From: Histidinibacterium lentulum
Lineage (GTDB): Bacteria; Pseudomonadota; Alphaproteobacteria; Rhodobacterales; Rhodobacteraceae
Direction: 5' to 3'
NCBI RefSeq assembly: GCF_003789055.1
Contig: NZ_ML119081.1
Location: 434,001 to 498,000 of the forward strand
Length of the DNA stretch: 64,000 nt
Both the position numbers and the translations under genes were made by a program. Shown in pieces: positions 1 to 64,000 of this stretch. Numbering within the stretch: position 1 is the stretch's first letter; each line of letters opens with the position of its first letter. Below the pieces are notes generated by a model, which saw nothing but the letters and a program-made list of their open reading frames with translations, was not told where the DNA came from and searched no databases.

Positions 1-402
1 GGCGTGGAGGACGTTCTCTCGGGCCGCGGGCTCGAACGGGTCTACGCTTGGCTCGGCGCCGAGGCGGGCGATCCGCGCGAGGTCCGCGCCGCGGACATCA
101 TGGCCTCCGTCGGCACCGGTGCCGATCCGCGCGCAGAGGCGGCGGCGCGGCTCTTCACCCGGATGCTGGCGACGGTCTGCGGCAACCTCGCGCTGATCCA
201 GCTGCCTTTCGGCGGGGTCTACCTGATCGGCGGGGTGGCGCGCGCCTTTGCGCCCCATCTGGACGACATGGGCTTCGACGAGGCCTTCCGCGACAAGGGC
301 CGGTTCGCAGGATTCATGTCCAATTTCTCGGTATCGGTGATCGACGACGACTATGCCGCCCTGATCGGATCCGCGGCGCATCTCGTGGAGCTCATGGCCT
401 GA
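1..402 (+). CDS. glk: Glucokinase, C-terminal part (cut by window edge)
   Basis: The reading frame is open from the first base and ends at TGA, giving the last 133 residues of a protein whose family is usually about 320 residues. It contains the helix segment EDVLSGRGLERVYAWL and the glycine-rich YLIGGVA segment typical of the Glk-type hexokinase-fold glucokinases, which phosphorylate glucose with ATP in the cytoplasm. The N-terminal phosphate-binding and sugar-binding residues lie outside the window. It is convergent with cckA, separated by about 200 bases without a recognisable gene. ROK-family proteins were considered, but the spacing and the tail look like Glk. Confidence 0.82.
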   Translation, partial: GVEDVLSGRGLERVYAWLGAEAGDPREVRAADIMASVGTGADPRAEAAARLFTRMLATVCGNLALIQLPFGGVYLIGGVARAFAPHLDDMGFDEAFRDKGRFAGFMSNFSVSVIDDDYAALIGSAAHLVELMA

Positions 403-603
403 TCCCCGGCGGCGGGGTACCCGCGGGATCGCCGCCCGGTGGCCAGATGCCCGGTTCCAGGACGATGCCGCCTCGATCCGTGCCGTCCTGCGCTGCCCGT
501 CGCGCGGCCGAGCCATGGACATGTCGTAAGGTCCTCTCGCGGTGTCCCCGTTCCCCCCCCGATGGCGCACCGGAGTTCATGGCGGGACCTGGTCGGAGGT
601 CCG

Positions 604-2934
604 TCAATGCAGCCGCGGTGGCGGCATCTGCCGCGCCACGATGTCGGTCAGTTGCGTCAGGGAGAAGGGCTTTGCCAGAAAGAGCGAGTTCGGGATCTGG
701 GCGTGGTTCTCGGCCACCGCGTCCTCGGAATAGCCCGAGACGAAGACCACACGGGTGTCGGGCCGTTCTGACAGCGCCTCGCGGACCCAGGTCGGGCCGT
801 CCTTTCCTGGCATGACCACATCCGTGACGAAGACGTCGACGGCGATCTCGGGTCCCGCGAGCATGTCGAGCGCGGCCTCCGCGCTTTCTGCCTCGAGAAC
901 GGTATAGCCGCGCAGGCGCAGCGCGCGGGACGCGAAGGCGCGCACGGGCGCCTCGTCCTCCACGAGCAGAACCACCCCCTCCGCCACGTCGTCATCCGCG
1001 CGCTCGGGCCTGCGGGCCGTCTCCACAGGGGCCGCGGGTCGGTCGCGCCGGGGGCATTGGGCCGGGAAATAGAGGGTGAAGGTCGTCCCTTCGCCAGGGA
1101 CACTGTCGGCGAAGATGAACCCGCCGGTCTGCTTGACGATGCCGTAGGCCGTGGAGAGGCCGAGCCCCGTGCCCTCACCGGTGCGCTTCGTCGTGTAGAA
1201 AGGTTCGAAGATCTTCGGGAGCACATCGGGATGCATGCCGCTGCCCTCGTCGATCACCTGCACCGTCACCCATTCTCCCGGAGGCACCGTGGCCCGGTCC
1301 CGGCGAAGCGGCGCAGTCAGACGTTCGGTGCGGGTCGCGATCCGTATGGTCCCTCCGTCCGGCATCGCGTCGCGGGCGTTCACCACCAGGTTCATCAGTA
1401 CCTGCTCGAGCTGCCGCCGGTCCGCGCGGATGGGTTTCAGCCCCGGATCATGCGTCAGGGTCAGGCGGATCCGCTCGCCAACGAGGCGGTTCAGGAGATG
1501 GGTGAGCTCCGCCAGCGTATCGCGAAGGTCGAGCGCCTCGGGCCGCAGCGTCTGCTTTCGCGAGAACGCGAGGAGCTGCCCCACGAGACCTGCTGCGCGG
1601 TTCGCGTTCTGGTGGATCTGCACGAGATCGCCGTAATCGGGATCGCCCTGGTCGCGCCGAAGAAGGAGCAGGTCGCAATGGCCGGAGATCGCGGTCAGCA
1701 GGTTGTTGAAATCATGGGCCACCCCGCCCGCGAGCTGGCCCACGGCCTGCATCTTCTGGCTCTGGACGAACTGCATCTCGAGCGACTTGAAATCGGTCAC
1801 GTCCTTCAGCACCGCGATCATGTGCGCGCCCGTCGCGTCCGTCACGCGGTTGAGCGCGACCTGGACGACCGTCTCCTCGGGGCGGTTGGTGACGCGCAGG
1901 AACTCGGGCGCGACGGGCGCCTCTGACGCAGCCGCATCGCGCAGCCACTGGCCGACAGGCCGGCCGAGACCGTCGAGCACGTCGCCGAGCCGGAGCGGCC
2001 CCGCCATGTCGGCCCTCAGCAGGGCCCGGGCCTGGCGGTTCGCCTCGAGCACGTCGCCGGAGGCCGCGACCTTCAGCAAGGGCACGGGCAGATCCTCGAT
2101 CGCCTGCCAGCCGGGTGCCTGCACCCGGGCCGCCGCCACCGGGAGAAGGTAGATCTCCCGCCGACCGCCCGCCCCCGTCACCTCGGCCACGAGCGTCTCC
2201 ACCGGACCGTCGGGACCTCGCAGGCGGTGCCGGCGGCCGCTGACGAGAGGCAGATCCTCGAACACCGCCTCGAGCGATTTCGCGCGTCCGCCGACGGCCC
2301 GCCGGAACGCCTCGTTCATGTAGAGGATCGTTCCCGAGGGTCCGGCGGTCAGCATCGGCAGGCTCAACGCCTCGGCCGCGCGGGCCGGACCGCCCTTGCC
2401 GACAGTCTCGTCCAGCCGCCAGATGTAGGCGTCGGTGCCGATCCGCTGCACCGTCAAGCGCACCGGCCCGCGCCGCGTCACGATATCCTCCGCCGCGTGC
2501 CCTTCGGCATGGGCGCGGCTCTGGAGGCGAAAGAGCACGGCACCGGGATTGGCGAAGATATCGGTCAGGACATAGCCCAGCGTGTCGACGAACGGATCGC
2601 GGAACCTGTCCCGCGCGGCGGCATTGCGCGCCTCGATATCGCCCTCGCCCGTGGTCACGAAGGCCACGGTGCGATCCTGTTCGATCAGCAGACCTGCAGC
2701 CTCGAGCAGGATGTCGCGTCGCCTGCGCCCTGCGATCTGCCACAGGAACAGCGCGATCCCCGCAAGCGCGGTCACTGCCGCCGCGACCTGCAGCGCACGG
2801 ATCTGCAGCGGCTCCGTCGCCACGGCACTGGCGACGAGCGCGGCGCCCGAAACGAGAAGCACCGCCCATGGACGCGCATCGGGCCCGGCCTGCCCGAAGG
2901 ACGGCGCATTGCGCGCTGCATCGGCTTGCGACAC
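604..2934 (-). CDS. cckA: Hybrid sensor histidine kinase CckA
   Basis: This 776-residue protein has two membrane helices near residues 23-65 and two degenerate PAS-like stretches (about 70-380). A HisKA domain carries [16 protein letters not shown] with the phospho-acceptor His407. An HATPase domain follows ([24 protein letters not shown]), and the C-terminal receiver has LLVEDE, phospho-acceptor Asp705 in VTDVVMPG, and KPF. This layout matches CckA, which phosphorylates CtrA through ChpT in Alphaproteobacteria. The reading frame extends upstream to 3468, but that part overlaps rsmB and reads as non-coding. GTG at 2934, behind the purine box GAGGGGATGG, gives the usual CckA length and N-terminus. 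Confidence 0.9.
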
Positions 2935-3050
2935 GGTCCCATCCCCTCGATTCGAACCCGCAAAGAAGACCCCAGATCCCTTAACGGGCGATGAATGCCT
3001 GCGCGGGATCATGGGCTCTCGGCTTCGCCGGCGCAACCAAAGGTTGCAGC

Positions 3051-4217
3051 CTACCGAGGCGCGCGGAACGACACGAGAAAGAACCCGTCTCCTGCGGGCC
3101 CCGGGTCGAGCCGCAGCCGGTCCTCCTCGGTCCAGCCCGGCAGCAGTTCGGCGGCCGCCCCGGCGAGCTGCTCGTTCTCCTCGGCCAGCACCGAACAGGT
3201 GGCATAGGCCAGCCGTCCGCCCGGTCCGACATGGGCTGCGGCCGCGCGGACGACCGTCCTTTGCATGGCCTGAAGCTCCGCCAGCCGCTCCGGCGTCAGC
3301 CGCCATTTCGCCTCCGGATCGCGCCGCCACGTTCCGCTGCCGGAACAGGGCGCATCGCAGAACACCAGATCGAAGGGCGCCTCGGCAGCAAGCGCCTCCG
3401 GGGCCACCTTGCGGACCCGCGCGCCCGCCCGAGCCGCGCGCCCCTCGAGCGGGGCCATGCGGCGCCACGCAATGTCATGGGCCACGATGTCCGCCTCCGA
3501 GAGATCCGCGAAGGCCAGCGCCTTGCCCCCAGCGCCGGCGCAATAGTCGAGCACGCGGACCGGCGCCTCCCGGCAGAGACGGGCCACCACGGCCTGCGAA
3601 GAGGCGTCCTGAGGCTCGGCCAGCCCCCCGGTCAGCAGTGCGCTGCGCGCCAGCCGCCGCGTACCTTCGGTGATCTCGACCGCGCTCTCCACGGTCGGGT
3701 GAGGCACGGCCCGGATGCCCTCCGATCCAAGCCGCCGCACTGCCTCTGCCCTGCCCAGACGGCGCAGATTGATCCGCAGGTGGACCGGAGCGCGCTCCCT
3801 CAGGATCTCCAGCACGTCCGCCGTGCGCGGGCCGTAGACCACCTCGAAGGACGGCAGGAGCCAGTCCGGCAAATCCAGCGCCTCGGCGCCGAGAGGCGTT
3901 CTGCCGGCCGTCACCTCGTCCGTCCTCAGCGCTTCGGGCCCGTGGCCCGTTCCGGTGAACACCTCTTCCGGCGCGGTGCCCGCGGCCCGCACGGCGCCCA
4001 GCATCAGCCCGCGCCCCGTCTCCGCACCGCCGAGCGCCGCATAGGACCGCTTCCGACGCACGGCGTCATAGAGCAGGTCGCGCACGGCCGCCCGGTCGCC
4101 CGAACCGGCGAACCGGGAGGCCTTCGCCCAAGCCGTATAGGCCGCTTCCAGCGGCGCGCCGACCAGCCACCGGTCCAGAATGCCGATCGCCGCGGCGACG
4201 CGGGCGGCGGGGGTCAT
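3051..4217 (-). CDS. rsmB: RsmB-type 16S rRNA (cytosine-C5)-methyltransferase
   Basis: This is a 388-residue NOL1/NOP2/Sun-family enzyme that methylates cytosine in rRNA using SAM. The N-terminal part (1-140) resembles the NusB-like RNA-binding domain. The SAM site is VRVLDYCAGAGG (residues 221-232). Both catalytic cysteines are present: Cys291 in CDAPCSGSG and Cys341 in YATCS. The start is ATG 4217 behind GGAGGAAGG. It lies 31 bases downstream of the Ldh2-type gene on the same strand, so the two may be co-transcribed. Assignment to RsmB rather than another m5C methyltransferase is by length and the NusB-like N-terminus. A hairpin GCAACC-AAA-GGTTGC at 3033-3047 follows the stop. Confidence 0.85.
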   Translation of the reverse strand: MTPAARVAAAIGILDRWLVGAPLEAAYTAWAKASRFAGSGDRAAVRDLLYDAVRRKRSYAALGGAETGRGLMLGAVRAAGTAPEEVFTGTGHGPEALRTDEVTAGRTPLGAEALDLPDWLLPSFEVVYGPRTADVLEILRERAPVHLRINLRRLGRAEAVRRLGSEGIRAVPHPTVESAVEITEGTRRLARSALLTGGLAEPQDASSQAVVARLCREAPVRVLDYCAGAGGKALAFADLSEADIVAHDIAWRRMAPLEGRAARAGARVRKVAPEALAAEAPFDLVFCDAPCSGSGTWRRDPEAKWRLTPERLAELQAMQRTVVRAAAAHVGPGGRLAYATCSVLAEENEQLAGAAAELLPGWTEEDRLRLDPGPAGDGFFLVSFRAPR

Positions 4218-4248
4218 GGCTGCCTTCCTCCCGGAGCCGTCGCCATGC

Positions 4249-5286
4249 TCAGCTCTCCAGCCCCGCGAGCCCAAGCCTCTCGTACCGCCCGAGCCGGGCG
4301 TCTTCGGCCTCCGTCAGGGCGATCCCTTCCCGCAGTGACACGGCCCGCGCCGCGAAGCGCCTTTCCGATGGCAGACGGGCGCCCTGCCCGGCGATGGCGT
4401 CGAGCAGGCGCTCGCCCTCGGCCAGTGGATCGCGCCCGCTGCGCGCCGCGAAACGCGCGGGGTCGAAGGCGAGCACCAGGGCCCCGTGCCGGGGGAGCAG
4501 GCCTGCACCGCCACCGAAGTCGAGCGCCTCCCGGCTCATGAACTCTCCTAGCATCGCCCCGGCGAGGAGCTCGATCATCGTCGAGATGGCGGAGCCCTTG
4601 TGCGCGCCGAACGGCAGCATCGCCCCCGCGAGGGCCGCGTCGGGGTCCGTCGTCGGCCGCCCCTCCGCATCCACCGCCCACCCTTCCGGGATCGGCTTGC
4701 CCGCGCGCCTGTGCAGCTCGATCTCGCCCCGAGCCGCGACGCTGGTGGCGAAATCGAAGACATAGGGGTGAGGTCCCGGCCTCGGCCAGCCGAAGGCGAA
4801 GGGGTTGGTCCCCAGCAGCGGCGTGGTGCCGCCCGCGGGCGCGACCACGGCATAGCTCGGACACATGGAGATCGCGGCACAGCCCTGGGCCGCCATCGCC
4901 TCCACGTCGGACCAGAGCGCCGAGAAATGGAGGCAGTCGCGGATCACGAGCGCGGCAAGCCCCAGCTCCCGCGCACGCCCCGCCAGCAGGTCCGCGCCGG
5001 CATCGAAGGCGGGGTTGGCGAAGCCCCCTCCCGCATCGACCTCGATCACCGCGCCGCCGCCATCATGGACCCGCGGAACCGCGTCCGGCACCACCTTGCC
5101 CGCGGCGATCACCCTCAGACAGCCCTCGACACGATAGACGCCATGGGACTTGCAGGCATCCCTCTCTCCCGCGGCAATCACCCGCGCCACGGAGGCCGCA
5201 CTCTTCGCCCGCACGCCGCAGCGGACGAAGAGCGCGGCGATCCGGGCCTCGAGAGCCTCGACGGAAACGGGGGGCAATTCGGTCAT
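4249..5286 (-). CDS. Ldh2/malate-type NAD(P)-dependent oxidoreductase
   Basis: This is a 345-residue member of the malate/L-lactate dehydrogenase 2 family (not Rossmann-fold LDH). Family landmarks are KSHGVYRV, the HFSALW segment carrying the conserved His, PLLGTNPFAFGWP for cofactor binding, and GAHKGSAISTMIELL. Relatives reduce 2-oxoacids or cyclic imines (delta1-pyrroline/piperideine-2-carboxylate reductases). Because it is divergent from a D-amino-acid dehydrogenase, the imine-reductase role (turning the dehydrogenase product into an L-imino acid) is attractive but inferred. The start is ATG 5286. The 143-base gap to the divergent gene must hold both promoters. Confidence 0.8.
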   Translation of the reverse strand: MTELPPVSVEALEARIAALFVRCGVRAKSAASVARVIAAGERDACKSHGVYRVEGCLRVIAAGKVVPDAVPRVHDGGGAVIEVDAGGGFANPAFDAGADLLAGRARELGLAALVIRDCLHFSALWSDVEAMAAQGCAAISMCPSYAVVAPAGGTTPLLGTNPFAFGWPRPGPHPYVFDFATSVAARGEIELHRRAGKPIPEGWAVDAEGRPTTDPDAALAGAMLPFGAHKGSAISTMIELLAGAMLGEFMSREALDFGGGAGLLPRHGALVLAFDPARFAARSGRDPLAEGERLLDAIAGQGARLPSERRFAARAVSLREGIALTEAEDARLGRYERLGLAGLES

Positions 5287-5429
5287 GGCATCACTCCCTG
5301 CGGCCCGGCACTGCGCCCGGCCCGACCGGAGTGCCACAGGTCACCTGGGCGACGCCAGTCCGCAAGGCTCTCGCTCCGGGGACGCAGCTGTGGCATCCGG
5401 GGTCGAACCCCGTTCCGCTGCAGGCATCC

Positions 5430-6680
5430 ATGGCCAGCCCAGACCAGACCGACATTCTCGTCATCGGCGCCGGCGTCATCGGCATCACCACGGCCCTCGC
5501 CCTGCAGCGTGCGGGCCGTCGGGTGCGGGTGATCGATCGCCGGGGCGTCGCCGCCGAGGCCTCACGCGGCAATGCAGGCGCGTTCGCCTTCACCGACATC
5601 GAGCCGCTCGCCACCCCCGGCATCCTCCGCCGCGCCCCGCTGTGGCTGCTCGATCCCCTGGGGCCGCTCTCCGTCCCTCCGTCCCATGCCTTCAGCATCG
5701 CGCCCTGGCTCTGGCGCTTCTGGCGGGCAAGCCGGCCCCGCCGCTACAGGGCGGGCGTCACCGCCCAGGCCGCGCTCATGGACCTGTCCCGATCCACGCT
5801 CGAGCGGCTGCTGCCAGAGGTCTCGGGCGAGCGCTTCCTGCGGCGCGAGGGCCAGCTCCAGCTCTTCGACAGCCCCGCCAGCTATCGCGCCGCAGCCCCG
5901 GCCCTCGCCCTGCGCCGGCGCCACGGGATCGCCGTGGAGACGCTCGAAAGCGCCGGGGCGATAGCCGAGATCCAGCCCGGTCTCGCCTCCCGCTTCACCC
6001 GCGCGGCCTATACCCCGGGATGGATCAACGTCACCGACCCCGCCGCATGGACCGGACATCTGGCGGAGCAACTCCGCGCCCTCGGCGGCCGGATCGGGAC
6101 GGCCGAGGTCCACGCCCTGCGCCTCTCGGCCGAAGCGGTCGAGGTCGACACGGACGCAGGGTCCCTCCGCGCGTCATGCGTTGTCGTCGCCGCAGGTGCC
6201 TGGTCGCACCGGCTGGCGCGTCACCTCGGCGACCGGATCCCGCTCGAAACGGAACGCGGCTACAACACCACCTATGCCGAGCCGCGGATCGACCTGCGCA
6301 CCCACCTGACCTTCACCGACCACGGCTTCGCCGTCAGCCGCATCGGCGGCGGCGTGCGGGTCGGCGGCGCGGTGGAACTGGGCGGCCTCGACCGTCCCCC
6401 CGACATGCGCCGGGCGAAGACCCTCGCCGCCAAGGCCGCCCGTTTGCTGCCGGGCTTCGATCCTTCGGGCGGCACCGAATGGATGGGATTCCGCCCTTCT
6501 CTGCCCGACAGCATGCCCGTCATCGGCCGCGCCCCGCGCGCGCCCCGGGTCATCTATGCCTTCGGGCACGGTCACCTCGGCCTGACGCAATCCACAGGCA
6601 CGGCGGCCCTCGTCGCGGCGCTGATCCTCGGGCAAACGCCGCCCATCCCGATTTCCCCCTATGCGCCGGACAGGTTCTGA
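5430..6680 (+). CDS. FAD-dependent D-amino-acid/D-hydroxyproline dehydrogenase (DadA family)
   Basis: This 416-residue DAO-fold flavoprotein has the dinucleotide motif ILVIGAGVIGITTALAL (residues 8-24), RGNAGAF after the FAD region, GWINVTDPAAWT in the substrate domain, and the C-terminal FGHGHLGLTQSTGTAALVA segment typical of DadA and LhpB-like enzymes. These enzymes oxidise D-amino acids to 2-oxo or imino acids and pass electrons to the respiratory chain. The start is ATG 5430, just before MASPDQTDILVIG; upstream in-frame codons are not protein-like. It is divergent from the Ldh2-type reductase, which suggests a two-step D-proline, D-hydroxyproline or D-lysine route. The substrate is not decidable from sequence. 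Confidence 0.82.
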   Translation: MASPDQTDILVIGAGVIGITTALALQRAGRRVRVIDRRGVAAEASRGNAGAFAFTDIEPLATPGILRRAPLWLLDPLGPLSVPPSHAFSIAPWLWRFWRASRPRRYRAGVTAQAALMDLSRSTLERLLPEVSGERFLRREGQLQLFDSPASYRAAAPALALRRRHGIAVETLESAGAIAEIQPGLASRFTRAAYTPGWINVTDPAAWTGHLAEQLRALGGRIGTAEVHALRLSAEAVEVDTDAGSLRASCVVVAAGAWSHRLARHLGDRIPLETERGYNTTYAEPRIDLRTHLTFTDHGFAVSRIGGGVRVGGAVELGGLDRPPDMRRAKTLAAKAARLLPGFDPSGGTEWMGFRPSLPDSMPVIGRAPRAPRVIYAFGHGHLGLTQSTGTAALVAALILGQTPPIPISPYAPDRF

Positions 6681-7103
<423 letters not shown>

Positions 7104-7727
7104 CTAGTCCTGCGGGCCCTCGAGTTCGGGCAGGGACATTCCCTCGCCCATTTCGGCGTCGATCCGGGCGATGGCCGCGTCGGTGATGTCCACGGCGCCG
7201 ACCGACAGCACGACGGTCCGGCGGTCGAGGATCACCGCAGCCCCCCTCTCGACCATCAGCTGGCCCAGCACGGGCCTGACCGCGTTGAGAAAGGCGTCCT
7301 CGGCAGCCTGAACCTGCGCCCCCAGAGCGCGCTCCTTGGCGTCCTGCTCCTGGCGGATGCGCTGGACCCTCGCATCGAAGGCCTCCGCCTCGGCCCGGAA
7401 CGCGTCCGGAGTCATCTCGCCCCGGCGCTCCGTCAGACGACGCTCCTCCGCCTCGAGTTCGCTGGCAATCCGCCGGTTCTCCGTAGCCAGCTCCTCGGAA
7501 CTGGCCTGGATGTCCGCCGTCAGCCGCTGGCCGAAAAGGCTCTCCGAGAACAGCAGATCCGCATCTATGGTCAGGACCGGACTGCGCACGACCTCCGAGG
7601 GCTGCGCCACCGGTTCGCCCGCAGAGAGGTCAGGCGGCGCCGGACCGACCTCCTGCCCTGACGCCGCAGCCGCCCATAGACAGGCCGCGGCGGCCGTCAC
7701 CGCCCCGCGAAGCCCGCGGGCCGTCAT
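7104..7727 (-). CDS. skp: OmpH/Skp-family periplasmic chaperone
   Basis: The 207-residue exported protein has a signal peptide ending near AAAASGQE (residue 25). The following segment, VLTIDADLLFSES, gives the Skp beta-strand. A long charged coiled coil (about residues 70-145, rich in E, R, A) forms the tentacle, and VVLSVGAVDITDAAIARID closes the body. Skp binds unfolded outer-membrane proteins in the periplasm and hands them to the Bam complex. It lies 2 bases from the bamA stop, clearly in one operon, which is the usual arrangement. Confidence 0.88.
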   Translation of the reverse strand: MTARGLRGAVTAAAACLWAAAASGQEVGPAPPDLSAGEPVAQPSEVVRSPVLTIDADLLFSESLFGQRLTADIQASSEELATENRRIASELEAEERRLTERRGEMTPDAFRAEAEAFDARVQRIRQEQDAKERALGAQVQAAEDAFLNAVRPVLGQLMVERGAAVILDRRTVVLSVGAVDITDAAIARIDAEMGEGMSLPELEGPQD

Positions 7728-7729
7728 GG

Positions 7730-10054
7730 TCAGAAGCTCGTCGAGATCGTGAGATCGAAGTCCTTGGTCCTGTCCCTGTCCCGCACGTCCAGCGGCTCGG
7801 TGAAGTTGAACCGCAGCGGCCCGAGGGGCGTGGTCCAGAAGATCGAGACGCCTGCGACCGTCCGGGCGCTGAACTCGTCATAAAGCACGTTGACGCCCGT
7901 CGTGTCGCCCACGTCCCAGATCGCGCCATGGTCGAGGAAGACCCCGCCCCTGATCCCGTATTCCTCCGGCAGGCCCAAGGGAAACTGGGCCTCGAGGCGC
8001 GCCACCGCATACTGGTTGCCGCCCAGGGCATCGTCCGTATCCGCATCGCGCGGACCGATCCCCCGCGCTTCGAAACCGCGAATGTCGCGCGAGCCAAGGA
8101 AGAAGCGGTCGGTGATCCGGCTGTCCCCGTCGTTGTAGGACAGGTTGCCTGCCTCGATCGCGGCGGTCAGCGTCACCTCGTCGTTCAGGACCCGCGTCTG
8201 CGCCAGCGCCGAGGCTTCGGTCTTCACGAAATTCGCGTCGCCGACGCCGAATTCCTGGCTGAACCGCAGCGCGATGCCGGAGTTCCGGTCGAGGCCGGCG
8301 CGGCGGCTGTCCCAGCTGTACTGATAGCCGACCGATTGCGTGGCCACCCGGCCCTCGGCCGCATCCTCGAAGATGAGCAGGCTGGCCCGGTCCTCCGGCG
8401 GGTCCGGCGGATCGCCCTGAACGCCGGTGATATCGGTGATGTCGAGCGCGTAGAACAGCCCCAGCCGGCCGTTGTCGCTGACCGGAAAGACGATGCCCGG
8501 CTGAATCCGGAGTGTCTCCGTGTCGAAGAGCGCATTGGCATTGTCGGTGGTCTGGTAGCTCGCGCCGAAGGTGAACCGCAGATCCCGCCCGAGCAGCGCC
8601 GGCTCGGCGAAGCTGACCCGGAAGTTCTGCCGGTCCTCGCCCAGGGACACGTCGAAGGCCAGCTCCTGGCCTCGGCCGAGAAAATTGTCCTCCGAGAAGC
8701 TGGCGATCAGCGACACGCCGTCGTCGCTGTTGAAGTTGGCGCCGAAGGAGAGCGAGCCCGTGGGCTGCTCCACCACGTCGACGTCGATCACCACCTGGTC
8801 CGGCGTGGAGCCCTGCCGCGCGTTCACGTCGGCATTGGCAAAGTACCCCAGCGCCCGGATGCGCTCGGCGCTTTCGCGGATCGCGCGCGGATTGAACGGA
8901 TCGCCTTCGACTGTGCGGAACTGCTGCCGGATCACCCGGTCGAGCGTCGTGGTGTTGCCCTCGATGTCGATGCGCTCGACGAAGATGCGCTCGCCCGGAA
9001 CCAGCGCGTAGGTCACGTTCAGAAGCCTGCCCTGCGGATCGCGGTCGATCCGGGGATCGACCCGCACGAAGTTCAGACCCTTCCGGATCGCCAGCGTCTC
9101 CAGTCGGGCGATGTCCGTCTCGATCTGCGTGGGCGAATAGACCTGCCCGGACCTGAGCCGCGTTGCGGCCGCGAATTCCGCGGGGTCTGCGCCGGCGACC
9201 TCGGAGACCACGCCCGTCTCGCCGATGCGGAACTGCTGACCCTCCTGCACGAAGAAGGTCACGAGATAGGCGTCGCGCTCCCGTGTCAGCTGCACGTCGA
9301 CGCTCTGGATCTGGAAATCGGCATAGCCCCGCGAATTGTAGAAATCCGTCAGCAACTGCCGGTCGAACTGCAACCGCTCGGGCGAATAGGTGTCGCGCCG
9401 GACCAATGCACGCAACAGGCCCGCTTGCTTGGTCTCGAGAACCCGGCGCAGACGCCCCTCGTTGAAGGCGCGGTTGCCGACGAAGCTGATGCGCTCGATC
9501 TCGGACACGCCGCTCTCGTTGACCTCGAACACCAGATCCACCGTACTGGCGTCCCGGCGGATGATCTGGGGTCGGATGATGGCGTTGACCTGGCCCTCGT
9601 TGGCATAGGCCTGGGTGATCGCGGCGGTATCGGCCTCGGCCTGGGCGGGCGAATAGACCCGCCGCTCCTGGCTGCCGAGAAGCGCGCGGATCTGTTCGTC
9701 CCGGATGCTGCGGTTGCCTTCGATGCCGATGGCGCGGATCACCGGCAGCTCCCGCACGGTGATGGCAAGGGTCGATCCCCGCGGCGTCACCTCGACGAGG
9801 TCGAACTGGCCCGACGCGCGGATCGCCTGGGCGGCGTCATTCAGCTCTGCCGCGGTGACCGTTTCCCCCCGGGCGATCCCGGCATAGGCGAGGATCGTCG
9901 CGTCATCGATGCGCGCATTCCCCTCGATCGCCACCGAATTGAAGGCGTAGGTCTGCGCCGCGACCGGACTGGCCAGGGCGCTTCCCAGCACCAGGGCCAG
10001 GACATGATCGAGCTTGAAAACACGCGCCTTTGCGCGACGTGGCGTACGGTGCAT
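7730..10054 (-). CDS. bamA: Outer-membrane protein assembly factor BamA
   Basis: The 774-residue protein has a signal peptide cleaved after ASPVAAQ, five POTRA repeats (about 35-430; one opens with RIDDATILAYAGIARG), and a C-terminal 16-strand Omp85 barrel ending in the obligatory phenylalanine (TISTSF). The barrel lock motif VRGF appears as DIRGF in GSRDIRGFEARG. BamA folds and inserts beta-barrel proteins in the outer membrane. It sits upstream of skp and downstream of rseP. A gap of 341 bases holding a small membrane-protein ORF and a possible terminator separates it from rseP, so bamA may have its own promoter. Confidence 0.95.
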   Translation of the reverse strand: MHRTPRRAKARVFKLDHVLALVLGSALASPVAAQTYAFNSVAIEGNARIDDATILAYAGIARGETVTAAELNDAAQAIRASGQFDLVEVTPRGSTLAITVRELPVIRAIGIEGNRSIRDEQIRALLGSQERRVYSPAQAEADTAAITQAYANEGQVNAIIRPQIIRRDASTVDLVFEVNESGVSEIERISFVGNRAFNEGRLRRVLETKQAGLLRALVRRDTYSPERLQFDRQLLTDFYNSRGYADFQIQSVDVQLTRERDAYLVTFFVQEGQQFRIGETGVVSEVAGADPAEFAAATRLRSGQVYSPTQIETDIARLETLAIRKGLNFVRVDPRIDRDPQGRLLNVTYALVPGERIFVERIDIEGNTTTLDRVIRQQFRTVEGDPFNPRAIRESAERIRALGYFANADVNARQGSTPDQVVIDVDVVEQPTGSLSFGANFNSDDGVSLIASFSEDNFLGRGQELAFDVSLGEDRQNFRVSFAEPALLGRDLRFTFGASYQTTDNANALFDTETLRIQPGIVFPVSDNGRLGLFYALDITDITGVQGDPPDPPEDRASLLIFEDAAEGRVATQSVGYQYSWDSRRAGLDRNSGIALRFSQEFGVGDANFVKTEASALAQTRVLNDEVTLTAAIEAGNLSYNDGDSRITDRFFLGSRDIRGFEARGIGPRDADTDDALGGNQYAVARLEAQFPLGLPEEYGIRGGVFLDHGAIWDVGDTTGVNVLYDEFSARTVAGVSIFWTTPLGPLRFNFTEPLDVRDRDRTKDFDLTISTSF

Positions 10055-10122
10055 CTTCCCCGCCCATCATACTCCCGGTTCCTTGGGTGGTATCGGCATC
10101 GGGGGGGGTTGTCAAAACGAGA

Positions 10123-10142
10123 AGACCGCCTTCGCGCGGTCT
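10123..10142 (-). terminator. Hairpin after the 44-residue ORF
   Basis: The stem AGACCGC/GCGGTCT (7 bp, 6-base loop) is followed, reading the minus strand, by CTTCTCGTTTT. It could end the transcript of the 44-residue gene and the upstream rseP operon before bamA. The U-tract is imperfect. Confidence 0.5.
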
Positions 10143-10178
10143 GGTGCCGCTGTGCCTCAGAGGGGCCGAAGAGGGGCC

Positions 10179-10313
10179 TCAGAGCCCCGCGAGCTTGCCG
10201 ATCATGGACCCCGCCCAGAGCGCCGCGGCGATGGTGGCAAGGTAGATCAGACGGTCCCAGTTGAGACCGATCAGCAGGCTCAGCCCCTGGTATCCATTGG
10301 TCAGCGTCTGCAT
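10179..10313 (-). CDS. 44-residue single-span membrane protein
   Basis: The frame encodes MQTLTNGYQGLSLLIGLNWD, a hydrophobic stretch RLIYLATIAAALWAGSMIG, and the tail KLAGL. Composition is that of a real small membrane protein (one helix, aromatic residues flanking it, good codon usage at third positions) and not of a shadow frame. Nothing overlaps it on the same strand, and a hairpin follows 37 bases after the stop. It sits between rseP and bamA, two envelope-biogenesis genes, but no function can be assigned. The ribosome-binding site is weak (CCGGGACTTGCGCC before ATG). Confidence 0.65.
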   Translation of the reverse strand: MQTLTNGYQGLSLLIGLNWDRLIYLATIAAALWAGSMIGKLAGL

Positions 10314-10395
10314 GGCGCAAGTCCCGGATCTGCTTTTCAGACCCGACCGGTTCTGCCGGACAAATGAGGCAGAAAAAGGGCCGCGGCGGGCCGGT

Positions 10396-11733
10396 TCAGG
10401 GACACAGGAACAGATCGTTCGCCAGAGCGAAGATCATCAGCGTCAGGATGAGCGAGATCCCCACCGCCATCAGAACCCGAAGCACGCCGTCCGAGGGCGG
10501 CTTGCCCGCGACGGCCTCGTAGGCGTGGAACACGAGATGTCCGCCGTCGAGCACCGGAATCGGGAACAGATTCAGCAGCCCCACCGCCGTCGACAGGAGC
10601 GCCACAAACCAGATGAAGCTCTGCGCGCCTTGGCTCGCCATCGCGCCGCTGGTCTCCGCGATCCCCACGGGACCCGCGAGATTGCAGGTCGAGATGGCCC
10701 CCGTGATCATATGCCAGAGCCCCGACAGCGAACTGGTGATGATGAACCACACCTGGCCCGCGCCATAGGTGATCGCCTCCCACAGCCCGGGCGTGGCAGT
10801 CGCCGGCTCGAAGAAGAGTCCGCCGTTGATGCCGATGAGATAGCGCGTCTCGAACCCGCCTTCGGCGCGAGGCAGATCGGCCCGGCGCGGCACCAGCGTG
10901 AAATCGAGCACCTCCCCGTTGCGCCAGACCTCCAGCGCGAGCGGGCCTCCGTCGCTCTCGCCGACGATCTCGCGCAGCCGCTCGAAAGCGCGGACCTCCT
11001 CGCCGTCGATGGTCAGGATCACGTCACCGACGCGCAGATCCACGTCCATGGCGGCCGACTGCGGCGACAGGCCCTGGATCATGGGCGGATAGGGAAAGGG
11101 CCCCCGCACCGTCATTTCCTGCCCGTCGCGCAGGATGCGGTAATCCATCACCGGGTCGAGCGGCAGCGTTTCGATGAACCCGTCGAACTCCTCGAGCAGT
11201 GGCGTCTCGCGCCCCGCGATGGCCAGAATCTCGTCCCCGGGCTGCAGCTCCTGCACATAGGAAGGCGGCAGCGGGTCGATGGATCTCACGGTCAGGGGAT
11301 CGGCCGCCCGCCCCTGGACCAGCACCACCGCGGCGAAGATCAGGAAGGACAGCGCGAAGTTGAACAGCGGACCCGCGGCCACCGTGGCCGACCGCGCCCA
11401 GAGCGGCGCGCCCAGCATCGTCCGCCGGCGCTGCGCAGCAGTCAGCCCGGCGTCATCGGACCCCACGCTTGCCGCGTTGGCGTCGCCCAGGAACTTCACA
11501 TAGCCGCCGAAGGGCAGTGCGGCGACCTGCCAGACCGTGCCGTGCCTGTCCCTCCGGCTGAAGAGCACGGGACCGAAACCCAGGCTGAAGACCTCTGCAT
11601 GGATCCCGGACCAGCGGCCGACGATGTAATGGCCGTACTCATGGATCGCCACGATGATCGACAGGGCGACGATGAAGGCGACGATCGTGAATGCCACGCC
11701 ACCGAACTGGGGGAGGAATTGGGTAAGATCCAA
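10396..11733 (-). CDS. rseP: RIP-type site-2 protease RseP (MucP/YaeL)
   Basis: The 445-residue membrane metalloprotease carries the zinc motif HEYGH in its first helix (about residues 31-35), a central PDZ region (QELQPGDEILAIAGRET; SAAMDVDLRVGDVILTIDGEEV), and the second active-site segment LNLFPIPVLDGGHL (NxxPxPxLDGG). RseP cleaves anti-sigma factors and leftover signal peptides within the inner membrane. The start is TTG 11733, which reproduces the family N-terminus just before the first helix; there is no ATG in a sensible place. It follows dxr by 34 bases on the same strand. Confidence 0.93.
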   Translation of the reverse strand: MDLTQFLPQFGGVAFTIVAFIVALSIIVAIHEYGHYIVGRWSGIHAEVFSLGFGPVLFSRRDRHGTVWQVAALPFGGYVKFLGDANAASVGSDDAGLTAAQRRRTMLGAPLWARSATVAAGPLFNFALSFLIFAAVVLVQGRAADPLTVRSIDPLPPSYVQELQPGDEILAIAGRETPLLEEFDGFIETLPLDPVMDYRILRDGQEMTVRGPFPYPPMIQGLSPQSAAMDVDLRVGDVILTIDGEEVRAFERLREIVGESDGGPLALEVWRNGEVLDFTLVPRRADLPRAEGGFETRYLIGINGGLFFEPATATPGLWEAITYGAGQVWFIITSSLSGLWHMITGAISTCNLAGPVGIAETSGAMASQGAQSFIWFVALLSTAVGLLNLFPIPVLDGGHLVFHAYEAVAGKPPSDGVLRVLMAVGISLILTLMIFALANDLFLCP

Positions 11734-11767
11734 ACGGTCAGGCCTTCATGTTCTGTTTGCTGCGCGG

Positions 11768-12937
11768 TCAGTCGCGGAGGCCCATGACCTCGCCGGCGAC
11801 CCGCCGCGCGTCGCGGTCGGTCTCGAGCACCATATCTAGATCGAAACCGGCGATTTGAAGGCCCGGACCGGCCGACATCCTGTCAAGCGTTGCCTCGACG
11901 ACAACCGCCATGTCCAGAAAACCGATCCGCCCCGCGATGAAGCCGTCGAGCGCCGTTTCCTTGGCCGCGTTGAAGGCGCAGCCGGCGAGCCCGCCCGTCT
12001 CCATCACGGCCCGGGCGATGGCGAGCGCGGGATAGCGTGCCGCTTCGGGTGCGCGGAAGGTCAACTGGCCGATCTTCGCAAGATCGAGCCGCTCGACCGG
12101 CAGCGGGCGGCGTTCGGGCCAGTTCAGGGCGAAGCCGATGGCATGGCGCATGTCCGGCGCGCCGACATGGGCCATCAGAGCGCCGTCCCGGAACCCGACC
12201 AGCGCGTGGATCAGCGACTCGGGATGGATCACGGTCTCGATCCGCGCGGGGTCGATACCGAAGTATTCCCGTGTCTCGATCAGTTCGAGCCCCTTGTTGA
12301 ACATCGACGCGCTGTCGATGGTGATGCGCTGGCCCATCGCCCAGTTCGGATGGCTCGAGGCCTCCGCCACCGTCGCCGCGGCGAGCTTCTCGAGCGGCCA
12401 GTCGCGGAAGGCACCACCCGAGGCGGTGATCACGATCCGCTCCACCGCCGCCATGTCCTCGCCGGTCAGCGCCTGAAAGATCGCCGAATGTTCGCTGTCC
12501 ACCGGCAGCAGCGTGGCCCCGTGCTCCGCCACCTGACGCATCACGAGGGCACCCGCGCAGACCAGCGTCTCCTTGTTGGCGAGCGCCAGCGTCCCGCCCC
12601 GCCGGATCACCTCCAGCCCCGGCAGCAGCCCCGCCGCGCCGACGATGGCGGACATCACCCAGTCCGCAGGCCGGGAGGCGGCCTCCACCAGCGCCGCCTG
12701 CCCCGCCGCCGCCTCCACGCCGGAGCCCGCGAGACGCGCCCGCAAGGGCGCGAAGAGCTCCTCGTGACAGGTCACCGCGACCTCGGCCCCGAACTCCACA
12801 GCATCGGCTGCCAGCCTGTCGATGTTGCGCCCGCCGGTCAGCGCCACCACGCGGAACATGCCGGGCGACCGCCGCACGAGGTCGAGCGTGTTCTGCCCGA
12901 TGGACCCCGTCGCCCCGAGGACGCTGATCCCTCTCAA
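11768..12937 (-). CDS. dxr: 1-deoxy-D-xylulose-5-phosphate reductoisomerase
   Basis: This is a 389-residue enzyme of the non-mevalonate isoprenoid pathway, converting DXP to MEP with NADPH and a divalent metal. It has the dinucleotide motif SVLGATGSIG at the N-terminus, NKETLVCAG, the metal-binding segment VDSEHSAIFQ, the catalytic loop ITASGGAFRDWP, and SASMFNKGLELIE. The start is TTG at 12937, which overlaps the cdsA stop by three bases (TTGA). The N-terminus is family-like from the second residue, and no ATG or GTG is available, so translational coupling to cdsA is likely. Confidence 0.94.
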   Translation of the reverse strand: MRGISVLGATGSIGQNTLDLVRRSPGMFRVVALTGGRNIDRLAADAVEFGAEVAVTCHEELFAPLRARLAGSGVEAAAGQAALVEAASRPADWVMSAIVGAAGLLPGLEVIRRGGTLALANKETLVCAGALVMRQVAEHGATLLPVDSEHSAIFQALTGEDMAAVERIVITASGGAFRDWPLEKLAAATVAEASSHPNWAMGQRITIDSASMFNKGLELIETREYFGIDPARIETVIHPESLIHALVGFRDGALMAHVGAPDMRHAIGFALNWPERRPLPVERLDLAKIGQLTFRAPEAARYPALAIARAVMETGGLAGCAFNAAKETALDGFIAGRIGFLDMAVVVEATLDRMSAGPGLQIAGFDLDMVLETDRDARRVAGEVMGLRD

Positions 12938-13746
12938 AACGCGCTCCCCGGCCAGTCGAAGAGCAGATCGACCAGCAGCATCGTGACCGCCGCCCCCAGC
13001 AGCGCGTCGAACCGGTCGAAGAGCCCGCCGTGCCCCGGGATCAGCGCCGAACTGTCCTTGACGCCCATCCGCCGCTTCAGGGCGCTCTCGGCGATGTCGC
13101 CCATCTGCCCCGCGAGGCTCAGGAACATCGAGAACACCACCAGTCCCCAGCCCCCCGCGCCCGCCGCGGCAAAGGCGGCGCCCACCGCGCCCGCGGCGAT
13201 CCAGCCCGCGACCGTGCCCGACCAGGTCTTCTTCGGGCTGACCTTCGGCCAGAACTTCGGCCCGCCCAGGGCGCGCCCGGCGAAGTATCCCGCGACATCC
13301 GTGACGACGACGACGAGGATCAGCCAAAGTATCCATGTCGCGCCGTAATCCTGCCGAAACACGACGAGACCCCAGCCCGCCGCCTGGATCATCAGCGCGA
13401 AGACCCCGAAGGTCAGCCGCTCGCGCCGTGCCGCCAGCATGCCGATCACCGGCGCGATCAGGAGGAAGGGCACGAGCCACACCCGGTCGACCGACAAGAG
13501 TCCGGAGATCACCGAGGCCGTCAGCGCCGCGAGCAACATGCCGGGTGTCGGGCGGTCCGGATGGATCATGATCCAGCATTCCCAGATCATCACGGCGGTG
13601 CAGAACACCGCAAGCATCTGGAACCACACCCCGCCGCCGAGGATCGCGCCCAGCCCCACGACAATCAGTCCGAGGGCCGACAGAAGCCTCGGCCTCAGGT
13701 CGGTCCATCGCGCCGGGACCACCGGATCCGTCGGCAGACGTGCCAA
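12934..13746 (-). CDS. cdsA: Phosphatidate cytidylyltransferase
   Basis: The polytopic membrane enzyme of 270 residues makes CDP-diacylglycerol from CTP and phosphatidate. The family signature is intact near the C-terminus: SALKRRMGVKDSS followed by IPGHGGLFDRFDA. About seven hydrophobic helices are visible. The start is uncertain: TTG 13746 lies 8 bases after a GAAGG box inside the uppS 3' end and is preferred, and a GTG six codons downstream is the alternative. It is four bases from uppS and overlaps dxr. Confidence 0.92.
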   Translation of the reverse strand: MARLPTDPVVPARWTDLRPRLLSALGLIVVGLGAILGGGVWFQMLAVFCTAVMIWECWIMIHPDRPTPGMLLAALTASVISGLLSVDRVWLVPFLLIAPVIGMLAARRERLTFGVFALMIQAAGWGLVVFRQDYGATWILWLILVVVVTDVAGYFAGRALGGPKFWPKVSPKKTWSGTVAGWIAAGAVGAAFAAAGAGGWGLVVFSMFLSLAGQMGDIAESALKRRMGVKDSSALIPGHGGLFDRFDALLGAAVTMLLVDLLFDWPGSAF

Positions 13747-13750
13747 GCCG

Positions 13751-14473
13751 TCAGGCCTTCACCGCCCCGAAGCGACGGTCGCGCGCTGCATACTGCGCCA
13801 CGACGCCGGCGAACTCCTCGGCGGTGAAATCCGGCCACAGCGTGTCGATGAACTCGTATTCCGCGTAGGCCGACTGCCAGAGCAGGAAGTTCGAGATCCG
13901 GGCCTCGCCGCTGGTGCGGATCACCAGATCCGGGTCCGGCAGGAAGCGCGTGTCGAGAAACCGTGCGAGCGTCTCGGCGTCCACATCCTTGTAGCCGAGC
14001 CGCCCCTGCTCGATCTCGAAGGCGAGCCTCTGGGCGGCCCGGGTCACCTCGTCGCGCCCGCCGTAGTTCAGGGCGATGGTCAGGTTGACCCGCGTGTTCC
14101 CCGCCGTCATCAGCTCCAGTTCATCCATCAGCGCCACCAGCTTGTCGTCAAGCTTGATCCGGTCGCCGATGAACCGCACCCGCACGCCTTCGCGGAACAG
14201 GTCGCGCGCCTCGCGCTGAATGTAGCGGCGGAAAAGGCCCATCAGGCCCGCGACCTCGGTCTGTGTGCGCTTCCAGTTCTCGGTCGAGAAGGCGAAGATC
14301 GTCAGGTATTCGACGCCCAGATCCGGGCAGGCCTCGACGATCTCCCGCACCCGGCGGGCGCCGGCGTGGTGACCGAAGAGCCGCGGCCGCCCGCGCTTCT
14401 GCGCCCAGCGGCCGTTGCCGTCCATGATGATCGCAACGTGACGCGGTCCGCCGCCGGTCAGATCCTTGGCCAT
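13751..14473 (-). CDS. uppS: Undecaprenyl diphosphate synthase (cis-prenyltransferase)
   Basis: The 240-residue cytoplasmic enzyme makes the C55 lipid carrier for cell wall and O-antigen synthesis. It has VAIIMDGNGRWAQKRG with the catalytic Asp, HHAGARRVREIVEAC, TIFAFSTENW, and near the end DLVIRTSGEARISNFLLWQ and EYEFIDTLWPDF. The start is ATG 14473 with GGAGG at 8 bases spacing; a TTG five codons upstream is in frame but lacks a ribosome-binding site. It begins the uppS-cdsA-dxr block downstream of frr. Confidence 0.95.
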   Translation of the reverse strand: MAKDLTGGGPRHVAIIMDGNGRWAQKRGRPRLFGHHAGARRVREIVEACPDLGVEYLTIFAFSTENWKRTQTEVAGLMGLFRRYIQREARDLFREGVRVRFIGDRIKLDDKLVALMDELELMTAGNTRVNLTIALNYGGRDEVTRAAQRLAFEIEQGRLGYKDVDAETLARFLDTRFLPDPDLVIRTSGEARISNFLLWQSAYAEYEFIDTLWPDFTAEEFAGVVAQYAARDRRFGAVKA

Positions 14474-14556
14474 TCGCCGGGCCTCCAATTTGACCCGCCG
14501 TGGCGGGCCGCTCCGTCATCCGTCCGTACCGGGCCGCGCAACGCGGGCCTGCAGGA

Positions 14557-15120
14557 TCAGACCTGCATGATCTCGGCCTGTTTCGTCTCCAGCGCCGCGT
14601 CCACAGCCTTGATGTACTTGTCCGTCAGCTCCTGAACCTCGGTCTCCCAGAGCTTCTGGTCGTCCTCGGACATGCCGTTCGCCTTCATCTTCTTGATCTG
14701 GTCCATGCCGTCCCGGCGCACGTTGCGGATCGCGACGCGGGCATGTTCGGCATACTGACCCGCGACCTTGGTCAGGTCGCGGCGGCGCTCTTCGTTCAGC
14801 TCCGGGATCGGCAGCATGATGATCGTGCCGTTGAGCTGCGGGTTGATCCCCAGACCGCTTTCGCGGATCGCCTTCTCGACCTTGCCGACCATCGACTTGT
14901 CCCAGACGTTGATCGTCACCATCCGCGGCTCCGGCACGTTCACCGTGCCCACCTGGTTGATCGGGGTCATCTGGCCGTAGGCCTCGACCTGCACCGGCTC
15001 CAGCATGGAGGCGGAGGCACGGCCCGTGCGCAACGAGGCGAACTCCGTCCGGAGATTGCTCATCGCGCCGTCCATGCGCCGCGTCAGGTCATCGGTATCG
15101 AGCTCGAACTCTTCTGACAT
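14557..15120 (-). CDS. frr: Ribosome recycling factor
   Basis: This 187-residue protein splits post-termination ribosomes together with EF-G. It shows the typical three-helix and beta-barrel layout: [72 protein letters not shown], and [13 protein letters not shown]. Length is exactly that of the family. It lies between pyrH (105 bases upstream) and uppS (83 bases downstream), the standard order. Confidence 0.96.
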
Positions 15121-15225
15121 CGTGTCTTGCCTGCACTTTCGTCCGCCTCGTCCTATACCCGCCGGAGTCCCGGGTGTATAGGCCCGGCTCGAGCGCCGCG
15201 CGCGGGCGCGGCAGGAAGGCCGCGG

Positions 15226-15951
15226 TCAGCCGTGAACGCGGGTGTAAGTGCCCTTGCCTGCAAGGATTCCCCGAAAACCGCCGGGCTCGTCGAGCGAGAA
15301 GACGATGATCGGAAGGTCGTTGTCCCGCGCCAGCGCGATGGCAGAGGCATCCATCACGCCCAGGTGCTTCTGCAGGCACTCGTCGTAGGTCACCTCGTCG
15401 TAGCGCTTCGCATCGGGGAACTTGTTGGGGTCCTTGTCATAGACCCCGTCCACCTTGGTTCCCTTGAAGATCGCCTCGCAGGCCATCTCGTTGGCGCGGA
15501 GCGTCGCGGCGGTGTCGGTGGTGAAATAGGGATTGCCCGTGCCGGCGGCGAAGATGCAGACCCGCTTCTTCTCCAGGTGCCGCACCGCGCGCCTGCGGAT
15601 ATAGGGCTCCGCCACCTCGTCCATCCGGATCGCAGAGATCACCCGGGTGAAGACGCCCTGCTCCTCCAGCGCCGACTGCACGGCGAGCGCGTTCATCACC
15701 GTGGCCAGCATGCCCATGTAATCCGCCGTCGTCCGCTCCATGCCCTGCGCCGCGCCCGCGAGCCCGCGGAAGATGTTGCCGCCGCCGATCACCATGCAGA
15801 TCTCGACGCCGAGGTCGTGGACCGACTTCACCTCGCTGGCGATGCGTTCCACCGTCGGCGGATGGAGGCCGTAGCCCTGGTCGCCCATCAGCGCCTCGCC
15901 GGAGATTTTCAGAAGCACGCGCTTGAAGGCCGGTTTGTCGCTGTCGTCCAT
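15226..15951 (-). CDS. pyrH: UMP kinase
   Basis: The 241-residue amino-acid-kinase-fold enzyme phosphorylates UMP to UDP. Landmarks are [75 protein letters not shown], and [12 protein letters not shown]. The start is ATG 15951, 11 bases after GAGGAGG. In most bacteria rpsB and tsf lie directly upstream; here miaA is divergent at 16032 instead. Confidence 0.96.
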
Positions 15952-16031
15952 GTCGGCTGCGCCTCCTCTTTGCGTCGGGCGCAAATTGTCGGATACGGGG
16001 CCCCTGTCAATGGCGCGAGGGCCCGCGGCCG

Positions 16032-16937
16032 ATGCCCGACCCCGGATTATTTCCGCGATTCAGCGGGATCGCGCTGCCGGACATCCCGGATGACCGGCCC
16101 GTGCTGATCGCGGGGCCGACGGCGAGCGGCAAGTCGGCCCTCGCCCTGCGGATTTCCGAGGAGCGGGGCGGCGTGATCGTCAACGCGGATGCGCTGCAGG
16201 TCTTCGACGGCTGGCGCATCCTGACCGCCCGCCCGGATGCGCGGGATCTCGCCCGCGCCTCCCACGCGCTCTACGGCCACGTCCCCCATGACGCCCGCTA
16301 TTCCACGGGCGACTGGCTGCGCGATCTGCGCCCAGTTTTGTCGGGTCCCCTGCGCCCGATCATCGTCGGCGGCACCGGTCTCTTCTTCTCCGCCCTGACG
16401 GAGGGGCTTGCCGAGATCCCCCCGACCCCCGCCGAGGTGCGCGTTGAGGCCAACACTCTGAGCCTCGACACGCTCATCGCCGGGCTCGACACCCCGACCC
16501 GCGCCAATCTGGACCTTCAGAATCGCGCCCGGGTCCAGCGCGCCTGGGAAGTGGCCCGCGCCACCGGTCGCCAGATCGCGGACTGGCAGGCGGAGACGCC
16601 GCCGCCCGACCTGCCCCTGTCCGCTGCGGTCCCCCTTGTCCTGCGCACCGAGGTGCCCTGGCTCGACGCCCGCATCGCCGCGCGGTTCGACGCGATGCTG
16701 GCGGCCGGCGTGCTGGAGGAGGCCCGCGCGATGCGCCCGCGCTGGGACCCTGCCCACCAGAGCGCGAAGGCGATCGGCGCGGCAGAGCTCATCGCTCATG
16801 CGGATGGTCTGCTCGATATCGACGCGGTCCGGCAGCGCGTCGTCCTCGCAACACGTCAGTACGCGAAGCGGCAGCGGACATGGTTTCGGAATCGCATGAA
16901 AAGCTGGTCTGTCATCCCCCTTCCGTCCCCCGATTGA
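16032..16937 (+). CDS. miaA: tRNA dimethylallyltransferase
   Basis: The 301-residue enzyme prenylates A37 of tRNAs reading U-initial codons. The P-loop [12 protein letters not shown] (about residues 28-39) is followed by [25 protein letters not shown], and [17 protein letters not shown], which holds the tRNA-binding loop. The C-terminus, [15 protein letters not shown], is the conserved basic helix. It is divergent from pyrH (80-base gap). It is slightly shorter in the middle domain than E. coli MiaA, as is common in this group. Confidence 0.93.
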
Positions 16938-17046
16938 CCACAGGATTGTCCACAGCGAATCCCTGCGTCGCCCCGCTTGGGCCTTGAACCTGCCACAGCT
17001 CCGGGGCGATGCTCGCCCGGGGCCTGACGTCCGGGATTTCGCCGCC

Positions 17047-17862
17047 ATGAACGCGATGAACACTCAGCCGATCCGCGAGGAGAGCCATCTCGACCTCCGC
17101 AGCATCGGCAACTCCGCCATGGTGTCACGCTGGCGCACCGAGGCGATGCGCGCCCATTCCACCCCGCGGCTGATCTTCATCCACAAGGGCCAGGGCCGAA
17201 TCACGGTCGCCGGGCTGACCTCCGGCTATGGTCCGAACAACCTGATCTTCGTGCCCGCAGGCACCATGTACGGCATCGAACTCGGCCCCACTGCCTATGG
17301 CCAGCTCGTGACCATTCCCCGCGCCATGGCCGACGACTGGCCGGAGGACCCGGTGCACCTGCGCCTGCGCGACGTCGCGGCGCAACGGGAGCTGGTCACG
17401 ATCATGGACGGGCTCGAGGCCGAACTGCGGTCCGACCGTCCCGCCGCCACCCGCGCCGCCCATTACCAGGCCGGTCTCCTGTCGGTCTATTTCGAGCGGC
17501 AGTGCAGCACCGCAGAGCCCGAGTCCCGCCGGGAGACCAGCAGGGCCCGCCTTGCCGCGGCCTTCACCGATCTGGTGGAGCGCGACTTCCGGACCGGGCG
17601 AAGTGTTGCGGATTATGCCCGCGATCTCGGGGTGACCCCGACCCATCTCACGCGCGTCTGCAAGCAAAGCTGCGGCAAGTCCGCGCTGACCATCCTCAAT
17701 CAGCGCGTCCATCTCGAAGCGAGACAGCTCCTGCGCGAAACCCGCAAGCCGATCAAGGACATAGCCTCCGGCCTCGGCTTCACTTCGGCAGCCTATTTCA
17801 CCCGGTCCTTCCAGGCCGCCGCGGGCATGACCCCTTCGGACTTCCGTCGCGCCGCCGGGTAG
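17047..17862 (+). CDS. AraC-family transcriptional regulator
   Basis: The 271-residue regulator has an N-terminal cupin-like sensing domain (RLIFIHKGQGRITVAG...NNLIFVPAGTMYGIEL) and a C-terminal double helix-turn-helix (about 170-268): VADYARDLGVTPTHLTRVCKQ, then IKDIASGLGFTSAAYFTRSFQAAAGMTPSDFRR. The second part is the canonical AraC signature. The start ATG 17047 (MNAMNTQP) is chosen over an in-frame TTG at 16984. It lies 194 bases upstream of the ABC importer in the same direction, so it may regulate that operon; the inducer is unknown. Confidence 0.85.
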   Translation: MNAMNTQPIREESHLDLRSIGNSAMVSRWRTEAMRAHSTPRLIFIHKGQGRITVAGLTSGYGPNNLIFVPAGTMYGIELGPTAYGQLVTIPRAMADDWPEDPVHLRLRDVAAQRELVTIMDGLEAELRSDRPAATRAAHYQAGLLSVYFERQCSTAEPESRRETSRARLAAAFTDLVERDFRTGRSVADYARDLGVTPTHLTRVCKQSCGKSALTILNQRVHLEARQLLRETRKPIKDIASGLGFTSAAYFTRSFQAAAGMTPSDFRRAAG

Positions 17863-18056
17863 GCCGCGGCGCACATCGCCTTGTCCGGACGGGCTTCCCC
17901 AGCTTCCTGACCCGTTCGTGACGCCCGCATCTGTTGACGCGACCGGCCAAAAAATGCCGAATATGGCGCAGACATCGCAGGAAACGTCGCAATCGGGCGA
18001 CATCCTGTACAGGCCCGGTCGCGCAGCGGCCCCGATCGCGGGACAGGGAGACAGAG

Positions 18057-19730
18057 ATGATCCGACAGACCTTGACCGGGGGCCCCGTCCACCCGGCCGC
18101 CAGGATCCATGCGCGCGACGCCCTCGCCGGAAAGCTCGACCGCCGCGAATTCATGGCCCGCACGACCGCCCTCGGCCTCACCGCCGCCGGGGCCTCCGCC
18201 CTGATCGGCCTGTCCGCCCCCGCGCTCGCCCAGTCCGCGGCCGCGCCCCGGCGCGGCGGCACGCTTCGGATGCAGATGGAAGTGCGCCAGCTCAAGGACC
18301 CGCGCACATTCGACTGGAGCGAGATGGCCTGGGTCGCCTCGGGCTGGCTCGAATATCTCGTCGAGTACAACAACGACGGCTCCTTCACCCCCATGCTGCT
18401 CGAAAGCTGGGAGGTCAGCGATGACGCCATGCACTACACGCTCAACGTCCGCCCCGGCGTGTCGTGGAACGACGGGACGCCCTTCACAGCAGAGGACGTG
18501 GCCTTCAACATCCGCAACTGGTGCCAGCGCGACGCCGAGGGCAACTCCATGGCCGGGCGCTTCGCCGTCATCATCGACGACGCCACCGGAGAGGCGATGG
18601 ACGGCGCCATCGAGGTGGTGGACGACCTGACCGTGCGCCTCAACCTGCCCGCCCCCGACATCACGCTCATCGCGGGGATGGGCGACTATCCCGCCTGCAT
18701 CGTGCCCCAGGACTACGATCCCGCCGATATCCTCTCGACCCAGAAGGGCACCGGCCCCTATCTCAACGTCGAACACGCGATCGGCGTGCGGTCGGTCCTC
18801 GTGCGCAACGAGGATCACGACTGGTGGGGCTACGCCGCGGGCAAGGGCGCCTGGCTCGACCGGATCGAGTTCATCGACTACGGTCAGGACCCGGTGTCCT
18901 GGCTCGCCGCCGCCGAGGCCGGGGAGGTGGACCTCGTCTACGAGTCCGTGGGCGACTTCATCGACCTCTTCGACGCGCTCGGCTGGACCCGCAGGGAGGT
19001 GGTCTCCGGCGCCACCATCGTGATCCGACCCAACCAGCTGGCCGAGGTGGACGGGATGCGTCCCTATGCCGACAAGCGCGTGCGCCAGGCTCTCGTGAAG
19101 GCCGTGGACAACACCGTCTGCCTCGATCTCGGCTATGCCGCGCGGGGCGTTCCCGCAGACAACCATCACGTCGCCCCGATCCATCCCGAATATGCCGAGG
19201 TGCCGCGTCTGCCCCACGATCCCGCCGCCGCCCTCGCGCTGCTCGAGGAGGCCGGCATGGCCGATTTCGAGTTCGAGCTCGTCTCGATCGACGACGACTG
19301 GCGCCGCAACACCACCGACGCCGTGGCGGCTCAACTGCGCGACGCGGGCTTCAGTGTCACCCGCTCCGTCATTCCGGGCAGCACCTTCTGGAACAACTGG
19401 ACGACCTTTCCCTTCAGTTCCACAAACTGGAACCACCGCCCCCTCGGCACCCAGATCCTCGGCCTCGCCTATCGGTCGGGCGAACCGTGGAACGAGTTCG
19501 GCTTCGCCAGCGACGATTTCGACTCGCTCCTGGCGGAGGCCAATGCCATCGCCGACGCCGACGCGCGGCGCGAGGTGATGGCCCGGCTGCAGGCGATCCT
19601 CGTGGAGGAGGGCGTGACGATCCAGCCCTACTGGCGGTCGCTCTACCGCCACCACAGGCCCGAAGTGGTGGGCGCGGACATGCATATCGCCTACATGCCA
19701 CGGCTCTACAGGTTCGGCTTCGCCGGGTGA
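18057..19730 (+). CDS. Dipeptide-type ABC transporter, Tat-exported substrate-binding protein
   Basis: The 557-residue family-5 solute-binding protein has a twin-arginine signal DRREFMARTTALGLTAAGAS with cleavage near PALAQS, implying export in folded form. The typical fold follows: LRMQMEV...DPRTFDWSE, YTLNVRPGVSWNDGTPFTAEDVAF, and GTGPYLNVEH. It captures peptides, opines or similar solutes in the periplasm. The start ATG 18057 follows AGGGAGACAGAG. It is first in an importer operon with two permeases and a fused ATPase. The ligand cannot be read from sequence. Confidence 0.88.
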   Translation: MIRQTLTGGPVHPAARIHARDALAGKLDRREFMARTTALGLTAAGASALIGLSAPALAQSAAAPRRGGTLRMQMEVRQLKDPRTFDWSEMAWVASGWLEYLVEYNNDGSFTPMLLESWEVSDDAMHYTLNVRPGVSWNDGTPFTAEDVAFNIRNWCQRDAEGNSMAGRFAVIIDDATGEAMDGAIEVVDDLTVRLNLPAPDITLIAGMGDYPACIVPQDYDPADILSTQKGTGPYLNVEHAIGVRSVLVRNEDHDWWGYAAGKGAWLDRIEFIDYGQDPVSWLAAAEAGEVDLVYESVGDFIDLFDALGWTRREVVSGATIVIRPNQLAEVDGMRPYADKRVRQALVKAVDNTVCLDLGYAARGVPADNHHVAPIHPEYAEVPRLPHDPAAALALLEEAGMADFEFELVSIDDDWRRNTTDAVAAQLRDAGFSVTRSVIPGSTFWNNWTTFPFSSTNWNHRPLGTQILGLAYRSGEPWNEFGFASDDFDSLLAEANAIADADARREVMARLQAILVEEGVTIQPYWRSLYRHHRPEVVGADMHIAYMPRLYRFGFAG

Positions 19731-19851
19731 TCCATGGTCGGGGCCGCGCCCGCCATGGCGGGCTCGGCCCTTTTCTTTGCGCGCTCCGGACCTGCCGGGG
19801 CATATAGTCCGGAACCGGCAGCGGAACCGGACCAGGACAGGGGGGGCCGGG

Positions 19852-20907
19852 ATGGGTCTGTTCATCCTCAGACGTCTGGGCGTGATGCTGCTGACGGCAC
19901 TGTGCCTGACATTCATCGTGTTCTTCCTCACGAACCTTTCCCCGAATCTGGAGAAGCTGGCGAAGACCCAGGGCAACTTCCGCATGACCGACGCCCAGGT
20001 GGAGAGCTTCCTGCGCGATCGCGGTTACCTGCAGCCCACCATCGTCAAGTACGGCCAGTGGCTCGGCGTGACCCCGGGATGGGTCATCGAGGGCCGGGAC
20101 GGCACGGTCCGCTCGAAATGCTTCGGGGAGCTGGAGACCGGCGACCTCCCCGAGGGCGAAACCAACCTCTGCGGCGTCCTTCAGGGCAACTGGGGCTACT
20201 CCACCGTCTTCCGCGACGACGTGGGAGAGATCATCGCGACCCGCCTCGCGCTGACCGGCAAGCTGATGTTCTGGGTGATGCTGGTGATGGTGCCCGGCGC
20301 GCTCGTGATCGGCGTGCTCGCGGGCATGCGTGAGGGCAGCCGCACCGACCGCTCCCTCTCCACCGTGTCGATCCTGACGACCGCGACACCGGAATATGTC
20401 TCCGGCGTCGTCTTCATCGCCGTTTTCGCCTCCTCGGCGGTGGGGCTCAGATGGTTCAACGGCTCGGCCACCTCCGCGATGGAACAGGCGACCTTCGTCA
20501 ACTTCACCCTGCCTGTGATGACCATCGCCCTCTACGGCATGGGCTATATCGCCCGCATGACCCGCGCCTCGATGACCGAGGTGATGACCGCGCAATACAT
20601 CCGCACGGCGCGTCTGAAGGGCGTCAGCTTCCGCAACATCGTGCTGAAGCACGCGCTGCGAAACGCGCTGATCGCCCCGTTCACGGTGATCATGCTGCAG
20701 TTTCCGTGGCTGCTGAACGGCGTGGTGATCGTGGAGACCATCTTCAACTACAAGGGCTTCGGCTGGACGCTCGTCCAGGCCGCCGGCAACAACGACATCG
20801 AGCTGCTGCTCGGCGTGTCGGTTGTGTCGGTCTTCGTCGTGCTCGTGACCCAGCTTCTGTCCGACATCGGCTACGTCTACCTCAACCCGCGCATCCGGAT
20901 TTCGTAA
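19852..20907 (+). CDS. ABC transporter permease, DppB type
   Basis: The 351-residue inner-membrane permease begins MGLFILRRLGVMLLTALCLTFIVFF, the standard DppB first helix. Conserved parts are the ARMTRASMTEVMTAQYIRTARLKG coupling motif (EAA loop) and LLNGVVIVETIFNYKGFGW. Between helices 1 and 2 there is a periplasmic insert (about 60-115) holding two cysteines (SKCFGELE and NLCGVLQG) that could form a disulfide. Only 12 bases and the ribosome-binding site AAGGAGG separate it from the second permease. Confidence 0.9.
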   Translation: MGLFILRRLGVMLLTALCLTFIVFFLTNLSPNLEKLAKTQGNFRMTDAQVESFLRDRGYLQPTIVKYGQWLGVTPGWVIEGRDGTVRSKCFGELETGDLPEGETNLCGVLQGNWGYSTVFRDDVGEIIATRLALTGKLMFWVMLVMVPGALVIGVLAGMREGSRTDRSLSTVSILTTATPEYVSGVVFIAVFASSAVGLRWFNGSATSAMEQATFVNFTLPVMTIALYGMGYIARMTRASMTEVMTAQYIRTARLKGVSFRNIVLKHALRNALIAPFTVIMLQFPWLLNGVVIVETIFNYKGFGWTLVQAAGNNDIELLLGVSVVSVFVVLVTQLLSDIGYVYLNPRIRIS

Positions 20908-20919
20908 GGAGGCCCGCCC

Positions 20920-22374
20920 ATGGACCCGCTCACCTGGACCGGCGCGCTCGGGGTCGTCCTGAACCCGCTTCTCGCCATCGCCGCCGTGGCCTTCGTGCTG
21001 TCTGCGGTGGCGCAGTTCGTCCTGTCGTTCGCCGCGCCCGCCCCCACCCTGCAGGCCGAAGCCGACGGTACCCTCGCGCGCTCGCCGGGCCTCGTCGGCC
21101 TTGCGGACCAGGCGATGAAGTGGAGCTTCGGCGCGCTGATCCTCGTCCTTCTCGCCTATCTCGTGGGCGGCATCGTCATGCCCTATGGCGAGGCCGGCAT
21201 CGTCGGCGCCGTCTCCGCGCGCTTCCTGCCGGTCTGGATCGCCCTTCTCGCCACCTTCGCCCTCTCCATCGCGACGAAGCGCAGCACGGGGCTCTACGGC
21301 AAGCTCTTTGACTCGACCATCGGCATGATCGGCTTCGGCCTCGTCATGTTCTGGGTCTTCACCGCCGTCTTCGTGGGCCTCTTCGACATGATCGCCACCC
21401 ACGATCCGCTCCAGCAGATCGTCGCCATGAAGAACGAGCCCCCCGGGACGCCCGTCACGGGCGGCCCCGAAGGCATCTTTCCCCATTACCTCCTCGGCGG
21501 CGACAACCTCGCCCGCGACGTCTTCACCCGAATGGTCGAGGGCTCGGTCGTGGTCATGCAGGTGGCCCCCGTCGCCACCGTCTTCGCCTTCATGGTGGGC
21601 ATCACCCTCGACCTGCCCGCGGGTTATTACGGAGGCCGGCTCGACACGGTGCTGTCCTTCCTCGCGAACCTCATCCTCGCCTTCCCGGTGATCCTGCTCT
21701 TCTATCTCCTCGTGACCCCGGAGATCGTGCAGACCGGCATTCCGTCCTACATGGCGGCGGTCCTCTTCGTCTTCCCCCTCGTGTTCTTCGCGGTCCTTCT
21801 GAACTCGCGCTACTACACCCGGCCCGGCCTGCGGACTCCGCTCCTCGCCGTGGTCCTCGGACTTCTCTTCGTCCTCTACTTCAGCCTCGTGAACGCCGCC
21901 GGCAGCCGCATCGACATCCCCGGCCTCGGTTGGCTCGACCTCTTCGACGTGCCGGGCGGTATCCTCGTCGTGTTCGTCTCGGTGGTCTTCGTCAACTCGC
22001 CCACGGTGTTCCGCATCGTCCGGGGCCTGGCCCTCGACATCAAGACACGCGACTACGTGGCCGCCGCCCAGACCCGCGGCGAGGGGGCGTGGTACATCAT
22101 GCTCTGGGAGATCCTGCCCAACGCCCGCGGGCCCCTCATCGTCGATTTCTGCCTGCGCATCGGCTACACGACGATCCTTCTGGGCACGCTTGGCTTCTTC
22201 GGCCTCGGCCTGCCCCCAGAAAGTCCGGACTGGGGCACGACGATCAACGACGGCCGCCGCCTGATCTCCGTCTACCCCCACCCCGCCCTGCCGCCCGCCT
22301 TCGCGCTCCTGACCATGGTGCTGGGCCTCAATCTCCTCGCCGACGGCCTGCGCGAGGAAAGCCTGAAGGACTGA
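20920..22374 (+). CDS. ABC transporter permease, DppC type, enlarged
   Basis: The 484-residue permease is far longer than the 280-310 usual for DppC. The conserved DppC core is present at about 180-265 and 350-480: GGDNLARDVFTRMVEGS, RIVRGLALDIKTRDYVAAAQTRGEG (EAA motif), GTLGFFGLGLPPESPDWG. Extra parts are an N-terminal region of about 150 residues with four predicted helices, and an insertion of roughly 80 residues with further helices (SYMAAVLFVFPLVFFAVLLN to GSRIDIPGLGWLDLFD). The reading frame is intact, so the enlargement is real. Confidence 0.88.
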   Translation: MDPLTWTGALGVVLNPLLAIAAVAFVLSAVAQFVLSFAAPAPTLQAEADGTLARSPGLVGLADQAMKWSFGALILVLLAYLVGGIVMPYGEAGIVGAVSARFLPVWIALLATFALSIATKRSTGLYGKLFDSTIGMIGFGLVMFWVFTAVFVGLFDMIATHDPLQQIVAMKNEPPGTPVTGGPEGIFPHYLLGGDNLARDVFTRMVEGSVVVMQVAPVATVFAFMVGITLDLPAGYYGGRLDTVLSFLANLILAFPVILLFYLLVTPEIVQTGIPSYMAAVLFVFPLVFFAVLLNSRYYTRPGLRTPLLAVVLGLLFVLYFSLVNAAGSRIDIPGLGWLDLFDVPGGILVVFVSVVFVNSPTVFRIVRGLALDIKTRDYVAAAQTRGEGAWYIMLWEILPNARGPLIVDFCLRIGYTTILLGTLGFFGLGLPPESPDWGTTINDGRRLISVYPHPALPPAFALLTMVLGLNLLADGLREESLKD

Positions 22375-22425
22375 GCCCGCGAGACGCCCGAACGAACGAC
22401 CTCGCCGAATGAGACCCTCCCCCCC

Positions 22426-22493
22426 TTTTCCGGCCTCAAGTATCCCGGGGGTCCGGGGGCGGAGCCCCCGGCGGATCGCCGCCGAAGGCGGCG
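22426..22493 (+). repeat. Dispersed box with two GC hairpins, copy 1
   Basis: The box TTTTCCGGCC-TC-AAGTATCCCG is followed by two perfect hairpins: CCGGGGGC-GGA-GCCCCCGG (22453-22471) and CGCCGCC-GAA-GGCGGCG (22477-22493). It lies in the 141-base gap between the enlarged permease and the ATPase. The same box recurs inverted at 39025-38998. It may reduce read-through or protect mRNA 3' ends. Confidence 0.65.
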
Positions 22494-22515
22494 AACCCAG
22501 AAGAAAGAGACCGCG

Positions 22516-24588
22516 ATGACCGACACGCCCATCCTCGAAATCGAGAACCTCTCGATCTCCTTCTTCACGCGCCTGCGGGAGATCCCGGCGGTGATGGATT
22601 TCTCCTGCACCGTCCGCCCCGGCGAGGCGATGGGCCTCGTGGGCGAGAGCGGCTGCGGCAAGTCCACCGTGGCGCTCGGCGTGATGCAGGACCTCGGGGT
22701 CAACGGCCGCATCACCGGCGGCAGCGTCCGCTTCAAGGGCCGCGACCTGAACGACATGTCTCCCGAGGAGCTGCGCCGCATCCGGGGCCGCGAGATCGCG
22801 ATGATCTACCAGGAGCCCATGGCCTCGCTCAATCCCGCCATGAAGATCGGTCGTCAGCTCATGGAGGTGCCGATGATCCACGAGGGCCTCCCGGAGAAGG
22901 ACGCCCGGCGGCGCGCCCTCGAGGTCGTCAGCGACGTGAAGCTGCCCGATCCCGAGCGCATCCTGCGCGCCTATCCGCATCAGCTCTCCGGCGGCCAGCA
23001 GCAGCGCATCGTCATCGCCATGGCGCTGATGGCGAACCCGTCGCTTCTGATCCTCGACGAGCCCACGACCGCGCTCGACGTGACGGTGGAGGCGGCGGTG
23101 GTCGATCTGGTGAAGGAGCTCGGCCGCAAGTACGGCACCTCCATGCTCTTCATCTCCCACAACCTCGGGCTGGTGCTGGAGACCTGCGACCGGATCTGCG
23201 TGATGTATTCCGGCGAGGCGGTGGAGACGGGCTCCATCCGCGACGTGTTCGACAGGATGCGCCATCCCTACACCCAGGCGCTCTTCCGTTCGATCCCGCT
23301 GCCCGGCGCGGACAAGACGACGCGGCCGCTGAAGGCGATCCCGGGCAACTTCCCCCTGCCCCACGAACGCCCCCCGGGCTGCAACTTCGGGCCCCGCTGC
23401 GATTATTTCGAGGAGGGGCGCTGCAATGCGCAGGCGATCCCGATGCTGGGCGTGCCGGGAGACGACCGCCACGAGACCCGCTGTCTGCGCACCCACGAGA
23501 TCGACTGGAGCGCGCCTCCGCCCGCCGCGAGCCGCGGAGACAGGACCGAACCGGGCCGGGTCGTTCTCCGGATGGATGCGCTGCGGAAGTATTACGAGGT
23601 CGCCGCCTCCGCCCTCTTCGGCGGCAAGGAGAAACGCGTGGTCAGGGCCAACGAGACCCTGAGCTTCGAGGCCCGGGAAAGCGAGACCCTGGCCATCGTG
23701 GGCGAGAGCGGCTGCGGCAAGTCCACCTTCGCCAAGGTCCTCATGGGCCTCGAGACCGCGACCTCCGGCCAGATCCTCCTCGACAACCGCAGCATCGGCG
23801 ACGTGGCCATCGAGAAGCGCGACACGTCCACCGTCTCGGATATCCAGATGGTGTTCCAGAACCCGTTCGACACGCTCAACCCCTCGATGACCGTGGGCAA
23901 CCAGATCATCCGCGCGCTGGAGATCTTCGGCATCGGCGACACCCAGGCGACGCGGCGCCAGCGGATGCTCGAACTCCTCGATCTCGTGAAACTGCCCCGA
24001 GAATTCGCCGACCGGATGCCGCGGCAGCTTTCGGGCGGGCAGAAGCAACGCGTCGGCATCGCCCGCGCCTTCGCCGGCGACGCGCGGATCGTGGTGGCGG
24101 ACGAGCCTGTCTCGGCGCTCGACGTTTCGGTGCAGGCCGCCGTCACCGACCTGCTGATGGACATCCAGCGCGACAAGAAGACGACGCTGCTTTTCATCTC
24201 CCACGATCTCTCCATCGTCCGGTATCTCTCGGACCGGGTGATGGTGATGTATCTCGGCCATGTGGTGGAGCTGGGCACGACGGAACAAGTCTTCGCCCCG
24301 CCCTATCATCCCTATACCGAGGCGCTGCTGTCGGCCGTGCCCGTCGCCGACACGCGTGTGACGAAACAGCACATCGTGCTCGAGGGCGACGTGCCCTCGG
24401 CGATGAACCCGCCTCCGGGCTGCCCCTTCCAGACCCGGTGCCGGTGGAAGTCGAAGGTTCCGGACAACCGATGCGAGACCGAGGTCCCGCCCCAGGTCAC
24501 CGTCGCCGAAGGCCACCAGATCAAGTGCTGGCTCTCGGACGCGGAGCGCGCCTCCATGGCGCCGGTGTTCACCGTCGCCGCGGAATAG
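22516..24588 (+). CDS. Fused dipeptide-type ABC transporter ATPase (DppD-DppF fusion)
   Basis: The 690-residue protein carries two complete ATPase units. Unit 1 (about 1-330) has Walker A GESGCGKSTVAL, signature LSGGQQQRIVIAMAL and Walker B LLILDEPTTALD. Unit 2 (about 350-690) has Walker A GESGCGKSTFAK, signature LSGGQKQRVGIARAF and Walker B IVVADEPVSALD. Each ends with the oligopeptide C-terminal motif containing PPGCNFGPRC and PPGCPFQTRC, which in relatives binds an iron-sulfur cluster or metal. It powers the two permeases just upstream. Such fusions are common in this family. Confidence 0.93.
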   Translation: MTDTPILEIENLSISFFTRLREIPAVMDFSCTVRPGEAMGLVGESGCGKSTVALGVMQDLGVNGRITGGSVRFKGRDLNDMSPEELRRIRGREIAMIYQEPMASLNPAMKIGRQLMEVPMIHEGLPEKDARRRALEVVSDVKLPDPERILRAYPHQLSGGQQQRIVIAMALMANPSLLILDEPTTALDVTVEAAVVDLVKELGRKYGTSMLFISHNLGLVLETCDRICVMYSGEAVETGSIRDVFDRMRHPYTQALFRSIPLPGADKTTRPLKAIPGNFPLPHERPPGCNFGPRCDYFEEGRCNAQAIPMLGVPGDDRHETRCLRTHEIDWSAPPPAASRGDRTEPGRVVLRMDALRKYYEVAASALFGGKEKRVVRANETLSFEARESETLAIVGESGCGKSTFAKVLMGLETATSGQILLDNRSIGDVAIEKRDTSTVSDIQMVFQNPFDTLNPSMTVGNQIIRALEIFGIGDTQATRRQRMLELLDLVKLPREFADRMPRQLSGGQKQRVGIARAFAGDARIVVADEPVSALDVSVQAAVTDLLMDIQRDKKTTLLFISHDLSIVRYLSDRVMVMYLGHVVELGTTEQVFAPPYHPYTEALLSAVPVADTRVTKQHIVLEGDVPSAMNPPPGCPFQTRCRWKSKVPDNRCETEVPPQVTVAEGHQIKCWLSDAERASMAPVFTVAAE

Positions 24589-24733
24589 CGCCACCGGACG
24601 CGTCATGCATCTGCCGCGCCAGGTTGCGCTCGCCTCCCCGCCGTCGCAGGATCAGGCAAGGGGCCTCGGGTCCGCGCCGCACCTCCGCCGTGCCGCCGGA
24701 GCCCTCCCGCGGAACGGAAGGACCAGACGTCAG

Positions 24734-25246
24734 ATGAGACCGAAGATCGCGCCGGCAATCCTCCTCGCGGCGAGCCTTCTCGCCGGCCCCGCCCTGGCCC
24801 AGGGCTTCGTCCCGATCCACCATGGCGAGGCGAGCCGCATCGCGCCCTATTCCGACCCGGTGCGCGGCTGGCGCATCGCCGCGGCGCGCGATGCCGGCGG
24901 CTTCTCCTTCTGCACGGCGACCCGGGGCGAGGACAGGAACCGCGTCCGGATCGGTTCGGACGGCGTGGCCTGGCAGATCGCCGTCGTCGACGAGGAGAAC
25001 CGGGTGGCCCGGGACGGCACGATCCTCGCGGTCATCGACAACCGCCCCTGGGAGCTCCAGCCGGTGCGCGTCGGCAACTGGCTTATCGCCCGGGTGCCGC
25101 CGACGATGTACGAGCAGCTTCGCCTCGGGGATGCCCTGACCGTGGACATCGGGGGCCGCCTCCTGCGCCGCGATCTGGCCGGTTCCCTCGCCGCCATGAC
25201 CCGTGTGGGCGAATGCGTCCGCCGCCGCGGCGTGTCGGGGGGCTGA
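24734..25246 (+). CDS. Exported protein of unknown function
   Basis: The 170-residue protein has a clear signal peptide (MRPKIAPAILLAASLLAGPALAQ) and a small beta-rich body with GWRIAAARDAGGFSFCTATR and WELQPVRVGNWLIARVP. It contains two cysteines, about residues 62 and 161, which could pair in the periplasm. The pattern faintly resembles small IalB-like periplasmic proteins, but I do not claim membership. The start ATG 24734 is preceded by GGAAGGACC. It lies 145 bases after the ABC ATPase and 69 bases before the DUF1206 gene. Confidence 0.7.
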   Translation: MRPKIAPAILLAASLLAGPALAQGFVPIHHGEASRIAPYSDPVRGWRIAAARDAGGFSFCTATRGEDRNRVRIGSDGVAWQIAVVDEENRVARDGTILAVIDNRPWELQPVRVGNWLIARVPPTMYEQLRLGDALTVDIGGRLLRRDLAGSLAAMTRVGECVRRRGVSGG

Positions 25247-25315
25247 ACGCCGGAGTCGGGCTGCGCGCCGGAACAGACGGGCCCGGAAGTCATTGCCTCC
25301 GCAAAGGAGGTCCCC

Positions 25316-26164
25316 ATGTCCCAGACCGATCTGTCGTGGTCCGTCCCCGTCATGCGCAGCGGCTATGCCGGGCGCGGACTCGTCTATCTTGCCGTCGCCG
25401 GGCTCTCGCTCTGGGCCATCTGGCGCGGCGGTTCGGCCCAGGGCACCGGGTCCGCGCTGCAGGAGATCGAGTCCGGCTGGGGCGGGACCACGCTCCTCGT
25501 CCTCATCGCGCTGGGGCTTCTGGCCTACATGGTCTGGCGCCTCGTCGATGCCGCCTGGGACCTCGAGGCCTACGGCAGCGACGGAGAGGGGACCGTGGCG
25601 CGTCTCGGAATGGTCACGACCGGCGTGATCCACGGCGCGCTCGGCATCGGCGCCTTGCTCATCGCCTTCGGCACCGGCGGCTCGGGCGGCGGCTCCTCCG
25701 TCGCGGAGGGCACCGCCGCGGTGATGGCCCAGCCCTTCGGCCGCTGGCTGGTCGGGCTTGCGGGGGTCGCGACGATCGGCGCCGGACTCTACTATCTCCG
25801 CAAGGCCTGGAAGGAGGAATACCACAAGCACCTCCGCGCCAACCCCGCGACACTGCGGCTGAACCCGGTGCTCAAGGCCGGCGTCGCGGCCCAGGGCGTG
25901 GTGGTGACCATCGTCGGCGGCTTTCTCGTGACCGCCGCGTTGCAGGCCGATGCCAGCGAGGCAGGCGGACTCGGCCAGACCTTCGGCTGGCTCTACGGCC
26001 AGCCTTTCGGGCAGGTTCTCGTTGTGCTGCTCTGCCTCGGGCTTCTCGGGTTCGCGTTCTTCTGCTTCGTCAACGCAGCCTACCGGATCGTACCCAAGGT
26101 CGCCGGCGACGATGTGGAGACCCTCGGTCGCAAGCTCAGGCAGAAGGCGCGGACGGCGACCTAG
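25316..26164 (+). CDS. DUF1206 membrane protein
   Basis: The 282-residue polytopic protein is built from three similar two-helix units, each beginning with a pattern like RSGYAGRGLVYLAVAGLSLW, RLGMVTTGVIHGALGIGAL or KAGVAAQGVVVTIVGGFLV, the hallmark of DUF1206. Six helices are visible. The ribosome-binding site AAAGGAGGT is near-perfect. The function of this family is unknown. It is convergent with the lytic transglycosylase gene; only three bases separate the two stops. Confidence 0.85.
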   Translation: MSQTDLSWSVPVMRSGYAGRGLVYLAVAGLSLWAIWRGGSAQGTGSALQEIESGWGGTTLLVLIALGLLAYMVWRLVDAAWDLEAYGSDGEGTVARLGMVTTGVIHGALGIGALLIAFGTGGSGGGSSVAEGTAAVMAQPFGRWLVGLAGVATIGAGLYYLRKAWKEEYHKHLRANPATLRLNPVLKAGVAAQGVVVTIVGGFLVTAALQADASEAGGLGQTFGWLYGQPFGQVLVVLLCLGLLGFAFFCFVNAAYRIVPKVAGDDVETLGRKLRQKARTAT

Positions 26165-26167
26165 TGG

Positions 26168-26761
26168 TCAGTCTCCGAGAATGACCCGGACGTAATTCTG
26201 CGTCTCGCGGAACGGGGGGATCCCGCCGTACTGCTCCACCGCTCCGGGGCCGGCGTTGTAGGCCGCCAGCGCCAGGCGCCAGTCCCGGAAGGTCTCGAAC
26301 TGCTCGCGCAAATAGCGCGCGCCCCCGTCGAGGTTCTCGGCCGGGTCCCAGACATTGCGCACGCCGAGATAGCGCGCCGTCCCCGGCATGAGCTGCGCCA
26401 GGCCCTGCGCGCCCGCATGGCTGATCGCCCTCGGGTTCCATCCGCTTTCCTGCTGTACCAGACGCAGGAACAGGTCGGGCGGGATGCCGTGCTTCATCGC
26501 CGCGGACCGGGCAAGATCGAGGAAGGGTCCGGAGTAGCGCCCCTGATACCGCACCGACCCGAGGTCCTGCGGCGAGCCCGGAACCACGACCCGTGGCGGC
26601 TGCAGCCGGACGGAGCCCGCATATTGCTGTGCCGCCCGCGTATCGAGAACGTCGAGCTGGGAGCGCAGGATCGCGGCCCGGTTTGAGGTCGACAGGCTTT
26701 GCGCCATGCTCTCGCCCGCTACCAGAGCGAACGCCGCCGACAATCCCAAAGCAAGTCTCAT
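26168..26761 (-). CDS. Lytic transglycosylase-like SLT-domain protein
   Basis: The 197-residue exported protein has a signal peptide ending GESMAQ. Its SLT domain (about 80-195) shows [21 protein letters not shown] with the catalytic Glu, [31 protein letters not shown], and [20 protein letters not shown], all standard for goose-lysozyme-type transglycosylases that cleave peptidoglycan glycan strands. It is compact, with only a short linker between signal and domain. It is divergent from ssb across 165 bases. Confidence 0.9.
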
Positions 26762-26926
26762 CCCGTGTCCCCGAGGCCGATGACCCTGCGACCATAGAGG
26801 GCGCGGGCGCCTGCGCCAATCCTCCGCGTCCGTTTTCCGCGGCGGCGTGGCGCTCAGGCTCTGTTAACCTTGTCGCGTCATGCCTAGTGTCGCGAAACGA
26901 CTCGGAACGGAAGCGGGAGGCGGGCA

Positions 26927-27433
26927 ATGGCCGGCAGCGTGAACAAGGTGATCCTCATCGGCAATCTGGGCCGCGACCCGGAGGTGCGGACCTTTCAGAA
27001 CGGCGGCAAGGTCTGCAACCTCAGGATCGCCACTTCCGAGACCTGGAAGGACCGCAACACCGGCGAACGCCGGGAGCGGACGGAGTGGCACACCGTGGCC
27101 ATCTTCAACGAGAACCTCGTGCGCCTTGCCGAGCAGTATCTGAAGAAGGGCTCCAAGGTGTATATCGAGGGCAAGCTCGAAACCCGGAAATGGCAGGATC
27201 AGTCCGGTCAGGACCGCTACTCGACCGAGGTCGTCCTGCGCCCCTACGCCGGGGAGATGACCTTCCTCGACGGCCGTGATGGCGGCGGCGGAGGGGGCGG
27301 CGGCTACGGTGACGACCGTGGCGGCTATGGCGGCGGCTACGGCGACGAGCGCGGCGGCGGTGGCGGAGGCCCCTCCTCGGGCGGTTACGGCGGCCCGTCC
27401 GGCGCCGACATCGACGACGAAATCCCTTTCTGA
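26927..27433 (+). CDS. ssb: Single-stranded DNA-binding protein
   Basis: The 168-residue SSB has an OB fold at 1-110 ([48 protein letters not shown]), a glycine-rich linker with GGYGDDRGG-type repeats (about 118-158), and the acidic protein-binding tip DIDDEIPF. It protects single-stranded DNA and recruits repair and replication partners. A hairpin overlaps the stop codon. Confidence 0.96.
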
Positions 27434-27462
27434 CACCCGCGCCACCCGGACTGGCGGGTGTC
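27432..27462 (+). terminator. Hairpin overlapping the ssb stop
   Basis: The 9-bp stem GACACCCGC/GCGGGTGTC encloses 13 bases and begins inside the ssb TGA. No T-run follows, so it is either a factor-assisted terminator or an mRNA 3' protector. Its right arm overlaps the first REP-like unit at 27452. Confidence 0.55.
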
Positions 27463-27548
27463 AAGCCCGCCACCTCCGTCGGATCACCCCTGACAGGACG
27501 CTCTCACACCCCCGCCCAATCCCCGTAGGGCGGGTTTACGATCCGCCA
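27452..27548. repeat. REP-like inverted pair 1
   Basis: An inverted unit, TGGCGGGTGTCAAGCCCGCC (27452-27471), faces a direct unit, GTAGGGCGGGTTTACGATCC (27525-27544, continuing GCCA). Each folds by itself into a GGCGGGT-type stem. The pair lies between the convergent genes ssb and aroB. It is the most diverged of the three pairs in the window. Confidence 0.6.
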
Positions 27549-27572
27549 CCCCACGCGCCGAAAACCGCCCCG

Positions 27573-28697
27573 TCACGCGAGCGCGCTCTCCCCGAGCACC
27601 GCGAGCACCGCCTCCGCGGGCACGTCCGCCGTCACGAAGGCCTCGCCGATCCCCCGCGCCAGCACGAACCTGAGCCGCCCCGCGACCACCTTCTTGTCCT
27701 GCCCCATCAGCCCCAGCAGGACCTCCGGCCCCGGCAGGTCCCCGGGGATGTCCGACAGATCCGCCTTCATCCCCATCGCCGCCAGATGCGCCCTGACCCT
27801 GACCGGCTCTTCCTGCGAGCAGAGCCCCAGCCGCGCCGACAGATCGAAGGCCAGTGCACAGCCGATCGCCACGCCCTCGCCATGGAGCAGCCGGTCCGAA
27901 TAGCCCGTCGCGGCCTCGAGCGCATGGCAGAAGGTATGCCCGAGATTGAGCAGAGCGCGGTCCCCCTGCTCGGTCTCGTCGCGCACCACGATCTCGGCCT
28001 TCATCTCCACCGACCGCGTCACGGCGGCGATCAGCGCCGCGCCGTCCTCGTGCAGCCGCGGCCCCGCCGCCTCGAGCCGGGCGAAGAACTCCGCATCCCC
28101 GAGCAGCCCGTATTTCACCACCTCGCCGTATCCGGCGAGGAAATCCCGCCGAGACAGGCTCGCCAGCAGGGCCGTGTCCGCCAGCACAAGCGACGGCTGG
28201 TGAAACGCCCCGATCAGGTTCTTGCCCGCGGCGGCGTTGATCCCCGTCTTGCCGCCCACCGATGAATCGACCTGAGCCAGCAATGTCGTCGGCACCTGGA
28301 CGAACCGGACGCCGCGCCGCAGGACGGCGGCGGCAAATCCCGCCAGATCGCCGATCACCCCGCCGCCGAAGGCCAGGACCACGTCGCCCCGCTCCACCTT
28401 CTGCTCCAGGAGCCAGTCGACGGCCCGGCTGAGCTGGGTCCAGCCCTTGGTGGCCTCTCCGGGCGGCAGCGCCAGCGAAACCGCCTCGATGCCCTCCGCC
28501 GCCAGGCCCGCCTCCAGCGCCGGCAGGTGCAGCGCCGCGACCCGCTCCTCGGTCAGCACGGTGACCCGGGGGCGCCCGAGAAGCGGCGCGATCTCCGCTC
28601 CCGCCCGCTCCAGAAGCCCCGCGCCGATCCGCACGTCGTAGGCCCGACCCGGAAGGTTCACCCGCACCGTCTCGAGCGGCCCCGCTTCATCCCGCAT
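27573..28697 (-). CDS. aroB: 3-dehydroquinate synthase
   Basis: The 374-residue NAD- and metal-dependent enzyme performs the second step of the shikimate pathway. It shows FGGGVIGDLAGFAAAVLRRG, VQVPTTLLAQVDSSVGGKTGIN, GYGEVVKYGLLGD, and LLNLGHTFCHALE with the metal-binding His residues. The start ATG 28697 lies inside the aroK 3' end (11-base overlap), the usual aroK-aroB coupling. An upstream in-frame extension to 28730 is rejected because it runs deeper into aroK. Confidence 0.96.
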   Translation of the reverse strand: MRDEAGPLETVRVNLPGRAYDVRIGAGLLERAGAEIAPLLGRPRVTVLTEERVAALHLPALEAGLAAEGIEAVSLALPPGEATKGWTQLSRAVDWLLEQKVERGDVVLAFGGGVIGDLAGFAAAVLRRGVRFVQVPTTLLAQVDSSVGGKTGINAAAGKNLIGAFHQPSLVLADTALLASLSRRDFLAGYGEVVKYGLLGDAEFFARLEAAGPRLHEDGAALIAAVTRSVEMKAEIVVRDETEQGDRALLNLGHTFCHALEAATGYSDRLLHGEGVAIGCALAFDLSARLGLCSQEEPVRVRAHLAAMGMKADLSDIPGDLPGPEVLLGLMGQDKKVVAGRLRFVLARGIGEAFVTADVPAEAVLAVLGESALA

Positions 28698-29298
28698 TGC
28701 GCGTCTCCAATACGTCGGGCCGCGCCGCAAGCGCGCGAATCACGGCATCCGTCATGTCCTCGATCGCATAGGCCGGATCGGCCTTCACGGCGAGATCGGC
28801 CAGCGCATAGACAGGCGTCCGCTCCGCGTGGAGCGCCCGGAGCGTCGCCCTGGGATCGGCGGTGCGCAGCAGCGGACGCGTCGTCTTGTGCCGCACCCGG
28901 TCCCACAACAGCGGCAGGTCGGCGTCGAGCCAGACGGCGACGCCGGAGGCCGAGATCGCCCTCCGGTTCCGCTCCGCCAGAAAGGCGCCGCCCCCCGTGG
29001 AGAGCACGACCGCCGGGCCGCCCAGCAGCCGCGCGATCACCTCCGCCTCGCGGTCCCGGAAGAACCCCTCGCCGTCCCGCGCGAATATCTCCGAGATGCT
29101 CGCCGCCGCCGCCCGCTCGATCTCCTCGTCGGAATCGACGAAGCGCACGCCCAGCCGCGCGGCCAGCGCGCGGCCCACGGCGGTCTTGCCCGAGCCCATC
29201 ATCCCCACGAGCGTCACCGTCCGCAGGAGCCGCCCGCCGGGCCTCGTCCCCGCGGACCCGCGTCCCGTACCGTCCGGTCCCGGCGACCTCTCCTCCAT
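28687..29298 (-). CDS. aroK: Shikimate kinase
   Basis: The 203-residue kinase phosphorylates shikimate with ATP. It shows the P-loop LVGMMGSGKTAVGRALA, the shikimate-binding FVDSDEEIERAA and STGGGAF, and the lid region RPLLRTADPRATL. An N-terminal extension of about 25 polar residues precedes the domain. The start is ATG 29298; a TTG three codons upstream is also possible. It is divergent from the small membrane-protein/xerD operon across 193 bases that should contain both promoters. Confidence 0.95.
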   Translation of the reverse strand: MEERSPGPDGTGRGSAGTRPGGRLLRTVTLVGMMGSGKTAVGRALAARLGVRFVDSDEEIERAAAASISEIFARDGEGFFRDREAEVIARLLGGPAVVLSTGGGAFLAERNRRAISASGVAVWLDADLPLLWDRVRHKTTRPLLRTADPRATLRALHAERTPVYALADLAVKADPAYAIEDMTDAVIRALAARPDVLETRNAG

Positions 29299-29491
29299 GA
29301 CGCACAAAACCCCTCAAGACCGTCGGTCGACCCTGTGCCGGCGATTTTCTACCGTCAATGGGTCGGGAAACACGCGGAGGGCGTGAACTCCGCCCAAAGG
29401 ATGTCTATAGAGACCCCGACAGGGCAAGGCGACGGTCGGCGACCGCCCGCCGGGACGGCCCGGGACCGGGCAGGCGACGAGGAGGCAGAGG

Positions 29492-29650
29492 ATGCTGTGG
29501 CGATTGATCAAGCTGCTGTTCTGGCTCGCTTTGCTGGGCGGCATTGCCCTTGTGGCCTATGCCTACATCGGACCCGTGTTCTTTCCCGACGATTTCGCGC
29601 CGCCCAGCGGCGAGGTGATCATCCCCCTGACGCTGGAGCCCGCGGAGTGA
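29492..29650 (+). CDS. 52-residue membrane protein
   Basis: The sequence starts MLWRLIKLLFWLALLGGIAL, continues with one membrane helix (to AYAYIGPVFF), and ends with a polar periplasmic-side tail PDDFAPPSGEVIIPLTLEPAE. A strong ribosome-binding site GAGGAGG precedes ATG 29492. Its TGA stop overlaps the GTG start of the next gene by four bases (GTGA), so it is almost certainly translated. It opens the operon with the 526-residue exported protein and xerD. Function unknown. Confidence 0.82.
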   Translation: MLWRLIKLLFWLALLGGIALVAYAYIGPVFFPDDFAPPSGEVIIPLTLEPAE

Positions 29651-31227
29651 ACCGGACCAGCCCCACGGCCGCCTTCCTCGCGCTGGCCCTGACGCTGCCC
29701 CAGTCCGCCGCGGCCCAGGAGGGCGACCAGACGGGTCGTCCGCTCTCGGCGATCGACTGGCTGTCGGAAAGCGTGAGCGCTCCCGACCCGCTGACGGCAG
29801 CGCCGGCGCGTCCCCGTCCCCGGCCCGAGGGCGAGGCGCCCATCGCCGAAACCGCCGCGGTGCCGCAGGTCACGGTGCTGCCCCTCGGGTCCGCCTCTCC
29901 CGATCCGCTCGGCCTTCTGGCCCCGTCCGTCACCGGTCTGCCGCGCAGCCTCTGGTCGGGCTCCGCGGTGGACACGCTCGCCGCCCTGATCGCCGCCGAG
30001 CGGATCGACACCCTGCCCGCCATGCGCGACCTTCTGCGCGTGCTGCTCCTGGCCGAAGCCGATCCCCCCGCCTCGGCGGGCCCCGACGGCGCGCTCTTTC
30101 TCGCGCGGATCGACAAGCTTCTGGACCTCGGCGCGCTCGATCCGGCGTGGGAACTTCTGGCCGCGACCGATCCCGACAATCCCGCCCTCTTCCGCCGCTA
30201 CTTCGACGTGGCGCTTCTGACCGGGCGCGAGGGTCAGGCCTGCCGCCTGATGGCCTCCCGTCCCGAGCTCGCGCCCACCCTCTCGGCACGCATCTTCTGC
30301 CTCGCCCATGTCGGCGACTGGCCCGCGGCCGCACTGACGCTGAACACCGCGCGCGCGCTCGGCGACGTGACCGCACGCGAGGACGCGCTCCTGACGCGGT
30401 TCCTCGATCCGCAGCTCTTCGAGGGCCTGCCGCCCCTGCCGATCCCCGAGCGACCCACGCCGCTCGACTTCCGCATGCGCGAGGGCATCGGCGAGGCACT
30501 CTCCACCCTCGATCTGCCGCGCGCCTTCGCCCATGCCGACCTGCGGGAGATCAATGGCTGGAAGGCGCGGCTCGAGGCCGCCGAACGGCTGGTGCGGATG
30601 GGCGCGGTGGACGAGGCCGTCCTCTTCGGTCTCTACACCCTGCGCCGCCCCGCCGCCTCGGGCTCGGTCTGGGACCGGGCCGCCGCGATCCAGGATCTCG
30701 ACACGGCCCTCGCCGCGAATGACGCCGAAGCGGTCGCCGGGGCCCTGCCCGGGGCCTGGACCGCGATGCAGGCCGCCCGGATCGAGGTGTCCTTCGCGCG
30801 GCTTCTCGCCCCGCGCCTCGCCGATATCCCGCTCGAGGGAGAGGCCGCGACGCTGGCGTTCCGCATCGGCCTGCTCAGCGACGCCTACGAGGAGATCGCC
30901 CGCGACCGCACCCCCGCGACAGAGCAGGAGCGGCTCTGGATCGCCGTCGCCACCGGAGCCCCCCTGCCCGAACCTCCCCGCAGCCAGCCCGCCGCCGCGA
31001 TCCAGACCGCCTTCGAGGGCATGCCCGCGCCGGATCGGCTCATGGACATGGTCGGCGAGGACCGGCTGGGCGAGGCGATCCTGCGCGCCATCGCCCTCTT
31101 CGATTCCGGACAGTCCGGCGATCCCGGCGCCCTGACCGAGGCCCTGGCCTTCTTCCGCGCGGTCGGGCTCGAGGACACCGCCCGGCGCGCGGCGCTGCAA
31201 CTCCTGCTGCTCGAGCGCGCCCCGTGA
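29647..31227 (+). CDS. Exported alpha-helical protein of unknown function
   Basis: The 526-residue protein has a signal peptide (VNRTSPTAAFLALALTLPQSAAAQ), a proline-rich linker (RPRPRPEGEAP) and then a long all-helical body rich in Ala/Leu/Arg that reads like repeated helical hairpins (for example DPAWELLAATDPDNPALFRR and WPAAALTLNTARALG), suggesting a TPR-like or SLR-like solenoid. Its two cysteines, CRLMAS and FCLAH, are close together. The start is GTG 29647 overlapping the previous stop; the end overlaps the xerD start by four bases. A solenoid scaffold in the periplasm is my inference; no catalytic motif was recognised. Confidence 0.78.
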   Translation: MNRTSPTAAFLALALTLPQSAAAQEGDQTGRPLSAIDWLSESVSAPDPLTAAPARPRPRPEGEAPIAETAAVPQVTVLPLGSASPDPLGLLAPSVTGLPRSLWSGSAVDTLAALIAAERIDTLPAMRDLLRVLLLAEADPPASAGPDGALFLARIDKLLDLGALDPAWELLAATDPDNPALFRRYFDVALLTGREGQACRLMASRPELAPTLSARIFCLAHVGDWPAAALTLNTARALGDVTAREDALLTRFLDPQLFEGLPPLPIPERPTPLDFRMREGIGEALSTLDLPRAFAHADLREINGWKARLEAAERLVRMGAVDEAVLFGLYTLRRPAASGSVWDRAAAIQDLDTALAANDAEAVAGALPGAWTAMQAARIEVSFARLLAPRLADIPLEGEAATLAFRIGLLSDAYEEIARDRTPATEQERLWIAVATGAPLPEPPRSQPAAAIQTAFEGMPAPDRLMDMVGEDRLGEAILRAIALFDSGQSGDPGALTEALAFFRAVGLEDTARRAALQLLLLERAP

Positions 31228-32180
31228 CGGAGGCAGCCGCCGCCCGCCCCATGGAGCACTGGATCCAGGCCTTCCTCGAGGCCCAGGCTGCCGAACTCGA
31301 CGCCGCCCGCAACACGCTCCTCGCCTATGGGCGCGACCTGCGCGACGTCGCGGGCTGGCTCGCCCGCCAGGACAGCCATTTCGCGACTGCCGACCGCGAC
31401 GCGATCGAGCGCTACCTGATCCACTGCGAGGCCCACGGCCTGTCACGCGCGACCCGTGCCCGGCGCCTGTCGGCGATCCGCCAGCTCTACCGGTTCGCCT
31501 TCGAGGAAGGCTGGCGCTCCAGCAATCCCGCCATCGAGATATCAGGCCCCGGCCGCGACCGCCGCTTGCCGAAGACGCTTTCGGTGGCGGATGTGGACCA
31601 GCTTCTTGCGGCCGCCCGCGAGACCTCCGAACCCCTGCGCGACACCTGCCTGATGGAGCTGCTCTATGCCACGGGCATGCGGGTGACCGAGCTTGTCTCG
31701 CTGCCGGTGGCGGCCGCGCGCGGCGACCCGCGGATGCTGCTCGTGCGCGGCAAGGGCGACAAGGAGCGCATGGTCCCCCTCTCTCCGGCCGCCCGCGCGG
31801 CCCTCTCGGACTGGCTCGCCCGCCGCGACGACGTCGATGACCTCTCCCGCCGCGAGAGGGGCGCCGCGTCGTCTCGTTTCCTCTTTCCCTCGCCCTCCTC
31901 CGCCGGGCACCTGACGCGACAGCGCTTCTTCGGTCTGATCAAGGAGATCGCGGTCAGGGCGGGCGTCTCTCCCGCCACGGTGACGCCCCACACCCTGCGC
32001 CACGCCTTCGCCACGCATCTGCTGCAGGGCGGCGCCGACCTGCGCTCGATCCAGACGCTCCTTGGCCATGCAGATGTCGGCACGACCGAGATCTACACCC
32101 ATGTTCTCGAGGAGCGCCTCCGCGATCTGGTGTTCGAACACCACCCGCTCGCGCGCGATTCCGGGCGGGGGCTGGGCTGA
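31224..32180 (+). CDS. xerD: Tyrosine recombinase XerD
   Basis: The 318-residue recombinase has an N-terminal SAM-like core-binding domain (10-105) and a catalytic domain with all six active residues: Arg153 (ATGMRVTEL), Lys177 (RGKGDKER), His256 and Arg259 ([10 protein letters not shown]), His282 ([13 protein letters not shown]) and Tyr291. XerC/XerD resolve chromosome dimers at dif under FtsK control. XerD is preferred over phage integrases by length and conserved text, and no attachment sites or phage genes are near. The start GTG overlaps the upstream stop. The last codons overlap a REP-like unit. Confidence 0.9.
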
Positions 32181-32240
32181 GGCCCGGCCTAGGCCGACCG
32201 CAACCGATCCCCTCCCGTGGGCCGGGCTTCTGCCCGGCCC
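32170..32240. repeat. REP-like inverted pair 2
   Basis: A diverged inverted unit (GGCTGGGCTGAGGCCCGGCC, 32170-32189) covers the xerD stop codon, and a direct unit containing GGCCGGGCTTCTGCCCGGCC lies at 32217-32240. The direct unit differs from the one at 42119-42142 at a single base out of 24, which chance would not give. It lies between xerD and icd. Confidence 0.7.
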
Positions 32241-32282
32241 CCTTCGCCGATCCGACCCTTTCCGAAAACCCTGCGGCAAATT

Positions 32283-32299
32283 CGTATACGACCGTATAC
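32283..32299 (+). promoter_or_regulatory. Twin CGTATAC sites upstream of icd
   Basis: The heptamer CGTATAC occurs twice with a 10-base period (32283-32289 and 32293-32299), starting 89 bases before the icd ATG. Because GTATAC is self-complementary, the pair is both a direct and an inverted repeat on one face of the helix. It is likely an operator or activator site; the regulator is unknown. Confidence 0.5.
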
Positions 32300-32371
32300 C
32301 GGCCTTTCCCGACGCCGCCCTTTGCGCTATTGCCGCCGCGAACCCTACCCAAGCGCCAAACGAGGGACCCC

Positions 32372-33586
32372 ATGAGCAAGATCAAGGTAGCCAACCCCAT
32401 CGTCGAAATGGACGGCGACGAGATGACCCGGATCATCTGGCAGTTCATCAAGGACAAGCTGATCCTGCCCTATCTCGACATCGACCTGCTCTACTACGAC
32501 CTCGGCATCGAGGAGCGCGACCGCACCGACGACCAGATCACCGTCGACGCCGCCGAGAAGACGAAAGAGGTCGGCGTCGCCGTCAAATGCGCCACGATCA
32601 CCCCTGACGAGGCGCGGGTGGAGGAGTTTGGGCTCAAGCGCATGTACCGCTCGCCCAACGGCACGATCCGCAACATCCTGGGCGGCGTCATCTTCCGTCA
32701 GCCGATCATCTGCCGCAATGTGCCGCGCCTCGTGCCCGGCTGGACCCAGCCCATCGTCGTCGGCCGCCATGCCTATGGCGACCAGTACCGCGCGACGGAC
32801 TTCCTCTTCCCCGGCAAGGGCAAGCTCACGATAAAGTTCGAGGGTGCCGACGGCCGGGTCATCGAGAAGGAGGTGTTCGACGCGCCCTCCTCCGGCGTGA
32901 CCATGGCGATGTACAACCTCGACGAGTCGATCTACGACTTCGCCCGGGCCTCGATGAACTACGCGCTGAACCTCGGCTGGCCGTGCTACCTGTCCACCAA
33001 GAACACGATCCTCAAGGCCTATGACGGCCGCTTCAAGGACATCTTCCAGAAGGTCTACGAGGAGGAGTTCGAGGAGGAGTTCAAGAAGAAGAAGATCTGG
33101 TACGAGCACCGCCTGATCGACGACATGGTCGCCGCGGCGATGAAATGGTCCGGCGGCTATGTCTGGGCCTGCAAGAACTACGACGGCGACGTGCAGTCCG
33201 ACACCGTGGCCCAGGGCTTCGGTTCGCTCGGCCTGATGACCTCCCAGCTGATGACGCCGGACGGCAAGATCGTCGAGGCCGAGGCCGCCCACGGCACGGT
33301 CACGCGCCACTACCGCCAGCATCAGAAGGGCGAGCAGACCTCCACGAACTCCATCGCCTCGATCTACGCCTGGACCGGAGGCCTCAAGCACCGTGCCAAG
33401 CTCGACGACAACGCGGAACTCCTGAACTTCGCCGAGACTCTGGAAAGGGTCATCGTGGACACCGTCGAGAGCGGCCACATGACCAAGGACCTCGCGCTTC
33501 TCGTCGGCCCCGACCAGAAGTGGCTCACCACCATGGGCTTCCTCGAGAAGGTGGACGAGAACCTCAACAAGGCCCTTGCCGGCTGA
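32372..33586 (+). CDS. icd: NADP-dependent isocitrate dehydrogenase
   Basis: This is a 404-residue, eukaryote-like (type II) homodimeric isocitrate dehydrogenase, converting isocitrate to 2-oxoglutarate with NADPH formation. Substrate residues occur in [12 protein letters not shown] and [29 protein letters not shown] and NYDGDVQSD hold metal-binding Asp residues; [14 protein letters not shown] and [14 protein letters not shown] bind NADP. Length and text match alphaproteobacterial Icd. The start is ATG 32372 ([18 protein letters not shown]). It is monocistronic, with a strong terminator behind it. Confidence 0.96.
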
Positions 33587-33616
33587 CCCGTTCCCGCAGG
33601 TTCCTTCGCCTGCCCC

Positions 33617-33645
33617 GGCCCGTCCCGGACTATCCGGGACGGGCC
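33617..33645 (+). terminator. Strong terminator after icd
   Basis: A perfect 12-bp stem (GGCCCGTCCCGG/CCGGGACGGGCC) with loop ACTAT is followed by GTTGTCCTTTCT, beginning 31 bases after the icd stop. It is the clearest intrinsic-type terminator in the window. Confidence 0.85.
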
Positions 33646-33718
33646 GTTGTCCTTTCTGGAGGCAGGCTCCACCACCGCCCGCATTGACAGGTCAGCATTG
33701 CTGTCCTATCCTTCCTGA

Positions 33719-34324
33719 ATGCAGCCAGAGCCCCAGAAGCACTCCGCCCTCGAGGACGTCCAGGGTCTCGGCCTCGGCGTGTTTCTCTGCGGCGTCGGGC
33801 TCCATGTGCTGACCCATGCCGGGCTGATCACGGGCCAGACCGCCGGCATCGCAGTGATCCTGAGCTACCTGACCGGCTGGTCCTTCGGCGCGGTGTTCTT
33901 CGTGGTGAACCTGCCGTTCTACATCCTCGCCTGGCGCCGCCTCGGGCCGGAATTCACCCTGAAATCCCTCGCCTCCGTCACGCTGCTCTCGCTCGTCACC
34001 GAACTCCTGCCGCTCGGCTGGACCATCGGCACGATCGCGACACCGCTTGCCGCGCTCCTCTTCGGCGCGGTCACGGGCATCGGACTTCTGGCCATGTTCC
34101 GCCACAAGGGGTCGCTCGGAGGCATCGGCGTCGTGGCGCTCCTCGTGCAGGACACGACGGGCTTCCGCGCAGGCTATGTGCAGCTTATCGCCGATGCGCT
34201 GATCTTCGGCGTGGGCTTCCTGCTCTTTCCGGCGTCGATCGTGCTCTGGTCGCTCTTCGGCGCGGTGGTGCTCAACCTCGTCATCGCGGTGAACCACCGC
34301 CGGGACCGCTACGTTGCCACATGA
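33719..34324 (+). CDS. YitT-family membrane protein
   Basis: The 201-residue polytopic protein has about five or six helices. GLHVLTHAGLITGQTAGIAVILSYLTG followed by FFVVNLPFYILAWRRLG is the hallmark of the YitT/DUF161 membrane family, here without the C-terminal DUF2179 domain found in Gram-positive relatives. Transport or export roles are suspected for the family but unproven. The downstream SMR gene begins 40 bases later, so the two may share a transcript. Confidence 0.8.
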   Translation: MQPEPQKHSALEDVQGLGLGVFLCGVGLHVLTHAGLITGQTAGIAVILSYLTGWSFGAVFFVVNLPFYILAWRRLGPEFTLKSLASVTLLSLVTELLPLGWTIGTIATPLAALLFGAVTGIGLLAMFRHKGSLGGIGVVALLVQDTTGFRAGYVQLIADALIFGVGFLLFPASIVLWSLFGAVVLNLVIAVNHRRDRYVAT

Positions 34325-34364
34325 CGGGCTTGAGCCCGACGCCGCGCGCCCCTACTGCCCTTCC

Positions 34365-34694
34365 ATGCCCTATCTCATCCTCGCCATCGCCATCCTCTTC
34401 GAGACCGTGGGCACCACCGCCCTCAAGGCCAGCGAGCAGTTCACGCGGCTCGGTCCGTCCGTCGTGGTGGTGCTGGCCTATGCCGCCTCGTTCTATCTGC
34501 TGGCGCTCACCTTGCGGTACATGCCCGTGGGCGTGGTCTACGCACTCTGGTCCGGTCTCGGGATCGTGTTCATCGCGGCGATCGGCTATCTGGTCTTCGG
34601 CCAGCGCCTCGACTGGCCCGCGCTCCTCGGCATCGCGATGATCCTCGGCGGCATCCTCGTCATCCACCTCTTCTCGAAGACCGCGCCGCACTGA
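34365..34694 (+). CDS. Small multidrug resistance (SMR) efflux protein
   Basis: The 109-residue, four-helix proton-coupled exporter of the EmrE/SugE family carries the essential membrane Glu13 (ILFETVGTTALK), the YAASFYLLALTLRYMPVGVVYALWSGLGI stretch typical of EmrE-like members, and FGQRLDWPALLGIAMILGGILVI. It likely exports quaternary ammonium or similar cations, possibly as a homodimer. The start is ATG 34365; an upstream in-frame start would overlap the YitT gene with unlikely sequence. Confidence 0.9.
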   Translation: MPYLILAIAILFETVGTTALKASEQFTRLGPSVVVVLAYAASFYLLALTLRYMPVGVVYALWSGLGIVFIAAIGYLVFGQRLDWPALLGIAMILGGILVIHLFSKTAPH

Positions 34695-34739
34695 GCGGCC
34701 GGACCCTGCCACCCGCCGCGTCCGAGAGGCCGCCCGGCC

Positions 34740-35048
34740 TCATCGCTCCAGGGTGCGGCGATGCCGACGAACGGCCATCCACCGCCGGATGCGGATCAGC
34801 ACGCGGGAGACGACGGGCCGGAGGCAAGGCACATCCACGGCCAGCAGAAGCAGGCCCAGCGGCAGCATCCATAGTCCGAGGACCGGCAGGATCGACAGCA
34901 TTCCGCCGAGGATCAGCGCGAAGGCGACGGGCAGCCGCATCCGCCGCAGGCGTCCGTGCAGGAGCGAATGGATCATCCGGCGCGAGGGGGGCACGCTCCT
35001 TGCGATGGCTTCGAGCTGACGATCCAGCCGGGCTTTTTCGTCGGCCAT
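34740..35048 (-). CDS. Small membrane protein of unknown function
   Basis: The 102-residue protein has a charged N-terminus (MADEKARLDRQLEAI), two close membrane helices (LPVAFALILGGMLSILPVLG and LWMLPLGLLLLAVDVPCL) and an Arg-rich tail. The text GGMLSILPVLGLWMLPLGLLLLAVDVP recalls a small, widespread alphaproteobacterial family sometimes mislabelled as a tryptophan synthase subunit. The start ATG 35048 follows AAGGCGAGGCAG. It is convergent with the SMR gene. Confidence 0.72.
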   Translation of the reverse strand: MADEKARLDRQLEAIARSVPPSRRMIHSLLHGRLRRMRLPVAFALILGGMLSILPVLGLWMLPLGLLLLAVDVPCLRPVVSRVLIRIRRWMAVRRHRRTLER

Positions 35049-35261
35049 CTCTGCCTCGCCTTGAAACACGGACCGGGGACCGCTTGCTGCGGCCACCGGC
35101 AGACATGACCGGACCCCCGGTCATGCCGTCATCTATGGTGCCGGACGCTCCGATGAAACAGCGCGACCGCGTCCTGCCGGCGACCGGTCGCCGCGTCACC
35201 CTCCGTCCGCCGCCCGCTCCGGCGCGCCGTCTCGTCTCCCGAAGCCGCACCGCGCCGTACC

Positions 35262-36611
35262 CTACCGATGGCCGAGAACACCTCGCGCCGCCTCCCGCCC
35301 TGACAGCACCGCGCCATGGGCCGTGCCGAAATACTCCGCCGACGCCGCCTCTCCCGCGAACCAGAGCTGCCCGTCCCACTCCGCTCCGGCCAGAGCCCGG
35401 CGCGTGGCAGGGCTCGTGCCGACGGCGGTGTAGCTGTAGCTGCCCAGGGACAGCGGATCCCGGCCCCACCGGGTGACCTGCGCGGCGACAGGTGCCGGAA
35501 ATCCCGTTCCGAACATCGCCCGCAAGGCCTCGTGCGCAGCAGCCGCCGTGTCTCGGTCATCGAGCCGCTCGAGATCGAGCGCAGGATCGGCGGCGTTGAA
35601 GCCCAGCAGCACGGGCGCGCGCAAGGCCCGCGCCAGCGACACCCATTCCGCCCAGTAGCCCGGTCGCGGCCCGAGCCAGCCGATCCAGTCGACGTCATCG
35701 GGCCAGCGCACGCGATCGAACCGCAGCCAGCACTTGTTCAAAAGCCCCATCCGCAGCCCGTCCAGCGCCGCCTGCCTGCCGTGGGCGAGGGGCGCGCCGA
35801 ATCGCACTCCGCCGCCCTGCAGGACGCCGAGCGGGAGGGTGCAGATGACGTGATCCGCCCCCACTGTGCCGCCGTCCGACAGCCGCACCTCGCCCGGGGC
35901 GACGGACCGCACCTCGGTCGAAAGGCGGATGTCGAGCCCTCCCGCGAGATGGGTCGCGATCCGGTCGAACCCGCCCGGAAACAGGACGTCCGCGCCGCCG
36001 AAGTCGCGCCCCTCCTGCCCGTACCAGGCCGAAAGGAATCGCGCCGGGCTGCCATAGTCCTGTTCCAGCGTGCTGTTGACCAGATGGGCCACCAGCCGCC
36101 GCAGACCTGCATCCGCGCCCTGCCAGTCGGCGGAAGCCTCGATCGCTTCCTGCACGGACACGTCCGCGTCGAGCCGCTCGGTCGCGGCCAGTGCGCGCGC
36201 GAGGAGGCGTTCGGCGGGCCGCAGATCTGGGTCGATCTCCGCCCCCTCCGGTCCGAGCAGGACGGCCGCGTCGTAGCGCGTCGCCACCACCTGCGCGCGG
36301 GCCTCCCGCGCGAGCGCCGTGAGAGGGTTGCCGCGCTGACCGTGGATCCAGCTCGCCCCGAGGTCCACGGGCAGGTCCGGCCAGAGGCGCGAAGTCCGGA
36401 CGCGCCCCCCGATCCGGTCGCGCGCCTCGAGCACGGTCACCCTGTCGCCCGCGTCATGGAGTGCCCGCGCCGCCGCGAGCCCCGCCAGCCCGGCCCCGAG
36501 AACGAGAATGCGCCGCGGCGACCGGACGTTCGCGCCCGCGCCGCCAAGCCCGAGGACTCCCAGCGCGCCCGCGCCGGCCATCAGGAACCGCCGCCGCCCG
36601 CGGCCCATCAT
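35262..36611 (-). CDS. Tat-exported flavin amine oxidase
   Basis: The 449-residue FAD amine oxidase/polyamine oxidase-fold protein begins with a twin-arginine-like signal ([22 protein letters not shown]). The dinucleotide motif is [17 protein letters not shown], followed by [23 protein letters not shown], and the C-terminal FAD motif [28 protein letters not shown]. It likely oxidises polyamines or other amines in the periplasm, releasing an aldehyde and peroxide or reducing a carrier. The start is ATG 36611 (the adjacent ATG 36608 is equivalent). Confidence 0.85.
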
Positions 36612-37086
36612 GCCCGGTCCGCCACAGGATGTGCCGCAGTCCCCGGCCGCATCGCCCCGATCCCGTCGCCTTTAACGCGGCGCGGAGGCGGGTCGCGATC
36701 CGGCACGCTCGGCTCGGCCCTGCCTTCCCGGTCCGCCGGGCGCAGGTTCGTCCCCCGTCCTTGCGCATGCGCGCACCATACTTCCCTTGCGCGCCGGACC
36801 GCCGGACCGATGCGTTCCGGCCGATGCCCCATCCCGGATCCCCGTCCTGGCCCCGTGACGGCTGTCGTAAGCCGAGCCTCGGGACCGGACAATCCCGTTC
36901 CTGCAAGCCACCGCGGAGCGGACCGCGCGTGCCCGCAGACCAGCCAATTTCGCAGCTCTCGCGAATATCATATTGATTTCGGTCACTTGACCATGTGCCC
37001 CGGCCCGGGACCGCCGCATATCTCCTCTTTCTTTCGCAGCGGCAGCATAGTAAGGGGCCTGCAACCCCTCCTCCCAGGACAGAGAC
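36612..37086. other. 475-base divergent spacer upstream of typA
   Basis: No protein-like reading frame or RNA gene was recognised. The half nearest typA contains an AT-rich patch (AATATCATATTGATTTC, about 36964-36980) that stands out from the GC-rich surroundings and is the likely promoter zone of typA. The half nearest the amine oxidase is uniformly GC-rich. Confidence 0.5.
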
Positions 37087-38907
<1,821 letters not shown>

Positions 38908-38978
38908 GCCGGGCGCCGATCCCTCTTGCGAAGGATCGGCTGCGAGCATCCAGCGAATACTCGGGGCGCTCCCCCCCT

Positions 38979-39025
38979 GGCCGCCCCGCGGGGCGGCCTC
39001 CCGCGGGATACTTCCGGCCAGAAAA
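38979..39025 (-). repeat. Dispersed box with GC palindrome, copy 2
   Basis: Read on the minus strand, TTTTCTGGCC-GG-AAGTATCCCG matches the box at 22426 except at the two variable spots. It is followed by a perfect 20-base palindrome GGCCGCCCCGCGGGGCGGCC (38979-38998). It sits between typA and alaS, both on the plus strand, so it is inverted relative to both genes. Confidence 0.65.
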
Positions 39026-39110
39026 TGCAGGGGCGCGCGCGCCTTCGGGGACTGTGGACAGCCCTGCCGAGGGGCGCTAGACCTCTGCGGCACTTCCAGG
39101 GGACCCGTCC

Positions 39111-41765
39111 ATGACCAGCCTCGCCGACATCCGCTCGACCTTTCTCGACTACTTCGCCCGGCAGGGTCACGAGGTCGTGGACAGCTCGCCCCTCGTGCCG
39201 CGCAACGATCCGACGCTGATGTTCACCAATTCGGGCATGGTTCAGTTCAAGAACCTCTTCACCGGCGTCGAGACCCGCGACTATCAGCGCGCCACAACAA
39301 GCCAGAAATGCGTCCGGGCCGGCGGCAAGCACAACGACCTCGACAATGTGGGCTATACCGCGCGGCACCTGACCTTCTTCGAGATGCTCGGCAATTTCTC
39401 CTTCGGCGACTATTTCAAGTCCGAAGCGATCCCTTTCGCCTGGGAGCTGGTGACGAAAGAGCTCGACATCCCCGCCGAGCGCCTGCTGGTCACCGTCTAT
39501 CACACCGACGACGAGGCGGCGGAGATCTGGAAGAAGGCGGCCGGACTGCCAGACGAGCGGATCATCCGCATCCCGACCTCGGACAATTTCTGGCAGATGG
39601 GCCCGACCGGCCCCTGCGGCCCATGCACGGAGATCTTCTTCGACCACGGCGAGCACATCTGGGGCGGCCCGCCCGGATCCCCCGAGGAGGACGGCGACCG
39701 GTTCATCGAGATCTGGAACCTCGTCTTCATGCAGTACGAGCAGTTCGAGGACGGCAGCCGCCGCGAACTCGACGCGCAGTCCATCGACACCGGCATGGGG
39801 CTCGAGCGCATCTCCTCGCTGCTGCAGGGCACCAACAACGTCTTCGAGACCGACCTCTTCCGCGCCATCATCGACGCTTCGGCCCATGCCTCCTCCACAG
39901 GCACGGGCGCGCAGCACATCACCCATCACCGGGTGATCGCGGACCACCTGCGCTCCACCTCCTTCCTCATTGCCGAGGGCGTGCTGCCGTCGAACGAAGG
40001 CCGCGGCTACGTCCTGCGCCGGATCATGCGGCGGGCGATGCGCCACGCGCATCTGCTGGGCACGGCGGACCCGCTCATGCACCGGCTGGTGCCGGCGCTG
40101 GTGGCGCAGATGGGCAGCGCATACCCCGAACTGCGCGAGCGCCAGACGATGATCGAGGAGACTCTGCGAGCCGAGGAGGAGCAGTTCCGGCAGACCCTTG
40201 AGCGCGGCCTGCGCCTCCTCGACGAGGAAACCGCCGAGATGACCGAAGGCGCGGAGCTGAAGGGCGAGACCGCCTTCAAGCTCTACGACACCTTCGGCTT
40301 CCCGCTCGATCTCACGCAGGACGCCCTGCGCGCCCGCGGCATCGCCGTGGACACGGCGGGCTTCGACGCCGCGATGGCCGAGCAGAAGGCCAAGGCCCGC
40401 GCGGCTTGGTCCGGGACGGGCGCCCAGGCCGACGAGGCGTTGTGGTACGACATCGCCGACGAGACGGGCCCGACGGAGTTCCTCGGCTACGACACCGAAC
40501 GTGCGGAGGGCCAGATCACCGCCCTCGCCGGGCCGGGCGGCCGCATGGGCCGTGCCGCCAAGGGGGAGACGGTGCAGATCGTCCTGAACCAGACGCCGTT
40601 CTACGCGGAGTCCGGCGGCCAGGTCGGCGACACCGGCACGCTCGAGACCGAGTCCGGCCGCGCCCGCATCACGGACTGCCGCAGGATAGCGGGTCTTCAC
40701 GTCCATTCCGCCGAGGTCACCGAAGGCGAGATCGCTCCGGGAACCGGCGCGCGGCTCGAGGTGGACCATGACCGCCGCAGCTGCATCCGCGCCAACCATT
40801 CCGCGACGCACCTTCTGCACGAGGCGCTGCGGTCGCATCTGGGCGATCACGTCGCGCAGCGCGGCTCGCTCAACGCGCCGGACCGCCTGCGCTTTGACTT
40901 CAGCCATGGCAAGGCCGTCTCGCCGAGCGAGATCAAGGAGATAGAGGCCGAAGTAAATGCGATGATCCGGCAGAACACGCCCGTCGTGACGCGGATCATG
41001 ACCCCGGACGAGGCGCGCGCCATCGGGGCGCAGGCGCTCTTCGGCGAGAAATACGGCGACGAGGTCCGCGTCGTCTCCATGGGCCGCGCGGCGAGCGGCA
41101 AGGGGCATGACCGGCAGACCTATTCCATCGAGCTCTGCGGCGGCACCCATGTGCAGCGCACCGGCGACATCGGGCTCTTCGTGCTGACCACCGAGGCGGC
41201 CTCCTCCGCCGGCGTCCGGCGGATCGAGGCGCTGACCGGCGCCGCCGCGATGGCCGAGCTGCGCCGCCGCGACCGCACCCTGGCCGAGGTGGAGACCCTG
41301 CTGAAGTCGGGCGAGGATACCGTCGCGCGCGTGAAATCCCTGATGGAGGAGCGCCGCGCCCTGCAGAACGAGCTGCAGCACCTGCGCCGTCAGGTCGCCA
41401 TGGGCGGAGGCGCCGCTGACGGGCCCCATGCGCGCGAGGTCAACGGGCTGAAATTCGTGGCCCAGGTCATGACCGGCGTGACAGGCAAGGACCTGCCCCC
41501 GCTCATCGACGAGATGAAGGCGGGGCTCGGCTCCGGCGCCGTGCTGCTGGTGGCCGATACCGGCGACAAGGTCGCCGTAGCCGCGGGGGTGACCGAGGAT
41601 CTGACGGCGCGCGTCTCGGCGGTGGACCTGCTGCACGCGGCGGTGGCCGAGATGGGTGGCAAGGGCGGCGGCGGCCGTCCCGATCTCGCCCAGGGCGGCG
41701 CCCGCGACGCCTCGAAGGCCGAGGCGGGCTTCGCCGCCGCGGCGAAGGTGCTGGAGGGCTCGTGA
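39111..41765 (+). CDS. alaS: Alanyl-tRNA synthetase
   Basis: The 884-residue class II synthetase has motif 1 around [19 protein letters not shown], motif 2 in [19 protein letters not shown], motif 3 in [13 protein letters not shown], the editing-domain metal site [11 protein letters not shown] with ELCGGTHV, and a C-terminal oligomerisation region with the [12 protein letters not shown] glycine motif. It charges tRNA-Ala and hydrolyses mischarged Ser/Gly. The downstream DUF1330 gene starts within its stop codon. Confidence 0.97.
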
Positions 41766-42055
41766 TGCCGACGGCCCTCTGGATCGCCCATGTGAAGGTC
41801 TCGGACGCCGAGGCCTACGGCGAATACGCCCGCCGCGCCACCGAGGCCATCGCGGCCCATGGGGGCGTCTTCATCGCCCGGGGCGGTGCCTATGAAACGC
41901 TGGAGGGGCCGGACCGGCCGCGAAACGTGGTGGCGCGCTTCCCGTCCATGCAGGCAGCCCACGACTGTTACTTCTCGGCCGCCTACCAGGAGGCGCTGAG
42001 CTTCGCCAGGGGCGCCGCGGAGCGCGAGTTGAGCATCGTCGAGGAACTGGAGTAG
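41765..42055 (+). CDS. DUF1330 protein
   Basis: The 96-residue dimeric alpha-beta-barrel type protein has ALWIAHVKVSDAEAYGEYARRA, GGVFIARGGAYETLEG, NVVARFPSMQAAHDCYFSAAYQEA and a short tail. This is the full DUF1330 pattern. The function of the family is not established. The ATG shares a base with the alaS stop (TGATG), so it is co-translated with alaS. Confidence 0.85.
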   Translation: MPTALWIAHVKVSDAEAYGEYARRATEAIAAHGGVFIARGGAYETLEGPDRPRNVVARFPSMQAAHDCYFSAAYQEALSFARGAAERELSIVEELE

Positions 42056-42066
42056 AGGTCTGGCCG

Positions 42067-42142
42067 GAGCCGGGCTGAAGCCGGGCCCACGCCCTTGGGG
42101 ACCCGCTCCAAGCCACCCGTAGGCCGGGCTTCTGCCCGGCCC
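42067..42142. repeat. REP-like inverted pair 3
   Basis: An inverted unit (GAGCCGGGCTGAAGCCGGGC, 42067-42086, continuing CCAC) faces a direct unit containing GGCCGGGCTTCTGCCCGGCC (42119-42142), with a CTTGG/CCAAG stem in the middle. The whole block could fold into one cruciform. It lies between convergent genes (DUF1330 and the peroxiredoxin-like gene). Confidence 0.7.
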
Positions 42143-42152
42143 GCCGCCCCCG

Positions 42153-42680
42153 TCACACCGCCGCCGTACCCCGCGCCGGATAGCCGTTGTCGACGGCGAA
42201 CCGCGCCTTCGACAGCAGGAATTCCACGTCCGGCCGGGACCAGGGCATGTTCGATATGTCGATGAGATAGAGCCGCCCGTCCGGCCTGATCCAGAACAGG
42301 CCCGGCTCGGCAAAGGTCTGCGCCTCGGCCTCCTTGATCGAGGTGGAAACGTAAAGCCCCCATGCCTTCGCGTCTTCCACCGTCAGCCCGTAGGCAATGG
42401 TCAGCCGGTCGAGGTCCCACTCCGCCTTTGCGGCCTCGGCCCTCTCGGCGCTGTCCATCGAGACGACGACCGTCTCGACCCCGGCCTCGGCGGCGGCATC
42501 CATCAGGCCGTTGAGCTTGGTCAGGTAGCTCTTGCAGACCGGGCAGTGATAACCGCGGTAGACCACGACCATCGTGAAGTTTTCCGGGTTCCGCTCCGCG
42601 AGCGTCCAGGTGCCGCCGCCCACGAGCGGCAGGGACAGGGCGGGGGCCCGGGTATCGGGCATCGGTTTCGTCGACATCAT
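42153..42680 (-). CDS. Peroxiredoxin-like (AhpC/TSA-fold) protein
   Basis: The 175-residue thioredoxin-fold protein has TRAPALSLPLVGGGTWTLAE at the start and the redox segment VVVYRGYHCPVCKSYLTKL with a CxxC pair where peroxiredoxins keep TxxC. It likely reduces peroxides or protein disulfides in the cytoplasm. Its ATG overlaps the OsmC stop by four bases (ATGA), so the two form one operon facing away from the molybdenum hydroxylase genes. Confidence 0.82.
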   Translation of the reverse strand: MMSTKPMPDTRAPALSLPLVGGGTWTLAERNPENFTMVVVYRGYHCPVCKSYLTKLNGLMDAAAEAGVETVVVSMDSAERAEAAKAEWDLDRLTIAYGLTVEDAKAWGLYVSTSIKEAEAQTFAEPGLFWIRPDGRLYLIDISNMPWSRPDVEFLLSKARFAVDNGYPARGTAAV

Positions 42681-43159
42681 GCATGCTCCTTTGCGGCCGG
42701 CATCGGAAGCGCGGTCCAGGTTTCGGTGATCGGGGTTCCCGCGGCGCGAATGACCTTCGCCAGCGGGCAGAACTTCTGAAGATCGGCGCGGATCTCCGCG
42801 AGCTGCGCCTCGGTGGCCCCGGTCTCGACCTCCACCGACATCCGCACCTCGGTGAACGGCACGTCGACCTCCTCGATCAGGCCGACGCCGCGACGGTCGA
42901 AATCGGTCTCCAGCGCGATCCTCATCTCCCCCATGGCGACGCCTCTGGCATGGGCGATCTTGTTGGTGATGACGTTAGTGCAGGCCATCAGAGCCGACAT
43001 CAGCGTCTCCGTGGGCGTCAGGCCGAGGTTCGTGCCGCCGCGCTCCGCGGGCTCGTCGACGATCGAGTAGACATCGCGGCTGCGCGACATCGTGCGGGTA
43101 TGGCTTTGCCCGTGCGCGCTCTTCTTCATGGTCACCTGTGTCTTGGGCCTGATCGCCAT
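42677..43159 (-). CDS. OsmC-family protein
   Basis: The 160-residue OsmC/Ohr-fold protein has GGTNLGLTPTETLMSALMACTNVITNKIAHARG, with one catalytic-type Cys in the ACTN helix, and a late cysteine in LQKFCPLAKVIRAAGTPI, matching the two-cysteine peroxidase layout. It probably detoxifies organic hydroperoxides using thiols. The start ATG 43159 follows GGGAGGGGGAA; the long upstream frame is rejected. It shares the promoter region and the motif at 43206 with the divergent hydroxylase operon. Confidence 0.85.
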   Translation of the reverse strand: MAIRPKTQVTMKKSAHGQSHTRTMSRSRDVYSIVDEPAERGGTNLGLTPTETLMSALMACTNVITNKIAHARGVAMGEMRIALETDFDRRGVGLIEEVDVPFTEVRMSVEVETGATEAQLAEIRADLQKFCPLAKVIRAAGTPITETWTALPMPAAKEHA

Positions 43160-43205
43160 TTCCCCCTCCCTGTTCCCCTCGGGCAGGCAGCTCGAGGCTT
43201 GAACT

Positions 43206-43225
43206 TTATTTATAGACCGATAACT
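43206..43225 (+). promoter_or_regulatory. Shared operator-like motif, site 1
   Basis: TTATTTATAGACCGATAACT lies between the osmC start (46 bases away) and the hydroxylase operon start (71 bases away). It agrees with sites 2 and 3 at 16 of 20 positions in all three, with a TTAT-N6-ATAA half-site arrangement typical of repressor operators. Confidence 0.7.
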
Positions 43226-43296
43226 TGTTTCGACGGAGGAGTAAGCGAGAGCCGCATGCCACGCAAGCGACCTCGCAACAGAGTGAGGAGACACGG

Positions 43297-44136
43297 GTGA
43301 AAGCACCGGATTTTGCCTATGCGCGCCCTGCGGACCTGGGGGCCGCGCTGGCGCTCTTGGCCGAGCACGGCACCGAGGCCCAGCCGCTTGCGGGCGGGCA
43401 AAGTCTCATGCCGATGATGAACTTCCGCCTCGCCGCGCCCGAGATCCTGATCGATCTTTCCGATGTCGCCGAACTGCGCGGTCTCGAACGGACGCGCGAC
43501 ACCGTCCGCATCGGCGCGATGACCCGCTACCGCGACCTCGAGGACTGGCCGGACCTCGGCGGCACCCTGCCCCTGGTCGCCATGGCGCTGCCCCATATTG
43601 CCCATGACGCGATCCGCAACCGGGGCACCATTGGCGGCAGCATCGCGCTCTGCGATCCCGCGGCCGAACTTCCCGCCGTGATGCGCGTGCTCGCCGCAGA
43701 GATCGAGGTGGCCGGAGCCGAAGGCAGCCGCCGGGTCGCGGCCGACGACTTCTTCACCGGCTTCTACGAGACCGCCTGCGGCGAGGAGGAACTGATCGTC
43801 GCGATCCATGTCCCCGTGGCCGAAGCGGACCGGGTCTACGGGTTTCACGAACTCGCCCAGCGGCACGGCGATTATGCCATGGCGGGGGTCGCCCTGTCCG
43901 CCCTTTCCCCGAACCCGATCCGCAGCCTCCGAGCGGCGTTCTTCGGCATCGCCGCGACGCCCGTCCGCCTGCCCGATCTCGAGGCCGCGCTCGAAGGCCT
44001 GACCGCCTGCGAGGCCCAAGCCGCCGTCACCGCGGCGCTCGAGGGCCTTGATCTGCTTGCCGACACCAAGGCGAGCGCCGACATGCGCCGGCACCTCTCC
44101 GGCGTGGTCCTCAAGCGCGCTCTGGAGGCGATGTGA
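43297..44136 (+). CDS. Molybdenum hydroxylase, FAD subunit (CoxM-like)
   Basis: The 279-residue medium subunit has the FAD motifs PLAGGQSLMPMMNFRLAAPE and RNRGTIGGSIALCDPAAELP, followed by the CO-dehydrogenase flavoprotein C-terminal domain. It passes electrons from the iron-sulfur subunit to an acceptor. The start GTG 43297 follows GTGAGGAG. It is first of three genes with one-base to four-base overlaps (TGATG with the iron-sulfur subunit, ATGA from that subunit to the large subunit), implying equimolar translation. Confidence 0.9.
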   Translation: MKAPDFAYARPADLGAALALLAEHGTEAQPLAGGQSLMPMMNFRLAAPEILIDLSDVAELRGLERTRDTVRIGAMTRYRDLEDWPDLGGTLPLVAMALPHIAHDAIRNRGTIGGSIALCDPAAELPAVMRVLAAEIEVAGAEGSRRVAADDFFTGFYETACGEEELIVAIHVPVAEADRVYGFHELAQRHGDYAMAGVALSALSPNPIRSLRAAFFGIAATPVRLPDLEAALEGLTACEAQAAVTAALEGLDLLADTKASADMRRHLSGVVLKRALEAM

Positions 44137-44621
44137 TGGACAAGACCCGCGAAATCACCCTGACCGTCAACGGCGAGAGCGTCACCGCCCGCGTGCCCGT
44201 GCGCATGAACCTCGTCGATTTCCTGCGAAACGAACTCGAACTGACCGGCAGCCATGTGGGGTGCGAGCACGGCGTGTGCGGTGCCTGCACGCTGCTGATG
44301 GACGGCCGGACGACACGCGCCTGCCTGACCCTCGCCGTGCAGGCCGACGGCGCCGAGGTGGTGACCGTGGAGGGCCTCGCCGCCTCCGGCAGGTCCGCCG
44401 CCCTCGCCCGTGCCTTCACCGAGCGCAACGCCCTGCAGTGCGGCTTCTGCACGCCCGGGATGCTCGCCTCGGCGGTGACCTGGGTCGAGGGCGGCGGCAG
44501 CGCCGAACGCGACGCGATCCGCGCCCATATCAGCGGCAACTACTGCCGATGCACCGGCTATCAATCCATCGTCGACGCCATCGCGGACGTGGCAGGCAGC
44601 AAGGCGGAGGACGCCGCATGA
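44136..44621 (+). CDS. Molybdenum hydroxylase, [2Fe-2S] subunit (CoxS-like)
   Basis: The 161-residue small subunit has a plant-ferredoxin-type cluster (Cys43, Cys48, Cys51, Cys63 in CEHGVCGACTLLMDGRTTRAC) and a second cluster in a helical domain (Cys102, Cys105, Cys137, Cys139 in CGFCTPG and CRCTG). It is the standard electron relay of xanthine-oxidase-family enzymes. All eight ligands are present. It overlaps the neighbouring genes at both ends. Confidence 0.93.
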   Translation: MDKTREITLTVNGESVTARVPVRMNLVDFLRNELELTGSHVGCEHGVCGACTLLMDGRTTRACLTLAVQADGAEVVTVEGLAASGRSAALARAFTERNALQCGFCTPGMLASAVTWVEGGGSAERDAIRAHISGNYCRCTGYQSIVDAIADVAGSKAEDAA

Positions 44622-46996
44622 CCGGCCCCCTGAGCGAACTCGACCGCCCCAATTCCTACATCGGCCGCGCGGTGCCCCGCGCCGATGCCGCCCGCCTGCT
44701 CGCAGGCCGGGGCAAGTACCTTGACGACATCAGGCTGCCCCGGATGCTTCACGCCGTCTTCGTGCGCAGCCCCCACGCCCATGCGCGCATCAAGGCCATC
44801 GACACCGAGGCCGCCCGCGCCATGCCCGGCGTTGCGGCGGTCTACACCGGGGCGGAGATCGCCGAGCACTGTACGCCCTGGGTCGGCGTGCTGAGCCACC
44901 TCGCGGGCCTGCGCTCGCCGCCGCAGCACAGCGTCGCGGTGGACGTCGCGCGTTGGCAAGGGGAGCCTGTCGCCGTGGTCCTGGCCCGCAGCCGTGCCGA
45001 GGCCGAGGACGCCGCGGACCTTGTCGACGTGGACTACGAGGAACTGCCCCCCGTGCTCGACGCCGAGGCGGCTCTTGAACCGGATTCCCCAAGGATTCAC
45101 GAGGGTTACGATTCGAACCTCGCTTGGGAACGCAAGGTCGACGTGGGCGATATCGACACCGCGTTCGCCGCGCCGGGCGTGACGGTGGTGGAACGCACCT
45201 TCCGCTTCGGCCGCCATACCGGCGTCACGCTCGAGGCGCGAGGCACGGTCTGCGACTACGACCCCGGCGAGGGGGTGCTGACCATGCACTATTCGGGCCA
45301 GGCGCCGCACATGCTGCAGGTGATCCTGTCCCGGCATCTGGGGATGGCCGAGGAGAACGTGCGCGTCGTCTCCGGCGACGTGGGCGGTTCCTTCGGCATC
45401 AAGGTCCATACCTACGGCGACGAGATCGCCTGCGCCGCCCTGTCGAAGATGCTGGAACGGCCCGTGAAATTCGTGGCCGACCGGCAGGAGAGCTTCCTGA
45501 CGGACATCCACGCCCGCGACCATGTCGTGAAGGCGCGGATGGGCGTGGATGCCGAAGGCCGGATCGTCGGCATCGACATGGACGACATCACCGGGATCGG
45601 CCCCTATTCGATGTATCCCCGCACCTCGGCCATCGAGTGCAACCAGGTGCTGAACCTCACCGGCGCGCCCTACATGATGGAGAACTACCGCGCCCGCGGC
45701 CGGGTGGTGTTCCAGAACAAGACGCTCATGTGCCAGTACCGGGCCGTGGGCCACCCCATTGCCATGGCGGTCTGCGACGGCCTGCTCGAGGACGTCGCCC
45801 GCGCCACGGGACGCGATCCGGTGGAGCTGCGCCGGCTCAACCTGATGCCAGACGACGGCTATCCGCGCGCCTCGGCCTCCGGCATGAAGCTGGCCGACCT
45901 CTCGCACCAGAAGACGCTCGAAAAGCTGGTGGAGCTCATGGACTACGACGCCCTGCGCCGGGACCAGGAGGAGGCCCGCGCGCGCGGCGTCCTGCGCGGC
46001 ATCGGCCTTTGCTCCATGGTCGAAGTCACCAACCCCTCGCCCGCCTTCTACGGGATCGGCGGCGCGCCCATCGCCAGCCAGGACGGCGCCACCTGCCGGC
46101 TCGACGCGGGCGGCGCGCTGCATGTCTCCTCCTCGGTCACCGAGCAGGGCCAGGGTACCAACGCCATCCTCGCCCAGATCGCCGCCGACCGCTTCGGCGT
46201 GCCCATCGAGCGGGTCAAGGTCACCACGGGCGACACCGCCACCGTGCCCTACGGCGGCGGCACCTGGGCCTCCCGCGGCGCGGGCATCGGCGGCGAGGCG
46301 ATGCTGCTCGCCGCCGACGCGCTCAAGCACCAGGTGCTCGAGGTCGCCGCGGCGCTCCTCCAGGCCGAGGCCGGCGTCCTGGATATCCGCAACGGAACCG
46401 TGGTCGATGCCACAACCGGGGCGGAGCGGATCGCGCTCTCCGATCTTGCGCGCACGGTCTACTATCGCGGCAACGAACTGCCCCCCGACCTGAAACCCGA
46501 GCTGATCGCCACGCGGCACTACCGCGTGACGGATTTTCCCTTCGTCTTCACCAACGGCGCCATGGCCACCCATGTGGAGGTCGATGCCGAGACCGGCTTC
46601 GTGAAGGTTCTCGGCTTCTGGGTGGTCGAGGATTGCGGCACGGTCATCAACCCCATGCTGGTCGACGAACAGGTCCGCGGCGGCGTGGTGCAGGGCATCG
46701 GTGGGGCACTTTACGAGGAATGCCTCTATGACGAAGAGGGTCAGCTCCTGACCGCCACCATGGCGGACTATCTCGTCCCCATGGCCGCCGAGATGCCCGA
46801 CATCGAGGTCGCCCATGTGGAGACGCCGACAAGCACCTCCGTGCTGGGCGCCAAGGGCGCGGGCGAGGCCGGCACGGGCGGTGCACCCGCGGCACTTCTC
46901 AATGCGGTCAACGACGCGCTGGCGCCGCTTGGCGCCTCGATCTGGCAGCAGCCCATGACGCCCGAGCGGGTGCTGCGGGCCATGGGCCGGCTCTGA
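44618..46996 (+). CDS. Molybdenum hydroxylase, large catalytic subunit (xanthine oxidase family)
   Basis: The 792-residue subunit binds the molybdopterin cofactor: GDVGGSFGIK (253-262), EQGQGTN (509-515) and the base Glu750 in GAKGAGEAGTGG. The active-site loop reads CQYRAVGHP (372-380), unlike the Cys-bearing loop of true CO dehydrogenase, so it hydroxylates an organic, probably heteroaromatic or aldehyde, substrate with water as oxygen donor. The enzyme is cytoplasmic. It needs molybdenum cofactor maturation factors (XdhC/CoxDEF-like), none of which is in this window. Confidence 0.9.
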   Translation: MTGPLSELDRPNSYIGRAVPRADAARLLAGRGKYLDDIRLPRMLHAVFVRSPHAHARIKAIDTEAARAMPGVAAVYTGAEIAEHCTPWVGVLSHLAGLRSPPQHSVAVDVARWQGEPVAVVLARSRAEAEDAADLVDVDYEELPPVLDAEAALEPDSPRIHEGYDSNLAWERKVDVGDIDTAFAAPGVTVVERTFRFGRHTGVTLEARGTVCDYDPGEGVLTMHYSGQAPHMLQVILSRHLGMAEENVRVVSGDVGGSFGIKVHTYGDEIACAALSKMLERPVKFVADRQESFLTDIHARDHVVKARMGVDAEGRIVGIDMDDITGIGPYSMYPRTSAIECNQVLNLTGAPYMMENYRARGRVVFQNKTLMCQYRAVGHPIAMAVCDGLLEDVARATGRDPVELRRLNLMPDDGYPRASASGMKLADLSHQKTLEKLVELMDYDALRRDQEEARARGVLRGIGLCSMVEVTNPSPAFYGIGGAPIASQDGATCRLDAGGALHVSSSVTEQGQGTNAILAQIAADRFGVPIERVKVTTGDTATVPYGGGTWASRGAGIGGEAMLLAADALKHQVLEVAAALLQAEAGVLDIRNGTVVDATTGAERIALSDLARTVYYRGNELPPDLKPELIATRHYRVTDFPFVFTNGAMATHVEVDAETGFVKVLGFWVVEDCGTVINPMLVDEQVRGGVVQGIGGALYEECLYDEEGQLLTATMADYLVPMAAEMPDIEVAHVETPTSTSVLGAKGAGEAGTGGAPAALLNAVNDALAPLGASIWQQPMTPERVLRAMGRL

Positions 46997-47038
46997 ACCG
47001 GGAGGGGGGCGCCGCGGCAGGCCGCGGCGCGATCGGTC

Positions 47039-47575
47039 TCAGTCCGACGTCTCGAGATCGCCCGCCGCGTTCACCCGCAGACCGGTTTCGTGCGACTGCC
47101 GCAGCACCTCGGGCGCCCAGTCGACCCGGCCCCCATCCCCCGTTTCAGGCTTCGAGCCGATAATCGCCATCAGCAGCGCCTTCTCGGTCCCGATGTTGCG
47201 AAAGCCGCGAAAGATGCCCGGCGGAAAGGAGATGACGTCGAAGGTATCAATCTCGATCTCCTTGTCTCCCGCCTCCCCCCAATAGGCGGCCCAGCGGCCG
47301 GTCAGGGGAATGAACACCTCCACCGTCTCGTGAGCATGGAGCGCCGCGCCCTTCCCGGGCTCCGCGCCGACGTAGGTGATCGAGAAGTTCCGGCTGTCCG
47401 CGATTGCCGGCGCAAGCCCCGGGTCCTCGGTCACGCCACGGCCGATCACGTTGTATATGTCGCGGGCATAGTCGGGGATGCGGGTATCGACGAAGGCCTG
47501 GGTCGAAGGCGTCATGGAGGCAAAACGCGCGACGCGTGCCTGCATCTCTTCAACGGTCGGGTCCGGGGTGCTCAT
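47039..47575 (-). CDS. Cupin-domain protein
   Basis: The 178-residue single-cupin protein has GKGAALHAHETVEVFIPLTGRWAAYWG (motif 1, with His-x-His and Glu) and DVISFPPGIFRGFRNIG (motif 2, where the second His is replaced by Arg/Phe, so metal binding may be incomplete). Helices precede the cupin (VEEMQARVARFASMTP). It could be a dioxygenase, isomerase or ligand-binding protein of the catabolic pathway. It is downstream of the TRAP binding-protein gene on the same strand, beyond a GC hairpin. Confidence 0.75.
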   Translation of the reverse strand: MSTPDPTVEEMQARVARFASMTPSTQAFVDTRIPDYARDIYNVIGRGVTEDPGLAPAIADSRNFSITYVGAEPGKGAALHAHETVEVFIPLTGRWAAYWGEAGDKEIEIDTFDVISFPPGIFRGFRNIGTEKALLMAIIGSKPETGDGGRVDWAPEVLRQSHETGLRVNAAGDLETSD

Positions 47576-47636
47576 GGTCGGCTCTCCTCTGGAGGGGGCC
47601 CGCCGGCGCGCCTGGCCCCGGTCGGGCCGGAATGGT

Positions 47637-47658
47637 GGGCGCCCCGCAGGGGGCGCCC
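47637..47658 (-). terminator. Hairpin between TRAP binding protein and cupin gene
   Basis: The perfect 9-bp stem GGGCGCCCC/GGGGCGCCC with loop GCAG starts 9 bases after the binding-protein stop. A stem here can protect the abundant binding-protein mRNA and lower read-through into the cupin gene. There is no U-tract. Confidence 0.55.
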
Positions 47659-47666
47659 GCGGTGCG

Positions 47667-48746
47667 TCACTCGATGGTGTAGTCGAGCGGCCAGTCGAAG
47701 CCCGCGTCGGTCGCAGCCTGCAGATAGGCGTTCATCACTTCCGTGCCGGGCATCCCGCGGCCGTTGGCATCGGCCGCCATCGCTGCCGGGAACTCGGCCA
47801 GCGAGGCCGCCCACTCGGCCCGAACCTCGGGGGTGATCTCGGTGATCACGGCCCCCGCTTCGGCCAGCCCGTCGAGGCCGCGCTGCTGGGCGGCGTTCAG
47901 GCTCTCGCCCGCCTGCGCCTCGTAGGCCGCGCCCACTTCGAGGATGATCTGCTGCACATCCTCGGGAAGGCGCTCGAGGCTCCGCTGGTTCATCGTCAGC
48001 GCGTTCACGCCCATCGCGCCGAACCCGATCAGCGTGTAGTAGGGCGAAGGCTCGTAGTACTTGAAGCCGAGATAGGCCGAGGGGAACATCAGCCAGCCGT
48101 CGTAGACGCCGGTCTGCAGCGAGAGGTATCCCTCGGGCAATGTCGACTGCACGGGGATCGCGCCGGCGTATTCCAGCCACGGCAGGTTCGGACCCGCGCC
48201 GCCGATCTTGACGCCCTGAAGGTCGGCGACGGACTCCCAGGGGTTCGTCGTGCCGAGGTGGTAGTCGTCCCAGCCGTGCAGGCCCAGCAGCACCTGGCCG
48301 TATTCCTGGGTGAACTGCTCGGTGAGCCACGGGATCTGGTCGTAGACGGCCCGCACGGCTTCCATCTGCTGCGCGGAATCCTGCGGTCCGAAGGGCGCGT
48401 AATAGGGGAAATTGTGCAAGAACAGCTTTGCGGGTTCGAAACAGATGCAATAGGCCCCGATATCGAGAATGCCGTTCTGCACGGATTCCAGCGTCTCCGC
48501 CACGCCGGCGATCGCGCCGCCATAGCCCTCGACGAACTCGATCTCGTGCTCGGTTTCCTCGGCGACGCGGCGCTTGACCTCGGGCACGAAGAAATTGGCG
48601 ACATCGGTCACATAGACGGACGGGCCGTTCGGATGGCCCGAACCGATGCGCAGCGTAAAGGTGTCGGCCGTGGCCGCACCGGCGGCGGCGAAGGCGAGCG
48701 TGGTCGCAAGAGCGGTGCCCGCCCCGAGGCGGATGGTCGTGGTCAT
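47667..48746 (-). CDS. TRAP transporter substrate-binding protein (DctP family)
   Basis: The 359-residue periplasmic protein has a signal peptide (cleavage near GAATADT) and the DctP-fold text FTLRIGSGHPNGPSVYVTDVANFF, ETLESVQNGILDIGAYCI, WESVADLQGVKIGGAGPNLPWLEYAGA, and EGYLSLQTGVYDGWLMFPSAY. It does not show the Arg pattern of classical C4-dicarboxylate DctP, so another organic acid is likely. It is divergent from the two membrane subunits across 246 bases that contain operator site 2. Confidence 0.88.
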   Translation of the reverse strand: MTTTIRLGAGTALATTLAFAAAGAATADTFTLRIGSGHPNGPSVYVTDVANFFVPEVKRRVAEETEHEIEFVEGYGGAIAGVAETLESVQNGILDIGAYCICFEPAKLFLHNFPYYAPFGPQDSAQQMEAVRAVYDQIPWLTEQFTQEYGQVLLGLHGWDDYHLGTTNPWESVADLQGVKIGGAGPNLPWLEYAGAIPVQSTLPEGYLSLQTGVYDGWLMFPSAYLGFKYYEPSPYYTLIGFGAMGVNALTMNQRSLERLPEDVQQIILEVGAAYEAQAGESLNAAQQRGLDGLAEAGAVITEITPEVRAEWAASLAEFPAAMAADANGRGMPGTEVMNAYLQAATDAGFDWPLDYTIE

Positions 48747-48893
48747 GGCAAGTCGTCCTCCCAGTTGCCGCGAGCGGTACTCCTCCGGCGTCTCCCGGGG
48801 CCTGAGCCCCCGCCTGTTTATCGCTCGTTAACCTGACAAGGGTCAGCACAGGCTCCCTCATCGGTCAAGCATCTCCGCAAAGGTTTGCATCAA

Positions 48894-48913
48894 TTATTTA
48901 TCGACCGCTAATT
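48894..48913 (+). promoter_or_regulatory. Shared operator-like motif, site 2
   Basis: TTATTTATCGACCGCTAATT lies 79 bases before the TRAP small-subunit start and about 147 bases from the divergent binding-protein start. Its placement relative to the plus-strand gene resembles site 1 (71 bases). Confidence 0.7.
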
Positions 48914-48992
48914 AAGCCTTGACCGGCCGGGTCGGAACGTTAGCCTCGACGGACCCTTGGCGGACAGGGCCGAAAGGGACAGGGAGGGCAGG

Positions 48993-49514
48993 ATGAATCC
49001 ACAGGTGGGCGCCGCACGCGCCCTTCATATCGTATCCGCGATCTGGACGCTGCTGCTCGCGTTTCTCGTGGTGGGCGACGTCTTCGGTCGGACTCTGCTC
49101 AACAGCCCGATCCCGGGAACCAAGGAACTCCTGCAGAACTCCATCGTCACCATCGCCTTCCTGCAATTGCCGCTCGCGATCTACTCGGGCTCCATGCTGC
49201 GCACGCCGATCCTCGCCGACGCGCTGCCGCCCTTCGCGCGCAAGCTCCTGCGGACCTTCGCGATGCTTCTGGGCTGCGCGGTCTTCGTGGGGCTGGTCTG
49301 GGGCAGCTGGCCGTCGTTCCAGGATGCCTACCGCATCGGCGAGTACGAGGGCGAGGGCTCGCTCCGGGTGCCGACCTGGCCCGTTCGCGGCGCCATCCTG
49401 GTCATGTCCGCCTTCGTCGCCGTGGCCTATGCCTGGATGATCGTGCTCGACTGGACGGGCCGCCTGCAAAACGAGCTCGAGGCGCCGGGCGCCATCGAGT
49501 CCGCGGAACACTGA
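48993..49514 (+). CDS. TRAP transporter small permease (DctQ family)
   Basis: The 173-residue four-helix inner-membrane protein has AIWTLLLAFLVVGDVFGRTLLNSPIPGTKELLQNSIVTIAFLQLPLA, the DctQ family core. It supports the DctM transporter. The start ATG 48993 follows AGGGAGGGCAGG. It is 12 bases upstream of the large permease. Confidence 0.88.
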   Translation: MNPQVGAARALHIVSAIWTLLLAFLVVGDVFGRTLLNSPIPGTKELLQNSIVTIAFLQLPLAIYSGSMLRTPILADALPPFARKLLRTFAMLLGCAVFVGLVWGSWPSFQDAYRIGEYEGEGSLRVPTWPVRGAILVMSAFVAVAYAWMIVLDWTGRLQNELEAPGAIESAEH

Positions 49515-49526
49515 GGGACACGGATC

Positions 49527-50843
49527 ATGGGCGGCGATATCGTTCTCTACATGCTCGGCCTGCTGATCGTGCTGATCCTCCTCGGGGTGCACATCGGCGT
49601 GGCCCTCGCGGTCTGCTCCTTCCTCGGCATGCTCCTGATGGGCTTTCCCTTCGAGGCGGCCATCTCGATCCTGTCGAGCACGGCCTATGATGCCGTGAGA
49701 AAGGACATTTTCGCGGTGATCCCGCTCTTCGTGCTGATGGGCGACGTGATCTGGCGATCCGGCGCGGCGGCCGATCTCTACCGCATCTGCGACCGGGGCC
49801 TGCGCCGCCTGCCCGGCCGGCTCGCCATCGCCACGATCGCGGGCAACACCGTCTTCGCGGCGGTCACCGGCGTGTCCATCGCCGCCGCCGCCGCCTTCAG
49901 CCGCATCGCCTATCCGCAGATGAAGGCGCTCGGCTACAACCAGACCTTCGCCCTCGGCGCTGTCGCCGGCTCCTCCTGCCTCGGCATGCTCATCCCGCCG
50001 TCAATCCTGCTGATCGTCTGGGCGATCCTGACCGAAATGAGCGTGGGCGCCCTCTTCATGGCCGGCATCCTGCCGGGCCTGCTGCTGGCGGCACTCTTCA
50101 CGCTCTACGTGATCGCAGCTGCGGTCTTCAGACCCGCCCTCGCCCCCGCGTACAGCGCCCCCCTCGTCGAACCGACGCGCGAGGAGGTCCGCTCCGAGCT
50201 GATCGGCGGCCTCGGCATCCTCGCGCTGATCCTCGTGGTGATCGGCGGCATCTGGTCCGGCTTCTTCACCCCGACCGAGGCTGCCGGCTTCGGCGCGGTG
50301 ACGGCGCTGATCCTCGGCGTCGTGAAGGGCATGGGCTGGCGCGATTTCCAGTTCACTCTCTACCAGGCGGCGCGCACCACGGCGCCGATCATGTTCCTGC
50401 TGATAACCGCGTCCATGTATTCGCGCCTGCTCGCACTCGGCGGCGGCGTCAACTACATCCAGGGCCTGTTTCTGGGTGCGGAGCTGTCGCCCGCGACGAT
50501 CATCCTTCTGATGGTGCTCGTCTGGCTGGTGCTGGGAATGCTTGTGGACAGCGTGTCGATCATCCTGCTGACGGTGCCGATATTCGCGCCCATCGCCGTC
50601 GGACTGGGAGTCGATCCGCTGGCCTTCGCGATCTTCGGCATCCTCGTGATCGAGGCCGGGCTGCTGACGCCGCCCTTCGGCATCCTCGTCTACACGGTCA
50701 AGGGATCGGTCCCCGACCCCACAGCGACCCTGGGCAAGATCTTCCTCGGATCGGCGCCCTATTTCGCGTTGATCCTCGTGGCGGCCTTCATCGTGCTGGC
50801 CGTGCCGTGGCTCGCCACGCAACTGCCCGCGCTGCTCATGTAG
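49527..50843 (+). CDS. TRAP transporter large permease (DctM family)
   Basis: The 438-residue sodium-coupled transporter has about 12 helices. Family segments include AYDAVRKDIFAVIPLFVLMGD, AGSSCLGMLIPPSILLIVWAILTEMSVG, FTPTEAAGFGA, and IEAGLLTPPFGILVYTVKG. It imports the ligand delivered by the binding protein at 47667. The neighbouring pathway genes suggest an aromatic or heterocyclic acid (inference). Confidence 0.9.
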   Translation: MGGDIVLYMLGLLIVLILLGVHIGVALAVCSFLGMLLMGFPFEAAISILSSTAYDAVRKDIFAVIPLFVLMGDVIWRSGAAADLYRICDRGLRRLPGRLAIATIAGNTVFAAVTGVSIAAAAAFSRIAYPQMKALGYNQTFALGAVAGSSCLGMLIPPSILLIVWAILTEMSVGALFMAGILPGLLLAALFTLYVIAAAVFRPALAPAYSAPLVEPTREEVRSELIGGLGILALILVVIGGIWSGFFTPTEAAGFGAVTALILGVVKGMGWRDFQFTLYQAARTTAPIMFLLITASMYSRLLALGGGVNYIQGLFLGAELSPATIILLMVLVWLVLGMLVDSVSIILLTVPIFAPIAVGLGVDPLAFAIFGILVIEAGLLTPPFGILVYTVKGSVPDPTATLGKIFLGSAPYFALILVAAFIVLAVPWLATQLPALLM

Positions 50844-50852
50844 ACCCGGCAG

Positions 50853-50873
50853 GCATCGGATTTTGCGATGCCC
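50853..50873 (+). terminator. Hairpin after the TRAP permease gene
   Basis: The 7-bp stem GGCATCG/CGATGCC has a 7-base loop GATTTTG and begins 9 bases after the stop. It may partly separate the transporter transcript from the monooxygenase operon. Confidence 0.45.
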
Positions 50874-50948
50874 GCCACCCGATATCATGATTTTTCCCGA
50901 ACGGTCCCGGGGCCTATCTTCCCCCGAAAGATGCTGGGAGGCGCGACG

Positions 50949-52055
50949 ATGAAACTTGGCTTTTTCACCATGCCGATCCATCCGCTGGACAAGGACTGGC
51001 GGCAATGCCTGCACGAGGACCGCGAGGCGTTCCTGCTTGCCGACGAGCTGGGCTTCGCCGAGGCCTATGTCGGCGAGCACACGACCGACAAGGCGGAGAA
51101 CATCACCCACTGCATCAGCTTCATCGCCTGGATCGCCCATGCGACGAAGCAGATCCGCCTCGGCACGGGCACGGTGAACCTGCCCAACACCCACCCCGCC
51201 GCCGTGGCCGGCCAGGTGGCAATGCTCGACCACATGCTCGACGGGCGCCTCATCTTCGGCATCTCTCCGGGCGGCCTGGCCTCGGACGCAGAGGCCTTCG
51301 GCAGCCTCGACGCCAACCGTCAGGAGATGTTCCTCGAGGGGATCAACACCGTCCTGAAGATCTGGGAAAGCGAGGCCCCCTACAACATCGAGGGCAAGTA
51401 TTGGTCGATCTCGACCGAGCGCACCCAGATGCTCGACATCGGTCAGGGCATCATGGCAAAACCCCTCCAGCAGCCCCATCCGCCCATCGTGGTGACCGCC
51501 GTGGCCCCCTTCTCCAAGGGCGTGACCGAGGCGGCCGCACGGGGCTGGGATCCGATATCCGCGAACTTTCTGCTAAAGCAGTGGGTCAAGACCCACTGGC
51601 CGAAATACGTCGAGGGCTGCGAGCGGGCGAGCCGCCCCGCGGACCCGGCGAACTGGCGCGTGGCGCGCTCGGTCTTCGTCGCCGACGACATGGAGACGGC
51701 GCGCGAATACGCCCTCGGGCCGCAGAGCCCCTACCGCTTCTACTACAGCCAGTTGCTGACCAAGATGAAGAAGCATGGCCGCGCGAACCTCTTCAAGGCG
51801 GACCAGAACATGCACGACGACGAGGTCACGCTCGAGGGCGTGCTCGACGAATGCGTGATCTGGGGGACGCCCGACAAGGTCGCGGACGAGATCCTCGCCC
51901 TGCGCGAGGAGGTCGGCGATTTCGGCACCCTGCTCTATGCGGGCAAGGACTGGGCCGACAAGGAACTGGGCCGCAAGTCCATGATCCTGCTCGCCGAAAA
52001 GGCCCTGCCCATCGTGAACGCCGCCATCGACCGCGAAAAGGTCGCGGCCCAATGA
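50949..52055 (+). CDS. Luciferase-family (LLM) flavin-dependent monooxygenase
   Basis: This is a 368-residue TIM-barrel enzyme that uses reduced flavin supplied by a partner reductase. It shows MKLGFFTMPIHP, ADELGFAEAYVGEHTTD, KQIRLGTGTVNLPNTHPAAVAGQVAMLDHMLDGRLIFGISPGG, and VTAVAPFSKGVTEAAARGWDPIS. It likely hydroxylates or opens a ring rather than emitting light. The flavin reductase at 55955 is the natural partner. The start ATG 50949 follows GGGAGG. It overlaps the next gene by four bases. Confidence 0.88.
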   Translation: MKLGFFTMPIHPLDKDWRQCLHEDREAFLLADELGFAEAYVGEHTTDKAENITHCISFIAWIAHATKQIRLGTGTVNLPNTHPAAVAGQVAMLDHMLDGRLIFGISPGGLASDAEAFGSLDANRQEMFLEGINTVLKIWESEAPYNIEGKYWSISTERTQMLDIGQGIMAKPLQQPHPPIVVTAVAPFSKGVTEAAARGWDPISANFLLKQWVKTHWPKYVEGCERASRPADPANWRVARSVFVADDMETAREYALGPQSPYRFYYSQLLTKMKKHGRANLFKADQNMHDDEVTLEGVLDECVIWGTPDKVADEILALREEVGDFGTLLYAGKDWADKELGRKSMILLAEKALPIVNAAIDREKVAAQ

Positions 52056-52849
52056 CGGACAGACGCGTGGACCGCGGCGGCTGGAGCCTCGCCGCGGTCG
52101 AAAGCGGACAGGCCCCGGGCGCGCCCGTGGTCGTGATGTCGAACTCCCTCGGGGCCACCCGGGCGATGTGGGACGACCAGGCCGACTGGCTCGGCCGGAC
52201 CGCCCGCGTCATCCGCTACGATACGCGCGGCCACGGCGCCTCGGACACGCCCCCCGGCCCCTACAGCTTTGACGATCTCGTCGATGACGTGCTCGCGGTG
52301 ATGGACGCCTTCGGCGTGGGCCGCGCCGCCTATGTGGGCCTGTCGCTGGGCGGCATGACCGGTCTCGGCCTCGGCCTGCGGGCGCCCGAGCGGCTGACGA
52401 GGCTCGTCGTCGCCGCCGCCCGCGCCGACGCGCCCCCGCCCTTCGTGCAAAGCTGGGACGACCGCGTCGCCAAGATCCGCGAGGGCGGCATGGCCGCGAT
52501 CTGGCCCGGCACGCTGGAGCGCTGGCTCACCCCCGGCTTCCAGGAGGCCGAGCCCGAGGCCGCCGAGGCGCTCAGGGCCCAGTTCCTCGAGACCACAGTG
52601 GACGGCTATGCCGGATGCGCCGCGGCCTTGCAGGGCCTCGACTACCTGCGGCACCTCGGCAACCTCACGATCCCGACGCTCTACGTCGCTGGTGCCGAGG
52701 ACATGGGCGCGCCCGCCTCCGCCATGGAGTCCATGGCCGCTGCCACGCCCGACGCGCGCTATGTCTGCGTGGCGGATGCCGCCCATATCGTGAACCTTGA
52801 CGGCCGCGCCGCCTTCGACGCCGCCCTCCGCGACTTTCTGGAGCTCTGA
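52052..52849 (+). CDS. Alpha/beta hydrolase, 3-oxoadipate enol-lactonase-like
   Basis: The 265-residue hydrolase has nucleophile Ser98 in VGLSLGGMTGLGL, acid Asp217 (VAGAEDMGAP) and base His245 (DAAHIVNLD). The N-terminal SNSLGATRAMWDDQ and RYDTRGHGASDTPPGPYSFDDL strongly recall PcaD, which opens an enol-lactone in the protocatechuate pathway. No other pca genes are near, so it probably hydrolyses a lactone, amide or C-C bond of a different ring-cleavage intermediate. It is translationally coupled to the LLM monooxygenase. Confidence 0.85.
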   Translation: MTDRRVDRGGWSLAAVESGQAPGAPVVVMSNSLGATRAMWDDQADWLGRTARVIRYDTRGHGASDTPPGPYSFDDLVDDVLAVMDAFGVGRAAYVGLSLGGMTGLGLGLRAPERLTRLVVAAARADAPPPFVQSWDDRVAKIREGGMAAIWPGTLERWLTPGFQEAEPEAAEALRAQFLETTVDGYAGCAAALQGLDYLRHLGNLTIPTLYVAGAEDMGAPASAMESMAAATPDARYVCVADAAHIVNLDGRAAFDAALRDFLEL

Positions 52850-52850
52850 C

Positions 52851-53750
52851 ATGCGTCTGACCGACCGAATTCCCTACCAGGCCATCGTCGACCGCCCTGC
52901 CCTGCGCCTGCCCGGCGGAAAGAAGGTGGCGGTCTGGGTCATCGTCAACGTCGAGGAATGGCAGATCGAGCGCGCCATGCCGCGCACCGTCCTGTCCCCG
53001 CCCATGGGCCAGCCGCTGCTGCCTGACGTGCCGAACTGGTCCTGGCACGAATACGGGATGCGCGCCGGCTTCTGGCGTCACTGGAAGGCGCTGACGGATC
53101 GCGAGATTCCGACGACGATGGCGGTCAACGGCAATGTCTGCCGCAGCTATCCCCGCGTGGCCGAAGCCGGCCTGAAATCGGGCTGGGAGATGATGGGTCA
53201 CGGCTTCGTTCAGGGGCCGATGCACCGGCTCGAGGACCAGCCCGCCGCGATCCGCGACGCCTGCGAGGCGATCCGTGCCTTCGCCGGTGTCTCGCCCCGC
53301 TCCTGGGAGAGCCCGGGCCTGACCGAGACGGAGGAGACGCTGGACCTCTTGCGGCTCAACGGCATCGAATATGTGGCCGACTGGGTGATCGACGACCTGC
53401 CGCAGACGATCTCCACCCCGCACGGGGACATCACGACGGTGCCCTACACGGTCGAGGTCAACGACATCACGATCCATGCGCTTCAGCAGCATGTCTCCGA
53501 GGAATTCTTCCGCCGCGGCCGGGATCAGTTCGAGCGGCTGATGATGGAGGCCGAGGAGACCGGCGTGCCGCGGGTGATGGCGATTTCCGTGCATCCCTAC
53601 ATCACGGGCGTGCCGCACCGGATCGGATATTTCGAGAAGCTGCTCGACCATGTCATGGGCCACCAGGGTACGGCGATGATGACCGCCTCCGAAATCGGCG
53701 ACTGGTACACCTCCGAGATGGTCCGGCTCTCGGCAGAGCGGGTGGCCTGA
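52851..53750 (+). CDS. NodB-fold hydrolase (polysaccharide deacetylase/PuuE-allantoinase-like)
   Basis: The 299-residue protein has KVAVWVIVNVEEWQIERAMPR, MAVNGNVCRSYPRVAEAGLKSGWEMMGHGFVQGPMHRL with His117 and His125 as likely metal ligands, GVSPRSWESPGLTETEETLDLL, and SVHPYITGVPHR near the end. The Asp-Asp pair of sugar deacetylases is replaced by Glu-Glu, as in the cytosolic PuuE-like subgroup that acts on cyclic or linear amides. No signal peptide is present. In an operon with a monooxygenase and a hydrolase it most likely cleaves a C-N bond of a pathway intermediate (inference). Confidence 0.8.
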   Translation: MRLTDRIPYQAIVDRPALRLPGGKKVAVWVIVNVEEWQIERAMPRTVLSPPMGQPLLPDVPNWSWHEYGMRAGFWRHWKALTDREIPTTMAVNGNVCRSYPRVAEAGLKSGWEMMGHGFVQGPMHRLEDQPAAIRDACEAIRAFAGVSPRSWESPGLTETEETLDLLRLNGIEYVADWVIDDLPQTISTPHGDITTVPYTVEVNDITIHALQQHVSEEFFRRGRDQFERLMMEAEETGVPRVMAISVHPYITGVPHRIGYFEKLLDHVMGHQGTAMMTASEIGDWYTSEMVRLSAERVA

Positions 53751-54104
53751 CCGGCATCGCCTGGGGCGTCCACATGTGGACGCTCCTCTAGGCCATTGAA
53801 ATATATAGCGGAACGCGAAAGCGTTGCGCAACTGGCCCAGGGTGTTCGGTCGCGCGCCCCCATCGCCCCGGCTCGGCAACGCTCCGGGAATCGCGGGACC
53901 CTGGACGGCCCCGCCACGAATTCAGGGCCCACGACATGGCGACGACCCGCAGATCATCCGGCGGCGCGGGACGGTCAACAAGCGCCAGGTCGCGGGGACG
54001 GTCGTGCGCTGCCCGCGCCGCTTCGTGGCCGCTTCCGGGCAGGGCGCCCCGCCCGGCGCCGCGTCGGGAGCGTGGTCCCGCGCACCACGACCCCCGCCCC
54101 GGTG
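53751..54104. other. 354-base spacer between convergent genes
   Basis: It contains a perfect 18-base palindrome (53766-53783), an AT-rich stretch TTGAAATATATAGCGG (about 53796-53811) unlike the surroundings, and a GTTGCGCAAC palindrome (53823-53832). No convincing protein was found in any frame. The AT-rich stretch between two convergent 3' ends would fit a promoter for a small RNA or a degraded gene. Confidence 0.45.
53766..53783 (+). terminator. Palindrome after the NodB-fold gene
   Basis: GCGTCCACATGTGGACGC is a perfect palindrome 15 bases after the stop, followed by TCCTCTA. It could be a terminator stem (short loop) or a protein-binding site. Confidence 0.45.
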
Positions 54105-55295
54105 TCAGATCGCCACAGCCGTCGTGCGCATGATCTCCTCGAGCCGCGGGTTGGCGCGGCCGTCGGGGTTCGTCTCTCTCGGGCTGCCGAAGATGTAACT
54201 GCCAAGCTCCCGCGCCCGCTCATGGGCGAGGCGCGAGGCGGGAACGCGTTCCGCGGAATAGCCGGCGAGGCCCGCCGCCACGTCGCCGCCGTCCCCGAGG
54301 TGCCGCGCGAGTGCGAGCGCGTCGCAGGCGGCCTTGGTCACGCCCATCCCCATGTGGGGCCGCGCCACGCAGGCCGCATCCCCGGCAAGCGCCACCCGGC
54401 CCGCGCCCATGACCTCCACGCAATGATCGTAGATCGGCGTGAAGAAGGGTCGCTCGCTGACCTCGAGGATCTCGACGAACGGCAGGGGCAGCCAGGCCTC
54501 GGCCTCCTCGCGCATCTGCGCCAGGACTTCGTTCCGGATCAGCGGCGGAGGGATCGTCACGCGGTGCCTGTGCCCTGTCGCGTCGGTCAGCATCGCGTCG
54601 AGTTTTCCTGCATCCGCAGGGGAGTACCAGACGAAGTTGTAGCGCCGGTTCCCCGGTCTCAGATCGTTCTCGGGTCCGGCGATCGGATAGCCGATGATCT
54701 GCGTGCCCGCGGGTGCGAAGAAGCCGAAGGCGGGAAAGACCGAGGCCCGCACCTCCTCGGACAGCTCCGCCTCGGCCGCCAGAGCGCGCCAGACGACATA
54801 ACCCGCATAGGTCGGCGCCACGGCGGGCTGGAACTGCCCGCGCACCGCCGACCGGAAGCCGTCCGCGCCCACGACGAGATCGGCCTCCTCGCGGCTGCCG
54901 TCCTCGAACCGGACGATCACGCTCCCGCCCGTCTCCTCGTAGCCCGCGATGACCCGGCCCAGATGATAGCGCCCCTCGGGCACCAGCGGCCGCAGGAGCC
55001 GGTGCACCCGGTCCCAGGAGGTCACGATCTGGGGGAATTCCATCGCCCGGACCCGGCCGCCCTGGCGGTCGAAGGCCACGCGCTCTTCCACCGCGACGCC
55101 CAGATCGTGTGTCCCCGCCCCGACGCTTTCCAGCGCCTCGACGAGCGCGGGATGCGTGACGATACCCGCGCCCCGGCCCGACAGTTCGGCCGAGGCGCGC
55201 TCGAACACATCGACCTCCCAGCCCGCCCGGCGCAAAGCCGCCGCCGCGAAAAGCCCGCCGATGGACCCGCCCCCGATGATCGCCCGCGCTGCCAC
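54105..55295 (-). CDS. FAD-dependent aromatic/pyridine ring monooxygenase
   Basis: The 396-residue class A flavin hydroxylase has the FAD motif AIIGGGSIGGLFAAAALRRAG, the second motif VVGADGFRSAVRG, and the GD motif VALAGDAACVARPHMGMGVTKAACDA. The segment NRRYNFVWYSPADAG and the ARPHMGMGVTKA text resemble 2,6-dihydroxypyridine 3-hydroxylases more than salicylate hydroxylases. The start is GTG 55295 behind GGGAGGG. Operator site 3 lies 16 bases upstream of the start, ideal for repression. It is downstream of the reductase and CMD-like genes on the same strand but with its own promoter. Confidence 0.85.
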   Translation of the reverse strand: MAARAIIGGGSIGGLFAAAALRRAGWEVDVFERASAELSGRGAGIVTHPALVEALESVGAGTHDLGVAVEERVAFDRQGGRVRAMEFPQIVTSWDRVHRLLRPLVPEGRYHLGRVIAGYEETGGSVIVRFEDGSREEADLVVGADGFRSAVRGQFQPAVAPTYAGYVVWRALAAEAELSEEVRASVFPAFGFFAPAGTQIIGYPIAGPENDLRPGNRRYNFVWYSPADAGKLDAMLTDATGHRHRVTIPPPLIRNEVLAQMREEAEAWLPLPFVEILEVSERPFFTPIYDHCVEVMGAGRVALAGDAACVARPHMGMGVTKAACDALALARHLGDGGDVAAGLAGYSAERVPASRLAHERARELGSYIFGSPRETNPDGRANPRLEEIMRTTAVAI

Positions 55296-55310
55296 TCCGC
55301 ACCCTCCCGC

Positions 55311-55330
55311 TTATTTATCGACCTATAACT
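55311..55330 (+). promoter_or_regulatory. Shared operator-like motif, site 3
   Basis: TTATTTATCGACCTATAACT is 16 bases upstream of the GTG of the FAD monooxygenase (minus strand), in the 63-base gap after the CMD-like gene. It differs from site 1 at two of 20 positions. Confidence 0.7.
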
Positions 55331-55358
55331 AAGGCCAGGGAACGGGACGGGCAAGCCC

Positions 55359-55958
55359 TCAGGTGCGGAACATCTCCTGGGGTGTCATGTCGAGCACCGG
55401 CAGCGACGGGCCGTCTCCGTCGGGCACGTTGAAGGCGTTGATCGTCATGGATATCAGCGTGTAATAGCCGCAGATCCCCACCAGGTCGACCATGCCCCTG
55501 TCGCCGAGCGCGGCAAGGCCCCGGCCATAGGCCGCATCCGAAATCGCCCGATCCCGGTGCAGCTCGACAGAGCAGTCGAAGACGGCCTGCCCCTCGTCGT
55601 CACCCAGGATCGCGGCGCGCCCATGGGCGATGGCCTCGACCACGTCCTCGGGCACACCCGATGCGAGGGCGATGGGCGCATGGGTCGCCCACTCGAAGCC
55701 CGAGGACCAGATGCGCGCGGTCACGAGGATCGCGAGCTCCGACAGATGCGGCGGCAGCGCGCTGTCGTAGCGCGCATACTGTCCCAGCGCCTGCGCCGTC
55801 TCGGCAAGACCCGGGCTCGTCAGCCAGACCCGCAGAGGCCCCACCACATCGCCCCGGGGTCCGGAGGCGATCAGATGATGGACCCGTCTCTGTTCGTCGG
55901 TGAAGGCGTCGGGATCATAGGGCGGCGCCCGCCCCGGTCGTCCTCCGGCTGGCGTCAT
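55359..55958 (-). CDS. Carboxymuconolactone decarboxylase/AhpD-like protein
   Basis: This is a 199-residue helical CMD-fold protein: RVWLTSPGLAETAQALGQYARY, LPPHLSELAILVTARIWSSGFEWATHAPIALASGVPEDVVEAI, and LHRDRAISDAAYGRGLAALGDRGMVDLVGICGYYTLISMTINAF. The AhpD CxxC is absent (SSGFEW in its place), so it is not an AhpD reductase; a decarboxylase or isomerase role fits better. It is coupled to the flavin reductase by an ATGA overlap. Confidence 0.82.
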   Translation of the reverse strand: MTPAGGRPGRAPPYDPDAFTDEQRRVHHLIASGPRGDVVGPLRVWLTSPGLAETAQALGQYARYDSALPPHLSELAILVTARIWSSGFEWATHAPIALASGVPEDVVEAIAHGRAAILGDDEGQAVFDCSVELHRDRAISDAAYGRGLAALGDRGMVDLVGICGYYTLISMTINAFNVPDGDGPSLPVLDMTPQEMFRT

Positions 55959-56446
55959 TCGGCAAGCCTTGCCATCTTGCCGGAGTAGAACAGCATGGGG
56001 TCCCCCCCGGCAGTCTCGAGGTGCAGGACCTCGCCGACAATGATCTCGTGGTCGCCACCCGGATAGGAGGCATGGTGCCGGCATTCGAACCGCGCGATCG
56101 CGCCGTCGATGCAGGGCACGTCGCAGCGCTCTCCGGGAAAGGAGGGGACGCCCTCGAACTTGTCGTCGCGGGGCTTGGCGAACTGCCAGGCCACCTGTTC
56201 CTGGTCGGCGGCGAGCACGTTGACGGCGAAGTGCCGCCCGTCCTTCAGCCAGCGCCGGCTGACCTGGGCATTCCCGAGAGAGAACAGCAGGAGCGGCGGC
56301 TCGAGGCTCAGGGACGAGAAGCTGTTCACGGTCACCCCCGTGGGACGGCCCTCGTCGTCGCGCATGGTCACCACGGTCACCCCGGTGGCGAAGCGCCCGA
56401 AGGCATTGCGCAGGGCGCGGGGGTCGATCAGTCCGGCGTCGAGCAT
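55955..56446 (-). CDS. Flavin reductase (HpaC/NtaB-like)
   Basis: The 163-residue split-barrel flavin reductase has LRNAFGRFATGVTVVTMRDDEGRPTGVTVNSFSSLSLEPPLLLFSLG, FAVNVLAADQEQVAWQFA, and AIARFECRHHASYPGGDHEIIVGEV, the complete family pattern. It supplies FMNH2 or FADH2 to a two-component monooxygenase, most likely the LLM enzyme at 50949. The start ATG 56446 follows AAGGAGAG; the upstream in-frame extension is rejected. It is divergent from the LysR gene. Confidence 0.9.
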   Translation of the reverse strand: MLDAGLIDPRALRNAFGRFATGVTVVTMRDDEGRPTGVTVNSFSSLSLEPPLLLFSLGNAQVSRRWLKDGRHFAVNVLAADQEQVAWQFAKPRDDKFEGVPSFPGERCDVPCIDGAIARFECRHHASYPGGDHEIIVGEVLHLETAGGDPMLFYSGKMARLAE

Positions 56447-56562
56447 CTGTCTCTCCTTGTCGGCCTCAATCCATGTCGGCCTCGGTCGGCCTTGCAACAC
56501 CGGAAGGTCCCGTGCTGCAACCGTTCGCATGATCCGAAGATAGGGCGCTCGACACATCGCGC

Positions 56563-56597
56563 AAAATGATAAAGGATCATCCGCACCATATCATTTT
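56563..56597. promoter_or_regulatory. Dyad between flavin reductase and LysR genes
   Basis: The 9-bp inverted arms AAAATGATA and TATCATTTT are 17 bases apart, with a nested ATGAT-AAAGG-ATCAT dyad. The arms lie 10 bases before the LysR ATG. This is the size and position expected for a LysR autoregulatory and activation site. Confidence 0.6.
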
Positions 56598-56607
56598 CGG
56601 ATAGGCC

Positions 56608-57579
56608 ATGCCCCTGCCCACCATTTCCCTGCGCGGCCTCCAGGCCTTCATCGCGGTCTACGAGGAACAGTCCTTCTCCCGCGCCGCCCTGCGCGAGAAC
56701 GCGACGCAATCGGGCATGTCGACCCAGGTCAAGACGCTGGAGCTGCGCCTCGGCACCGAGCTGCTGAACCGGGACCGCAAGCAGTTCACCCTGACCCCCG
56801 CCGGCCAGATCGTCTATCGCGAGGGCCAGTCGATCCTGAAGGCGCTCCACGCCACCGAGGCGCGGGTGAAGGAGTTGCGCGCCGAGGTGGCGGGGATGGT
56901 GAAGTTCGGGATGATCCCCTCCCTGACCCGCTCGGTGCTGAAGGCCGCGCTCGACGCCTTTCACGCCGATCATCCGGGTGTCGAGCTCTCGCTGCTCGAG
57001 GAATACAGCTACAGCCTGATGCGCCGGGTTCTCGACGGCGAGATCGAATTCGCCATGGTCCCGGCGGGCGATCTGCCCGCGGGGCTGACCGCGCGCTTCG
57101 TCGCCCGCGACCGGGAGATGCTGGTCTCCCGCCCCGGCGCCCTGCCCGGCGCGGCGCATCTTTCGCCCGTGTCCATCGCGGCGCTGTCGGGCGCGCGGCT
57201 GATCGTGCCCTCGCGGCTCAACGTGCGGCGGCGCGGGATCGACAGCCTGTTGCAGGCCCATGGCGTGCATCTGGCCGAGACGATGGAGATGGACGGCATG
57301 CTCGCCACGCTGGAGCTGGTGGCGGCCAGCGACTGGATGGCGATCCTGCCCTCGGCGATCTGCCATCCCGACCGCGACGGGCGCGCGCGGCAGCTCAACG
57401 TCATCGCCGATCCGCCGATGAGCCTCGATTACGTGATTGTGGAGAAATCCGACGCGCCGCCGGCCCGTGCGGCGCAGCTCCTTGCCGAATGCCTGACGCG
57501 GCACACCCATGACGTGCTCGCCGACTGGGACGACCTGCGCGGCATCGCGGAAGCCGAACCCGTGCATTCGAAGGAATGA
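56608..57579 (+). CDS. LysR-family transcriptional regulator
   Basis: The 323-residue regulator has a winged HTH (SLRGLQAFIAVYEEQSFSRAALRENATQSGMSTQVKTLELRLGTELLNRDRKQFTLTPAG) and a periplasmic-binding-like effector domain from about residue 95. It is divergent from the flavin-reductase operon and next to the dyad at 56563, so it probably activates that operon in response to a pathway compound. The HTH has QSGMSTQVKTLE in place of the usual SQPALSRQIRRLE; the function is unaffected as far as can be seen. Confidence 0.88.
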   Translation: MPLPTISLRGLQAFIAVYEEQSFSRAALRENATQSGMSTQVKTLELRLGTELLNRDRKQFTLTPAGQIVYREGQSILKALHATEARVKELRAEVAGMVKFGMIPSLTRSVLKAALDAFHADHPGVELSLLEEYSYSLMRRVLDGEIEFAMVPAGDLPAGLTARFVARDREMLVSRPGALPGAAHLSPVSIAALSGARLIVPSRLNVRRRGIDSLLQAHGVHLAETMEMDGMLATLELVAASDWMAILPSAICHPDRDGRARQLNVIADPPMSLDYVIVEKSDAPPARAAQLLAECLTRHTHDVLADWDDLRGIAEAEPVHSKE

Positions 57580-57685
57580 TGCCGGAGCGCGATTTTGCCA
57601 TGGGATACAGCGTGCTGACGGGTAGTCTTCGCCGAGGCGCGGGGGATGCGGCGCAGGCTCCGCCGCTGTCAGGGGAGGGACAGGA

Positions 57686-58576
57686 ATGAAAGTCGGACTG
57701 ATCGGCCTCGGGCGCATGGGCCGGGCCATGGCCGAACGGCTGGAGGAGACGGGCGCCGAACTGCTGGTCTGGAACCGCAGCGCGGACAAGGCCGGGGGGC
57801 TGGCGGCCGAGGTGGCCGAAAGCCCCGCCGCGGTCGCTGCCGGGCGCGACGTGGTGCTCTCGATCATGGCCAACGACGCCGCGCTGGAGGCGGTCTACTT
57901 CGGGACAGGCGGCCTCTGCTCCGCGCCGCTGGGCGGCACAACCATCGTGGAGATGACGACCACCGCGCCCGACACGATCCGGCGCCTTGAGGCCGCCGTG
58001 CGCGAGGCGGGCGGGCGGCTCGTGGAATGCCCCGTGGGCGGGACCATCGCCCCGGCGCGGGCGGGCAAGCTCCTGGGCCTCGCGGGCGGCGAGGCCGACG
58101 ATCTCGAGCGCGTCATGCCGGTGATGCAGCAGCTCGTGCGGCGGATCGAGCATGTGGGCCCCGTGGGCGCGGGCGCGGCGATGAAGCTCTCGATCAACCT
58201 GCCGCTCATGGTCTACTGGGCCGCGCTGGGAGAGGCGCTCGGCCTTGCCATCGGCAGCGGGATCGACCCCGAGCTGGCGCTCGACATCCTCGCCGACAGC
58301 TCCGGCGCCATCGGGGCGGCGAAGATGCGCGTGCCTCCGATCCTCGAGATGCTGCGCACCGGAGAACCGGGGGGCGTCAACTTCGCCCTCGAGGTGGCGC
58401 TGAAGGACATGGGCCTGATGGAAGAGGCCTGCGCCGCCACCGGCCGGCCCGGGACGGTGATCGCCGCCACCCGCGCCAAGGCAGCTGCCGCCGCCAGAGA
58501 GGGCTTCGGCCCGCTCGACGCCTCCATGGTGGGGCTCTGCGGCCTCGTGGACCCGAACAGGAAGGAGACCAAATGA
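57686..58576 (+). CDS. 3-hydroxyisobutyrate dehydrogenase-like NAD(P) oxidoreductase, copy 1
   Basis: The 296-residue beta-hydroxyacid dehydrogenase has VGLIGLGRMGRAMAERL (cofactor), DVVLSIMANDAALEAVYFG, VECPVGGTIAPARAGKLLGLAGG (substrate-binding signature), and the catalytic Lys in GAAMKLSINLPL. It oxidises a 3-hydroxy acid or reduces the semialdehyde. The start ATG 57686 follows GAGGGACAGG. It is coupled to the following Gfo/Idh/MocA gene (ATGA). Confidence 0.87.
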   Translation: MKVGLIGLGRMGRAMAERLEETGAELLVWNRSADKAGGLAAEVAESPAAVAAGRDVVLSIMANDAALEAVYFGTGGLCSAPLGGTTIVEMTTTAPDTIRRLEAAVREAGGRLVECPVGGTIAPARAGKLLGLAGGEADDLERVMPVMQQLVRRIEHVGPVGAGAAMKLSINLPLMVYWAALGEALGLAIGSGIDPELALDILADSSGAIGAAKMRVPPILEMLRTGEPGGVNFALEVALKDMGLMEEACAATGRPGTVIAATRAKAAAAAREGFGPLDASMVGLCGLVDPNRKETK

Positions 58577-59571
58577 TGCTGCGCGTCGCTCTCGTCGGAT
58601 ATGGCTGGTGGGGCCAGCACATCGCCCGGCGCCTCAAGGATCACCCGGGCTTCCGCCTCGTCTGCGTCGTGGAGCCCGCCGAGGCCGCCCATGACACGAT
58701 CCGCGCCGCGGGCCTCATGCCCATCTCCTCCTACGAGGAGGCGCTGGCCATGGAGAACGTGGACGCGGTGATCCTGACCTCGCCCAACGACCAGCACGAC
58801 CTCCACGTCCGCCTCGCCGTGGAGGCCGGCTGCGACGTCTTCTGCGAAAAGCCCCTGTCGCTGACGCCCGAGGGCGCCCGCGAAAGCGTGCGCCTCTGCC
58901 GCGAGGCGGGGCTTGTTCTGGGCATCGGCCACGAACGCCGGTTCGAGCCCGCCGTGCAGCGCCTCAAGGGCCTGCTCGACGAGGGCGCGCTCGGCACGAT
59001 CATGCATTCGGAACTGGCCTTCAGCCACGACAAGCTGATCCACCTCGGCGCCGACAGCTGGCGCACGTCGAAGGCCCATGCGCCGGCGGCGGGTATGACC
59101 CAGATGGGCATTCACCTCACGGACCTGCTGATCTGGTTCTTCGGCCGGGTGGACACGGTGGCGGCCAGCGTCACCTCCCGCAGCCTCGGCTGGGAGACGG
59201 GCGACGTGGTGACGGTGCAGCTGAAATTCGAGGCGGGTATGACCGCGACTCTTCAGGCGATCCTGCATACGCCGCATTTCCTGCGCACCCATGTCTTCGG
59301 CTCGGACATGTGGGTGGAGATCCGCAACGCCACGCATCCCGACACGCCCGGGGGCGAGGTGACGATGGAACGCTACCGCAGCCTCGAGGACCGCAGCGTG
59401 GACCGGATCGAGTGGTCCGACGCGGTGACGGCGAACCTCGAGAGCTGGGCCGCCGCGATCCGGGGCGAGGCGGACTATGTGTTCTCGGACTTCGAGAAGG
59501 TGCACAACATCGAGGTGCTGGACGCCATCGTCCGGTCGGCCGAGACGGAAAGCGTGGTGCGGCCGGGCTGA
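58573..59571 (+). CDS. Gfo/Idh/MocA-family oxidoreductase
   Basis: The 332-residue Rossmann-fold dehydrogenase has RVALVGYGWWGQHIARRL, VDAVILTSPNDQHDLHVRLAVEAGCDVFCEKPLSLT with the EKP motif, IGHERRFEPAVQRLK, and AGMTQMGIHLTDLLIWFFG. Members act on sugars, inositols, or other hydroxy compounds; the substrate here is unknown. It is the last gene of the plus-strand pair and is convergent with the TauE-type gene. Confidence 0.85.
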   Translation: MMLRVALVGYGWWGQHIARRLKDHPGFRLVCVVEPAEAAHDTIRAAGLMPISSYEEALAMENVDAVILTSPNDQHDLHVRLAVEAGCDVFCEKPLSLTPEGARESVRLCREAGLVLGIGHERRFEPAVQRLKGLLDEGALGTIMHSELAFSHDKLIHLGADSWRTSKAHAPAAGMTQMGIHLTDLLIWFFGRVDTVAASVTSRSLGWETGDVVTVQLKFEAGMTATLQAILHTPHFLRTHVFGSDMWVEIRNATHPDTPGGEVTMERYRSLEDRSVDRIEWSDAVTANLESWAAAIRGEADYVFSDFEKVHNIEVLDAIVRSAETESVVRPG

Positions 59572-59581
59572 GCCCCGCCGC

Positions 59582-59613
59582 GACGGGCCGGGCCGGGCTC
59601 ACCCCGGCCCGTC
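59582..59613. terminator. Hairpin between convergent genes
   Basis: The 11-bp stem GACGGGCCGGG/CCCGGCCCGTC with a 10-base loop starts 10 bases after the Gfo/Idh/MocA stop and could serve both directions. No T-run. Confidence 0.5.
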
Positions 59614-59739
59614 CCGCGGTCGTGATTCCGCGCGGCGCCGCCGGGAGCGTCCGCAGGTCGGGCGACCGCGCGGCGCAACCCTCCGTGACCATGGGCGCCG
59701 GAGCCTGCGTCGGAAAGGGTGCCAGCCCCCCGACGACCT

Positions 59740-60477
59740 TCAGATCAGGTTCACCGCAATCGCCCGCACGCCGAGGAGCATCATCATCCACAAGAGCACC
59801 GACCGGAACGCAGCGAGCGGCAGCCGCTTGCGCACCTCGGACCCGAGCGCGAACCCCGCAAGGGCCACCGCCGTCGCCCCCACAGACGCAAGGAAGGTCT
59901 GCGTGTCGAGCAGCGCCGTCGTCGCGAGGCCCGTCAGGAGCCCCACCCCACCGCAGAGGAAGAGAAAGCCCACTGCGGCGACGAACGTGTCCCGCGGCAA
60001 CTCGAGGGCGGCCGTGTAGATGATCGCCGGGCTCTTCACCGCCGACAGCCCGCCGATGATCCCCGACACCGCGCCAGCCGCCACCTGCCAGGCCACCCCG
60101 TCGTTGACCGGAATGCGGATGTTGAAGAGAGCCGCTCCCGAGAACAGGATCAGCGACACGCCCACAACCACTTCCATCACCGAGGCCGAGGCGAGTTCGA
60201 GCGACCGGCTCACGAAGAAGGTCACGACCACGATGGTCAGGCCCGCCGGCAAGAACCTGCGGATCACGGCAGGCCAGCCCGGCGTCGTGAAGACCTGCTG
60301 CACGTTGGTGACCACGATCGGCAGGGCCAGTATCGTGATCGCCAGCGCCGGCGGGATCATCAGCGGCAGCATCGACATCGCCACCGCGGGAAAGCCGATG
60401 CCGATCGCGCCCTTGATCGACCCCGCGAACAGGATCGCCAGAGCGATCCCGCCCAGGGTGAGCGGATCGGCCGGCAT
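59740..60477 (-). CDS. TauE/SafE-family membrane transporter
   Basis: The 245-residue protein has about eight helices: LFAGSIKGAIGIGFPAVAMSMLPLMIPPALAITILALPIVVTNVQQ and the second repeat AGAVSGIIGGLSAVKSPAIIYTAALELPRDTFVAAVGFLFL. This is the TauE/SafE pattern, associated with export or import of sulfonates, sulfite or organic anions. The ATG shares a base with the upstream dehydrogenase stop, so it is the last gene of that operon. Confidence 0.85.
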   Translation of the reverse strand: MPADPLTLGGIALAILFAGSIKGAIGIGFPAVAMSMLPLMIPPALAITILALPIVVTNVQQVFTTPGWPAVIRRFLPAGLTIVVVTFFVSRSLELASASVMEVVVGVSLILFSGAALFNIRIPVNDGVAWQVAAGAVSGIIGGLSAVKSPAIIYTAALELPRDTFVAAVGFLFLCGGVGLLTGLATTALLDTQTFLASVGATAVALAGFALGSEVRKRLPLAAFRSVLLWMMMLLGVRAIAVNLI

Positions 60478-61340
60478 CAGCTCCCGGAGGCCCGGTACAC
60501 TTCGTAGACCGCCGCCGTGTCGTAGCTTTCGGGCAGGGTCCGGTCGGCCTCCTTGTAGAGCGCCCGCACCGCGTCGAAGATCGGCAGGTCGAGGCCGTGG
60601 GCCGCGAGATCCTCGCCGATCACCCGCAGATCCTTCTCGAACATCTTGAGGCTCGCCGTCGGCGGCTCGTAGCGCTGCTCGATCATCAGCGGCAGCCGCA
60701 GGTCCGACATCTTCGACTGGCCCGCGCCCCCTGACAGCATCCGGTAGACGAGCTGCAGGTCGAGCCCCAGCGCCTCGGCATAGTGCAGCGTCTCGGCCGC
60801 CGCCGCGTTGTGCAGGGCAACCGCATGGTTCGCCACGAATTTCATCGCGATGCCCGCCCCGAATTCGCCGGCATGGATCACCGATTTCGAGATCCGCTCC
60901 AGCATGGGCGTCGCGCCCCGCACCGCGTCTGCGGGACCGGAGGCCATGAACACGAGATCCGCCTCCCAGGCCTGGGCACCGGTGCCCGAGACCGTGCAGT
61001 CGAGCAGCACCGCGCCCGCGGGTTCAAGTGCCTCCTTGGCGGCGAGCTTGTCCGCCAGCGCGAAGGTGCCCGTGTCGAGCACGATCTGCCCGGGTTTCAG
61101 TACCTGCGCCAGCTCCCCCGCCACCTCGATCAGCACGCCCGGCGAGATCAGCGACAGGATGACGAAGTCGCAGTCGGCGAGCCACGGCCCGACCTTCTCA
61201 TGCGCCACCGCGCCGAGCCCCGCCGCCTTCTCGCGCGCGGCCTCCGAGGGGTCGGCCCCCTCCACGCTCACACCGGCCTTCACGAGATTGCGCGCATAGG
61301 CGCTGCCCATGATGCCGAGGCCCACGATTCCCACCTTCAT
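60477..61340 (-). CDS. 3-hydroxyisobutyrate dehydrogenase-like NAD(P) oxidoreductase, copy 2
   Basis: The 287-residue enzyme of the same family as the gene at 57686 is clearly divergent from it: MKVGIVGLGIMGSAYARNLVKAG, DTGTFALADKLAAKEAL, LLDCTVSGTGAQAWEADLVFMASG, GIAMKFVANHAVALHN with the catalytic Lys. The glycine-rich substrate motif DCTVSGTGAQA deviates from the usual DAPVSGG, suggesting another substrate. The start ATG 61340 follows GAGGAGG. Confidence 0.85.
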   Translation of the reverse strand: MKVGIVGLGIMGSAYARNLVKAGVSVEGADPSEAAREKAAGLGAVAHEKVGPWLADCDFVILSLISPGVLIEVAGELAQVLKPGQIVLDTGTFALADKLAAKEALEPAGAVLLDCTVSGTGAQAWEADLVFMASGPADAVRGATPMLERISKSVIHAGEFGAGIAMKFVANHAVALHNAAAAETLHYAEALGLDLQLVYRMLSGGAGQSKMSDLRLPLMIEQRYEPPTASLKMFEKDLRVIGEDLAAHGLDLPIFDAVRALYKEADRTLPESYDTAAVYEVYRASGS

Positions 61341-61416
61341 CGCCACTCCTCCTCGCATTCTGTTCTGGCTGTGGTCCCGGCGCGGGTCGCGCCGGGGTCC
61401 CGTCATCGGTCCGGTC

Positions 61417-62514
61417 TCAGTCCGCGAGACCCAGCAGCCGCAGCGCGGTGCCGCCGGCGACCTTTGCCCGCTCCTCGTCCGTCAGATCGGTCGAGACGAT
61501 GTGCTCCACCGGGTCGTAGTCGGCCATGTCGAAGGGATAGTCGCTGCCCATCATGATCTTGTCCGCGCCGAAGACCTCGACGAGGTACTTCAGCTGGTGC
61601 GGGGTGAAGACCACGCTGTCGAAATAGACCTTCTTCAGATAGTCCGTTGGCGGCTTCGGCAGACCGGCGTTGCTGTCCTTTCGCGCGCCCCAGGCATGGT
61701 CGATCCGGCCGGAATAGGCGGGCAGGTAGCCGCCGCCGTGCACGGCGAGGATCTTGAGATCGGGATAGGTCTCGAGGATGCCGTTGAAGATCAGGTAATG
61801 CAGTGCCAGCGTCGTCTCGAAGGGGTTCCCGATGACGTTGGAGAAATAGTACTCGTGCAGCCGGTCGCCCTCGGTGAAGCCGTTGGGATGGATCATCACC
61901 AGCGCGCCCAGCTCCTCGGCCTTGGCCCAGAACGGGCGGAAGCGGTCCGCGCCCAGCTCCTCGCCGTCGCAGTTCGTCAGCAGCATCACGCCCTTCATGC
62001 CCAGCTCGCCCATGCAGCGCGTCAGTTCCGTCACCGACTCGTCCGGGTCCTGGAACGGCACGGACCCGAGGGCCATGAAGCGGTCGGGCCGGCGGGCCGC
62101 CCATTCGGCCATGCCGTCGTTGAGCATCCGCGTTCCGACCACCGCGTGCTCGATCGGGGACTGGTAGTAGCACTGCGGCGGCGGCGGCGCGACGAGCTGC
62201 ATGTCGATGCCCTGGGCGTCGAGCACGGCCAGCCGGTCGTCGAGATCCCTGATCGCCACGGGCCCGCGGTCCTTGTCCTGCTGGGCGTTGATGGCGGTCG
62301 TCTCTTCGTTCGAGTGCTTCACCATCGCGATGCGCGAGGCGTCCACATGGGGCGCCATGTATTGGGCCGCTTCCGGGATCGCCACATGGGCATGCATGTC
62401 CACGGTCTTGCTGTTCAGCCGCTTCTGACCGTCCGGGCGCGGGCGGGCTGCGGTGGGGCCGTAGCGGTTCACCGCATCGCCCATTTCGGCCGTGTCGATG
62501 GTGCTGTGGGTCAT
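61417..62514 (-). CDS. Metal-dependent amidohydrolase/decarboxylase (ACMSD-like, amidohydrolase 2)
   Basis: The 365-residue TIM-barrel metalloenzyme has the first metal motif VDMHAHVAIPEAA (His41, His43), then MIHPNGFTEGDRLHEYYFSN, LKILAVHGGGYLPAYSGR, and MMGSDYPFDMADYDP with the conserved Asp. Relatives decarboxylate aromatic or amino-muconic acids without cofactor (ACMSD, gamma-resorcylate decarboxylase). PicC-type decarboxylases of picolinate breakdown belong to the same superfamily. It sits between an ABC binding protein and a dehydrogenase. Confidence 0.85.
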   Translation of the reverse strand: MTHSTIDTAEMGDAVNRYGPTAARPRPDGQKRLNSKTVDMHAHVAIPEAAQYMAPHVDASRIAMVKHSNEETTAINAQQDKDRGPVAIRDLDDRLAVLDAQGIDMQLVAPPPPQCYYQSPIEHAVVGTRMLNDGMAEWAARRPDRFMALGSVPFQDPDESVTELTRCMGELGMKGVMLLTNCDGEELGADRFRPFWAKAEELGALVMIHPNGFTEGDRLHEYYFSNVIGNPFETTLALHYLIFNGILETYPDLKILAVHGGGYLPAYSGRIDHAWGARKDSNAGLPKPPTDYLKKVYFDSVVFTPHQLKYLVEVFGADKIMMGSDYPFDMADYDPVEHIVSTDLTDEERAKVAGGTALRLLGLAD

Positions 62515-62583
62515 GGTCTGTCCTTGGTCTGCTGCAAACGGGGCCGGCCGGGGGCCGGCGGAAATGGGGTCCTGTCGGAAGAA

Positions 62584-62605
62584 CCCCCGCCACTCGGGGC
62601 GGGGG
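62584..62605 (-). terminator. Hairpin after the ABC binding-protein gene
   Basis: The 8-bp stem CCCCCGCC/GGCGGGGG with a 6-base loop starts 52 bases after the stop, followed on the minus strand by TTCTTCC. It is probably an mRNA-stabilising or partial terminator stem that lets the binding protein be made in excess over downstream enzymes. Confidence 0.55.
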
Positions 62606-62656
62606 CAGGTGCCGGGCGCGGCACGGGGAGCGTCGCGCCCGGGGTCGTCGGGGGTG

Positions 62657-63697
62657 TTACTGGTTCTCTTCCATCCAGGCGGCGGCCTCGGCCTCGACCT
62701 CGGCGCGGTCGAAATCGTTGGCGGCCTCGATGTAGATGTCGTTCAGGAAGTCCTCGGCCGGCACGATCTCCTCGATCGCACCGGACTCCAGAAACTGGGG
62801 CTGGATGCTGTTCCAGACGTCGGGCTGAACATCGCCCAGGCGCTCGGTCGTCGAGAGGTTCATGCCGATCGACATGTCGAGGTAGAGCTGGCCCGCGTCC
62901 TCGTTCTCCCACTCTTCCGGCACGGCCTGGCGCAGCATCTCGGCGACCGCCTCGGGGTTGACGGCGGCGACGTACATGCCCTTGGACCAGGCGCGCAGGA
63001 AGCCCTCCATCGCGTCGCGCTTCTCTTCCAGCGTGTCGGCGTTGGCGGCAAAGGTGTTCGCCGGGCTCGTCAGCAGCTCGGGAGGCGTGATCAGGTCGAC
63101 CTCGATCCCGTTGACGATCAGCGAGATCCAGTCCGGGGCCGCGCCCGAGATCGCCGAGACGTTGCCGTCGCGCATGGCGGCCGCGAGCGTCGGGCCGCTT
63201 TCGCCCAGAACCACCGTCTCCACATCGTCGATCGAGGCGCCGACGGTGTTCAGCGCGGCCTGCAGGAAGGAGCGGTCGCGGTCGGACACGAGACCCACGG
63301 TGGTCCCCACGAGATCCTCGATGGAGTCGACGTCGCTGCCCGCGGGCACGCCGATGCCCTCGGGGGCGTTCTGCATCACCTCGTAGACGGTGTTGATCGG
63401 CGCGCCCGCGTTGAGCGCGTTCACCGTCTCCACGGGGTCGAGCATCGCGAGATCGGCCTGGCCGTTCTGCACGAAGGCGACGTAGGGGATCGAGGTATCG
63501 GAGGGCAGCAGGTTCACGATGACCCCCTCCTCCTCGAAATAGCCGAGCGCCTCGCCCACCACCAGCGGGTAGAAGTTGGTGGACCGCGGCAGCGGGTTGA
63601 TCATGTTGACCGTGGTCATGTCCTGAGCAAGACCTATTGCCGGGACCGACGTGACGGCGATGGCCGTCGAAACAAGCAGTGTGTTGAACTTGGTCAT
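62657..63697 (-). CDS. ABC transporter substrate-binding protein, NMT1/THI5-like
   Basis: The 346-residue periplasmic protein has a signal peptide (SVPAIGLAQD) and the SsuA/ThiY fold: NFYPLVVGEALGYFEEEGVIVNLLPSD, AFVQNGQADLAMLDPVETVNALNAGAPINTVYEVMQ, IEDLVGTTVGLVSDRDRSFLQAALNTVGASIDDVETVVLGE. Such proteins bind sulfonates, thiamine-pyrimidine precursors, riboflavin or aromatic acids. The start ATG 63697 follows TGGGAGG. It lies 20 bases after the permease gene. Confidence 0.88.
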   Translation of the reverse strand: MTKFNTLLVSTAIAVTSVPAIGLAQDMTTVNMINPLPRSTNFYPLVVGEALGYFEEEGVIVNLLPSDTSIPYVAFVQNGQADLAMLDPVETVNALNAGAPINTVYEVMQNAPEGIGVPAGSDVDSIEDLVGTTVGLVSDRDRSFLQAALNTVGASIDDVETVVLGESGPTLAAAMRDGNVSAISGAAPDWISLIVNGIEVDLITPPELLTSPANTFAANADTLEEKRDAMEGFLRAWSKGMYVAAVNPEAVAEMLRQAVPEEWENEDAGQLYLDMSIGMNLSTTERLGDVQPDVWNSIQPQFLESGAIEEIVPAEDFLNDIYIEAANDFDRAEVEAEAAAWMEENQ

Positions 63698-63717
63698 TTT
63701 CCCAAACCTCCCAGGGA

Positions 63718-64000
63718 TCAGTCTTCTTCCTTGCCCATCAGCGCCGTCCAGCGCCGGGCCTTAGCGCGGGACGCGGCGGCCCTGCGCGATTCACGACGCC
63801 AGAACACCACGCGGTCGTCGAGAAATTCCATGGAGTAGAACAGGATGAGCCCGATCAGGGTCATGCTGAGCAGCGCCGCGATGGACGACGCCATGTTGAG
63901 CTGGAACGAGAACCGGCTCATCAGCACGCCGACACCGGCGGTGGCCTGGGCGAACTCCGCCACCACCGCGCCGATCAGCGCCGTTGTCAGGCCGATCTTG
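63718..64000 (-). CDS. ABC transporter permease, C-terminal part (cut by window edge)
   Basis: The frame is open to the window end. The visible 93 residues contain KIGLTTALIGAVVAEFAQATAGVG, the end of a BPD_transp_1 domain of the SsuC/TauC type, then a final helix (SIAALLSMTLIGLILFYSMEFL) and a basic tail with RRESRRAAASRAKARRW. It forms the membrane part of the importer with the binding protein downstream. The ATPase and any further pathway genes are expected beyond the edge. Confidence 0.85.
   Translation of the reverse strand, partial: KIGLTTALIGAVVAEFAQATAGVGVLMSRFSFQLNMASSIAALLSMTLIGLILFYSMEFLDDRVVFWRRESRRAAASRAKARRWTALMGKEED

Follow-up and report, generated by a model that had tools for sequence, protein, structure and literature searches.

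A predicted TetR-type catabolic regulon in Histidinibacterium lentulum, marked by a shared near-palindromic operator

The window, a 64,000-nucleotide stretch of the Histidinibacterium lentulum genome that begins at C1:434001 (contig NZ_ML119081.1), carries a catabolic gene cluster. Read rightward, an AhpC/TSA-type redoxin (42153..42680, minus strand; PF00578), conserved in 8 of the loci fetched for comparison, and an OsmC-like protein (42677..43159, minus) are followed by the FAD subunit (43297..44136, plus), 2Fe-2S subunit (44136..44621, plus), and large subunit (44618..46996, plus) of a Mo-hydroxylase. The best solved relative of the large subunit is quinoline 2-oxidoreductase; against the NCBIfam model for the large subunit of aerobic CO dehydrogenase it scores 461.6, below the cut-off of 991.15. 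Next come a cupin (47039..47575, minus) and the genes for a TRAP transporter: the substrate-binding protein DctP (47667..48746, minus), DctQ (48993..49514, plus), and DctM (49527..50843, plus). Behind these, all on the plus strand, are a luciferase-like monooxygenase (50931..52055; best solved relative 3,6-diketocamphane monooxygenase), a PcaD-type alpha/beta hydrolase (52052..52849; above the cut-off of TIGR02427), and a PuuE-like amidohydrolase of the polysaccharide-deacetylase fold (52851..53750; best solved relatives PuuE allantoinase and its kin). An FAD monooxygenase (54105..55295, minus) has 2,6-dihydroxypyridine hydroxylase (2VOU) as its best solved relative. A carboxymuconolactone-decarboxylase-like protein and flavin reductase (55359..56446, minus) are putative members of the regulon at most, and beside the flavin reductase lies a gene for a LysR-type regulator (56608-57579). 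What might such a set of enzymes degrade? Because their nearest relatives point to an N-heteroaromatic substrate, the pathway is probably one for the breakdown of an N-heteroaromatic compound.

Three promoter gaps of this cluster share a sequence. The pattern TTATTTATMGACCKMTAAYT has exact matches at 43206-43225, 48894-48913, and 55311-55330, where an earlier note on this DNA had placed three copies of a 20-base motif, and a recount from the matched sequences gives the same 16 of 20 identical columns, the variable ones being columns 9, 14, 15, and 19. The gene calls put all three copies between genes, as had also been said, and the distance of 16 bases from the third copy to the start of the FAD monooxygenase at 55295 was found again. 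No match occurred in 100 dinucleotide shuffles. Across the whole genome (4,353,039 bases, up to 3 mismatches allowed), these three copies are the only matches, and the reversed pattern has none. The TTAT-N6-ATAA core proposed for the motif does not hold in all three copies, since the second reads TTAT-N6-CTAA.

The element is also longer than 20 bases. It is a near-palindrome of about 22 bp, TTATTTATCGAnYGATAAATAA, centered between motif positions 11 and 12. A 22-column matrix seeded with four sites of the H. lentulum genome settled on 55 sites spread over 13 loci, with stretches L046 and L039 left out. All 55 are intergenic, while 89% of those loci is coding by the gene caller. Over 228 sites scoring at least 20, the consensus is TTATTTATCGATTGATAAATAA; 70% of position pairs are complementary about the center, compared with 26 to 43% about other centers.

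Scored with this matrix, the window sites, all on the plus strand, are site 1 at 43206..43227 (33.9), between the OsmC-like gene and the divergent Mo-hydroxylase FAD subunit; site 2a at 48894..48915 (35.1), in the gap between the divergent dctP and dctQ; a weaker site 2b at 48814..48835 (20.2), in the same TRAP divergent promoter and 80 bp from 2a; and site 3 at 55311..55332 (33.4), before the FAD monooxygenase. Outside the window, two more sites (about C1:118373 and C1:118441-118462; scores 20.7 and 34.4) lie in a gap between an OsmC-like gene and a cyclase gene, and a seventh (about C1:501981) stands before a cupin gene, itself related to the cupin that precedes the FAD monooxygenase in other genomes. 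With the second TRAP site and these three, the genome has at least seven sites, so that the original count of three was too low. How specific is the motif? A looser 17-base pattern picked up 4 places away from the cluster, and these are left uncounted because the reversed control gives 3 matches at equal looseness. There is no spread of the motif to many unrelated genes in this genome, which would have spoken against a regulon; yet the statement that the motif by itself defines one is too strong, given that a low-stringency scan yields chance matches.

The pattern search, again with up to 3 mismatches, was extended to 295 genomes of the family, mostly one per genus and not independent of one another. 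A match was found in 71 of them, in most cases a single one, and 10 had two or more lying no further than 20 kb apart on a single contig. From 11 genomes, 13 stretches were taken, their genes called, and their proteins compared. The stretches of ten genomes (L034-L045) hold the cluster of the window or large parts of it, and that of the eleventh (L046, from G003) is without it. Members of one gene family, F9, occur in eight stretches; they have the helix-turn-helix of TetR proteins and are oriented divergently to a cyclase-family gene, and in seven of the eight the F9 gene forms an operon with an OsmC-like gene, which was not called in L035. A short family beside the FAD monooxygenase, F18, had been taken for a MarR regulator on account of its size, a guess dropped on finding its sequence cupin-like, with a weak bicupin match; the H. 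lentulum copy has no Pfam match.

The F9 family tracks the motif closely. Of the 10 genomes in which the motif is paired, 9 encode a TetR ortholog (at least 53% identity), as do 2 of the 285 others (Fisher p 1e-14 over genomes that are related), and the two ortholog genomes without a pair by pattern, G165 and G284, nonetheless carry sites within their clusters. In G165 the surroundings of tetR are free of sites (L061, L180). G164, an AT-rich genome with many control matches, has a motif pair but no TetR ortholog. The earlier note had held that failure of homologous promoters in related genomes to conserve the motif would count against it; the motif is conserved there. A site stands at the orthologous Mo-hydroxylase promoter in all 10 further genomes of the family that were examined, at the orthologous TRAP promoters in all 10 further cluster loci, and in the OsmC-tetR/cyclase gap in 9 of 9 other genomes. 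At the FAD monooxygenase promoter or its preceding cupin gene it is found in 7 of 10 other genomes and is lacking in 3. Two sites occupy the TRAP gap in ten loci, the window included, with a spacing of 80 or 81 bp in six and different spacings elsewhere.

Where is the corresponding regulator in H. lentulum? Searching the genome with a TetR protein turned up a single strong match, at C1:117173-117865 (60% identity to the query), followed by matches of 33% and 31%. This gene shares an operon with an OsmC-like gene, lies some 316 kb to the left of where the window starts, and is flanked by a divergent cyclase-family gene, whose product is 90% identical to its relative. The 134-bp gap between the OsmC-like gene and the cyclase contains the two sites at about C1:118373 and C1:118441-118462 described above. 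The protein has 231 residues, of which Pfam recognizes the N-terminal domain alone, as TetR_N (PF00440; residues 28-72, 50.6 bits, cut-off 24). The TetR_N helix-turn-helix, the size, and the near-palindromic operator in the OsmC-tetR/cyclase gap are traits of the TetR/AcrR family, whose members have about 200 to 230 residues with a variable ligand domain at the C-terminus and commonly have a palindromic operator at a divergent promoter of their own. The suggestion that a GntR-, MarR- or TetR-type regulator is encoded outside the window, with the motif at its own promoter, is borne out by a TetR-family candidate whose operon has two sites in its divergent promoter.

Does the protein find the motif if the search starts from the protein alone? 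From at least 370 TetR relatives, the best 80 were taken from named genomes, and 76 loci remained after four training contigs were dropped. In these 76 loci (of the best 80 of at least 370), 171 sites score at least 20, 153 of them intergenic by self-trained gene calls, and they fall in 72 of the 76 loci; the reversed matrix yields none and each of 30 column-permuted matrices at most one. In 60 of the 76, tetR has a site scoring at least 18 no more than 2.5 kb upstream. The motif is absent from the other four (L150, L155, L159, and L161) despite the same recognition helix. The best 80 come mostly from Rhodobacterales and Hyphomicrobiales, with one record labelled Ectothiorhodospiraceae and one metagenome-assembled genome of Terriglobia. 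The peptide QPLLYRYF had served in part to retrieve this larger set, so that helix conservation within it is partly by construction. Among 29 short TetR-homolog loci of the family, a site of at least 20 within about 1.5 kb accompanies 10 of the 13 with helix TQPL[LI]YRYF and none of the 16 with other helices (TQSLLF, SHAVIY, and one more), or 11 of 13 against 1 of 16 at a score of 18, in a comparison where 10 of the 13 positive-helix loci belong to the genomes that built the matrix. The three from outside those genomes comprise one clear site (L079, 31.0), one marginal site (18.1), and one locus with none.

The motif is thus very probably the operator of the TetR-family regulator at C1:117173-117865, with binding and repression predicted from these comparisons. 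The genes concerned are a new TetR-type catabolic regulon, for which binding, repression, and induction are all predicted. The TetR dimer would bind each near-palindrome and block transcription, and the substrate of the pathway or an intermediate may bind the C-terminal domain and cause release. Transport into the cell, ring hydroxylation, and the operon of the regulator itself would then be switched on together. The two operators in the gap beside the tetR operon suggest autoregulation, and at least five further operators would control the Mo-hydroxylase, TRAP uptake, the FAD monooxygenase, and a cupin gene.

How the bound protein would act on transcription is less directly visible. Promoter scans found no sigma-70-like promoter around the three window sites, so overlap between site and promoter, and hence repression, is read solely from closeness to the start codon. 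TTGACA-like hexamers are enriched 28 to 29 bases upstream of the site center (33 of 354 hexamer matches, in 358 oriented promoters), but no promoter is claimed, because offsets 0 and 13 are equal or higher and the relatives are not independent. The lack of recognized promoter elements around the window sites would also suit a TetR protein that binds the motif yet activates transcription or acts in both ways, and the TRAP site pairs about 80 bp apart (6 of 10 paired loci) would suit cooperative action. Such a role is nevertheless unlikely: many sites lie near the start codon, as for repressors, with a median center-to-start distance of 74.5 bp and a lower quartile of 38.5 (n=224). Most characterized TetR-family proteins are repressors.

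Could a different protein read the motif? A GntR-FCD gene just to the right of the window (L178:3329-3955) has the seventh site roughly 1 kb away, and it or some unrecognized factor might be proposed. Within the comparison set, however, its family occurs only in G165 (L045) and some Hyphomicrobiales loci, whereas TetR is the sole regulator seen in the fetched stretches of all 11 genomes, which makes this a very improbable assignment. The LysR-type regulator at 56608-57579, the one regulator gene recognized beside the cluster within the window, is rejected as the reader of the motif and just as hard to credit: of the 11 genomes that combine a TetR ortholog with the motif, 7 show it in the stretches fetched (H. 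lentulum itself, L035, L036, L038, L040, L044, and L180), whereas the stretches from the other four (L034, L037, L041, and L042) retain the motif but lack the LysR gene; the even-length, near-palindromic site does not resemble the T-N11-A usual for LysR proteins; and the divergent gap of the LysR gene has no site of at least 15 but a different inverted repeat, AAAATGATA...TATCATTTT.

With TetR as the predicted regulator, is this a known system? RutR, which regulates pyrimidine use, is also a TetR-family protein with a palindromic operator and a catabolic cluster, and the Rut cluster includes a luciferase-like monooxygenase, a flavin reductase, and an alpha/beta hydrolase. The RutR operator, TTGACCA-N2-TGGTCAA, is unlike the present one, and the H. 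lentulum TetR scores 19.2 bits against an NCBIfam RutR equivalog cut-off of 368. The Mo-hydroxylase, the TRAP transporter, and the cyclase are not known to belong to Rut. Against the BetI equivalog the protein scores 19.4, where the cut-off is 201.3. AcuR, which acts on acrylate/DMSP genes in Rhodobacter, resembles it in being a TetR-family catabolic regulator from bacteria of the same order, encoded beside its target genes according to the available text of PMC3017554; it differs in those targets, and the H. lentulum protein reaches 23.8 bits against the NCBIfam AcuR cut-off of 247. No description of this regulon was found in the open-license literature, which is weak evidence of absence, and among the matches listed there for fragments of the motif, no title concerned an operator of this kind, again weak evidence.

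The closest parallel is plasmid pRL8 of Rhizobium johnstonii/leguminosarum 3841, which has orthologs of the TetR (51 to 54% identity), the cyclase (80%), a HisD-like dehydrogenase (81%), and an SDR (53%). Its 147 kb contain three sites of at least 20, the next best scoring 15.0: one downstream of tetR before moaA, one in the tetR/cyclase gap, and one between the SDR gene and xdhC. By the available text of PMC3333776, pRL80036 rises six- to ten-fold and pRL80037 2.5- to 3.5-fold in the pea rhizosphere; by gene order these tags match the cyclase and the SDR gene, which lie behind a site. That text also lists pRL80021, pRL80023-25, and pRL80026-30 as induced, and these are without a site; the pattern, as far as it is reported there, therefore fits the regulon and is no proof of it. 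The main text of PMC3333776 has 0 mentions of pRL80035 and TetR, and the regulator is unnamed there. The pRL8 coxMSL Mo-enzyme was considered as the counterpart of the window's Mo-hydroxylase and rejected as an ortholog, its large subunit being only 29% identical. The pea-induced coxMSL operon has no site of at least 8 within the stretch scanned.

The pairing of TetR and motif is found again in further bacteria from marine and root-associated settings, near genes resembling those for ring-compound degradation. A broader reading, which is tentative and toward which we lean less than away, would have an undescribed TetR, kept from marine Rhodobacterales to plant-associated Hyphomicrobiales, sense one widespread N-heteroaromatic and switch on uptake and ring opening, the enzymes having been swapped between lineages around a constant set of regulator, operator, and cyclase; the induction of the pRL8 cyclase specifically in the pea rhizosphere would then be a response of this TetR to a root-exudate compound. 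One such swap would be between TRAP and ABC uptake, the other between the FAD enzyme resembling 2,6-dihydroxypyridine hydroxylase and a two-component flavin hydroxylase. A flavin hydroxylase of the acyl-CoA-dehydrogenase fold stands beside tetR in the three Hyphomicrobiales loci examined; one of them, L116, adds a flavin reductase, and its hydroxylase is closest to the oxygenases HsaA and p-hydroxyphenylacetate hydroxylase.

Overall, the motif now comes with a named candidate regulator and a matrix for its operator, and the regulon, common to many alphaproteobacteria, can be put to the test. The operator can be used for finding missing pathway genes in other genomes. The ligand of the TetR protein would reveal the compound degraded, and would link a marine pathway with the unexplained response of pRL8 in the pea rhizosphere.

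The LysR gene, a rival candidate reader of the motif, probably has a site of its own, as judged from sequence, because the flavin reductase-LysR intergenic gap (window 56557-56608) contains an inverted repeat, AAAATGATA...TATCATTTT, that is distinct from the shared motif, and ATGATA/TATCAT-like words recur in the corresponding gaps of three other loci with a LysR gene (L040, L044, and L180). Another regulator gene, of the GntR-FCD type (L178:3329-3955), lies immediately right of the window near the seventh site, with ABC-transporter genes on one side and a metallo-beta-lactamase-fold gene on the other.

At the TRAP promoter the two sites lie 80 bp from each other (window 48814-48915); of the 10 loci that have a pair there, 6 show a spacing of 80 or 81 bp. 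What might two sites do? They could permit looping, or each divergent promoter could have one.

On the Rhizobium johnstonii plasmid pRL8, the Mo-enzyme (L181 2498-4876), annotated as CO dehydrogenase and reported in PMC3333776 to be pea induced, shares just 29% identity with the window's Mo-hydroxylase; despite this, pRL8 and H. lentulum have tetR, cyclase, and HisD-like genes in common. The TetR ortholog of genome G104 (C1:1894598-1895254) has one in-frame TGA in its reading frame. TetR and motif sites also occur in one record labelled Terriglobia (a MAG) and one labelled Ectothiorhodospiraceae (L130 and L152), which may reflect horizontal transfer or misbinning.
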